From a virus, in the IMG/VR virus record IMGVR_UViG_3300029787_000151, positions 1 to 36,723 of that record: a stretch of 36,723 bases of DNA; one strand, given 5' to 3'. Within the stretch, counting starts at the first letter, position 1. The number at the start of each line of letters is the position of its first letter. The notes beneath the pieces were generated by a model that was given only the letters and a program-made list of their open reading frames with translations, had not been told where the DNA came from and did no database searches. Below are positions 1 through 36,723 of this stretch, piece after piece. A program made the translations under genes and the position numbers.

Positions 1-764
1 AGCTTATCGCTGTTACTTTCGTTAAAAACACGATAGCCAACCGCATCATCAGCCCCTGGCGTTTTGCGCTTTGTTGTTGGCGTTTTGCGTGCGTAAACGA
101 TGGTCTGCATCAGCCCGGTGCCAAACCAATAGCCTGCAACCTGGCAAACATGATTCCAGTCTGGTTGTTGCGGTAGTGGCGCAGATCGCTTGCCCGACTT
201 GGTATCGGCTACACCTGACCATTTGGTTTTAAGTTCAATGCGGCGTGAGAAGTCCGGGAACCCGCTGTAAGGCAGTTCTAGCCCCGGCAAATTGGCAAAT
301 ATCTCGCTCTCGCCCTCAATGCGGTTTAATCCGTAAGCATCGTGCGCATCTTTTACGCCCTCGATAGCGTTGGTCAGAACATCAACAAATTCATCCCGCA
401 CCACGATAAGCTGGCGCTCATCCTTACCATCATCCCATGTGCGCGGCTCATACTCATCGAGGCGGCTCATGCCCTGCCTGATGGCTGCGTCCAGCGTGTG
501 GTCATCTATCAAAACAAGATTAGCGCAGTCCTGAACCACGCGGCCTGCGAGCATTTTGGCATTATCATTTTCGTAATTACGGATAACTGAAAAAGCGGCA
601 TCTCTGTTGCCTACTTTTTCGCCCTTTACCACTTTCCAGGCATCATCTGTTTTGGGCCGCATCACACATTTATCAAACAACGTGGCGCACAATGGCCGCG
701 ATGGATTGCTGTGATGATGGTAGTGCTTTGATGCAGCCCAAGTGGTGCTTGGTGGTAAGGACAT
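1..764 (-). CDS. PD-(D/E)XK nuclease, copy 1 (partial, runs off left edge)
   Basis: This reading frame is open from an ATG at 764 to the window edge (254 codons), so its C-terminus is missing. It has the motifs of RecB/Cas4-like PD-(D/E)XK nucleases: an acidic residue near 152-154, PD at 170-171, E-L-K at 177-179 followed by TKWS, and Q-x-x-x-Y at 208-212. Such enzymes usually supply exonuclease activity for phage recombination. The gene is a distant homologue of the nuclease at 35294-36241: the cores align through GFPDF/TRPDY, (E/D)LKTKWS and QVAGYW/QAAGFW, but the N-termini differ. Both copies sit directly downstream of the same 17-bp palindromic operator and of a repressor gene. The start has only a weak ribosome binding site. 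Nuclease fold: fairly sure. Exact substrate: unknown. Confidence 0.8.
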   Translation of the reverse strand, partial: MSLPPSTTWAASKHYHHHSNPSRPLCATLFDKCVMRPKTDDAWKVVKGEKVGNRDAAFSVIRNYENDNAKMLAGRVVQDCANLVLIDDHTLDAAIRQGMSRLDEYEPRTWDDGKDERQLIVVRDEFVDVLTNAIEGVKDAHDAYGLNRIEGESEIFANLPGLELPYSGFPDFSRRIELKTKWSGVADTKSGKRSAPLPQQPDWNHVCQVAGYWFGTGLMQTIVYARKTPTTKRKTPGADDAVGYRVFNESNSDK

Positions 765-809
765 AAAAAAACCCCAGAGGAAATCAATCTTCTGGAGAAG
801 TTATATCAC

Positions 810-826
810 TTTACGTTAGACGTAAA
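810..826. promoter_or_regulatory. Palindromic operator OL1, upstream of nuclease copy 1
   Basis: The site reads TTTACGT-TAG-ACGTAAA, a perfect 7-bp inverted repeat with a 3-bp spacer. It lies between the repressor stop (837) and the nuclease start (764). The same arms recur at 36277-36293 with spacer AAT, in the same position relative to nuclease copy 2. Just downstream on the minus strand both copies have a conserved TGATATA(A/G)C that could serve as a -10 box, so a bound repressor would cover the promoter. Repressor binding is inferred from position and symmetry. Confidence 0.7.
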
Positions 827-836
827 CCCTATTTGT

Positions 837-1616
837 TTATAACGCTGCATTATTTATTTTTAAAAGCGTGTCTGTTTCCAGATCAGCCCAGACAACGCCA
901 TGATATTCTGGTTGCTCAATCATCATGATTGTGGGTGATGCCCATTTGATTTTTAGATTTGTGTAATTTCCGAAATACAAGGACTCCATCGAATAACTAT
1001 TACGGCCTGACTGGTAAAGGATGCCATAGAGAAGTTCATTACTCTCAGTCATTGCACAGCAATATTTGCCCAATGCCCTGGGATCAACTGTGCTGGTTAC
1101 TACTGGACCCCTTGGCAAAATACTCATCATGCCGTGCATCCAACTGCTTGCGTGGTCCTCTAGCCCGTCCAAGTCCCAATACAGCGCCATCATATCGTCA
1201 GCAAAATAATCGTGCATATAAACGGCCTTGTTTGCGTATTTCTTTGATCGTTCGGTTGACCACATATGTGAAACAATCAAGGGCGGGTTTTTGCCTTTAT
1301 CAGCACCTAGCATAATGGATTTGCGATCCTTGCAATACTCTGTGGAGTCATCTGCCCAGCAGTTCGCCACTGCCAGGATAGGGATGGGTGGGTTGGCAAA
1401 AAATATCTCCATCGTTTTGCATTTGAGGATTTTGGCATAATCCTCAGCGTCACTCAGGCTGATGGCAATGTCCCCAGATTTATGGCGTGACAAAGTGCCG
1501 GGCTGGATGCCCTTGAGCTCTGCTACCATCTGGTTTTTGAGGCCAGACTTAGTCACCATTTTATGTAAGTTATTAGGTGCCACCGGAATATCCGCGCTAG
1601 TTTGATTTGTTACCAT
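837..1616 (-). CDS. CI-like phage repressor (XRE-type HTH)
   Basis: This 259-aa protein has an XRE-like helix-turn-helix at roughly residues 16-66 (segment LKNQMVAELKGIQPGTLSRH). Its C-terminal half resembles an S24/LexA-type beta domain, but I cannot find the usual catalytic Ser and Lys, so RecA-stimulated self-cleavage is doubtful. I chose the ATG at 1616 because AAAGG lies about 8 nt upstream; the frame also opens at a TTG at 1643. It is divergent from the Cro-like gene at 1711, the classic lysis-lysogeny arrangement. A variant of the palindromic operator (1627-1643) overlaps its leader, which suggests autoregulation. A second copy of its 3' part, about 90% identical, occupies 36307-36723. 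Likely role: maintaining lysogeny. Confidence 0.75.
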   Translation of the reverse strand: MVTNQTSADIPVAPNNLHKMVTKSGLKNQMVAELKGIQPGTLSRHKSGDIAISLSDAEDYAKILKCKTMEIFFANPPIPILAVANCWADDSTEYCKDRKSIMLGADKGKNPPLIVSHMWSTERSKKYANKAVYMHDYFADDMMALYWDLDGLEDHASSWMHGMMSILPRGPVVTSTVDPRALGKYCCAMTESNELLYGILYQSGRNSYSMESLYFGNYTNLKIKWASPTIMMIEQPEYHGVVWADLETDTLLKINNAAL

Positions 1617-1626
1617 TGTCGTGCCT

Positions 1627-1643
1627 TTGTCGTTAAACGTCAA
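1627..1643. promoter_or_regulatory. Variant operator in the repressor leader
   Basis: TTGTCGT-TAA-ACGTCAA matches the 7-3-7 layout of the operators at 810 and 36277. The ACGTCAA arm is identical to the right arm of the site at 31751-31767. The left arm differs at two positions from TTTACGT. It lies immediately upstream of the preferred repressor start, so it could mediate autoregulation. Assigned by similarity only. Confidence 0.45.
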
Positions 1644-1650
1644 TAATCTT

Positions 1651-1726
1651 GTACAGTTAAATTGCTTTACGGATTAAGTCAAGTACATTACAGTCTGCTG
1701 AATATTAGTTATGCGGATTGTGTACA
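1651..1726. promoter_or_regulatory. cI-cro intergenic control region with three GTACA boxes
   Basis: GTACA occurs at 1651-1655, 1683-1687 and 1722-1726, spaced 32 and 39 bp apart, in the space between the divergent repressor and Cro-like genes. The divergent promoters must lie here. These boxes are candidates for Cro-like protein sites, distinct from the TTTACGT palindrome. No convincing -35/-10 pair is visible. The third box overlaps the start of the Cro-like gene. Confidence 0.35.
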
Positions 1727-1938
1727 TGCTATTGAACGACTATAGGCTGAAAAAGGGCTGGCACTATACGGATTTAGCCCGTCTGGTCGGCGTCAAACAC
1801 GCCACGATAGTGCGCCGCTGGTGCTTGCCGCATGGCGACAAAGAGCGGCTGATCCCCAGGCAAGACAACATGGATAAGATCATTGTGCTGACCAATGGAG
1901 AGGTCATGCCGAATGATTTCTATATGCGCCGTGACTGA
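1711..1938 (+). CDS. Cro-like HTH regulator
   Basis: This 75-aa protein has a helix-turn-helix near residues 14-40 (HYTDLARLVGVKHATIVRRW), a recognition loop rich in basic residues, and an ending of the type KIIVLTNGEVMPNDFY. That ending is typical of small Cro/YdaS-like phage regulators, in which a line of the form 'ATGGxVTPxDFY' closes the domain. It is divergent from the repressor and is the first gene of the rightward early operon, where Cro is expected. An ATG at 1726 is an alternative start; neither start has a clear ribosome binding site. Its 3' end overlaps the VRR-NUC gene, suggesting translational coupling. Confidence 0.7.
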   Translation: MRIVYMLLNDYRLKKGWHYTDLARLVGVKHATIVRRWCLPHGDKERLIPRQDNMDKIIVLTNGEVMPNDFYMRRD

Positions 1939-2302
1939 GGATGAGCTGCAAATCCAGGTAGCCAGCTGGTTGCCTTTCGCTTTGCCGCCGGGCTGTGTTT
2001 TTCACCATTCGCCTAACGAAGGCACCCGCCACGTTGCGTTCAAAACAAAGATCAAGCGCATGGGGACCAAGTTCGGCTGGCCTGACCTGGAGATTTTTGT
2101 CCCGGCTGATCAGTCCAGGACTGGTCTCAGCTCGGCAATATTTATTGAGTTGAAACGCATCAAGGGCGGCCGGCTCAACGACAATCAAAAGACCATGCGT
2201 GACGCCCTGCTTGATGCTGGGGCGCATTGGGGCATGGCCCGGTCCCTTGATGAGGTCCATGAAATCCTGGCGCCCCTGGTCAAGCTGAGGGCAGGGCCAT
2301 GA
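1913..2302 (+). CDS. VRR-NUC domain endonuclease
   Basis: This small (129-aa) protein shows the layout of the phage VRR-NUC nuclease family: an N-terminal E-(D)-E-L-Q-I-Q-V helix, H-x-P-N-E-G at 32-37, G-W-P-D-L-E at 55-60, I-E-L-K-R at 78-82 and a conserved Gln at 92. D58, E79 and K81 are the predicted metal-binding and catalytic residues. Family members are structure-selective or nicking nucleases used in phage DNA metabolism. I chose the ATG at 1913, which overlaps the preceding gene; the frame opens upstream at 1895. The next gene starts within its stop codon (ATGA). Function is assigned from motifs; the substrate is unknown. Confidence 0.8.
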   Translation: MISICAVTEDELQIQVASWLPFALPPGCVFHHSPNEGTRHVAFKTKIKRMGTKFGWPDLEIFVPADQSRTGLSSAIFIELKRIKGGRLNDNQKTMRDALLDAGAHWGMARSLDEVHEILAPLVKLRAGP

Positions 2303-2676
2303 TGCGTATCTGCGATTTCAAAAACCATTACACACGCTGCAAAAAAGGCTGGGTGTACATGCCTGATGGGATGGGCTGCGTCCAGTCTGAGCTGTGTCCG
2401 AAATGCGATGGAGAGGGAGAAACACCTATGAAGGATGAAGAGCAAGACGAGCTGCTGAAATCACGCAAGCCACATGGCTACCAGTATTATCAGACATTCG
2501 CTGTGACGCTGCATGTGACATACGCCAAGAGTTACACAATCCGAGCGATGAACGATGAACACGCTATGGATATAGCCGCGCGCCGGGTTGCGAAGCGTCA
2601 CAAGCACACTGACAACAAGGGCTTAGGGTTTGTAAAAGCTGTTCCCCTAGACGCCAAGCGTTTGGGCAAAGACTAA
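2299..2676 (+). CDS. Hypothetical protein with zinc-knuckle-like N-terminus
   Basis: This 125-aa protein is not a family I recognise. Residues 1-42 contain several cysteines, including C-P-K-C-D-G-E-G, which resembles a DnaJ-type zinc knuckle half, preceded by C-x-x-x-x-H-Y-x-x-C. The C-terminal part (from about 55) is a small alpha/beta domain with Y-x-x-x-F-A-V-T-L-H-V and A-x-x-x-A-x-x-R-V-A-K. This recalls small phage domains of the type 'A.d...A...a...', but I cannot name it. The start overlaps the VRR-NUC stop, and its own stop abuts the next ATG. It is probably a nucleic-acid accessory protein. Confidence 0.6.
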   Translation: MMRICDFKNHYTRCKKGWVYMPDGMGCVQSELCPKCDGEGETPMKDEEQDELLKSRKPHGYQYYQTFAVTLHVTYAKSYTIRAMNDEHAMDIAARRVAKRHKHTDNKGLGFVKAVPLDAKRLGKD

Positions 2677-3513
2677 ATGACCAGCCAGCATGACAACTAC
2701 CTTTTGCCGCCGAATGACGTGCAAATCAGTTTCAGCGGTGGCCGCACCAGCGCGTTTATGCTGCATCAGATACTTGAGGCTAACGGCTCATTGCCTGATC
2801 GGGTAAAGATCAGCTTTGCCAACACCGGCAGAGAAATGCCGGAGACCTTAGATTTTGTGCAAGAGTGCGCGCAACGATGGGACGTTCCTATTATCTGGGT
2901 GGAATACAAGCGTTACAAAGAGGAAAGAAAAAACTCATACAGAATAGTTTCTCATAACGAGGCCAGTCGTGACGGAGAGCCTTTCAAGGAGTTGATTGAG
3001 GCAAGAAAGTATCTGCCAAACGCTGTGGCTCGATTCTGCACGGCTGAACTGAAGATCCGGCCAATGAAAAAGTATCTGCTTTCGATTGGTTGGAAAAACT
3101 GGACGGCAGCGGTCGGCATCAGGGCTGATGAAGCCCACCGCGCCAAGACTGACAGTAAGGACAGATGGTCGTATTGGTATCCGCTGGTTAACGCTGGGGT
3201 GACCAAGCGCGATATTTACCAGTTCTGGAAAAGCCAGCCTTTTGATTTGCAGCTTGAAAATGTCAACGGCTCAACGCCGCTTGGCAACTGCGATATGTGC
3301 TTCCTAAAAAGCGAAAAGATATTAGCGCACATTGCCAAGACAATGCCTGACAAGGCTGCATGGTGGATACGCATGGAGCAAGAAACAGGCTCCACCTTTC
3401 GTAAAGACAGGGACTTGGCAGAGTTCACAGACTTTGTAGGCCGTCAGTCAGACTGGGTTTTTGATGATGAGAGCTTTTTCTGTCAGGCAGATGACGGCGA
3501 GTGTACGGGATGA
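2677..3513 (+). CDS. PAPS reductase-like / adenine nucleotide alpha-hydrolase family protein
   Basis: The 278-aa product carries the PP-loop S-G-G-R-T-S-A at residues 20-26 and the N-T-G-R-E-x-P-E-T-L-x-F motif of the phosphoadenosine phosphosulfate reductase family, plus a cysteine pair in C-D-M-C-F. Phage members are common, but their substrate is generally unknown. They are not expected to do assimilatory sulfate reduction without partner enzymes; roles in nucleotide, tRNA or DNA modification are usual guesses. The neighbouring methyltransferase (stop/start overlap ATGA at 3510-3513) makes DNA modification a fair idea here. The gene starts right after the preceding TAA. Family: confident. 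Biochemistry: open. Confidence 0.85.
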   Translation: MTSQHDNYLLPPNDVQISFSGGRTSAFMLHQILEANGSLPDRVKISFANTGREMPETLDFVQECAQRWDVPIIWVEYKRYKEERKNSYRIVSHNEASRDGEPFKELIEARKYLPNAVARFCTAELKIRPMKKYLLSIGWKNWTAAVGIRADEAHRAKTDSKDRWSYWYPLVNAGVTKRDIYQFWKSQPFDLQLENVNGSTPLGNCDMCFLKSEKILAHIAKTMPDKAAWWIRMEQETGSTFRKDRDLAEFTDFVGRQSDWVFDDESFFCQADDGECTG

Positions 3514-4025
3514 CCAGGCAGAAAGATGACTGGTATCCAACGCCTCACACAGCAATCAAGAGCCTGCTGGATGTCGAGGTGTTTGACCCTGTCATATGGG
3601 AGCCGGCAGCTGGTGACGGGGCTATATCCAAGGTGCTGGAGCTGGCCTGCTATGAGGTCGTCAGCCAGGATTTGAATGATTATGGGTATTGCGCTTCCGG
3701 CCTGGACTTTTTGATGGCAACAGAGCGCGAGGCTGACTGCCTGGTAACGAACCCGCCATATAAGCTCGCTCAGCAGTTTATCGAACATGCCATAGGTCTT
3801 GGCGTCAAGAAACATGCCTGGCTGCTGCGCTTGAGCTTCCTAGAGGGGCGGGGTCGGTTCCTGGAGCTGTTTGATCATTACCCGCCATCACGAATCCATG
3901 TGTTCTCCAAGCGCCTGACGATCTGGAGAGGCGGTGAGAAGCCTTCCGGCACCGGCACCACGGCCTACGCATGGTTTGTCTGGAACAGCAACTACAACGG
4001 CGTCCCGCAGCTGGGCTGGATATGA
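3510..4025 (+). CDS. DNA N6-adenine/N4-cytosine-type methyltransferase
   Basis: The protein (171 aa from the ATG at 3510) has the AdoMet-binding motif E-P-A-A-G-D-G at 31-37 and the catalytic N-P-P-Y at 81-84, in the order typical of amino-methyltransferases. It is short and has no obvious target-recognition domain, so it may be a solitary Dam-like enzyme. A likely role is protecting phage DNA from host restriction or marking it. The start is set by an ATGA overlap with the PAPS-reductase-like gene; the next gene starts in its stop codon in the same way. The recognition sequence cannot be read from the protein. Confidence 0.85.
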   Translation: MTRQKDDWYPTPHTAIKSLLDVEVFDPVIWEPAAGDGAISKVLELACYEVVSQDLNDYGYCASGLDFLMATEREADCLVTNPPYKLAQQFIEHAIGLGVKKHAWLLRLSFLEGRGRFLELFDHYPPSRIHVFSKRLTIWRGGEKPSGTGTTAYAWFVWNSNYNGVPQLGWI

Positions 4026-4225
4026 AGAAAAAAAGATCGATGCCAGCACCAAGACAAACAGAGCCAGAGCCATGCGTTGTTTGCGGCGCCATGCACCAGC
4101 TGCACATGGGAACCTGGATCATCACAGCCAACAAGGATCTGCTTTGTGCGAATGATCGGTGTTGGCGCATTGCAGTAGAAAGGGAAAAAGATGGGAAAGA
4201 GACACAAGATTTCATGGACAGATGA
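4022..4225 (+). CDS. Small zinc-ribbon-like protein
   Basis: From the ATG at 4022, which overlaps the methyltransferase stop, a 67-aa basic protein can be read. It contains C-V-V-C followed about 25 residues later by C-x-x-x-x-C, a plausible four-cysteine zinc site. There is a Lys-rich start (MKKKRSM). I do not recognise the family. It sits in a tightly packed early operon and its 3' end overlaps the next small gene by 35 nt. A longer reading from 3971 is possible but would overlap the methyltransferase heavily. Confidence 0.55.
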   Translation: MKKKRSMPAPRQTEPEPCVVCGAMHQLHMGTWIITANKDLLCANDRCWRIAVEREKDGKETQDFMDR

Positions 4226-4370
4226 GCGGCGACAAGCCCAGTCGGAGCGGCTCAAGAAGGCCTGGGCTGACAAAAAGGCCAGGGAGGATCTGCAGGCCTG
4301 GCACGATATCGGCGGCAAGACAGATCCCTGGTGGAAGCCTATTTTTGATTTATTCCGTAAAGGGGCTTGA
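4191..4370 (+). CDS. Small basic hypothetical protein (59 aa)
   Basis: A short frame runs from ATG 4191 to TGA 4368-4370, preceded by a good ribosome binding site (AGAAAGGGAAAAAG). The product is highly charged and probably helical: a KRHK-x-S-W start, a S-E-R-L-K-K-A-W-A-D-K-K-A-R-E-D middle and an aromatic end (DPWWKPIFDLFRKG). The middle resembles the 'SERMKxxW' segments of many phage DNA-associated proteins. It overlaps the 3' end of the zinc-ribbon gene by 35 nt. Its function is unknown. It fills an otherwise empty gap in the operon, which supports it being real. Confidence 0.6.
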   Translation: MGKRHKISWTDERRQAQSERLKKAWADKKAREDLQAWHDIGGKTDPWWKPIFDLFRKGA

Positions 4371-4376
4371 CAGAAA

Positions 4377-4715
4377 ATGGAAAGTAAAAATAAAATCGGC
4401 GTAGCCGCGCTAGATTCTAAGCTACCCAGAGCTCAGCGCACAAAGCTCAGCGACAACCCAATAATAAATAACTTACTGAAAAGCACTGCCAAGCAAACAA
4501 GCTATGCTTATAGCTCAGCTATAGCCAGAGCTAAGCTATCGCCGCTTGATGAGCTTCAGCGCAGGGTTTTCAAGAGGCTCAGGCCCATGTATGGATCTGA
4601 TCGTTACATGGAATTGCAGAACCAGGTCAGCGCATTAGCGCCGCTGGACAGACAAGACTGGCTCAATGACATGCAGGACAAGCTCAATGCAGTTAAGCAG
4701 GCTAACAATAGCTGA
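4377..4715 (+). CDS. Hypothetical protein (112 aa)
   Basis: The product is polar, Ser/Ala-rich and mostly helical, with no motif I recognise. It ends with a helical segment containing Q-D-W-L-N-D-M-Q-D-K-L-N. It lies between the 59-aa gene and the DUF6362-like gene; its 3' end overlaps the latter by about 29 nt. The DNA here is unusually rich in AGCT and GAGCT steps ('agctcagc'), also seen in the next gene. The location just upstream of the terminase block fits a regulatory or packaging accessory role, but this is only context. Confidence 0.5.
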   Translation: MESKNKIGVAALDSKLPRAQRTKLSDNPIINNLLKSTAKQTSYAYSSAIARAKLSPLDELQRRVFKRLRPMYGSDRYMELQNQVSALAPLDRQDWLNDMQDKLNAVKQANNS

Positions 4716-5085
4716 GCTTGACGAGCTCTTCATGGAAGCAGCTGAGACAGAGCGCAAGCTGCCAGCTGCAATGCGTAAACAGAAAATGTCCGGGTGGCCT
4801 GACTACCCCAGGGACTATGCAGCCTATGGCTATAATGCTTTTGAGGTGCCAATGCTCAAGGCAACACCTGATCAGGTTAGCCGCTACGATGCAGCATTGA
4901 ACCTGGTGCTTACCAAGCTAGATGAAGAGGACAGGCGCCTGGTATGGGCTGTGGCAGCCTCAGCTGCGTACCGCCAGCGAGGGCCACGCTGGACAAAGCT
5001 GGCGGTCATACTGGGCTTGAATGACCCCAGGATCGTTAAGCAAAGATACAAAGATGCGCTAATACGGTTATATTATATGCTTTAA
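4687..5085 (+). CDS. DUF6362-like HTH protein
   Basis: This 132-aa protein resembles, from memory, the DUF6362 family found beside terminase genes in alphaproteobacterial phages and prophages. Recognisable parts are an early W-P-x-Y segment, a central L-D-E-E-D-R-R-L-V-W-A-V-A-A-S, and a C-terminal sigma-factor-like helix pair (WTKLAVILGLNDPRIVKQRY) ending in a hydrophobic tail. The last pair probably binds DNA. I chose the ATG at 4687 (AGGACA upstream); 4666 is also open. It may regulate late genes or assist packaging. The family link is moderate and the function is inferred. Confidence 0.6.
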   Translation: MQLSRLTIAELDELFMEAAETERKLPAAMRKQKMSGWPDYPRDYAAYGYNAFEVPMLKATPDQVSRYDAALNLVLTKLDEEDRRLVWAVAASAAYRQRGPRWTKLAVILGLNDPRIVKQRYKDALIRLYYML

Positions 5086-5146
5086 ACGTAAAGACTATTG
5101 ACGCGAATGTACCAAATCTGGTACTGCAAAAGATAGCATCGACTAT
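5086..5146 (+). promoter_or_regulatory. Short control region before the terminase genes
   Basis: This 61-bp gap holds ACGTAAA (5086-5092, half of the phage operator), a TTGACG (5098-5103) that could be a -35 box, and a perfect inverted repeat GTACCA-AATC-TGGTAC at 5109-5124. The palindrome would overlap the spacer and -10 area of a promoter starting from TTGACG. No good -10 hexamer is visible. This is a plausible late or terminase promoter with its own regulator site, and one of the few real gaps in the rightward operon. Confidence 0.4.
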
Positions 5147-5647
5147 ATGTCGCTGTGTTTCCTCCCTAACGAAACCTTACCGGCTGTCTGTTGTTTACCC
5201 GAGCAACAGGCAGCTGGGCTTTTATGGATGGCAATGGCTAAGAGACGCATCACCAAAGCTCAGATGACGATTATCTGTGAGCGTATTGCTGACGGGATCA
5301 GTCTGACCAGGATCTGCAACGATGACAGCGAGCTGCCATCGTGGAGGACAGTGCTGCGCCATGTTCAAGAGGATGAGGCTGCTTACACAAGCTATAGGAC
5401 AGCCAGGTCATTGCAGTGTGAGGTCATGCGTGACCAGATCATTGACCTGGTCGAGGCACCGTTGCCAAGCGATCCTAAGCTAGCAATGGCTGAGGTACAG
5501 CGTAGAAGGTTAGAGGCAGATCATAAGGACAAGCACATAAGGCAGATGCAGCCACTGGGGCTACGAGACAAGGCTGAGGACAGCAAGCAGACGAGCGGTA
5601 CGATCACGCTGAGCTGGGGCAATGCTGACGTGCAGGCTAGTGGTTGA
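5147..5647 (+). CDS. terS: Terminase small subunit
   Basis: The 166-aa product has a basic N-terminal helix-turn-helix (KRRITKAQMTIICERIADGISLTRIC) that selects 'who to cut', then a helical oligomerisation region containing V-E-A-P-L-P-S-D-P-K-L-A-M-A-E-V-Q-R-R-R-L-E. This segment is characteristic of phage small terminase proteins that precede TerL. The C-terminal tail carries the beta-like ITLSWG. The N-terminal 27 residues before M28 (5228) are unusual for the family, so translation may start at 5228 or 5234. The 135-bp gap that follows carries a repeat pair which may be part of the packaging region. Confidence 0.8.
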   Translation: MSLCFLPNETLPAVCCLPEQQAAGLLWMAMAKRRITKAQMTIICERIADGISLTRICNDDSELPSWRTVLRHVQEDEAAYTSYRTARSLQCEVMRDQIIDLVEAPLPSDPKLAMAEVQRRRLEADHKDKHIRQMQPLGLRDKAEDSKQTSGTITLSWGNADVQASG

Positions 5648-5729
5648 GTGGTGCAGTGCTGTCATCCAGTGGCAGGGCTCGCGCGCACAAGGCATATGTC
5701 AACCTGATTTTAGTTTACAAAGCTGATCT

Positions 5730-5749
5730 TGTGACCCAGCTGTGACCCA
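5730..5749. repeat. Tandem TGTGACCC pair matching the attP arm repeats
   Basis: Two copies of TGTGACCCA start 11 bp apart (5730 and 5741). The whole 20-bp block is an exact reverse complement of 31662-31681 in the right arm of attP. It lies in the 135-bp gap between the two terminase genes. Besides this pair the gap holds nothing I recognise. Possible meanings are an extra integrase or accessory-protein site, a packaging signal, or a site for a shared regulator. Confidence 0.6.
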
Positions 5750-5782
5750 GAGCTCTGTGATGCCCGGCTAGCCTACAAGTGG

Positions 5783-7183
5783 GTGCGGGATACGTACCCG
5801 TTTGCAATGTCTCGATTTCCTGGCGACCACCCCCGGCCCCCCAAAAGACCGGGCGCTGTGTCTATAACGTATATAAACCCTGACAAGAGCCTGTCTCTAA
5901 TGAACATCGAAATCCCCTATTCCCCAAGGCCGCTGCAGGCTCAGATCCACTCTGAGCTGTCCGAGAAGCGCTGGGGCGTAGTCGTGCTACACCGCCGAGC
6001 TGGCAAGACAGTCATGGCTATCAATCACTTGCTAAGGGAAGCTGTGCTTAACCAGCATACCAACCCTCGCTGTGCTTACATAGCGCCCACCTATCGGCAG
6101 GCTAAGGCTGTGGCCTGGGATTACTTAAAACAGTTCGCCGGCAAGATACCTATGGTTCGCTTCCATGAGACTGAGCTGAGGTGTGACTTGCCCAATGGTG
6201 CAAGGATACAGCTGCTAGGTGCTGAGAATCCTGATTCACTCCGTGGAATCTACCTGGATATGGCCGTTCTTGATGAGATGGCTGACATGCCGGAGAGCTT
6301 GTTCCCTGAGATCATCAGGCCGGCGCTGAGCGATCGTAAGGGCAAGGCGCTGTTCATTGGTACACCCAAGGGCCACAACGCCTTCTATGAGCTTTATACG
6401 GCTGCTGAGAGCCAGGAGGAATGGTACACGGCGATCCACAAGGCCAGTGAGACCGGCATATTGGATGCAGAAGAGCTGGATGCCGCCAGGTCCATGATGT
6501 CAGCTGACCAGTACCAGCAGGAATTTGAGTGCTCATGGGTGGCTAATGTGCCAGGTGCTGTTTTCGGCAAAGAGCTGCAGCAGATCCATGAAATGGGGCG
6601 CATCAGCAGTGTGCCATATGACCCGGCATACCGGGTTGATACCTGGTGGGATCTGGGCATAGGCGATAGCACGGCGATCTGGTTTACCCAAAGCGTTGGC
6701 CGGGCTGTGCATGTGATCGACTTTTACGAGAACAGGGGCGAGGGCTTGCCCCATTACGCTGCTGTTTTGCAGCAAAAAGAATATTTGTATGGGAGCCATA
6801 ACGCGCCGCATGACATTGAGGTCAGAGAGTTGGGCAGTGGCAAGAGCCGGCGCGAGGTATCCTGGGATCTAGGAATAAATTTTAGGGTGGTTCCAAAACT
6901 GCCTGTCGAGGATGGGCTCCATGCTGCACAGATGCTTATACCACGCTGCTGGTTTGATGCGGAGCTCACAAAACCGGGGCTCGAAGCCTTACGGCAGTAT
7001 CACCGAGCCTACAATGAGAGACTTAGAAGTTTTCGTAATACCCCTGTTCACGATTGGTCGTCACATGCTGCGGATGCTTTTCGTTATTTGGCGGTTGGTA
7101 TCAAGGACGCCAGGGCAACCGATAGACCCCCGCAAGCATTTGCGGATTCGCACTATAACCCACTTGGATATGTAGGAGCTTAA
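5783..7183 (+). CDS. terL: Terminase large subunit (DNA packaging ATPase-nuclease)
   Basis: The protein shows the TerL layout: Walker A-like H-R-R-A-G-K-T at 70-76, Walker B M-A-V-L-D-E-M-A-D with catalytic Glu, and an ATPase coupling segment F-I-G-T-P-K-G. The RNase H-like nuclease follows, beginning at W-W-D-L-G-I-G-D-S-T-A-I-W, with the C-terminal H-D-W-S-S-H-A-A-D-A-F-R-Y typical of the family. It pumps DNA into the procapsid and cuts concatemers. The full frame starts at GTG 5783 (466 aa). Family alignments as I remember them begin near M-N-I-E-I-P-Y, so ATG 5900 (427 aa) is a likely real start; neither has a strong ribosome binding site. The following small gene starts 3 bp later. Confidence 0.93.
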   Translation: MRDTYPFAMSRFPGDHPRPPKRPGAVSITYINPDKSLSLMNIEIPYSPRPLQAQIHSELSEKRWGVVVLHRRAGKTVMAINHLLREAVLNQHTNPRCAYIAPTYRQAKAVAWDYLKQFAGKIPMVRFHETELRCDLPNGARIQLLGAENPDSLRGIYLDMAVLDEMADMPESLFPEIIRPALSDRKGKALFIGTPKGHNAFYELYTAAESQEEWYTAIHKASETGILDAEELDAARSMMSADQYQQEFECSWVANVPGAVFGKELQQIHEMGRISSVPYDPAYRVDTWWDLGIGDSTAIWFTQSVGRAVHVIDFYENRGEGLPHYAAVLQQKEYLYGSHNAPHDIEVRELGSGKSRREVSWDLGINFRVVPKLPVEDGLHAAQMLIPRCWFDAELTKPGLEALRQYHRAYNERLRSFRNTPVHDWSSHAADAFRYLAVGIKDARATDRPPQAFADSHYNPLGYVGA

Positions 7184-7185
7184 CC

Positions 7186-7416
7186 ATGTCTGGATTGTTC
7201 GGGGGCAGCAAATCGCCAGCCCCGCCACCACCTCCACCACCGCCACCGGCAAAAGCCATACCGGCCTCAGCTGTTGCAGCTGATACGGATGCAAAGATGA
7301 AAGACCCGAAAAAGGTCAACAAGAAAAAGACCCAGGTGACTGGCCCTCAAGGCGTCCTTAATGAGGATAGCGTTGAGTATAAGTCGCTCCTGGGCGGCGC
7401 AAAGAAGATGAAGTGA
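7186..7416 (+). CDS. Small proline-rich virion-associated protein
   Basis: This 76-aa protein has a G-L-F-G-G start and a run of nine prolines near residues 13-21. A basic C-terminal part follows, with K-K-T-Q-V-T-G-P-Q-G-V-L-N-E-D and Y-K-S-L-L-G-G. The 'TGP.G......YK.LLGG' segment is familiar from small proteins between TerL and the portal in other podovirus-like phages; no function is established that I know of. Its stop overlaps the start of the next, also proline-rich, gene. A structural or portal-associated role is inferred from position. Confidence 0.65.
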   Translation: MSGLFGGSKSPAPPPPPPPPPAKAIPASAVAADTDAKMKDPKKVNKKKTQVTGPQGVLNEDSVEYKSLLGGAKKMK

Positions 7417-8378
7417 CAATGGGGGGTGGCGGTCCATCAGATGGGGGCGATAGCCCCGCACCAGATCCGGGCGACAATCAAGAACCGCCCGGAGTTCCAA
7501 CAACACCGCCGCCGGCCCCACCACCGCCGCCACCTCCACCTCCACCTCCTCCGGCGCCTGAGCCAGAACCTGAGCCTGAGCCACCGTCTGATAATCCAGG
7601 GACAAGGCCGCCGGACCAGATAGGCCCACAGCCAGATCCTGATCCGATTGATATTGATTTCCCGGATACATTCCCGGATGAAGATATTGATGACGATGAT
7701 GATGACGATGATCCGGGCTTTACATTGCCGCCTGGCACAACACCAGATATGCCATATGACGGCTATGTGCCGGATGCAGAAGAGCCAGAGCGTCCAATAC
7801 CAGAGCCGGTTCAGCCAGATATTCCTGTCGATATACCGCCAGTAATACCCGATAACACACCGCCGATTGAAGCAAGGCCGCCGGTAGATGATCCTGTCGC
7901 AGATATGCCTTACGAAGGTTATGTGCCGGACATAGAAGAGCCGGAGCGCCCATTGCCAGAGCCGGTGCTGCCGGAAATGCCGGATGATTCTATAGCCGAC
8001 ACCACACCGCCGGGCGATTTTCCCTATGGCGGTTACCAGCCAGACATTGAAGAGCCAAAAAGGCCTGGCGCGCCCGGCTATGATCCTGATGCTGAGCCCA
8101 CAATACCGGCTGATCCTGGGCCAGATCCGACCTTACCAGATGTTTATAACCCACCAGCTGATGACCCACCGGCAACAACACCGCCGCCAACAGGGTCACC
8201 AAAGCCAGAAGATACCAGCGGCGATGGCGATCCTGACGATGTTGTCAGGGGCGAGGAAGCTGGGCCACAACGGCGCAAGCGTCCAGGCCGGGCCGGTGAG
8301 GGCAGATCTATCTTGGGATCACAGACCTATGCCGGCAAAGGCAAAAATGTGCAGAAAAAATCACTGACAGGACAATAA
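7413..8378 (+). CDS. Proline/acid-rich repeat protein, unknown function
   Basis: This 321-aa protein is extremely low in complexity: Gly-rich start, poly-Pro, (Pro-Glu) repeats, a run of eight Asp near residue 95, then three imperfect repeats of the type (M/F)-P-Y-x-G-Y-x-P-D-x-E-E-P-x-R-P. The last about 60 residues are basic (RRKRPGRAGEGRS...QKKSLTGQ) and resemble the short tail 'G..SIL.S....G.G....KK.L.G' of small proteins at this locus in related phages. It therefore looks like an ordinary small head protein with a large disordered N-terminal extension. Start: GTG 7413 (overlaps the previous stop) or ATG 7419. It precedes the portal directly. Confidence 0.75.
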   Translation: MTMGGGGPSDGGDSPAPDPGDNQEPPGVPTTPPPAPPPPPPPPPPPPAPEPEPEPEPPSDNPGTRPPDQIGPQPDPDPIDIDFPDTFPDEDIDDDDDDDDPGFTLPPGTTPDMPYDGYVPDAEEPERPIPEPVQPDIPVDIPPVIPDNTPPIEARPPVDDPVADMPYEGYVPDIEEPERPLPEPVLPEMPDDSIADTTPPGDFPYGGYQPDIEEPKRPGAPGYDPDAEPTIPADPGPDPTLPDVYNPPADDPPATTPPPTGSPKPEDTSGDGDPDDVVRGEEAGPQRRKRPGRAGEGRSILGSQTYAGKGKNVQKKSLTGQ

Positions 8379-9992
8379 ATGGCAACAATCGATGAACAAG
8401 CAGTAATTCTGCTAAAAAGGTTCTCCAGCCTGCAATCGCAAAGGCAGACCTGGGAGAGCCACTGGCAGGAGATTGCTGACTTTGTCGTGCCGCGTAAAGC
8501 TGACGTGACAAAGAAAAGATCACCGGGCGACAAGCGCACCGAGCTTGTGTTTGACAGCACAGCCATCCATGCAGCTGAGCTGCTGAGCGCCAGCCTGCAC
8601 GGCATGTTGACCAATATGTCTACAAAATGGTTTAGCCTGCGCTATCTGGACCCTGATCTAGAGGGCAATGATGAGGCCAAGGAATATCTGCTGTCCGTAG
8701 AAGAGACCATGTATACAGCCTTTGCCCGGTCTAATTTTGCCGAGCAGATCCATGAGCTCTACCACGATCTGATTACATTTGGCACAGGCGTGATCTTTGT
8801 CGAGGATGATGATGAGTTTGATGTCAGGTTCTCAACGCGACATATAGCAGAATGTTATATATCAGAAGATGAAACGGGCCGTGTAGATACGGTGTTTCGC
8901 AAGTTCCAGATGCCGGCCAGGGCTGTGGTTAATGAGTTCGGCATCGACAATTTATCACAAAAAATACAAAAGACAGACACCGAGAATCCCTATGAGCTGG
9001 TGACCCTGATCCATGCGGTGTTCCCACGCCAGGATCGGGATATCACCAAGCTCACCAGCGAAAACAAGGCCTTTGCATCGATATATCTGGACCCGGAAGC
9101 CAAAACAGCATTGCGCGAAAAGGGCTTTGATAGTTTCCCGTATATGGCGCCAAGGTTCCTCAAGGCCAGTTTTGAGATTGGATATGGCAGATCACCAGCC
9201 ATGACCGCCCTACCAGACATCAAAATGATCAACAAGATGTCTGAGGTAACCATCCGGGCAGCGCAAAAACAGGTCGATCCTCCCTTGCTCGTACCTGATG
9301 ATGGGTTCATCCTTCCCATCCGCACTGTTCCGGGTGGACTGAATTTCTACCGCTCAGGCACCAGGGACCGCCTGGAGCCGCTCAATATAGGCGCAAACAA
9401 CCCGCTGGGCCTGCAAATGGAAGAGCAGCGCCGCAAAGCCATACAATCAGCCTTCTTTGTCGATCAGCTCATCCTGAGCCAAGGGCCGCAGATGACGGCA
9501 ACCGAGGTTGTGCAAAGGACAGAAGAAAAGATGCGCCTGCTTGGCCCTGTGCTTGGCAGGCTGCAGGCCGAGCTGCTGCAGCCATTAATCAACCGGGTGT
9601 TCGGTATATTGACTGAGCGCAAGGTTTTCCGGCCAGCACCTGAGTTCATGCGCGATACAACAATAGATATCGAATATGTGAGCCCACTGGCAAAAGCGCA
9701 GCGCCAGGGTGACATCCAATCTGCAATGCGCCTGCTGGAGCTTATGCAGCCAATGGTACAGCTAGATCCAAGCATCCTGGACAACATCGATGCTGACGGG
9801 TTTGTAAAGCATCTGGTCAAGGTTCTCTCGGTTCCGGCAACGGCAGTCAGGGGTCAGGATGAGATTGCTAGGATACGCCAGCAAAGGGCAGCTGAACAGC
9901 AGCAGCAGATGGAGATGCAGCAGGCCATGCAAGCGGCTCAGGCAGCCGGTGAGGGCGCTCCGTTCATCCGCGCAGTCAGTGACCAGCAATGA
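8379..9992 (+). CDS. Portal / head-tail connector protein (T7 gp8-like)
   Basis: The 537-aa length and sequence fit the podovirus head-to-tail connector family. Recognisable parts are an N-terminal L-x-x-R-x-x-W-E-S-H-W-Q-E-I-A-D-F-V-V-P-R segment, then F-D-S-T-A-I-H-A-A-E-L-L-S-A-S-L-H-G-M-L-T. Later there is a P-P-L-L-V-P region and a Gln-rich C-terminus (EQQQQMEMQQAMQ). Twelve copies form the ring through which DNA enters and leaves the head. The gene starts at the ATG directly after the preceding TAA, and its stop overlaps the next start (ATGA). Confidence 0.93.
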   Translation: MATIDEQAVILLKRFSSLQSQRQTWESHWQEIADFVVPRKADVTKKRSPGDKRTELVFDSTAIHAAELLSASLHGMLTNMSTKWFSLRYLDPDLEGNDEAKEYLLSVEETMYTAFARSNFAEQIHELYHDLITFGTGVIFVEDDDEFDVRFSTRHIAECYISEDETGRVDTVFRKFQMPARAVVNEFGIDNLSQKIQKTDTENPYELVTLIHAVFPRQDRDITKLTSENKAFASIYLDPEAKTALREKGFDSFPYMAPRFLKASFEIGYGRSPAMTALPDIKMINKMSEVTIRAAQKQVDPPLLVPDDGFILPIRTVPGGLNFYRSGTRDRLEPLNIGANNPLGLQMEEQRRKAIQSAFFVDQLILSQGPQMTATEVVQRTEEKMRLLGPVLGRLQAELLQPLINRVFGILTERKVFRPAPEFMRDTTIDIEYVSPLAKAQRQGDIQSAMRLLELMQPMVQLDPSILDNIDADGFVKHLVKVLSVPATAVRGQDEIARIRQQRAAEQQQQMEMQQAMQAAQAAGEGAPFIRAVSDQQ

Positions 9993-10213
9993 CGCCAGAG
10001 GACACGATAACGCTCTACAAGCAAGTGTTCACGTCAGATCAAGGCGAACAGCTTTTAGAGGATCTGGGCGTGAGATTTTGTGAAAATAGTTCAACCTTTT
10101 CACCAGATCCATACGAGACAGCCTACCGCGAAGGGCAGCGCACGGTGGTGCTTTTTATCAAATCAATGCTGCGAGATCGTAAACAGATAGAGGATATGAT
10201 TGACAATGAGTGA
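9989..10213 (+). CDS. Small Bbp19-like phage protein
   Basis: This 74-aa protein carries the pattern L-E-D-L-x-x-x-F-C-E-N-S-S-T-F-x-P-D-P-Y-x-T-A-x-R-E-G-Q-R-x-V-V-L-F-I-K, which I recall from the Bbp19-like family lying between portal and scaffold genes. Its molecular role is not known to me; proximity suggests head assembly. It starts in the portal stop codon (ATGA) and its 3' end overlaps the scaffold gene by 8 nt. Confidence 0.75.
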   Translation: MTPEDTITLYKQVFTSDQGEQLLEDLGVRFCENSSTFSPDPYETAYREGQRTVVLFIKSMLRDRKQIEDMIDNE

Positions 10214-11075
10214 AGAACAGGGAGCGGTGGTCTCAAATGAGGTAGCCCCGTCTGTGCCAGATGACTGGCGCTCAGCGATTCCTGAGGACATCAGGGAACA
10301 TAAATCACTTTCAACAATAAAGGATGTAGGCGGCCTGGCTAAGGGCTTTGTCCACGCGCAGTCGATGATTGGCGCGGATAAGATAGCCATACCGGGTAAA
10401 TTTGCGACAGAGGATGACTGGAACCCGGTCTGGGATAAATTAGGCCGGCCAGAAAGCGCAGAGGCTTACGAGCTCACAAATGAGCCGGGCGAAGGCATAG
10501 AGGCCAATGAAGAGATGCTTGGCTGGTTCAAGGGCGTGGCCCACAAAACCGGCCTAACGCCAGGGCAGGCGCAAAATCTTTTAAACGAATATAACACCTA
10601 TGCAGCCGAGGCTGGCCTGGATGAAGCACCAGCGCCAGAATTTAGCCAGGAACAAGTCGTAACCCAGCTAAAAAAGGAATATGGCGCCGCCTTTGAGGAC
10701 AAGGCAAGCGCTGCAGCTGGTGTTGTTACACAATTTGCACCAGATGAAACTATGGTGACTGCCTACGCTGAGAACGGCGAATCATACCAACACAGCTCGC
10801 TATCAGAGCTTGTGTTGGCTGATGGCAGCACGGTGGGAGACCACCCTGATTTCATCAGGACAATGGTCAATATAAGCGATTTTATTGCATCGAAAATCGG
10901 TGAGGACAGCCTGGAGGGCATCAAGTCTAGCGGATCACTGACGCCATCCGAGGCACAGGGACAGATAGACCAGCTCATGGCTCCAAAAGGCCCATACTGG
11001 GACCAGCGGCACCCACAGCATGACTGGACTGTCCAGGAAGTTTTTAGATTAAGGGAGCTCTCCCTTGTCGAATGA
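10206..11075 (+). CDS. Capsid assembly scaffolding protein
   Basis: The product (289 aa from ATG 10206) is acidic, Glu/Ala-rich and mostly helical. It has the N-terminal D-D-W-R-x-x-I-P-E-D-I-R-E-H-x-S-L and G-L-A-K-G-F-V-H-A-Q-S-M-I-G segments and the P-x-x-A-E-A-Y-E motif typical of podovirus scaffolds. Its position between portal and capsid supports this. Scaffold shapes the procapsid and leaves before maturation. The frame also opens at TTG 10200. It overlaps the previous gene, and its stop overlaps the next small frame. Confidence 0.87.
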   Translation: MSEEQGAVVSNEVAPSVPDDWRSAIPEDIREHKSLSTIKDVGGLAKGFVHAQSMIGADKIAIPGKFATEDDWNPVWDKLGRPESAEAYELTNEPGEGIEANEEMLGWFKGVAHKTGLTPGQAQNLLNEYNTYAAEAGLDEAPAPEFSQEQVVTQLKKEYGAAFEDKASAAAGVVTQFAPDETMVTAYAENGESYQHSSLSELVLADGSTVGDHPDFIRTMVNISDFIASKIGEDSLEGIKSSGSLTPSEAQGQIDQLMAPKGPYWDQRHPQHDWTVQEVFRLRELSLVE

Positions 11076-11253
11076 TGATGCAATGCTGCGCCTGGAGGTG
11101 CTGCGGCTAACCCTGGAGACAGGCTCAGCTGCGATAATAGCCAATCCTCTAGAGCAAGCAGAAAAAAATTTACAATGGGTCATACTGCCAGTTGATAAGC
11201 CCCAGGCCCAGCTGGCGAAACCCCAGAGTAAGAAACCCGGACAAGCTGCATAG
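11065..11253 (+). CDS. Small hypothetical protein upstream of the capsid gene
   Basis: A 62-aa frame starts at TTG 11065 within the scaffold 3' end. It is preceded by AAGGGAG, which is itself the left arm of an inverted repeat AAGGGAG-CT-CTCCCTT. An ATG start at 11083 is possible. The helical core (LRLEVLRLTLETGSAAIIANPLEQA) resembles small phage proteins that lie before capsid genes, and the tail is Lys/Gln/Pro-rich. Function unknown. Confidence 0.55.
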   Translation: MSNDDAMLRLEVLRLTLETGSAAIIANPLEQAEKNLQWVILPVDKPQAQLAKPQSKKPGQAA

Positions 11254-11345
11254 CCCCGGTCAGCGCAACTGTAACTGCAAAACCTTTCGTCCGACACACT
11301 GTTGGGTAGCGATCTTTTGTAAACGCTTAGTGAAAGGAGGGTGCT
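11254..11345 (+). promoter_or_regulatory. Capsid gene leader with strong ribosome binding site
   Basis: This 92-bp leader ends with AAAGGAGG at 11333-11340, the best Shine-Dalgarno in the window and 5 nt before the capsid ATG. This fits the need for very high capsid expression. No clear promoter or terminator is visible in it. Confidence 0.6.
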
Positions 11346-12413
11346 ATGAGCACTCAAATCACAACCGCGTTTTCCCAGCAGTTTAGCACTAATGTACAGC
11401 TGCTTTCTCAGCAGACCGGCTCCATCCTACGGGGCGGCGTGTCTGAGGAATCAGTGACTGGCGAGAAAGCCTTTTTCGACCAGGTCGGTGCAGCTGCAGC
11501 GGTAAAACGCACATCACGCCATCAGGATACTCCGATGGTTGATACCCCACATAGCCGCCGGATGGTGACTATGGATGCCTACGAGTGGGCTGACCTAATC
11601 GATGATGCTGACAAAGTTCAGATGCTTATCGACCCTACAAGCACCTATGCCCGTGCGGCAGCGGCTGCGATGGGTCGTGCTATGGACGATGCCATCATTG
11701 CGGCAGCCACAGGAACGTCACTGACCGGCAAAGCTGGAGCGTCAAGCACAACAATGCTTGCTGCTAACCAGATAGCCAATGGCTCAGCTGATATGAGCGT
11801 GGCTAAGCTGATTGAGGCCAAGAAGATCCTTGACCTTGGTTCAGTTGATCCATCAATACCCAGGCATATTGCCCTGGGGCCAGACCAAATTGAGGCGTTG
11901 TTGAACACCACCTCTGTAACATCAAGCGATTTCAATACGGTAAACACTTTGCCTATCTGATCAGAAATGGTCAGATGAAAACTGCTCAAATTCGGGGAAG
12001 GCTTTAAAATGCTAATCCCGAGCCAAGCCCAGAAATGGGAAGGTGTAGAGACTTGACGGGCAGGGCCGTAACGCCAAGGGCGATGGTCAAGAGAAAGTCC
12101 AGACCACGAACAGCGAGAGCTGGCGGTGAAAACCGAAGTGGTACGAAAGGCGCTTGTACAGGGTGAGATCAACACATTCATGGGTTTCCAGTTCCATGTG
12201 ACCACTCGCCTTGCCAAATCTGGCAACATTCGCACCTGCTTTGCCTGGGCCGAGGACGGCGTCAAACTGGCAGTAGGTAAAGACGTAACCAGTCGTATCG
12301 ATGAGAGATCTGACAAATCCTATTCTACCCAGGTTTATTATTGCGCCCAGTTCGGCGCGACCCGGATGGAAGAGGAAAAGGTCGTTCAAATCGATTGCGA
12401 TGAGAGCGCGTAG
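11346..12413 (+). CDS. Major capsid protein, split by a group I intron (join 11346-11941 and 12146-12413)
   Basis: Exon 1 (596 nt) and exon 2 (268 nt) join to 288 codons, a 287-aa capsid protein, a normal length for this podovirus family. Without splicing, translation stops at TGA 11958-11960 (204 aa), and the downstream frame can only begin inside the intron at 12126. Splicing at U11941/A12146 joins D-F-N-T-V to K-A-L-V-Q-G-E-I-N-T-F-M-G-F, which restores the continuous block I remember from related capsid proteins. The N-terminus (STQITTAFSQQF) and H-x-D-T-P-M-V-D-T-P-H-x-R-R segment are also typical. The protein forms the icosahedral shell. A strong ribosome binding site precedes it. Family and splice model: confident; splicing itself is not demonstrated. 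Confidence 0.9.
11942..12145 (+). ncRNA. Group I self-splicing intron (IC3-like) in the capsid gene, no homing endonuclease
   Basis: The 204-nt element has the conserved core in order. P1 pairs 11939-11944 with 11948-11953, with the required U-G wobble exactly at the 5' splice site (U11941). P2 pairs 11955-11962 with 11969-11976. P3 pairs CTGCTC (11982-11987) with GGGCAG (12058-12063). P4 pairs TCGGG (11992-11996) with CCCGA (12017-12021). P7 pairs GACTT (12050-12054) with AAGTC (12095-12099). P10 pairs CTTT (11947-11950) with exon 2 AAAG. The intron ends in G (12145). Sequence blocks such as AATCCCGAGCCAAGCC, GTAGAGACTTGACGGG and AAGAGAAAGTCC closely resemble the cyanobacterial and alphaproteobacterial tRNA-type introns I remember. 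It carries no open reading frame of note. Confidence 0.93.
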
Positions 12414-12424
12414 GGGGGCTTGTT

Positions 12425-12904
12425 ATGACAACTAAAAACTCAGATCTGGTTGCTAACTTTGAAGCCAGCCCACAGGTGTTTAACAATGCGGCACTGCTTG
12501 GCGGTGAGCTCCGCGTTGCTCAAGGCACCATTGAGCTTGTTGCTGGTGATAGCACTGACAATGACATTGTCATGCTGGCGCCAATACCAAGCCATGCAAC
12601 GATCCCGCAGCTGTTTATCGGCACCGATACATTCGGTGGGTCATGCACTTTCAACGTAGGTTTGTATCTGCCTGACGGGACTGTCAAAGACGAAGATGTC
12701 TTTGCATCCTCAGTGGCCGATGCAGCTGCAATGGCTGATGTACGCTTTGAGGCGGCAGACATAAACACTGCCGGCCAGAGAGTGTATGAGCTTGCTGGTG
12801 ATTCGACTGATCCTGGCGATTACTACTATGTTGCGGTGACTTTTAACGCAACTGGTGGCACTGCCGGCACCATGTCGTTCAACATCGTTTACGTTGTAAA
12901 CTAA
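12425..12904 (+). CDS. Probable head decoration or minor structural protein
   Basis: This 159-aa protein is Ala/Thr/Asp-rich, without cysteines except one, and looks like an all-beta domain. It has G-T-I-E-L-V-A-G-D-S-T-D-N-D-I-V-M-L-A-P-I-P near residue 40 and ends with M-S-F-N-I-V-Y-V-V-N. Proteins of this kind often follow the capsid gene and decorate the head or form short head fibres. It sits 12 bp after capsid exon 2 and is followed by a terminator. Function is inferred from position and fold appearance. Confidence 0.6.
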   Translation: MTTKNSDLVANFEASPQVFNNAALLGGELRVAQGTIELVAGDSTDNDIVMLAPIPSHATIPQLFIGTDTFGGSCTFNVGLYLPDGTVKDEDVFASSVADAAAMADVRFEAADINTAGQRVYELAGDSTDPGDYYYVAVTFNATGGTAGTMSFNIVYVVN

Positions 12905-12912
12905 CCGAGATA

Positions 12913-12944
12913 GGCCAGCTCAGAGATGGGCTGGCCGTTTCTTT
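12913..12944 (+). terminator. Rho-independent terminator after the capsid/decoration genes
   Basis: GGCCAGC (12913-12919) and GCTGGCC (12930-12936) form a perfect 7-bp stem with a 10-nt loop, followed by GTTTCTTT. It lies between the decoration gene and the tail tube gene, so it could reduce transcription into the tail genes and keep head proteins in excess. Confidence 0.75.
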
Positions 12945-12955
12945 GAGGGAAACTC

Positions 12956-13546
12956 ATGGCATCTGTTGTTGATATCTGTAACAGCGCACTGAACCAGATC
13001 GGGGCAGCAAACATCACTGCTTTGACCGAGGACAGCAAGGCGGCGCGTGTCCTAAACCAGCGCTACGAATTTGTCCGGGACATGGTGTTCAGAGCCCATC
13101 CCTGGAACAGCCTGATCACACGCAAAAAACTAGCAGCTGACAGCGATGCCCCAGCCTTTGAGTTCGCATACGCATTTACATTGCCGACAGATCCGTTTTG
13201 CTTGCGCGTCCTACATCTTGATTTTCACGACATTATTTACCGGGTCGAGGGCCGCAAGATCCTGACAGATGAGGCTGTTGTAAACCTCGTTTATGTAGGG
13301 CGAATCACTGACCCACAGCAATATGACACGCTGCTGACAGAGACCATAGCCACAGCCCTGGCAGCTGACGTGAGCTACAACATTGTCGGCTCATCCACGC
13401 TGACACAGACGCTGAACCAGCTCTACACAACCAAGCTATCAGAGGCGCGCTTTGTCGATGCAACAGAAGGCACTCCGGCCAGCGTTACAAGCGTTGCAGC
13501 TGCCGGCTCTCTTGAGGCTGATACCTTTATCAGATCCAGATATTAA
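12956..13546 (+). CDS. Tail tubular protein A-like (T7 gp11-like)
   Basis: The 196-aa length and the start V-D-I-C-N-S-A-L-N-Q-I-G-A fit the podovirus gp11/adaptor family. A-A-R-V-L-N-Q-R-Y-E-F-V-R-D-M-V-F-R-A-H-P-W-N, the L-P-x-D-P-F-C-L-R-V-L motif and the late E-A-R-F-V-D-A-T-E-G also fit. It forms the ring between portal and nozzle. The start has AGGGAAA upstream. Its stop overlaps the next ATG (TAATG). Confident in family. Confidence 0.87.
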   Translation: MASVVDICNSALNQIGAANITALTEDSKAARVLNQRYEFVRDMVFRAHPWNSLITRKKLAADSDAPAFEFAYAFTLPTDPFCLRVLHLDFHDIIYRVEGRKILTDEAVVNLVYVGRITDPQQYDTLLTETIATALAADVSYNIVGSSTLTQTLNQLYTTKLSEARFVDATEGTPASVTSVAAAGSLEADTFIRSRY

Positions 13547-16344
13547 TGACAAAAGCCAGTCCAGCCCTCAATAACTTTACAGCCGGTGAGCTCTCGCCGC
13601 GCCTGGATGGCCGCACGGACATTGTCAAATATTTCCAGGGCAGCAGGAAACTGGAGAATTTTACGGTGCATCCTCATGGTGGTGCCTCACGGCGGCCAGG
13701 CACTATCTTTGTGCGCGCCGTCAAGACTGCATCTGCAAAAACCCGGCTGATACCTTTTGAGTTCAATGTCGAACAGACTTACGCCCTGGAATTTGGCAAT
13801 GAGTATTTTAGAATCCACAAGGATGGCGGCACGGTTGTGTCCAGTGGTAGCCCGGTGGAGGTCACGACAGTCTATACAACAGCGCAGCTGCCAGATCTAA
13901 AATATGTGCAGTCAGCTGACGTGATGTACATCGTACATCCCAGCCATCCCGTCTATAAGATTACCCGCACTAGCGACACTGCCTGGACATTTACCCAGGT
14001 GGATTTTCGCCGGGGTCCAATGCAGGATGACAACATCACAGACACAACGCTTCTGGCGAATGGCAGGACAGGCAGCGTAACAGTCACAGCCTCGGCTAGT
14101 TTGTTTGTCTCAACAGATGTTGGCCGGATAATCAGGCTGCATGATGGCTTTGCCAAAATCACTGCCTTTACCTCAGCCACCGTGGTCACAGCAACTGTGC
14201 AGGAAAATGTTGAGCGCAGAAGTGAGCTGATGCCATCAATGACAGCCACCACACTGGCATTTCACGAAGGCGACCCATCAGCCACGGGCCTGGAGCATAA
14301 TGACCGCATCACAGATACCGCTGGTAATTTTGTAAAAGAAGGCTTTAAGAAAGGCATGAAGGTCACGACCACCGGGGCCGGCACTAGCGGGAACAATCAG
14401 GCCGCTATTTTGCTTGTCCAGGTCACCGAGGACACAATGCTTTTTGCGCCATCTGTTGATGTAACCGATGAGAGCGCAGGCCAAAGCATTACCATAGCGG
14501 GTGATCTAGAGGCTGACACAGATTTTGCCTTGGGCGCTTTTTCGGTCACAACAGGTTTTCCGGCAGCTGTCGCGTTTTATGAGGAACGGCTGACCTTTGC
14601 CAATACAACGGCGCAGCCCCAAACAATATTCTTTAGTGTGGCCGGTGACTTTGAAGATTTTGCTGATGGCATCGATGCTGACGATGCGCTGATCTATACT
14701 ATTGGATCTAACCAGGTCAACGTCATCCGCTACCTATCATCTAGCAGAGCGCTTATTGTCGGCACGTCTGGCGGTGAGTTTGCGGTTACAGCATCAGGCG
14801 GCCCGGAGCCGCTCAGCCCGACTAACGCACAAATCAAGCGCCAGGCCTCATATGGCTCTGCCAATATCCAGCCAGTGCAAGTCGGTAACGTCACGCTCTT
14901 TGTACAGCGCGCCAAGCGTAAGATCCGCGAGCTGGTCTACAATTTCGATACGGATTCATATCAGGCGCCTGATCTAACGATACTGGCAGAACACATAACA
15001 GATAGCGGCATTGTTGAGATAGCGCATCAGCAAGAGCCAGACAATGTGGTCTGGCTGGTCCTGGATAATGGCCGGCTGGTCGGCATGACATACCGCCGCG
15101 AAGAGAATGTGATTGCTTTTCATAAGCATCTTTTTGGCGGCAAATCAGATACCGGCAAAACAATCACTGTGCAAAGCATCAGCTTTACGGCTAACAGCAC
15201 CACGGTAAACACAAGCAATAATCGCATCACCTTGTCTAGCCACGGCCTGACAACCGGCGATCCAATTTACTATAACGCCAGCAGCAATTCGATCACTGGG
15301 CTTGATAATGAAAGCGTCTATTTTGTTATAAGTGTGGATAGCAATACAATCAGCCTGGCATCCAGCGCAGCAAATGCCTCTGCCGGCACGGCAATCACGC
15401 TGTACTCTGCGCCAGGCAGTGATACCACGCAGCAGTTTTTCCAGGGCGTCAATATTGCTAACTCCAATATTTATTCAGCATCACATGGCCTCAAAACAGG
15501 CGATCTCATCTTTTATGAAACACCTGGCACGGCTATTGGCGGCCTGGCAGAAAACACTAGATATTTTGTGCAAAAGATCTCCGACAATGAGTTCCGGGTT
15601 GCAAGCTCGCTGGATTTTACCAATGACATTGTCGCGCTGACATCTGCGCCAGCCACTGAGCAAACTGATAAAATCCTGACCCATGCCAAGGTTGAAAGTA
15701 TTGCCACGGTGCCGGGCGATCTGGACGAGGATGACATCTATGTCATCGTGCAGCGCTACATCAACGGCAGCACTGTGCGCCATGTCGAGTATTTGTCTAA
15801 TTATGATTTTGGATCGGATGTAAATGATGCCTTCTTTGTTGATTGCGGCCTGACCTACTCCGGCGCAGCTGCCACAACAATCAGCGGTCTGACGCACCTA
15901 GAGGGCGAGACAGTCAGCATCCTGGCAAATGGCGCCACGCACCCAGACAAAACGGTGAGCTCTGGCTCCATAACGCTAGAGCGCGCAGCTGAGGTCGCTC
16001 ATATAGGCCTTAACTACACCTCAACGATGGAAACTATGCGCCTAGAGGCCGGCGATACTGAAGGCACCGCCCAGGGCCGTATAAAGCGCGTACACGGCGT
16101 CACCATGCGTTTGTATAGGTCGGTTGGGGCAAAGATAGGAAGCAGCGAGAATGAGCTTGATATCGTGCCTTTCAGATCTAGTGCAAACGTCATGGATACT
16201 GCCACGCCATTATTTACGGGCGATAAAGAAATAGAGTTTAGGGGAGGGTATGAGACCGAGGCCAGCATTGTTGTCCAGCAAGACCAGCCCCTGCCACTTA
16301 CCATCTTGGCGCTATATCCGCGCCTAACCACATTTGAGAGCTAA
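13546..16344 (+). CDS. Large tail tube / nozzle protein (tail tubular B-like)
   Basis: The 932-aa protein begins with N-F-T-A-G-E-L-S-P-R-L-D-G-R-T-D and L-E-N-F-T-V-H-P-H-G-G-A-S-R-R-P-G-T, the hallmark start of podovirus tail tube B/stabilisation proteins. A mostly beta body includes two similar segments near residues 560 and 645 (L-S-S-H-G-L-T-T-G-D-P-I-Y-Y and S-A-S-H-G-L-K-T-G-D-L-I-F-Y) that look like duplicated small beta domains. It should form the tail nozzle below the gp11-like ring. Overlapping start and stop codons couple it to its neighbours. Confidence 0.85.
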   Translation: MTKASPALNNFTAGELSPRLDGRTDIVKYFQGSRKLENFTVHPHGGASRRPGTIFVRAVKTASAKTRLIPFEFNVEQTYALEFGNEYFRIHKDGGTVVSSGSPVEVTTVYTTAQLPDLKYVQSADVMYIVHPSHPVYKITRTSDTAWTFTQVDFRRGPMQDDNITDTTLLANGRTGSVTVTASASLFVSTDVGRIIRLHDGFAKITAFTSATVVTATVQENVERRSELMPSMTATTLAFHEGDPSATGLEHNDRITDTAGNFVKEGFKKGMKVTTTGAGTSGNNQAAILLVQVTEDTMLFAPSVDVTDESAGQSITIAGDLEADTDFALGAFSVTTGFPAAVAFYEERLTFANTTAQPQTIFFSVAGDFEDFADGIDADDALIYTIGSNQVNVIRYLSSSRALIVGTSGGEFAVTASGGPEPLSPTNAQIKRQASYGSANIQPVQVGNVTLFVQRAKRKIRELVYNFDTDSYQAPDLTILAEHITDSGIVEIAHQQEPDNVVWLVLDNGRLVGMTYRREENVIAFHKHLFGGKSDTGKTITVQSISFTANSTTVNTSNNRITLSSHGLTTGDPIYYNASSNSITGLDNESVYFVISVDSNTISLASSAANASAGTAITLYSAPGSDTTQQFFQGVNIANSNIYSASHGLKTGDLIFYETPGTAIGGLAENTRYFVQKISDNEFRVASSLDFTNDIVALTSAPATEQTDKILTHAKVESIATVPGDLDEDDIYVIVQRYINGSTVRHVEYLSNYDFGSDVNDAFFVDCGLTYSGAAATTISGLTHLEGETVSILANGATHPDKTVSSGSITLERAAEVAHIGLNYTSTMETMRLEAGDTEGTAQGRIKRVHGVTMRLYRSVGAKIGSSENELDIVPFRSSANVMDTATPLFTGDKEIEFRGGYETEASIVVQQDQPLPLTILALYPRLTTFES

Positions 16345-16784
16345 TGAACATAGTCCCATATTTAACTGATCACGTTGATCACATTATTAAAGAGCGCACC
16401 AATGACCAAAACCCAGAGGATTATAAGCGCTATTTTGGGTTTGGCAGCGGGCTAGATCAGCCCGGCATGGCTTACACAGCCTTTGATAACGGCCACGTTA
16501 TCTGTTCTGCCGGTATCAAAAAATTATGGCTGGGTGTTGGCGAGGCCTGGATTGTCAGCAGCTGGCGCATCAGAGAAAAGCCGATCGGCGTAATCAAAGC
16601 GATACGCTCCAGGTTCGATGACATTATAGAAACCAATGAGCTGCACCGCGTCCAGGCCGCTGTAAGGGCCGACTGGGACGAGGCAGTCAGATTTGCCGAA
16701 TATTTAGATTTCAAAAACGAGGGCTTGATGCGCGGCTATGGCGTTGATGGTCGTGATTATTATCGTTATGCAAAGGTGAAATAA
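16344..16784 (+). CDS. Gp13-like internal protein (GNAT-like fold)
   Basis: This 146-aa protein resembles T7 gp13/DUF2833 proteins, which have an acetyltransferase-like fold: F-x-N-G-H-V-I-C-S-A-G-I-K-K-L-W-L-G-V-G-E-A-W near residue 45-65 and H-R-V-Q-A-A-V-R later. In T7 the equivalent is needed for core assembly; enzymatic activity is doubtful. It lies exactly where expected, between the tail tube genes and the gp14-like gene, with overlapping codons at both ends. Confidence 0.8.
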   Translation: MNIVPYLTDHVDHIIKERTNDQNPEDYKRYFGFGSGLDQPGMAYTAFDNGHVICSAGIKKLWLGVGEAWIVSSWRIREKPIGVIKAIRSRFDDIIETNELHRVQAAVRADWDEAVRFAEYLDFKNEGLMRGYGVDGRDYYRYAKVK

Positions 16785-17263
16785 TGGCCGGACCAGAGTT
16801 GATGATTGCCAGCGCCGCAGTGAGTGCTGTTGGCGCAATGCAACAAGGCAGAGCCCAAGCACGGGCTTATAACTACAACGCGCAGATAAATGAGCGAAAT
16901 GCGCTTGTGGCCGAGCAAGAGGGCGAGCAGCTCATTCTGGAGAACGAGGACGCGATTGTCAGGTTCAAGCGCGACTTTGCAAAGCTCCAGGCGGCAACGC
17001 AGCAGGCACAAAGATATAATGGCTGGATAGCAAGCGGCGGCACCCCGCTAAAAGTGGCCCTGGCTAATGCAGCTGAGGCAGATGAGGAAATTGCGGTTCG
17101 GCGGTACAACGCAAAAGTCGGCAAGCAGCAAAAAGAAGAGAGCGCGCTGCAACAAAGGATGCAAGCCAACCTTAATAATCTTTATGCCTCTGCTGCCAGG
17201 AAATCATCGTTTATTAGCGCAGGCTCCAGCTTGCTAAAAGGCTTTGGCCAGGCACAAGGATAA
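16784..17263 (+). CDS. Internal virion protein (T7 gp14-like)
   Basis: The 159-aa protein has a short apolar N-terminal helix (A-S-A-A-V-S-A-V-G-A-M-Q-Q-G) followed by a long Ala/Gln/Glu coiled-coil-like helix containing N-A-x-I-N-E-R-N-A, a pattern shared by gp14-like core proteins. These are ejected into the host envelope with the DNA. It starts in the stop of the gp13-like gene and ends 4 bp before the next ATG. Confidence 0.8.
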   Translation: MAGPELMIASAAVSAVGAMQQGRAQARAYNYNAQINERNALVAEQEGEQLILENEDAIVRFKRDFAKLQAATQQAQRYNGWIASGGTPLKVALANAAEADEEIAVRRYNAKVGKQQKEESALQQRMQANLNNLYASAARKSSFISAGSSLLKGFGQAQG

Positions 17264-17267
17264 GCTG

Positions 17268-19034
17268 ATGAGAGTTCCTACATACAGCCAGCAGACGCAA
17301 CGTACAGCAGCTGTCGGCGCTCAGCCAATGACTGTCCAGGCAAATCCAAATGCTTTGGCTGCGCCAGGCAGGGCTTTGGCCCAGCTGGGTGACACAGCCT
17401 TTAGAATCAGTGCATCATTCTATGAAGCAGAAAAAAAGGCAGAACGAGCCGGCCAGGTTGCCGGGCGGGTGGCGCAGGCAACCAAGGCAGTCCAAGATTT
17501 TGTTTTAGACCCCGACAATCAAAACAGAGTTTTTGAGACTAACGGCCAGGCGTCCAGTTTTTTCGATACCAGCATGGCGCCAATCCGCATGATGGCTATG
17601 GAGGGCGTTACAGATCCGCGGGTAAAAAGCCAGATAGCGACCCAGTTTTCTACTATTTACGAGAGCAGCCGCCTGGGTTTTATGAAAATAGCGCGGAACA
17701 ATTTGATTGACCGCAACATAGCAAAATTTTACGCGACAGCAGACGGTTTGAAGGAAAGGGCAGCTATTGGCAGCCCCAGCGATGTCAACGCTGCAAACAT
17801 AGCTTTGTTTGAAAACTACAACAAACAAGGCGTGGGCCTTTATGATTACATGGCCCAGCTGGGCCTTATCGATGAGCAAACAGCGTTAAAAAACAGAAAA
17901 TCTGCCGGCAGTGATATTGCTGAGACACAAGTCAATTCTGAGCTCAACTCAGCTGTCCTGTCTGGTAACGCTGAGCTGGCTGATCAAGTCATCCTAAAGC
18001 TGCTTGATTCCAAGGAATATAAAGGCCTGGACGCTGAAACACGCACCAGCCTGACAGCAAAAGCAACATCAATATCAGACAAATTATTTAGGCGCGCTGT
18101 AACTGAAGCGGAAAAGAAAGAAACGTCTGACGCTAAAAAACTTAAAAAGAGACAAGAAGAAACTGAAAGTGGCTTTTTTGCGAGGTTCCGGGCCGGCAGT
18201 ATGGAGAACGCCACAGATGCTCAGATCCAAGCTATGCCGACAGAGGTCGATATTAGTGAGGCACTGTCACAAGGAGACATCCGGGAGCCGGCAGCAGACG
18301 CCTTGATTAAGCTGGTGCGCGGCGGTGATGCGCCTGTCGATGACGCGCAGTTTGTAACAGATATTCGGCAACAAATTTTAGCAGCAGAAACAGAAGCTGA
18401 GATAAATGAGCTCGTTGACACGGCCGCAGCCGCGCTGGGTCCGAATGGAAAGATTACGCAAGGCTCGCTTGAGAAGGTCATATCACTTGCAGAATCAACC
18501 AAGGCAAAAACCCCTGAGGTCGAAGAAATCAAAAGATATGAAAAAGTCCTAAATAGGCTTTTGCAGCAAGATGCGGGCCTTACAGCTAGATTTGACTTTG
18601 GCGACCAAGCTAGGAGGGCAGACGCCTTAGCTACATACTTTGAGCTGACCAGTGACCCTGACATGCGCCTGTCAGGAAAAGAGGCATACAATCAAGTGAA
18701 GGATATGTTTGGTCGGTCCATGAACCAAAAGCTCAACTTTCTTGCGCCAGCCACTTTGGTGCGTGAGGCAGTCGGTAAACCGGCCAGCCAATGGCTGCCG
18801 GAGGACATTGCAAAGGCTGATATAGTGGTAAGAAACAGTAACCTTAATCAGACTCAAAAAGCCTTAGAGTTTGAAACCATTGGCGAGATTGAATCGATCG
18901 CAAGAAAAAACGCCCAGGCACTTAGAGAGGCAGCAGATGCCGCCGCAACTACAGAGGACCAAGATGGTCCCGGATTATTTGATTTTATCAAAGAGTGGCT
19001 AAAAGGCGATGATGACAGACTGAGGACAAGCTAG
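17268..19034 (+). CDS. Internal virion protein (gp15-like ejection protein)
   Basis: I set the start at ATG 17268, just after the previous TAA (588 aa). The N-terminus (MRVPTYSQQTQRT, then G-R-A-L-A-Q-L-G-D-T-A-F) matches the opening of podovirus internal core proteins, and the remainder is long, helical and Ala/Glu/Lys-rich, with charged coiled-coil stretches near 290-305. By order it is the gp15 counterpart, expected to leave the particle with the genome and form part of the trans-envelope channel. The C-terminus ends in an acidic G-D-D-D tail. The next gene starts at GTG in its stop codon. Confidence 0.75.
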   Translation: MRVPTYSQQTQRTAAVGAQPMTVQANPNALAAPGRALAQLGDTAFRISASFYEAEKKAERAGQVAGRVAQATKAVQDFVLDPDNQNRVFETNGQASSFFDTSMAPIRMMAMEGVTDPRVKSQIATQFSTIYESSRLGFMKIARNNLIDRNIAKFYATADGLKERAAIGSPSDVNAANIALFENYNKQGVGLYDYMAQLGLIDEQTALKNRKSAGSDIAETQVNSELNSAVLSGNAELADQVILKLLDSKEYKGLDAETRTSLTAKATSISDKLFRRAVTEAEKKETSDAKKLKKRQEETESGFFARFRAGSMENATDAQIQAMPTEVDISEALSQGDIREPAADALIKLVRGGDAPVDDAQFVTDIRQQILAAETEAEINELVDTAAAALGPNGKITQGSLEKVISLAESTKAKTPEVEEIKRYEKVLNRLLQQDAGLTARFDFGDQARRADALATYFELTSDPDMRLSGKEAYNQVKDMFGRSMNQKLNFLAPATLVREAVGKPASQWLPEDIAKADIVVRNSNLNQTQKALEFETIGEIESIARKNAQALREAADAAATTEDQDGPGLFDFIKEWLKGDDDRLRTS

Positions 19035-21184
19035 TGGATTTTCTAACCTCATTTGCGAACAGCCGGCTAGATGCCAGAATGGCAAATGGCAGATATGCCA
19101 AGGCTATCCAGGACGCATCAGACATTGAGCTGGATGTTGACTACATCCTTAAAAAAGATGTCATGCCGACCAACACAGCTGAGGAGCTTGATGAGAGCGA
19201 GCTGATAGATATGAGCTCACCCACTGGCTCCAACTGGGCTGCCGCCAGTCAGCGCATTTATGAGACCTTCCGGGGCGACAGAGATCTGAAAGGCCGGAAC
19301 ATGGCACGTGGCGCGCGAGAGCCGCAGACGCCAGAAGAATATGCACAATGGGGCATAGAGTTCATTGGTCAGATGAATCACAATTTCTCAAGCATGGCCG
19401 TCAACACAGTCAAGCTGAACGGTCAGGACGACATGACCAAGCTGGCAATGCACCATCTGTTCCAGGATTATGAGCGCCTGCCCGGCATGAGCTGGAACGG
19501 CACAAAGCGGTTTTTTAAAGGTATAGCCACAGATCCAACCACATATATAGGGCTAGGCACACTAGGCCTGGGAACATTGGGTGTTGCCGGCGCCAAGCAA
19601 ATGAGCAAGCAAGGTTTCTCGCGTTTCTTGCAAGGATCTCTTAATCCCAAAATGTTGGCAGCCTATGAGGGCGCTGGCTACACCGGGGCTTTCGACCTAA
19701 TGCGGCAAAATGTTGACGTGCAAGCCGGAATCCAAGGTGAATTTGATTTAGGACAAACTTTTGGACAAGCGGCTCTCGGCTTTGGGGCTACACGCGCGTT
19801 GGCTGAAGGCGTTGACCAAGTGGTCAAAAACGCACCGGCCATAGCAGGAGCTGTGCGCGATAGCATCGATCAGCTGGGCCAGGCAGCTGACGCCAGGACT
19901 TTGGAAAGAGCCCAGGATACAAGCGTCCAGCTCAATACTGGCGTTGATCCAATGCCGATGATTGATGAAACATTATCAATGATTGGGCGCAGTGTCAGGC
20001 CTTCTACCGATGAAATGAAAAAAGTTCTTGATGCAAGATCTGAACAAATGAAATTGGCCCCGGCAAAACGGGTTCAGCCTAGAAATGACCAGCCGCTTTT
20101 TGAGTTGGACTATCAAAAAACCACTGCTGAGCAGAAGCCAACACCCGTTCCAAGAGCACCAGAGGGGAAGCCTTTACCTAAATTTAATCGTGGTGCTAAA
20201 GTAATTGAGATGTCTGACAAAATTGCTACGGTATTGGCTAATCGGGCTAAACCCTTTGTCGGCACAAACGTGCAGTTTTTCTATCACACTGGGCCTATCA
20301 TTGATAAGGCTGTGTCGCTTGGCATCCCAGAAGATAGAGCTAGAACGCAGCTCCGCAAGTTTGCAGAAAACTATGCAGCCACAAGCCCTCGCACAAAGAC
20401 AGAAGATAACCTCAGAAGCGCAAGCCTGGTGACAGCAAAGCAAAAAGCCGGGTTGAATTTGTCAGATATGATTGGCCCTGGTGGTGATGGCATCAACGAA
20501 AAAGGCTACCCAATGATGATTGGGCCAGGCGGCATACATCAAAGGCTTGTTGATGATGCTGCCGCTGGGGGATTTAATTTTAACACTAATCCTAAGCCAG
20601 CTACATTTGTTGAGAATGTGGCCGGCAACCATGCCGGCGTCACAGCCGACACTCATGCTATTCGCGCTGTATTCAGCGCCATGAATGAAATTGAGCCAGG
20701 CTCTGTACCGATCCAATTTATTGGCGGCAAAACAGCGGCAAAGACAAAAGAACTTAGAGCTCAGTATGAGGCTGACCCATCATCACTAAATGTTGCAAAT
20801 ATGATTGACGACACGCTCGCAAGTCAAAAAATTAATGGTGAACCAGTCCAAACTGAATATGCCATTTTTTCTGACATTTACATGAATGTAGCCAAAAAAC
20901 TAGGGGTCCAGCCAGCCGAGGCACAATCTTTATCATGGTTTGCCAACGGCGACAAAACTGGCTTAGGGTCTGCCCCTAAAACGATTGTGGAACTAATTGA
21001 TGAGCGTGTTGATGTCACTGCTCAAGCATTAAACCAATCAAAGGATGAGGTGTTCAAAAAATTCATGCAGGGCTCCATACCGCTGCTGTCACTTGGCGGT
21101 GTGACTTTGCTAGATACGGGGGCTGCACAAACTGTAATGACACAAGATGATGTTACCAGTGTAGCCAACGCCTCAGAATTATAG
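19034..21184 (+). CDS. Large virion/ejection protein with DUF7178-like C-terminal domain
   Basis: This 716-aa protein starts at GTG 19034, overlapping the previous TAG. The first about 300 residues are helical, with a Gly-rich apolar patch (Y-I-G-L-G-T-L-G-L-G-T-L-G-V-A-G-A) that could touch membrane. A Pro/Lys linker near 360-380 leads to a separate domain with F-Y-H-T-G, A-T-S-P-R-T-K-T-E-D-N-L-R and N-P-K-P-A-T-F-V-E-N-V-A-G-N-H-A-G-V-T-A-D-T-H-A-I-R-A. The last pattern resembles a phage domain family I recall as DUF7178, of unknown function. This domain is unusual in an internal core protein and may be an enzyme delivered with the DNA. A terminator follows. Confidence 0.65.
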   Translation: MDFLTSFANSRLDARMANGRYAKAIQDASDIELDVDYILKKDVMPTNTAEELDESELIDMSSPTGSNWAAASQRIYETFRGDRDLKGRNMARGAREPQTPEEYAQWGIEFIGQMNHNFSSMAVNTVKLNGQDDMTKLAMHHLFQDYERLPGMSWNGTKRFFKGIATDPTTYIGLGTLGLGTLGVAGAKQMSKQGFSRFLQGSLNPKMLAAYEGAGYTGAFDLMRQNVDVQAGIQGEFDLGQTFGQAALGFGATRALAEGVDQVVKNAPAIAGAVRDSIDQLGQAADARTLERAQDTSVQLNTGVDPMPMIDETLSMIGRSVRPSTDEMKKVLDARSEQMKLAPAKRVQPRNDQPLFELDYQKTTAEQKPTPVPRAPEGKPLPKFNRGAKVIEMSDKIATVLANRAKPFVGTNVQFFYHTGPIIDKAVSLGIPEDRARTQLRKFAENYAATSPRTKTEDNLRSASLVTAKQKAGLNLSDMIGPGGDGINEKGYPMMIGPGGIHQRLVDDAAAGGFNFNTNPKPATFVENVAGNHAGVTADTHAIRAVFSAMNEIEPGSVPIQFIGGKTAAKTKELRAQYEADPSSLNVANMIDDTLASQKINGEPVQTEYAIFSDIYMNVAKKLGVQPAEAQSLSWFANGDKTGLGSAPKTIVELIDERVDVTAQALNQSKDEVFKKFMQGSIPLLSLGGVTLLDTGAAQTVMTQDDVTSVANASEL

Positions 21185-21202
21185 TACGTTGTTATAGATT
21201 AG

Positions 21203-21225
21203 GGGCGCTGTGAGGCGCCCTTTTT
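21203..21225 (+). terminator. Rho-independent terminator inside the late operon
   Basis: GGGCGC (21203-21208) and GCGCCC (21215-21220) form a 6-bp GC stem with a 6-nt loop, followed immediately by TTTTT. It lies in the 53-bp gap between two large virion genes and would attenuate expression of the 949-aa protein and the tail fibre, unless antitermination occurs. Confidence 0.75.
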
Positions 21226-21237
21226 GCTGGGAAAATC

Positions 21238-24087
21238 ATGGCACTTACAGATCCTAAGACACCTGAGGGCATGGCCTTGCAGGGCGATTTACTGCGCCCG
21301 TTAGAGGGCAATGAAATGCAGCCCGTGCAGACTGCTGGGCTATTTGACGCGCTAGGCAAGGCAGTGGGTGGCCCGGTCCTCAACAGGGCTCAACAGCGCC
21401 TGCGCGAGCTGCAGTCACAGCCACAGCCGGCAGCCCCTGAGATTGCTACAGATGCAGTGCCGGTTGATCCTGTTTATGAGGCACAGCTTAAAGCAATGAC
21501 CGCGCCGTATGAGCGAGGCCCGTCACCACAATTCGGCAAACCTGATGAAGAGCTAATACAGGACTTTACCAGCGATCAGCCGGTCCAGGTTGGTGAGGAT
21601 GGTTTGCTTACTGACTTTCGTGCGGTAGGGGCTGCAGGGGATGAAAAGATCCCAAACGAGGGCCGTGTGCTGGCGTCCATAGAGGCCATCAGCAAAACCT
21701 ACAGCAGCGAGATCACTGATGCCACGCGCGGAGAAATGACACAAACGGCGACCCGTGATCTTGCAAATCTTTTAGGCACAAGCCCAAAAAATCTAGCGCG
21801 TAATATCTTAGCCAGGGAAAAGGGCGGCGTCATCACGTCAGAGCTGGGCTTGGCAGAAACCATGCTGGCAGCCAGGGATTTGCTTGTAAGGGAAATTAAG
21901 AACCTGGATGAGCTGGCGCTAAAAGCAGAGACAGGAACAGATGAGGATGCCCTAATGTTTCGCGCGCAGCTGGAGTTAGTAGGCCAGCTGCAAACGCAGA
22001 TAAAAGGCTCACAAACAGAAATCGCAAGAGCTCTAGCGCAGTTTAGGATTCCAGCACAATCAGGCCAAGAGCCAGTGATGCGCGCCGCAATGATGACATC
22101 AGTGCTGGATGAGTATGGTGGTTCTGGCGACATACGGAACATTGCCAAAATGTACAATCAGGCCGGCTCAACGCACGGCAGGGCTGGCTTTGCTAGAAAG
22201 GTCAGTAAGCTCAAAATTAAAGAGGGCTTTGATGCTGTCTATGAGGCATGGATCAATATCCTTTTAAGTAACCCAGTTACGCATATGAAAAACATTGCTG
22301 GCGCGTTTTTGACCACAGGCGCTCATGTGCCGGAAATGTATGGCGCTGCTATGGTTGGTGGCATGAGACGCGCTATGGGCGGCCAGGGCGGCGCTACAGC
22401 GTCAGATGCCCACGCATCTATGTTTGCCTCTATGATGGCGCTGAGAGAGGCCTGGGGAGCTGCAAGTCGGGGCTTTTTGACCGGCGAGAGAGTAATTCCT
22501 GGCACCAAGATAGAGGGTGGTTTAGGGCGCCGCCCAGGCAATGCATTTTCTGGTGAGGCGTTTGGCGCTCAGGGTCCATTAGGCACCGCCATAGATGGGC
22601 TAGGCCACCTCGCAACCCTTGGACGAGTGCCAACCCGTGCGCTGGAGTTTGAGGATGCCTTTTTCAAAGTGGTTGCACAGCGCATGTCTCTTTACGAGCA
22701 AGCTATGCGGTCAGGCCGGCAGAAGGGTTTTACTGGTGATGATCTGGCTGAGCATATTGCTCAATATGTTTACAACCCACCGCCTAACGCTGCAAAGCAG
22801 GCAGACGCTCACGCTAAATATGTGACGCTACAAAGTGAGCTGGACGAGGTTGGCAAAAACATTGGTGGCCTGCGGAAAATACCTGGCATGAGGTATTTCC
22901 TGCCATTCTTCAAAACGCCTTATAATGCTTTCAAATACGCTATGTTAGACCGCACACCAGTAGGTATAGCCTATGGCGAAAGCAGCAGGGCCATAAAAAG
23001 AGCAAACGCGCCAGGCGCGTCTATGGCTGACAAAGCTGCTGGAGATTTAGCAATCGCCAGGATCGCTATGGGTTCAATGACTGCGGCCATGATATTTGGC
23101 TTTACTCAAAGCGGAGAAATTACCGGCAAGGGTCCAGCTGATAGAGGCCTGCGCGCATCGATGATGCGTAGTGGGTGGAAGCCCTACTCTGTCAAGATTG
23201 GCGATACATATTACAGCTATCAAACAGCAGAGCCTTTTTCGACAATCATTGGCTTGGCCGCCGATGCAGCTGAGGCAATGTATGATGGGGGCATGGCTGC
23301 TGACAAAAGTGAGGATGTTTATGCGGCTGTCGCAGCTGTCATTGGCAATCAGCTGACTAACAAGACATTTATGCAGGGCTTTAGCAACCTAATTAAAACC
23401 CTTAATGACCCGGTTCGTTATGGTGAATCAACGGCAGATAATTTTATAAGATCTTTAACACCTCGGATAGCCGCCAGTGCTGAGCGTATTTTAGATCCAA
23501 CTGTAAGAGCAACGCAGGACAAGATAGATTTGTTTAGAGCTCAGATTCCTGGTTTGAGTTCTTCTTTGCCAGCCCGGCGCAACTTTTGGGGCCAAACAAT
23601 CTACACTAGCGAAGCAGCTGGCCCCGATATCATCAGCCCAATTTACAAAGGTCAGTTCGGCCCAAACCAGCTGGACCCAGACCCCGCTCGCGCCAAACAG
23701 GCCTTTGAGCTCGACCAAGAGTTTGATGCAATCAAATGGGGGCCGACAGACCACCCGAGCAATTTTGATGACATGATTGAGTTCGGGCCAATGTTGAAAG
23801 CCCGATATCACGACTATGCCGGCATGAGAGCCCTGCAAACAATTACCCAGACTGTGGGGATGCCGGAATATCAAAAGTTCCGCGATGCGTTTGTGAACAA
23901 CGGAGACAAGCTGGCCCGTGATCAGGCCATCTTGATGCTGCGCAGCGCCACGCTATCAGCTAGGGAAATGGCGAAAGGCGATATGATGTCCGACAAAGAA
24001 TTTGGCCCTGAGCTGCTGGAGCTTATTGGAAGAGCAAACGACAAAAGATCTAAGCAGGCAGATAACATTATGGAAGTATTGAGATGA
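21238..24087 (+). CDS. Very large virion / ejection protein (gp16-position)
   Basis: This 949-aa protein is the last large gene before the tail fibre, the position of T7 gp16. The N-terminal third is Gln/Glu-rich and helical. The middle contains N-I-L-L-S-N-P-V-T-H-M-K-N-I-A-G, a signature I recall from large phage virion proteins with polyvalent-type domains. Apolar helices follow, near residues 350-410 and 610-630 (I-A-R-I-A-M-G-S-M-T-A-A-M-I-F-G-F), which could insert in the host membrane during ejection. No lytic transglycosylase motif is evident, unlike T7 gp16. Its stop overlaps the tail fibre start (ATGA). Confidence 0.7.
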   Translation: MALTDPKTPEGMALQGDLLRPLEGNEMQPVQTAGLFDALGKAVGGPVLNRAQQRLRELQSQPQPAAPEIATDAVPVDPVYEAQLKAMTAPYERGPSPQFGKPDEELIQDFTSDQPVQVGEDGLLTDFRAVGAAGDEKIPNEGRVLASIEAISKTYSSEITDATRGEMTQTATRDLANLLGTSPKNLARNILAREKGGVITSELGLAETMLAARDLLVREIKNLDELALKAETGTDEDALMFRAQLELVGQLQTQIKGSQTEIARALAQFRIPAQSGQEPVMRAAMMTSVLDEYGGSGDIRNIAKMYNQAGSTHGRAGFARKVSKLKIKEGFDAVYEAWINILLSNPVTHMKNIAGAFLTTGAHVPEMYGAAMVGGMRRAMGGQGGATASDAHASMFASMMALREAWGAASRGFLTGERVIPGTKIEGGLGRRPGNAFSGEAFGAQGPLGTAIDGLGHLATLGRVPTRALEFEDAFFKVVAQRMSLYEQAMRSGRQKGFTGDDLAEHIAQYVYNPPPNAAKQADAHAKYVTLQSELDEVGKNIGGLRKIPGMRYFLPFFKTPYNAFKYAMLDRTPVGIAYGESSRAIKRANAPGASMADKAAGDLAIARIAMGSMTAAMIFGFTQSGEITGKGPADRGLRASMMRSGWKPYSVKIGDTYYSYQTAEPFSTIIGLAADAAEAMYDGGMAADKSEDVYAAVAAVIGNQLTNKTFMQGFSNLIKTLNDPVRYGESTADNFIRSLTPRIAASAERILDPTVRATQDKIDLFRAQIPGLSSSLPARRNFWGQTIYTSEAAGPDIISPIYKGQFGPNQLDPDPARAKQAFELDQEFDAIKWGPTDHPSNFDDMIEFGPMLKARYHDYAGMRALQTITQTVGMPEYQKFRDAFVNNGDKLARDQAILMLRSATLSAREMAKGDMMSDKEFGPELLELIGRANDKRSKQADNIMEVLR

Positions 24088-27047
24088 CAGTATCAAGCAC
24101 CGCAAATAAGGTTAGCTATTCCGGCAACGGGTCTTTAGACACCTTTGCCTATACCTTCAAGATATTTGCCGACAGTGATCTGAAGGTCTTTATCAGGACT
24201 AGCGCCGGCACAGAAACGCTCAAGACCATAAGCACCCACTACACGGTCACTAATGCCGGGGTGGCTACTGGCGGCAATGTCGTTTTCACCTCAGGCAATA
24301 TACCGGCCAGTGGCGAGACTGTTGTTATCCAGCGTGAGCTGACGCTGACACAAGGCACCGACTACGTTGAAAATGACCCGTTCCCGGCGCAGAGCCATGA
24401 GGATGCGCTTGACCGGCTAACCTTTGTCACCCAGCAGATGCAGGAAGAGCTGGACAGATCTATCAAAGCATCTGTGACAAACACCATTACAAACTCTGAG
24501 TTTACAGTGTCAGCTTCAGACCGGGCCAACAAGGTCTTTGCGTTTGATGCATCTGGGAATCTATCTGTCACCCAGGAGCTCGGCACGAACAGAGGTGATT
24601 GGGCAGCATCGACAAGCTATGCTGTGCGCGACCTGGTCAAAGACACTAGCACTGGCAATATCTTTTTTGTAAATGAGGCACACACAAGCTCTGGCTCACA
24701 GCCCCTTACAACTAACGCCAACAGCGCTAAATACGACCTGATTGTCGATGCTGCCACGGCAACCACAGCTCAAACAGCCGCCGCATCAAGTGCTACAGCG
24801 GCAGCGTCAAGCGCGTCTACAGCAACAACCAAGGCATCTGAGGCGGCTACATCTGAGACTAATGCGGCAACCAGCGCGTCAACTGCTACAACGAAAGCCA
24901 GCGAGGCATCGACATCTGCCAGCAACGCCAGCACCAGCGAGAGCAACGCCTCCAGCTCGGCATCTTCCGCATCGACTAGCGCGTCTACAGCTACAACGAA
25001 GGCAAGTGAAGCCAGCACCAGTGCAACCAATGCGGCAAGCAGCGCATCGACTGCAACGACCAAGGCAAGCGAAGCCTCAACCAGTGCCAGCAATGCGTCA
25101 ACCTCTGCAAGCACAGCATCAACCCAAGCATCCAATGCCTCGACTAGCGCATCGACAGCCACCACAAAAGCATCTGAGGCCAGCACCAGTGCGACCAATG
25201 CAGCCAGCTCCCAGACGGCTGCCGCATCATCTGCCACAGCTGCGGCATCGAGTCAGACTGCTGCTGCATCAAGTGCGGCTGCTGCGGCAAACTCATACGA
25301 TCAGTTTGATGACAGATACCATGGCTCATTATCTAGCAATCCCACGGTTGACCCAGACGGTAACGCCTTGGCTGCTGGTATGCTCTACTTTAACAACACT
25401 GCAAATGAGATGCGTGTTTATGATGGTGCCAACTGGATAGCTGCCACCTCGGCTGGCAATGTCAGCCTGATACTTTATGAGTACACAGCAACCGCAGGAC
25501 AAACCACATTTTCTGGCTCTGACGATAACAGCGCAACTCTGTCTTACACTGTAGACAATCTGCAAGTTGTTATGAACGGGGTCATCCTTGACCCATCTGA
25601 CTTTACAGCAACTAGCGGCACTAGCGTTGTTCTGGCTGCTGGGGCTGCTGCGAATGACCTAATTAACATATATGCCTATAAGAGCTTTACCACGGCTGAC
25701 ATGGTTAGCAAGAGTGCTGGCGGTACGTTTGCTGGTGCGGTTGGGTTTACTGGTGATGTAGATATTCAAGGCTCCGCTGGCGCAACCCTAAAACTAACAA
25801 GCACAGATACAAGTGGTGCTGATACAGAACTACTTGGACAAATTGACTTTGTAAGTTCAGACTCCTCAACAGGCAGTGCTGGTACACAGGCACGAATAAA
25901 AGGTGTGTATGAAGATAATGGCGATAGTTCTGGCATAGCGTTTATAACAGGCGCTTCAACGGGTAGTTCCACACCGACAATTACCGAAAAAATGCGGATA
26001 CGGCACGAGGGCCATGTTGGAATCGGAGTATCAGATGTAAGACATCCGCTTCATATTTCATATAGTGAAACTGGTTCTATACCAACGGACCACAATATTG
26101 GAGCAGCAACGGATAATAAAAATTATCTTGGATTTCACAATACCGATAATTCAGCAACGTATTCGGGTCTGGCACTAGAAACTAGAACAAGCGGTGCAGC
26201 CCGTTGGCTCATAGCCAATGAATGGAAAACTACTTATGAAGGTGATTTAGTATTTCGCGCTAGGGATGGAGGCAGTTCTGGCAGCGAGATAGTACGCTTT
26301 ACATCGGCTGGCGACATAGGCATTTCTTCTAGCAGTCCAGCAACATACTCTGCTGGGCATGGTATGCCCACGATTGCCCTTCAAGGTAACAGTAGCACTT
26401 ATAATGACAGAAGCGGTGCGCTGGTCTTCATAAGCCAAGATGGCTCAACGGGTAAAACGTGGATGTATCAGGACACAGATATGTACATCCAATCTGCCAC
26501 CAATACAAATATGATATTTTATACAAACAATACAGAACGTATGAAAATCTTGGCTGGTGGTAATGTAGATATTTCTGCTGGTCACATTCTTCTTGATAGC
26601 GGTTACGGCATTGATTTTTCTGCAACTGGTGACAGCAGCGGCACTACTACCAGTGAGATTCTTGACGACTATGAAGAAGGCACATGGCTTCCGTTCTTAG
26701 GCAGCAATGAAACCTTCACTGAGCGTTTTGGCGAGTACACCAAAGTTGGAAATGTTGTTCACGTTCAGTTTAGGATTTCAATTAATCAAATCAATAATGG
26801 AAGCACCCATGTAATTTATGGTCTCCCATATGCAGCAGCTTCTAATGGCCGACCTATGAGTGGCTATGTAAGTTACTCATCAACATCTGCGACAAACAAC
26901 TATTGGCTTGGGTTTTATGTAAATTCTGGTCAGTCATATATGACAATGGTTGGCAAAACTACTCTTGGCGCATCCGTTTACAATGGTATTCCGTTTTTTG
27001 GAAATGGTGCCGACCTTATTGGAGGAATGTCGTATGTCGTTTCATAG
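24084..27047 (+). CDS. Tail fibre protein with T7 gp17-like N-terminus
   Basis: The 987-aa protein begins with a T7 tail fibre N-terminal domain (about 1-135: SYSGNGSLDTFAYTF, then F-P-A-Q-S-H-E-D-A-L-D-R-L-T-F-V-T-Q-Q-M) that anchors it to the tail. Residues about 225-405 are an Ala/Ser/Thr repeat rod. The distal part is beta-rich and ends in a domain starting Y-E-E-G-T-W-L-P-F, common at phage fibre tips. The fibre binds the host surface. It is coupled to the preceding gene by ATGA and followed by two more adhesin-type genes. Confidence 0.9.
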   Translation: MTVSSTANKVSYSGNGSLDTFAYTFKIFADSDLKVFIRTSAGTETLKTISTHYTVTNAGVATGGNVVFTSGNIPASGETVVIQRELTLTQGTDYVENDPFPAQSHEDALDRLTFVTQQMQEELDRSIKASVTNTITNSEFTVSASDRANKVFAFDASGNLSVTQELGTNRGDWAASTSYAVRDLVKDTSTGNIFFVNEAHTSSGSQPLTTNANSAKYDLIVDAATATTAQTAAASSATAAASSASTATTKASEAATSETNAATSASTATTKASEASTSASNASTSESNASSSASSASTSASTATTKASEASTSATNAASSASTATTKASEASTSASNASTSASTASTQASNASTSASTATTKASEASTSATNAASSQTAAASSATAAASSQTAAASSAAAAANSYDQFDDRYHGSLSSNPTVDPDGNALAAGMLYFNNTANEMRVYDGANWIAATSAGNVSLILYEYTATAGQTTFSGSDDNSATLSYTVDNLQVVMNGVILDPSDFTATSGTSVVLAAGAAANDLINIYAYKSFTTADMVSKSAGGTFAGAVGFTGDVDIQGSAGATLKLTSTDTSGADTELLGQIDFVSSDSSTGSAGTQARIKGVYEDNGDSSGIAFITGASTGSSTPTITEKMRIRHEGHVGIGVSDVRHPLHISYSETGSIPTDHNIGAATDNKNYLGFHNTDNSATYSGLALETRTSGAARWLIANEWKTTYEGDLVFRARDGGSSGSEIVRFTSAGDIGISSSSPATYSAGHGMPTIALQGNSSTYNDRSGALVFISQDGSTGKTWMYQDTDMYIQSATNTNMIFYTNNTERMKILAGGNVDISAGHILLDSGYGIDFSATGDSSGTTTSEILDDYEEGTWLPFLGSNETFTERFGEYTKVGNVVHVQFRISINQINNGSTHVIYGLPYAAASNGRPMSGYVSYSSTSATNNYWLGFYVNSGQSYMTMVGKTTLGASVYNGIPFFGNGADLIGGMSYVVS
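24757..25299 (+). repeat. Ala/Ser/Thr-coding repeat tract of the tail fibre rod
   Basis: About 540 bp of degenerate repeats encode units such as A-S-T-A-T-T-K-A-S-E-A-S-T-S-A-S-N-A. The unit T-A-T-T-K-A-S-E-A appears five times. Synonymous differences between units show that the protein pattern, not the DNA, is conserved. Such tracts form trimeric coiled or helical rods and change in length by recombination. Long open frames on other strands here are by-products of the repeats. Confidence 0.85.
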
Positions 27048-27056
27048 GAGAGTAAA

Positions 27057-27335
27057 ATGGCTCTAACAGAAAAAACAGAACAAGACAAAATCGAGTGTGT
27101 GGGTCCATACCGCAGCATACAAATTAGAACTGCAACCGTGATTGAGCGTGACGGCACAGAAATTAGCCGCAACTTTTCACGACACGTTTTGCACCCCAGC
27201 ACCAAAGCCAGTGGGTCATGGGCCGATACAGACATCAGTGGCGAGTCAGCAGAGGTGCAAGGCATCTGTAATGCGGTGTGGAGCGACCAAATCAAAAAAT
27301 CCTATCAAGATATGGTAGATGCACAGGAGCTTTAA
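27057..27335 (+). CDS. Small tail-fibre-associated protein
   Basis: This 92-aa protein starts after a good ribosome binding site (TAGGAG). It carries Y-R-S-I-Q-I-R-T-A-T-V-I-E-R-D-G-T-E-I-S-R-N-F-S-R-H-V-L-x-P, a pattern familiar from small proteins beside tail fibre genes in marine phages. It may be a fibre assembly factor or minor tail part. The next gene starts directly after its TAA. Function not established. Confidence 0.65.
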   Translation: MALTEKTEQDKIECVGPYRSIQIRTATVIERDGTEISRNFSRHVLHPSTKASGSWADTDISGESAEVQGICNAVWSDQIKKSYQDMVDAQEL

Positions 27336-28391
27336 ATGAGCAGAGCAAGAGACTTTGCAAACCTAGCTGGTTCGGCTGATGCGGGTGGCATCGGTGGGTC
27401 TAACATGGTCATCAACGGTGCGATGAACGTGGCGCAACGTAATGCGTCAAGCACAGGCATTGGCGCATCAAGTGGCTATTTTACTGTAGATAGATTCACA
27501 ATACGCACAAGCAGCACGGCAGGACGTTTAACAATGTCTCAAACTGCTGTTACTGATTTGCCGGGTTTTGCTAACTGTATAAAATTAGACTGCACAACGG
27601 CAGACACTTCTATAGCGGCGGCAGAGTTTACGTTTTTAAGCACACGTTTGGAGGGGCAAGATTTACAGCAGATGAAAAAAGGCACCTCAAGTGCAGAACC
27701 CGTAACAGTTTCTTTTTATGTAAAAGGTAACGCTGCAGCAACTTATGTGTGTGAAATAGGCGATTCAGACAACACTCGCACAATTACACAGGCTTTTTCT
27801 GTAACTACTTCTTGGAATAGAATAAGTCTTACGTTCCCCGGCGATACGACAGGGGCATTTGATGATGATAATGCACACTCTTTACAGCTTAATTTTTGGT
27901 TGCATGGCGGCTCTACTTACAGTGGTGGTACTTTTGCAGATAACACATGGGCGGCTGAAACAAATGCTAATCGTTACGCTGGTAGCAGAACATCATTCTT
28001 TGACAGCACTGACCGTGAGTTTTTTATCACTGGAGTACAAATGGAAATTGGCGAGGTAGCCACACCGTTTGAGCATCGGACGTTTGCAGACGATTTGGCT
28101 GCATGTAAACGCTATTTTCAAGTACATGACGATATGCAACTTAGAGGAAATCCTGATGCGGGTTTTGAAAGGATTGAAATATACTGTCCGTTAGGTGTGT
28201 CAATGAGAGCAAATCCATCAAGAGGAGTCATAACAGAAGGAAACAGCACTAACATTCGTAGTTCTACTACCACATATTCAGGTTTTGTTTTAGCAAATAG
28301 AACGGATGGATGCACTCTTTCTTTAGAATCAAACAGTGCTGGATTAGCGTCTTTTGACGATAGAACTGAATCATTGGATGCGGAGTTATAA
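27336..28391 (+). CDS. Second tail adhesin / receptor-binding protein
   Basis: This 351-aa protein has the pattern N-M-V-I-N-G-A-M-N-V-A-Q-R-N near residue 23. It then has a jelly-roll-like beta domain with V-T-V-S-F-Y-V-K-G, and F-I-T-G-V-Q-M-E-I-G-E-V-A-T-P-F-E-H-R-T-F-A-D-D-L-A-A-C-K-R-Y-F before a variable end. This arrangement is typical of phage tail fibre or carbohydrate-binding tip proteins; the variable C-terminus would contact the receptor. The 3' part is richer in A+T than its neighbours, which suggests exchange of the tip. It overlaps the following small gene (TAATG). Confidence 0.75.
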   Translation: MSRARDFANLAGSADAGGIGGSNMVINGAMNVAQRNASSTGIGASSGYFTVDRFTIRTSSTAGRLTMSQTAVTDLPGFANCIKLDCTTADTSIAAAEFTFLSTRLEGQDLQQMKKGTSSAEPVTVSFYVKGNAAATYVCEIGDSDNTRTITQAFSVTTSWNRISLTFPGDTTGAFDDDNAHSLQLNFWLHGGSTYSGGTFADNTWAAETNANRYAGSRTSFFDSTDREFFITGVQMEIGEVATPFEHRTFADDLAACKRYFQVHDDMQLRGNPDAGFERIEIYCPLGVSMRANPSRGVITEGNSTNIRSSTTTYSGFVLANRTDGCTLSLESNSAGLASFDDRTESLDAEL

Positions 28392-28558
28392 TGATGGATA
28401 TTACATCAGCAAAATATTTAAATGACGACAATAAAGTAATTATTATCGTTGCAGATGGACAAGAATTGTTTGTACCCCTTGACCCAGTCAACCGTCACTA
28501 CGCAGAAATCATGCGCCAAGTAGCTGCTGGCGAGTTAACCATAGCTGATGCTGACTGA
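28391..28558 (+). CDS. Small hypothetical protein (55 aa)
   Basis: The frame runs from ATG 28391 (second ATG at 28394) to TGA 28556-28558. The acidic product has a short beta-like segment (KVIIIVADGQELFVPLDP) and a helical tail (YAEIMRQVAAGELTIADAD). This resembles small proteins that follow tail fibre genes and are chaperone- or fibre-associated. Both ends overlap neighbouring genes. Function unknown. Confidence 0.6.
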   Translation: MMDITSAKYLNDDNKVIIIVADGQELFVPLDPVNRHYAEIMRQVAAGELTIADAD

Positions 28559-28728
28559 TGACAAAGCCAACAGCCGCATCAGTGCAAGCCCAGATCGACA
28601 CTCACGAGGCTGTCTGCGCTGAACGCTGGAAAGAAACAATCCTGCGGATCAAGCGCATCGAACATATAATGATTGGCACTGCTGGCACCACAATCCTTCT
28701 GCTGATAGGCATCCTTCTAGGCAAATAA
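28558..28728 (+). CDS. Small single-pass membrane protein, XhlA-like (56 aa)
   Basis: From ATG 28558, overlapping the previous stop, a 56-aa protein reads: a soluble helical N-terminus with an E-R-W-K-E-T-I-L-R-I-K-R-I-E-H segment, then one strong C-terminal membrane segment (IGTAGTTILLLIGILLG). This plan resembles XhlA-type haemolysin/holin accessory proteins. It lies in the lysis region, so a role in membrane disruption is likely but not certain. Confidence 0.65.
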   Translation: MTKPTAASVQAQIDTHEAVCAERWKETILRIKRIEHIMIGTAGTTILLLIGILLGK

Positions 28729-28730
28729 CC

Positions 28731-28955
28731 ATGCTCACTGTTTTCGTCCTGACCGTTTACATGGGGCTGGGCGAGGACAAAAAACTAATCCACGACAAAA
28801 TGCTTTTCCGCAGCCTAGTAGACTGCCAGTGGTATGCCGCGCGTGTGGTCAAAACCTATGGCAACTATGAGTTTTACCGAGCCGGCACTGACAAGATCAC
28901 TGCCTACTGCTTGCCCTTAGAAATCCCAGACAACACTGATCAGAGGCTTTACTGA
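28731..28955 (+). CDS. Small lysis-region protein with apolar N-terminus
   Basis: The 74-aa product starts MLTVFVLTVYMG, a short apolar stretch, followed by a compact domain with two cysteines (D-C-Q-W-Y-A and T-A-Y-C-L-P) that could be disulfide-linked if exported. I recall similar 'LxFxDLxxC...YA...TAYCLP' proteins in marine phages, without a known role. The next gene starts in its stop codon (TGATG). Confidence 0.6.
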   Translation: MLTVFVLTVYMGLGEDKKLIHDKMLFRSLVDCQWYAARVVKTYGNYEFYRAGTDKITAYCLPLEIPDNTDQRLY

Positions 28956-29047
28956 TGGACCCGATAAGTTGCATGGCAACAGCCAGTGCCGCCTTTGGCG
29001 TTTTGAAAAAGGGCTTTGCCGTTGGGGCTTGCCCCCCTCTGGCTTAG
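28955..29047 (+). CDS. N-terminal fragment of the interrupted lysis-region gene (30 codons)
   Basis: The ATG at 28955 overlaps the upstream TGA, as most starts in this operon do. It reads M-D-P-I-S-C-M-A-T-A-S-A-A-F-G-V-L-K-K-G, which matches the N-terminus I remember for the protein encoded downstream (MDPIS-type proteins continuing ...G-R-D-I-E-S-M). After GTT-GGG the frame enters a GC-rich hairpin and ends at TAG 29045-29047, in the hairpin loop. The natural continuation (GGA-CGC-GAT-ATA-GAA) resumes at 29071 in another frame. Confidence 0.7.
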   Translation: MDPISCMATASAAFGVLKKGFAVGACPPLA

Positions 29048-29067
29048 CTGGAGGGGGGTGAGCCTCA
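29023..29067 (+). other. 21-bp GC-rich mRNA hairpin interrupting a gene; candidate bypass element
   Basis: Positions 29023-29043 pair without a single mismatch with 29047-29067 around a TTA loop. Five of the 21 pairs are G-U wobbles and none is a mismatch. The wobbles would be A-C mismatches in the opposite strand, so the structure is selected as sense-strand RNA. The last matching codon (GGG 29024-29026) lies at the hairpin base, and the resumption codon (GGA 29071-29073) lies 4 nt after it. A 47-nt skip would join V-G to R-D-I-E-S-M. Alternatives are an inserted mobile palindrome or simple reinitiation. Confidence 0.75.
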
Positions 29068-29088
29068 CAAGGACGCGATATAGAAAGC

Positions 29089-29694
29089 ATGGCCTCAGAT
29101 TTGTCGAGGTGGATGGGCGCGCTTAGTGACTTGGACATGCTTGAGAAAGAGGCCAAGAACCCTCCAATATTTAAAAAGCTCTTCAATGGAAAGTCTGTAG
29201 AGCAGGAAGCTATTGAGGCATTTGCAGCTAAGGAGAAAGCGCAACAACAGAGATATGAGTTGCAACAATGGATCTCCATGACGCTTGGCCGCAAAAAATG
29301 GGATGACCTGGTGCGGATGGAAGGGTCGATCCGAAAGCAAAGACAGGAAACTCTCTACAAGCAAAGGAAGCGCCGGCAAAAGTTTGTTGAGATTGTAGCC
29401 TGGATAATGATGGCAGTGGTAGCTGCCGCATTACTCACTCTGTTTGTATTATTTCTCAAAGGCCAAGCTGCAAAGGCGCAACCAGAGCATGTGGTGTGCC
29501 GGCTGGTGGGCTGCGAGGTTTTCCAAGGGAAACGATGGTGCGTTTATAAAGGCGCATGGAACACACAAGAATCAATGAGCTTTGGAATGAGCGAGTGGTT
29601 TCCGCGTGAATACCTTTGTGACTTTGTACCTGACGCGCCCAAGCCGCCGAGCATGAGGGACACTCTCAAGGCAATTCGGGAGAGTCAAAAATGA
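29089..29694 (+). CDS. Membrane protein of the lysis region (main part of interrupted gene)
   Basis: From ATG 29089 this is 201 aa, but in-frame codons back to 29071 read G-R-D-I-E-S, continuing a family whose N-terminus is encoded at 28955. It has a long charged helical region (KEKAQQQRYELQQWISM; IRKQRQETLYKQRKRR), one strong membrane segment near 110-130 (IVAWIMMAVVAAALLTLFVLFL) and a C-terminal cysteine-containing domain (V-V-C-R-L-V-G-C; W-C-V-Y; Y-L-C-D). No ribosome binding site is clear at 29089, while the upstream ATG is well coupled. Function unknown; probably acts at the membrane during lysis or infection. Confidence 0.75.
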   Translation: MASDLSRWMGALSDLDMLEKEAKNPPIFKKLFNGKSVEQEAIEAFAAKEKAQQQRYELQQWISMTLGRKKWDDLVRMEGSIRKQRQETLYKQRKRRQKFVEIVAWIMMAVVAAALLTLFVLFLKGQAAKAQPEHVVCRLVGCEVFQGKRWCVYKGAWNTQESMSFGMSEWFPREYLCDFVPDAPKPPSMRDTLKAIRESQK

Positions 29695-30011
29695 CACAGA
29701 AGAAGCTGCAGCCGCAAAGCGATTTTGAACAATACGATTTGGATGGTGACGGGGTCGTTACAGATGAGGAGCTGGAACACGCCAAGGCGATGAAACAAAC
29801 AGAGCGTGAGCTGCGTAAGAGCTTGGCACAGCTCCGCATGGCAAGGTTCACGCTGATCGGCATGGGCGCCTTCACGGCAATGATGTTTACCCCTTGGGTG
29901 AGTGTCGAGCGTATTGATGCGCTCAGCGAGATTTCAAACCTTTTCTATATTTCCGGCGCCGGCATTGTCGGGGCGTATATGGGAACAACAGCGTGGATGA
30001 GTAGGAAATGA
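29691..30011 (+). CDS. EF-hand holin-like membrane protein
   Basis: This 106-aa protein contains a canonical EF-hand loop at 16-27 (D-L-D-G-D-G-V-V-T-D-E-E; ligands at 1, 3, 5 and 12), a charged helix, and two membrane segments (about 52-68 and 85-102). Similar EF-hand plus two-TM proteins are known from the lysis regions of marine phages. By position it is a candidate holin whose activity might respond to calcium. It overlaps both neighbours by ATGA. Confidence 0.75.
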   Translation: MTQKKLQPQSDFEQYDLDGDGVVTDEELEHAKAMKQTERELRKSLAQLRMARFTLIGMGAFTAMMFTPWVSVERIDALSEISNLFYISGAGIVGAYMGTTAWMSRK

Positions 30012-30406
30012 TCCAAGCATTGATCGGTCCAATAGCCGAGCTGGCTGGCGGCTGGCTCAAGTCAAAAGCGGCGACAAAAGCAGCTGAGACTGAGGCCAAG
30101 GTGGCTATGAAAAAAGCTGAGGCCAGAGTTTACGAGACAGAAGCAACAAGCCAGACGCTTATGGAACAGCGGCTGACTGATCACATGGGCGACAGCATCA
30201 AAGATGAAATTTGGACAATTTGGTTTGTGCTTGTCCTGACTGGTTGCTTCCTGCCTTGGACTCAAGAGTATGTAAAAAACGGGTTTGTGTTTCTCGACCA
30301 ACACACTCCTGATTGGTTTCACCACATGCTCTACATCGTGATCGGCAGCTCTTTTGGCTATCGGTTTGGCAAGCAGGGCTTGCAGCTAATAAACAGGAAA
30401 AAGTAA
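30008..30406 (+). CDS. Holin-like protein (GTA/phage holin type)
   Basis: The 132-aa protein has a helical Ala/Lys/Glu-rich part (residues 15-55) followed by D-S-I-K-D-E-I-W-T-I-W-F-V-L-V-L-T-G-C-F-L-P-W and a second apolar helix (HHMLYIVIGSSFGYRFG). The 'KDE..T' entry into the membrane segment is typical of the holin family found beside endolysins in alphaproteobacterial phages and gene transfer agents. It probably permeabilises the inner membrane for the endolysin encoded next (TAATG overlap). Confidence 0.75.
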   Translation: MIQALIGPIAELAGGWLKSKAATKAAETEAKVAMKKAEARVYETEATSQTLMEQRLTDHMGDSIKDEIWTIWFVLVLTGCFLPWTQEYVKNGFVFLDQHTPDWFHHMLYIVIGSSFGYRFGKQGLQLINRKK

Positions 30407-30864
30407 TGAGGCTATCCACTAATTTTACCCTGGACGAGCTGTGCAAAAGCCAGACAGCTGAGAGAAAGGGCATACCAAATCTGCCCAACACAGATGAGAT
30501 AGAAGCACTTGAGCTGCTGTGCGAGCACATACTGCAGCCCATCAGAGATAAGTTCGGACCCTTTATGGTATCGTCAGGATTCCGCAGCCCGGAGTTGTGT
30601 GTTGCGATCGGCTCAAAAATCACGTCACAGCATTGCTGCACAGATGGCCAATGTGCTGCAGCTGATTTTGAGGTTGCCGGCACTGATAATTATGCTTTGA
30701 GTGAGTGGATACGCGACAACCTAAATTTCGATCAACTAATTTTAGAGTTCTATCGCGGCGGCAACACTGGCTGGGTTCACTGCAGCTGGGCGCCAGATCC
30801 ACGCAAAGAGCTCCTCACCTACGACAGAAAAAATGGATATAGGAAAGGTTTGATCCATGCCTGA
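30406..30864 (+). CDS. Endolysin, peptidase M15 (D-Ala-D-Ala carboxypeptidase-like)
   Basis: The 152-aa protein starts N-F-T-L-D-E-L and shows the M15A zinc-peptidase pattern: S-S-G-F-R-S-P-E-L at 56-64, S-Q-H at 74-76, A-A-D-F at 85-88 and W-V-H at 123-125. H76, D87 and H125 are the expected zinc ligands. It would cut peptide cross-links in peptidoglycan. Unusually, two cysteines directly follow H76 and the loop to D87 contains another. I chose the ATG overlapping the previous TAA. It follows two holin candidates, a standard lysis cassette. Confidence 0.9.
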   Translation: MRLSTNFTLDELCKSQTAERKGIPNLPNTDEIEALELLCEHILQPIRDKFGPFMVSSGFRSPELCVAIGSKITSQHCCTDGQCAAADFEVAGTDNYALSEWIRDNLNFDQLILEFYRGGNTGWVHCSWAPDPRKELLTYDRKNGYRKGLIHA

Positions 30865-31015
30865 GAGACTAGAGAAAAGCCTCATGGCCCAGGCCGCTAA
30901 GAAGGGGCTGAAGGGCAAGAAGCGTGATGCCTATGTATATGGCACCATGACAAAGGTTGCCGGCCCCAAGGGCTCTAAAAAGGCCGCTATGACCGGGTCC
31001 ATCAGGCGTGGCTAA
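30857..31015 (+). CDS. Small basic phage protein (52 aa)
   Basis: ATG 30857 overlaps the endolysin stop. The product has the pattern M-P-E-R-L-E-K-S-L-M-A-Q-A-A-K-K-G-L-K-G-K-K-R-D-A-Y-V-Y-G-T-M. It matches small 'YVYGTx' proteins I recall from many marine and environmental phages, always near other tiny basic genes. Its role is unknown; it may bind nucleic acid. It overlaps the next gene by 8 nt. Confidence 0.75.
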   Translation: MPERLEKSLMAQAAKKGLKGKKRDAYVYGTMTKVAGPKGSKKAAMTGSIRRG

Positions 31016-31283
31016 GACGCCTGCGTGGCAGCGTTCAGCTGGGCAAAGTGAATCAGGTGGACTTAACGAGGCTGGCAGAAAATCAGCTCGCCGGCAGGGC
31101 ATGAATTTGCAGGCTCCAGTTAGTGCAAAGCAGGCAAAGAAATCACCGAAATCAGCTGCTAGACGTAAGAGTTTTTGCGCGCGTATGTCTGGCATGAAAG
31201 CAAAGCTGACATCTGCAAAGACAGCGCGCGATCCAAACAGCCGTATCAATAAAGCTCTAAGAAAGTGGGATTGTAAGCCATGA
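31008..31283 (+). CDS. Small basic protein, DUF6321-like (91 aa)
   Basis: Starting at GTG 31008 (MAKTPAWQRSAGQ), the protein contains G-G-L-N-E-A-G-R-K-S, P-V-S-A-K-Q-A-K-K-S-P-K-S-A-A-R-R-K-S-F-C-A-R-M and T-A-R-D-P-N-S-R-I-N-K-A-L-R-K-W. These blocks are the signature I remember for DUF6321, a family spread in environmental phages and of unknown function. Strong positive charge suggests DNA or RNA binding, possibly in the virion. Confidence 0.8.
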   Translation: MAKTPAWQRSAGQSESGGLNEAGRKSARRQGMNLQAPVSAKQAKKSPKSAARRKSFCARMSGMKAKLTSAKTARDPNSRINKALRKWDCKP

Positions 31284-31420
31284 AACCTGGTCTATATGCC
31301 AACATCAATCGGCGCCGCGCCGCCGGCACCAGTCGTTCTAAATCTAAAAGCACAATTAGCAAAGCTGCCTACGCAAACATGAAGGCAGGCTTTCCAAAGA
31401 AAAAGAAGAAAAAAGCCTAG
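31280..31420 (+). CDS. Small basic protein (46 aa), MKPGLYANI type
   Basis: The frame runs from ATG 31280 (overlapping the previous TGA) to TAG 31418-31420. It begins M-K-P-G-L-Y-A-N-I-N-R-R-R, a widespread phage signature, and ends in a Lys tail. It is the last gene of the rightward late operon; the attP arm repeats begin 3 bp later. Function unknown. Confidence 0.8.
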   Translation: MKPGLYANINRRRAAGTSRSKSKSTISKAAYANMKAGFPKKKKKKA

Positions 31421-31591
31421 CCGGGTCACAAACTTTTTGTGACCCAAATGAAAATTGATTTACAGCTGGGTCACAAACGGGTCACGTGCCTGACGTAACT
31501 GGGCGTAACTGGGCGTAACTGAAACATTACGTATTGCTTTATGTGGCTTCATGTGGCACGTATGGACTTGTAATGCTTCAATGTTTTGACA

Positions 31592-31616
31592 GGTTCGAGT
31601 CCCGTCACTCCCGCCA
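31592..31616 (+). other. attP core: 25-nt tRNA 3'-end segment
   Basis: The stretch has a T-loop (GG-TTCGAGT-CC), the 3' half of an acceptor stem (CACTCCC), G as discriminator and CCA. The base just upstream (A31591) breaks T-stem pairing, so tRNA identity appears to start at 31592. Phages that use tyrosine integrases often carry such a copy so that integration rebuilds the host tRNA. The tRNA species is not clear from 25 nt; a host tRNA with acceptor GGGAGTG and G73 is expected. Confidence 0.8.
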
Positions 31617-31622
31617 CGCAAG

Positions 31623-31656
31623 CCATTGTTTTCATTACGAAAGCAATGGTTTTTTT
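31623..31656 (+). terminator. Rho-independent terminator beside the attP core
   Basis: CCATTG-T-TTTC (31623-31633) pairs with GAAA-G-CAATGG (31639-31649) around ATTAC, one pair being T-G, and is followed by seven T. It starts 7 nt after the CCA of the tRNA segment. In a lysogen it would terminate the rebuilt tRNA gene; in the phage it separates the late operon from the integrase operon. Confidence 0.85.
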
Positions 31657-31750
31657 GCGTTTGGGTCACAGCTGGGTCACAGATCATTTTGAAAAAAAAT
31701 GAAATTTAACCAAAGTGGGTGCGGGATTTTTCCCTTTCCCGGTCTTGATC

Positions 31751-31767
31751 TTTACGTAAAACGTCAA
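31751..31767. promoter_or_regulatory. Operator-like palindrome upstream of the integrase operon
   Basis: TTTACGT-AAA-ACGTCAA matches the operator arms at 810 and 36277 at all but one base. A TATATAT (around 31767-31773) directly downstream could be a -10 element for transcription towards the 76-aa gene and integrase. This places integrase under the same repressor as the early operons, by inference. Confidence 0.6.
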
Positions 31768-31806
31768 TATATATGTTGTGTAAGGTAAAGAAAGGGAGAA
31801 AGACCA

Positions 31807-32037
31807 ATGTTTGTCACTGACAAAAAAATAGCTGAGGTAGCTGAAGAATTGCTGCCGCTCTTTGAGGTTGGAGATCTGCATAGCCGCACAAAGGTTGGCA
31901 AGATTGCTATCCACGCAAAGGAAGCCCTCCAGGAACATGGGCTGCCTACTAGGTTTAGCCTTTGCTGTGTGGTCGCCAAGGTCGCGCTGACAGCCTGGCA
32001 AGAAGAGGTTCTCAAAACAAAACAGGCGGTGGCCTAA
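31807..32037 (+). CDS. Small hypothetical protein upstream of integrase (76 aa)
   Basis: The protein is helical and well expressed by its ribosome binding site (AAAGAAAGGGAGAAAGACC-ATG region). It has no motif I recognise; K-K-I-A-E-V-A-E-E-L-L-P-L-F and T-K-V-G-K-I-A-I-H-A-K-E-A-L suggest a compact helical domain. It is first in the integrase operon, 26 bp before the integrase ATG, so it may modulate recombination or be a transcription factor. Confidence 0.6.
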   Translation: MFVTDKKIAEVAEELLPLFEVGDLHSRTKVGKIAIHAKEALQEHGLPTRFSLCCVVAKVALTAWQEEVLKTKQAVA

Positions 32038-32063
32038 CGGCCCCGCCCTCAAGGGAGGCAATC

Positions 32064-33182
32064 ATGGAAATAGATGTAAGCCAATATCGCTCACGTGCTA
32101 AGGAAGGCAAGGCCTCTTGGTGCGTTGACACTCGCGCTCTGGTACACAACGGCAAGCAGGAATTTTTCAAAACCAAGGCCGAGGCCAAGGTCTATGCTAA
32201 GCACGTTGCAGCCGAGATCAGCCCGGCCAGCTCACAGGCCTGGGACTGGACGTTTAAGCAGCTGTGCGACAGCTACCTTGCTTACGTACAACAAGAGTTT
32301 GACGATGGCGAGATCAAGCGCTCTAACATGCTGGAGAAAAAACGCCACGCTAGATGCTTTGTTAAGCTAACTCTAGATAACCACAAGCTCACTAGCTACA
32401 AGGTGCGTGACCTTACCGCCGGCCAGATCAAGCTGCAGCTGATGAACCAGCTGAAGAAAGACCGCACAATCAAGACAGTCAAAAACATTATGGGCAATGT
32501 GCGCCTGATGTTTGATCACGCGATTGATTCTGGCTGTCGTAACAGCAACCCGGCTCTCGGCGTCAAGGCCAAGGGTTCCAAGGGCGCCGGTAAAGGCCTG
32601 GCAGTCAAACCTAACGAAAGCATGATTGACAATGTCATAGCGCATATGACGCCTGTGTGGCAGCTGCGCGCTGAGTTTGCAGCGACCACTGGCCTGCGCC
32701 AGGGCGAACAGCGCGCTCTCTTGTGGGCTGACCTTGTTGACCATGACTTTAAAAAGGTTGATGTCAACAAAGCAGTCGAACACCGGGCTGGCGTTGGCGA
32801 TACAAAGACGCCGGCTGGTAAGCGTAAGGTTCCGCTAAAGCCAGACGTAGCCAAGAAAATGAAAGAGCTGTGGATGGCCGAGGGCCGGCCTATGAAGGGC
32901 CTGGTGTTCCCGTCACGCACGGGGCATGTGCTATCAGACAGTAGGTTCCTGCCGGCCATACACGCTGCCTGCGATGCAGCTGGTGTTGCGCGCATCAGGT
33001 GGCACGATCTACGCCACTACTATGCCTCTAAGCTCTTGCAGAAATTTCCTGGTGACTGGTGGACTGTCACCAACCTGATGGGCCATGAGAGCATCAAGAC
33101 AACCACAGAGATCTATGGGCATTGGCTTGAAGATGAAGCCCGTGACCAAGAGATCGCTGATAAGATGTGGGGGCCTTCCTAA
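32064..33182 (+). CDS. int: Tyrosine-type site-specific integrase
   Basis: From ATG 32064, preceded by AAGGGAGG, the protein has 372 aa. An N-terminal arm-binding domain (about 1-60), a SAM-like core-binding domain (about 60-165) and a catalytic domain follow in order. The catalytic set is complete: R212 (T-G-L-R-Q-G-E), H314 and R317 (W-H-D-L-R-H-Y), H341 (M-G-H-E-S) and nucleophile Y351 (T-E-I-Y-G-H-W). It integrates and excises the phage at attP, which lies just upstream. The upstream extension to 31962 lacks a good start. An operator-like site lies before the operon. Confidence 0.95.
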   Translation: MEIDVSQYRSRAKEGKASWCVDTRALVHNGKQEFFKTKAEAKVYAKHVAAEISPASSQAWDWTFKQLCDSYLAYVQQEFDDGEIKRSNMLEKKRHARCFVKLTLDNHKLTSYKVRDLTAGQIKLQLMNQLKKDRTIKTVKNIMGNVRLMFDHAIDSGCRNSNPALGVKAKGSKGAGKGLAVKPNESMIDNVIAHMTPVWQLRAEFAATTGLRQGEQRALLWADLVDHDFKKVDVNKAVEHRAGVGDTKTPAGKRKVPLKPDVAKKMKELWMAEGRPMKGLVFPSRTGHVLSDSRFLPAIHAACDAAGVARIRWHDLRHYYASKLLQKFPGDWWTVTNLMGHESIKTTTEIYGHWLEDEARDQEIADKMWGPS

Positions 33183-33517
33183 TGGAAACGCGCCTCATAG
33201 AAAAGTACCGTGTTGGTGGCGGTTACAAGACCAAGGGCGCCCACGAAACGCGCTGGGCGTTTGGCAACCATGAAATTCGCGTAAGAGTGCGGCGCGGCAA
33301 CTGGCAGTACCACATGCACGCTAATGCGCGCATCTCTGGGACTTGGGATGTCAAAGGTTTCCCAGAATGGCTGGAGGTTCGCTGCCCCACAATGACAGAC
33401 GATGAGCTTGCCAATGTCAAAAATTGGATTGCGGAGGCTTGCAAAGAAGATAATGACGACAGGCCGGCGATTGTAACCAATGAGCCGTTTATGGCAGTGC
33501 AAAGCTGCACACACTGA
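33182..33517 (+). CDS. Hypothetical protein downstream of integrase (111 aa)
   Basis: The ATG at 33182 shares a base with the integrase TAA. The product is basic in its first half, with K-Y-R-V-G-G-G-Y-K-T-K-G-A-H-E-T-R-W-A-F-G-N-H-E-I-R-V-R-V-R-R-G-N-W. The second half contains P-x-M-T-D-D-E-L-A-N-V-K-N-W-I-A-E-A and is acidic and helical. No known family comes to mind. Coupling to integrase suggests it is co-expressed in lysogeny or early infection. Confidence 0.6.
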   Translation: METRLIEKYRVGGGYKTKGAHETRWAFGNHEIRVRVRRGNWQYHMHANARISGTWDVKGFPEWLEVRCPTMTDDELANVKNWIAEACKEDNDDRPAIVTNEPFMAVQSCTH

Positions 33518-33522
33518 TGGGC

Positions 33523-33575
33523 GGGGGAGCAAAAGTAGGCCATTTTATGTACTGGCCGGACAAACTTGCCCCCCC
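33523..33575. terminator. Nested GC-rich hairpin between convergent operons
   Basis: GGGGG-A-GCAA (33523-33532) pairs with TTGC-CCCCC (33566-33574). Inside it GGCCA (33538-33542) pairs with TGGCC (33553-33557). The element lies in the 106-bp gap where the integrase operon and the leftward early operon converge, so a bidirectional terminator is likely, although no long T run follows. Confidence 0.45.
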
Positions 33576-33623
33576 TATGGCGCGCTGTCGCTGATACAGA
33601 AACTACACGCGCCAATCTAAAAA

Positions 33624-33821
33624 TTAATTGTCATCAAACATTGCAGGGCCAAACTCGGACTGCAGCGTGTCGCGTTTTAGATACCAGCTGCGCCCGATAT
33701 GCACGACAGGCAGATCCATTGCCTTGACTAGGCGGCGCGTCCTTTGCTGACTTGCCTTTTGGTCATCACCCCAAAGCACACGGCTGGCCTCAGCAACGGT
33801 ATATAAATACTTACCATCCAT
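33624..33821 (-). CDS. Excisionase-like MerR/HTH_17 protein
   Basis: The 65-aa protein is a small winged HTH of the Xis/HTH_17 type: Y-T-V-A-E-A-S-R-V-L-W-G-D (helix-turn-helix start) and V-V-H-I-G-R-S-W-Y-L-K-R-D-T-L (wing and end). Such proteins bend DNA and direct integrase towards excision. It is the last gene of the leftward early operon, so it is expressed on induction together with nuclease and annealing protein, while integrase is convergent. It overlaps the preceding gene by 11 nt. Confidence 0.75.
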   Translation of the reverse strand: MDGKYLYTVAEASRVLWGDDQKASQQRTRRLVKAMDLPVVHIGRSWYLKRDTLQSEFGPAMFDDN

Positions 33822-34164
33822 TACCGCCTGCCTCTTGCTGCTGTTCTTGCTGCTGTTCTTTGCGCTTATTTACGTAGACTTTGCCGGTCATTATCTTTGG
33901 CAGATTCTTGAGCTCTGTTTCACCAGGCATTTGTTTCTGGAACACAAAGCCAATCTCAACGCCGGCATCAGCCATTTGTGCATGAAAGTCATCACAGATC
34001 TTTTGCTGCGAATCTGTCATGCGCTCATATCTGCCTGCATCGTCATCCCAATTTGTTTTAAATTGAATAAACATGGACGCCCGGTATTCGACCTTTTGAC
34101 CAGCTGCATCCTCGGCGATCATGTTCTGCCGCAGCTTGATACTATTGTTTGAAAAATGAGCCAT
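33811..34164 (-). CDS. Hypothetical early protein (117 aa)
   Basis: It starts in the stop of the annealing protein gene (TAATG). The sequence has a beta-like N-terminal half (V-E-Y-R-A-S-M-F-I-Q-F-K-T-N-W), a helical middle (T-D-S-Q-Q-K-I-C-D-D-F-H-A-Q-M-A-D-A) and a Gln/Glu-rich disordered tail (KEQQQEQQQEAGG). A disordered acidic tail after a small beta domain recalls single-strand binding proteins, and the neighbours would fit, but the fold is not clear. Listed as unknown. Confidence 0.6.
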   Translation of the reverse strand: MAHFSNNSIKLRQNMIAEDAAGQKVEYRASMFIQFKTNWDDDAGRYERMTDSQQKICDDFHAQMADAGVEIGFVFQKQMPGETELKNLPKIMTGKVYVNKRKEQQQEQQQEAGGNGW

Positions 34165-34835
34165 TATCTCTCTCCAGTATTAAGTTTTTCATATTTAGCT
34201 GAGTAGTAATCTTTGAGCTCAGCAGTCAGCTCGCGGCTAAATTCATGTAGATCATCACGTTTTTTACGGGTGCGATTAACCCAGGCTGTGCAGGCGCCAA
34301 TACTATCGGCCTCATCTATCAAGCCTTTTTGCTTTGTCACCCATTGCGCCCACATATCCTCATGATCAAACGGGATCTCATCAGATGGCGGCGGCGTTGC
34401 TGTTTCTTTTTTTGGTGCGCCCGATATATTGTCCGGCCTTGATTCTTCAAAGGCCGCAGCCTCAGCTTCTGAATAGACAAACCCGGCAACACCAATGAGC
34501 TTGAGGATCACGCGGTCTTTGGCGCGCTTCTCTGCCATTGCGTAAGGATAGCTTTGTTTATGGCTCCCACGATCGATGTTTATAGGCATGGCCTCACCAA
34601 TAGACCACTCTGACTTGTCCTTTAGCCGTCCAGTAACAATCAAAACGCAGGAGCGCAACGCGGGGTCACTCTCAACGATTTTCGGCGCATCAAAGGTAAT
34701 CCCCTGATGGGCTGCTACTTGCTCTAGCGCTTTATGCAAAGCCACCGGGGTGCCGTGGCAGTCCCAGGTGGCCTGTTCCTTTGTAAGCCCGATCTCTTTA
34801 AAAATATTAACTAGGGCTTCTGGCAGCTTACTCAT
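34164..34835 (-). CDS. Putative single-strand annealing protein (Rad52/ERF-like)
   Basis: From the ATG at 34835, overlapping the upstream gene by 8 nt, the protein has 223 aa. Residues about 95-124 (S-Y-P-Y-A-M-A-E-K-R-A-K-D-R-V-I-L-K-L-I-G-V-A-G-F-V-Y-S-E-A-E-A) form the conserved block I remember from phage proteins of this type, placed next to PD-(D/E)XK exonucleases. Similar blocks with A-x-x-x-R-A-x-x-R are seen in Rad52/ERF annealing proteins. Pairing with the nuclease in the same operon would give a complete recombination system. Family assignment is moderate. Confidence 0.6.
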   Translation of the reverse strand: MSKLPEALVNIFKEIGLTKEQATWDCHGTPVALHKALEQVAAHQGITFDAPKIVESDPALRSCVLIVTGRLKDKSEWSIGEAMPINIDRGSHKQSYPYAMAEKRAKDRVILKLIGVAGFVYSEAEAAAFEESRPDNISGAPKKETATPPPSDEIPFDHEDMWAQWVTKQKGLIDEADSIGACTAWVNRTRKKRDDLHEFSRELTAELKDYYSAKYEKLNTGER

Positions 34836-35178
34836 AGATGCCCTCCAGCAGCTCGCGGCCAGCTGGGGTGATCTCCCACACAATCTCTTGCCGGCCACGA
34901 TAATTGGTGGCGCGCCTGCCGCTATCCACAGCCAGGCCCATGCGGCATAGCTCGGTGATCCTCGGCTTGACGCTATATTCATACGCCCTCACACTGCGAA
35001 CAACCTGGGTACTGCTTAGGCCAGACGGGGCTGCGGCGAGGCTTTGCAGGGCTGATAGCCGTAGTCCCGTTACTTTGACTGCGATAAACTCAGCGGCCTG
35101 CCGCTCAGTGTCTTTGGCGTTTTTATGCACGTTGGGGCCAGGATCACCGGGCCAGTCTAAAAGATCTGCTTGCATCAT
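34828..35178 (-). CDS. Winged-helix DNA-binding protein
   Basis: From ATG 35178 (GGAAG ribosome binding site) the product has 116 aa. The C-terminal 75 residues form a winged helix: a helix A-L-Q-S-L-A-A-A, then S-S-T-Q-V-V, S-V-K-P-R-I-T-E-L-C-R-M-G-L as recognition helix, and a beta wing ending W-E-I-T-P-A-G-R-E-L-L. The N-terminal 40 residues carry G-D-P-G-P-N-V-H-K. Proteins like this are common in early phage operons as regulators or replication accessories. It is coupled to both neighbours. Confidence 0.7.
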   Translation of the reverse strand: MMQADLLDWPGDPGPNVHKNAKDTERQAAEFIAVKVTGLRLSALQSLAAAPSGLSSTQVVRSVRAYEYSVKPRITELCRMGLAVDSGRRATNYRGRQEIVWEITPAGRELLEGIYE

Positions 35179-35180
35179 TT

Positions 35181-35297
35181 TCACTTCCATAAAGTTGGAT
35201 CAGGGAAAATTAGGACGAGCATGGCGCACACCATCCCCATCATAATCACGAAAAGTATTGTTGCGAAAATCTCGCGTATCCATTCCCACATTGTCAT
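35181..35297 (-). CDS. 38-aa single-pass membrane protein
   Basis: The frame opens at ATG 35297, sharing ATGA with the nuclease stop and preceded by GGGGG, and ends at TGA 35181-35183. The product is M-T-M-W-E-W-I-R-E followed by one hydrophobic segment of about 20 residues rich in Ile, Met, Val and Leu, and a short tail ending L-W-K. It fills the gap between two coupled genes exactly. A membrane peptide in an early recombination operon is unusual; a role in exclusion or in host nuclease inhibition can only be guessed. Confidence 0.65.
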   Translation of the reverse strand: MTMWEWIREIFATILFVIMMGMVCAMLVLIFPDPTLWK

Positions 35298-36241
35298 ATC
35301 AACCCCCATGTCCTTTTGGCTTCATCCAGATATGCCGGCGATTCGTTCCAGCACAGCAGGGACCAGTCTGGTGAGACCATGCCCAACAGCTCGTCCTTAG
35401 TGCTGGCTGCCCTGAGGATGTTTTCGGTTGTTTTGTGATAGTGCTGAATGTCTTGGACGACATCAGCGAGGAAATCGTCACGCAGCTCCGGCGCGTTATC
35501 CGGCGTGAACAGCACATAGTCAGTTGTGCTGGCATACAAGATAAAGGGTGGCTGGCGACCATTCAGCGCCCAGAAACCGGCAGCCTGGTAGACAGAGTTC
35601 ATCTCCCACATGCCGGATAGTTTCTTAGGCGCTGAAACGCTACTCCACCCAGATTTTGTCTTGGCAGGCTTTGACCATTTTGTCTTGAGGTCTCCGCGCC
35701 GCACATAATCAGGGCGAGTGTTATGAGGTAATGCATTGCCGGGCAGCGTATCCATCAGGGCAATCTCGCCCAGGATGCGGTTCTCCCGTGCCATAGCTTC
35801 CCGCAGGCCGGCTATGGCATTGTCTATGACCAACGGCAGCTCTTCTAGATATTTGCTTTTCTTGATCTCATCAGTGCCATTGTCCCAGCTGATCGGCCTA
35901 TAGGCCTTCAGCTTGTCTATAGCTGCCTGCTTGGCCTCTTCTACCGAGGTGGTCTTGCCTTCCTTGTCAGGCACCAGGACCATGTCAGTGGCCAGCTGCG
36001 TTGCAACGCCGGCCATCATGTTTGCTGAGCCGGTATTGAAATACAGCGTGTCGAGGATCTCACGCGCTCTGGCGCGCTCAGCCGGGTCTGCCTGTGATGA
36101 TTTGATGATTTGAAAAGCCCAGTCAACCAATACTCTGACGTGGGTTTTTTCGTAAATCGCTTTTGCGCGATCTTTGGATCTTGGGTTTGAGTGCCAGAAA
36201 TATTGATGCCTGGCAGCCCAGTCGGGTGTTTCGTGTAGCAT
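35294..36241 (-). CDS. PD-(D/E)XK nuclease, copy 2 (complete, 315 aa)
   Basis: The protein has G-E-I-A-L-M-D near 158-164, R-P-D-Y at 176-179, D184-L-K186 in the string DLKTKWS, and Q-x-x-x-F at 219-223, the ordered motifs of RecB/Cas4-like PD-(D/E)XK nucleases. A C-terminal segment from about 230 is specific to this family. It is probably the exonuclease that resects phage DNA for the annealing protein encoded two genes downstream. Ribosome binding site GGAGAGG lies before ATG 36241, and the palindromic operator is 36 bp upstream. It is a distant paralogue or allele of the gene at 1-764. Confidence 0.82.
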   Translation of the reverse strand: MLHETPDWAARHQYFWHSNPRSKDRAKAIYEKTHVRVLVDWAFQIIKSSQADPAERARAREILDTLYFNTGSANMMAGVATQLATDMVLVPDKEGKTTSVEEAKQAAIDKLKAYRPISWDNGTDEIKKSKYLEELPLVIDNAIAGLREAMARENRILGEIALMDTLPGNALPHNTRPDYVRRGDLKTKWSKPAKTKSGWSSVSAPKKLSGMWEMNSVYQAAGFWALNGRQPPFILYASTTDYVLFTPDNAPELRDDFLADVVQDIQHYHKTTENILRAASTKDELLGMVSPDWSLLCWNESPAYLDEAKRTWGLI

Positions 36242-36276
36242 GATAAGCCTCTCCGTTACGAGAGAAGCTATATCAC

Positions 36277-36293
36277 TTTACGTAATACGTAAA
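36277..36293. promoter_or_regulatory. Palindromic operator OL2, upstream of nuclease copy 2
   Basis: TTTACGT-AAT-ACGTAAA is a perfect inverted repeat with arms identical to those at 810-826; only the 3-bp spacer differs. It lies between the truncated repressor copy and the early operon start, and partly overlaps the expected -35 region of that promoter. Conservation of the arms with change of the spacer is what a dimeric repressor site would show. Confidence 0.72.
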
Positions 36294-36306
36294 CCCTATT
36301 TGTTTA

Positions 36307-36723
36307 TCACGTTGCATTATTTATTTTTAAAAGCGTATCTGATTCCAAATCAGCCCAGACAACCCCATGAAATTCTGGCTGCTCGACCATCACGATGGTG
36401 GGTGATGCCCATTTGATTTTTAGATTTGTGTAATTTCCGAAATACAAGGATTCCATAGAATAGGTATTACGGCCTGACTGGTAAAGGATGCCATAGAGAA
36501 GTTCATTACTCTCAGTCATGGCACAGCAATACTTGCCCAATGCCCTGGGATCAATTGTGCTGGTAACAACTGGCGTCCTTGGCAAAATACTCATCATGCC
36601 GTGCATCCAACTGCTGGGGTGGTCCTCTAGTCCTTCCAAATCCCAGTACAGCGCCATCATATCGTCAGCAAAATAATCGTGCATATAAACGGCCTTGTTT
36701 GCGTATTTCTTTGATCGTTCGGT
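36307..36723 (-). CDS. Repressor, copy 2 (partial, runs off right edge)
   Basis: The frame is open from the edge to TGA 36307-36309 and encodes the C-terminal 138 residues of a repressor that is about 90% identical to the one at 837-1616. Differences are scattered (for example D-G-L to E-G-L, R-G-P to R-T-P, M-M-I to V-M-V), and most DNA changes look synonymous or conservative. It ends one residue earlier. The HTH half lies outside the window, so it is unknown whether the DNA-binding specificity is the same. The presence of the same operator downstream suggests that it is. Confidence 0.85.
   Translation of the reverse strand, partial: TERSKKYANKAVYMHDYFADDMMALYWDLEGLEDHPSSWMHGMMSILPRTPVVTSTIDPRALGKYCCAMTESNELLYGILYQSGRNTYSMESLYFGNYTNLKIKWASPTIVMVEQPEFHGVVWADLESDTLLKINNAT

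Follow-up and report, generated by a model that had tools for sequence, protein, structure and literature searches.

In all likelihood, the major capsid gene (PF19821) of an HTVC010P-type podovirus is interrupted by a functional and mobile group I intron that lacks an endonuclease and belongs to the tRNA type (IC3-like). The gene lies in IMG/VR record IMGVR_UViG_3300029787_000151, of which positions 1 to 36,723 were analysed and are referred to here as the window. The capsid frame starts at position 11346, enters the insert and meets an in-frame TGA at 11958 to 11960 (plus strand), which would end translation of an unspliced message; the rest of the gene forms a second open frame that extends to 12413. 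This stop, and the resumption in another frame, had been described in an earlier sequence-only reading of the same DNA, and we find both. Exon 1 (11346 to 11941, plus strand) comprises codons 1 to 199, with the break after the second base of codon 199, and exon 2 (12146 to 12413, plus strand) was placed by homologue alignment and exon joining. Joining the exons yields an uninterrupted protein of 287 amino acids with the junction DFNTV/KALVQG, exactly as that reading had predicted. The spliced protein matches both PF19821 (Phage_capsid_2; 308 bits) and phrog_3437 (major head protein) over the full length, and it is colinear with more than 100 intronless homologues. An uninterrupted version is present in 80 IMG/VR contigs, at 68-92% identity.

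The intron comprises 204 nt (11942 to 12145, plus strand), between the last base of exon 1, U11941, and its own terminal base, G12145. It is recognised by Rfam family RF00028 (Intron_gpI) at positions 11932 to 12117 on the plus strand, with 59.1 bits for a gathering score of 50 and E=1.1e-12. This match spans positions 1 to 253 of the 253 in the model and is the sole Rfam family match in the window. Our own covariance model R1, made from related introns, finds 11942 to 12145 exactly, the very interval proposed from the sequence alone, with 212 bits; since the window intron is among the sequences used to build R1, this score is not independent, whereas the Rfam match is. No second intron copy was detected in the window with R1. 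The intron folds more stably than shuffled sequences (z = -3.8, 0 of 200 shuffles being as stable). In an alignment of 42 related introns, 89.8% of cells are paired in the structure formed by P2, P3, P4, P5, P6, P6a, P7, P8, P9, P9.1 and P9.2, and 287 cells show changes on both sides of a pair, as compared with 88 ± 8.5 in shuffles and 19 to 91 after the pairing partners had been shifted by one to three columns.

All the group I sequence blocks and pairings named in the sequence-only reading, including the U-G pair at the splice site and the terminal G, are present. P1 (11939 to 11953, plus strand) is formed by the exon sequence GGU at 11939-11941 and the guide GCC at 11951-11953, with U11941 and G11951 as the splice-site pair, and can be extended in the sequence by AAA (11942-11944) with UUU (11948-11950). 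The P10 partner is the AAAG that begins the 3' exon (12146 to 12149), which pairs with the CUUU directly 5' of the guide G. The P2 hairpin (11955 to 11976) shows compensatory changes in 7 of its 8 pairs, and P3 (11982-11987 with 12058-12063) is 100% paired with compensatory changes in 5 of 6 pairs. In the P4-P5-P6-P6a domain (11992 to 12044) 97.6-100% of cells are paired, and compensatory changes occur in all four helices. P7, the guanosine-site helix that is pseudoknotted with P3 (12050-12054 with 12095-12099), is also 100% paired; changes on both sides occur at one of its five pairs, where U-A is swapped for A-U in 14 of the 42 introns. P8 (12065 to 12088) can form in the window, and P9 with its P9.1 and P9.2 hairpins occupies 12104 to 12141. 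The 42-intron alignment gives partial support to P8 (52% of cells paired, in a gapped region) and to P9 (77%), while P9.2 is 100% paired with compensatory changes in 4 of 4 pairs. This comparative analysis confirms the predicted group I core, that is, the P3-P7 pseudoknot together with the P4-P6 domain, at 11942 to 12145. With guanosine as cofactor, the ribozyme would release itself from the capsid mRNA through the boundaries and pairings read from the sequence (P1, GGU/GCC; P10, AAAG/CUUU), and the joined exons would then encode the 287-residue capsid protein. The intron has no endonuclease reading frame in its 204 nt, as had been claimed; no homing endonuclease was found there, and none turned up either among the window proteins that were scanned or among 67 flanking reading frames.

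The genes around the capsid gene are ordered terminase, head-tail adaptor, capsid and tail proteins. The closest isolates by capsid protein are the Pelagibacter phages HTVC035P, HTVC034P and HTVC010P (65-67% identity). The presence of both a PF19821 capsid and a short-tail gene order fits an HTVC010P-type podovirus. The window also encodes an integrase (31962-33182) and, on the plus strand at 2677-3513, an auxiliary gene resembling phosphoadenosine phosphosulfate reductase. Near-duplicate genes are located at both ends of the window, all on the minus strand (837-1643 and 36307-36723; 3-764 and 35294-36241). These duplicated ends may be remnants of tandem prophages, variant ends of a circular genome or an effect of assembly.

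We scanned IMG/VR with exact intron-core patterns that contain no capsid sequence. PF19821 capsid loci represented 66 of 99 and 31 of 65 pattern matches in the two scans that were complete, and the scanning as a whole revealed about 98 loci in which homologous capsid genes carry endonuclease-free introns of about 190-266 nt. Nearly all of the intron-bearing relatives are metagenome contigs. Spliced alignment against intronless genes delineated 127 frame-restoring introns, reduced to 73 once near-copies were removed; each of the 127 has a U before it and a G at its end, a uniformity that is partly built in because the splice-site caller favoured these bases. The introns occupy about 20 positions, from codon 42 to codon 272, along a coding sequence of about 860 nt, and the window site, codon 199, is by far the commonest. 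In this count the "codon 54" site of locus L314 was reassigned to the codon-52 site, where P10 fits, and an insertion near codon 84 in L248 that has no clean G end was left out. Thirty of 90 genes contain two introns or more (22 with two, 7 with three and 1 with four), and the covariance model recovers all four introns of the last (L161, contig IMGVR_UViG_3300030102_004614). The introns form two length classes, of about 190-230 nt, which includes the window intron, and about 230-266 nt. The longest capsid intron measured is 266 nt, and all are too short to include a usual endonuclease gene. In the window and in three other records of about 36-37 kb (G003, G005, G006), all introns detected by the model lie within the capsid gene. 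In a sample of 80 capsid genes picked by exon 2 similarity only, 12 or 13 carry at least one intron. On this comparison of sequences, a single intron family has colonised one capsid gene at about 20 sites.

The guide pairings follow the insertion sites. As a measure of P10, we counted how many bases of the 3' exon pair with those immediately 5' of the guide G. Over the 73 introns it averages 2.44 Watson-Crick pairs, compared with 0.85 ± 0.12 when exons are swapped; at the main site alone the values are 2.5 and 1.65 ± 0.18, and the observed value was reached in 0 of 2000 permutations. P1 pairs average 2.48, compared with 1.93 ± 0.07 with exons swapped. Nearly all introns of the short class (about 200 nt) stand behind GGU, which matches a constant guide, whereas the guide of the long class (about 250 nt) differs from site to site. 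That P1 and P10 co-vary with the exons speaks strongly, at the sequence level, for use of the splice sites given here.

Natural empty sites are available for comparison. Two intronless contigs, L327 and L328, are 96% identical to the window over the coding sequence and, outside a short tract around the insertion point, share 96.7% identity with the spliced window across 5.1 kb. Fifteen differences from L327 are packed into 34 coding nucleotides (coding positions 573-606), against about 3% elsewhere. The intron and this exon tract together occupy 11918 to 12155 on the plus strand, with about 24 nt of exon upstream (11918-11941) and about 10 nt downstream (12146-12155). The tract of L327 is common to its nearest intronless relatives (0.92-0.97), while that of the window resembles the tracts of other intron-bearing phages (0.84-0.92), which argues that the intron was gained together with flanking exon. 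A further contig, L259, carries an intron identical to that of the window at 204 of 204 positions, within the same exon tract. Downstream it shares 99.89% identity with L327 across 2,755 bp, and the two differ by the intron plus tract; since the L259 contig starts only 219 nt upstream of the intron, it could also represent an assembly that mixes strains. When tract and backbone identity were compared over all intron-bearing phages, the first comparison was confounded by indels; with a corrected backbone the tract effect is significant, and modest outside the window lineage. We conclude from these alignments that the window intron carries the signature of a recent gain, with about 34 nt of flanking exon, by gene conversion (homing). 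An empty site and co-conversion of flanking exon are what is expected of a mobile intron, and both are seen here in the alignments; such a tract is also what intron homing through break repair should leave behind. On this sequence evidence, the lineage of the window acquired the intron recently through gene conversion at the DNA level, with an intron-bearing relative as donor. Since neither the intron nor the genes found nearby contain an endonuclease, the conversion may have been aided by a trans-acting endonuclease or by ordinary recombination during co-infection. The lone capsid intron of the sequence-only reading thus stands as an intron and gives way as an isolated case, to a family at about 20 sites with a conversion footprint.

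The history of the family can be read from the intron trees. When insertion sites are mapped on the intron tree, 21 changes are required for 21 site labels and, on a common set of rows, 17 changes by site against 36 by genome. Introns at other sites are nested among those of the main site, and the codon-52 site requires at least two changes. Introns therefore cluster by site and not by genome, which implies that changes of site are rare and that each site's intron then spreads. Introns also appear to have been exchanged at one and the same site, because L311 and L322 differ from L190 and L197 by 6-7% in their exons and by 34% in their introns.

Outside capsid genes, the introns most closely related to this one are those of tRNA genes, in agreement with the tRNA-like character assigned to the intron from its sequence. 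Bacterial IC3 introns (tRNA-Leu UAA, tRNA-Arg CCU, tRNA-Ile) share the core GTAGAGACTTGACGG...AAGAGAAAGTCCAG and a similar small size, but the host here is a viral protein-coding mRNA, with P1 and P10 refitted to capsid exons. Core kinship with both bacterial and phage tRNA introns thus points to a tRNA-type (IC3-like) intron in the window. On bacterial chromosomes, 71 of 119 loci with the core pattern lie in some tRNA, mainly tRNA-Leu(UAA), and none of the 119 has a PF19821-type capsid gene as its host. Outside PF19821 genes, 65 of 96 model matches lie in the anticodon loop of phage tRNA genes, mostly tRNA-Leu(UAA)- and tRNA-Arg(UCU)-like, and a tree of the introns shows the family nested with these. 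A 2014 review placed all phage introns known by then in protein-coding genes (PMC3984707). Several phage loci, L164 and L254 among them, harbor tRNA genes split by group I introns, several of them in a row in one phage; the model matches of L164 are at 3564-3765, 4175-4385 and 4816-5017. HNH endonuclease frames adjoin tRNA-type introns in six phage loci (L211, L235, L241, L250, L264, L296) and are candidate trans-acting homing nucleases. A related, unannotated tRNA-type intron was also observed near aac(3)-IId on plasmid NC_004464 (61936-62073; an IncL/M record), and over a thousand plasmid records, many of them enterobacterial, carry a related intron near the same gene.

Besides PF19821, the protein-coding hosts identified all encode major head proteins, of T7-like, SU10-like or HK97-like type. 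In the cultured Pelagibacter phage HTVC120P (L408, MH598807, record positions 19433-20607), a T7-like capsid gene contains an intron of the same type, of about 197 nt. The gene was deposited as two 'capsid protein' CDSs, gp29 and gp30, and splicing restores one protein. The fosmid phage KT997847 (L407, record positions 21756-22832) has a T7-like capsid gene that is annotated as separate capsid proteins and contains two introns, with model matches at locus positions 1457-1660 and 2168-2349. An SU10-like major head gene (phrog_1328) in L257 (IMGVR_UViG_3300009413_001264) harbors three introns, the middle one near the class of the window intron, and L301 has an insertion of unsure boundaries in an HK97-like capsid gene. 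In a tree of all introns, the capsid introns of the short class come together in a single group (93/96) close to the tRNA introns; this group includes one SU10-like capsid intron, and the T7-like capsid introns stand apart. The deep branches of this tree are weak, and the deep placement of the 250-nt class, which aligns poorly to the model, is unreliable. From the separate position of the T7-like introns, capsid genes have probably been entered by introns more than once. The wider spread in tRNAs suggests that the movement was from tRNA to capsid genes, on a tree that is unrooted. On this longer time scale, kin of tRNA introns would have entered capsid genes repeatedly and moved to about 20 sites, with a guide sequence that suits the exon at each. 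In a bolder and less likely reading, a lineage of tRNA-type ribozymes that lack an endonuclease would have specialised on phage major capsid genes, invading the one gene again and again (about 20 sites, up to four introns) and crossing between capsid families; it would enter new sites by guide-directed reverse splicing into abundant capsid mRNA and pass from phage to phage by gene conversion.

Several other explanations were considered. A frameshift, a programmed shift or a dead gene is ruled out, as homologues lack the insert and the insert folds as a conserved ribozyme. A dead, unspliced gene, with a decayed intron or a sequencing error as the cause of the interruption, is hardly credible when dozens of contigs carry the insertion at the identical base with compensatory changes, the exons together still specify a capsid protein of full length and the capsid gene of a cultured phage, HTVC120P, is split by an intron of the same type. 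Vertical inheritance, with patchiness caused by repeated loss, would agree with the correlation between intron and exon distances (Mantel r 0.46, 0 of 2000); it is improbable given that the polarity of the co-conversion tract indicates gain and that near-identical exons (L311/L322 and L190/L197) contain unlike introns. We also consider it unlikely that the intron is retained as a regulator of capsid expression through timing or GTP sensing, an idea raised in the sequence-only reading. The in-frame stop just within the intron would make capsid synthesis dependent on splicing, and a similar 'molecular switch' has been suggested for phage DNA-metabolism genes (PMC11878797), but about 85% of the nearest capsid genes are intronless, isolates such as HTVC010P have no intron, and presence, number and position vary freely, as for a parasite.

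The strongest of these alternatives, although still a minority view for us, is spread at the RNA level, in which the excised intron reverse-splices into capsid mRNA or tRNA wherever its guide fits and is then returned to DNA by reverse transcription and recombination. This would agree with a choice of hosts, tRNAs and capsid mRNAs, that should be plentiful RNAs, and with the lack of an endonuclease in the introns. It would also suit the GGU that precedes nearly all introns of about 200 nt and matches their constant guide, and the closely related introns of L131 and L206, which are inserted at two GGU|AG motifs separated by 4 nt. However, the only recent event that can be resolved shows co-conversion of exon sequence, a feature foreign to reverse splicing, and the guide of the 250-nt class varies with each site, so that a pre-matching guide is unnecessary. 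We therefore favor DNA-level gene conversion for the recent gain in the window.

Introns in capsid genes are already known as such, and precedents exist to the sequence-only reading's statement that phage introns favour polymerase, thymidylate synthase, ribonucleotide reductase, terminase or lysozyme genes. The major capsid gene of mycobacteriophage LittleE contains an intron whose splicing was shown in infected cells (PMC3706429), and the same article cites a group I intron in a capsid subunit gene of lactococcal phage Tuc2009. The LittleE intron shares with the present family its host gene, its U and G ends and its patchy presence among relatives, but it measures 819 bp, encodes a LAGLIDADG-like reading frame and occupies one site in one phage, a Mycobacterium siphovirus (PMC3706429). 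As cited there, the Tuc2009 intron is a single case in an unrelated phage. The tail-gene intron of BAKA and Optimus is likewise small (265 bp), endonuclease-free, located in a virion gene and shown to splice, although at a single site in a tail gene (PMC3706429). Three group I introns in the Twort tail tube gene orf142 (Landthaler and Shub 1999, as cited in PMC11878797) offer a precedent for several introns in one small structural gene; by that citation they concern one tail gene of a Staphylococcus phage, whereas up to four introns per gene and dozens of genes are found here. Bastillevirinae phages also have several introns per gene, but these are confined to the genes for DNA polymerase, terminase, thymidylate synthase and ribonucleotide reductase, average 802 nt and are mostly IA-like (PMC11878797). 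In the literature searched, which included few subscription papers, we found no report on capsid introns of pelagiphages, HTVC010P or HTVC120P, and none of this family, of four introns per capsid gene or of a capsid hotspot. The family and the hotspot are provisionally regarded as new.

Gene callers split intron-bearing capsid genes, so that searches for capsid markers overlook them or annotations misname them, and isolates such as HTVC120P are no exception. Why phage introns should be restricted to the core genes of nucleotide and DNA metabolism is a question raised in a 2025 survey, which considers that the mode of primary colonisation seems beyond reach (PMC11878797). Against the metabolism-gene bias of that survey, the intron hotspot described here is a virion gene, in a marine type of phage. 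In this family the stages can be viewed side by side: kin in tRNA genes, insertions with refitted guides at about 20 sites, capsid genes that contain between one and four introns, intronless sisters at a distance of 0.1%, and a conversion tract that can be resolved. Intron birth, site switching and endonuclease-free homing would thus be open to direct experiment.
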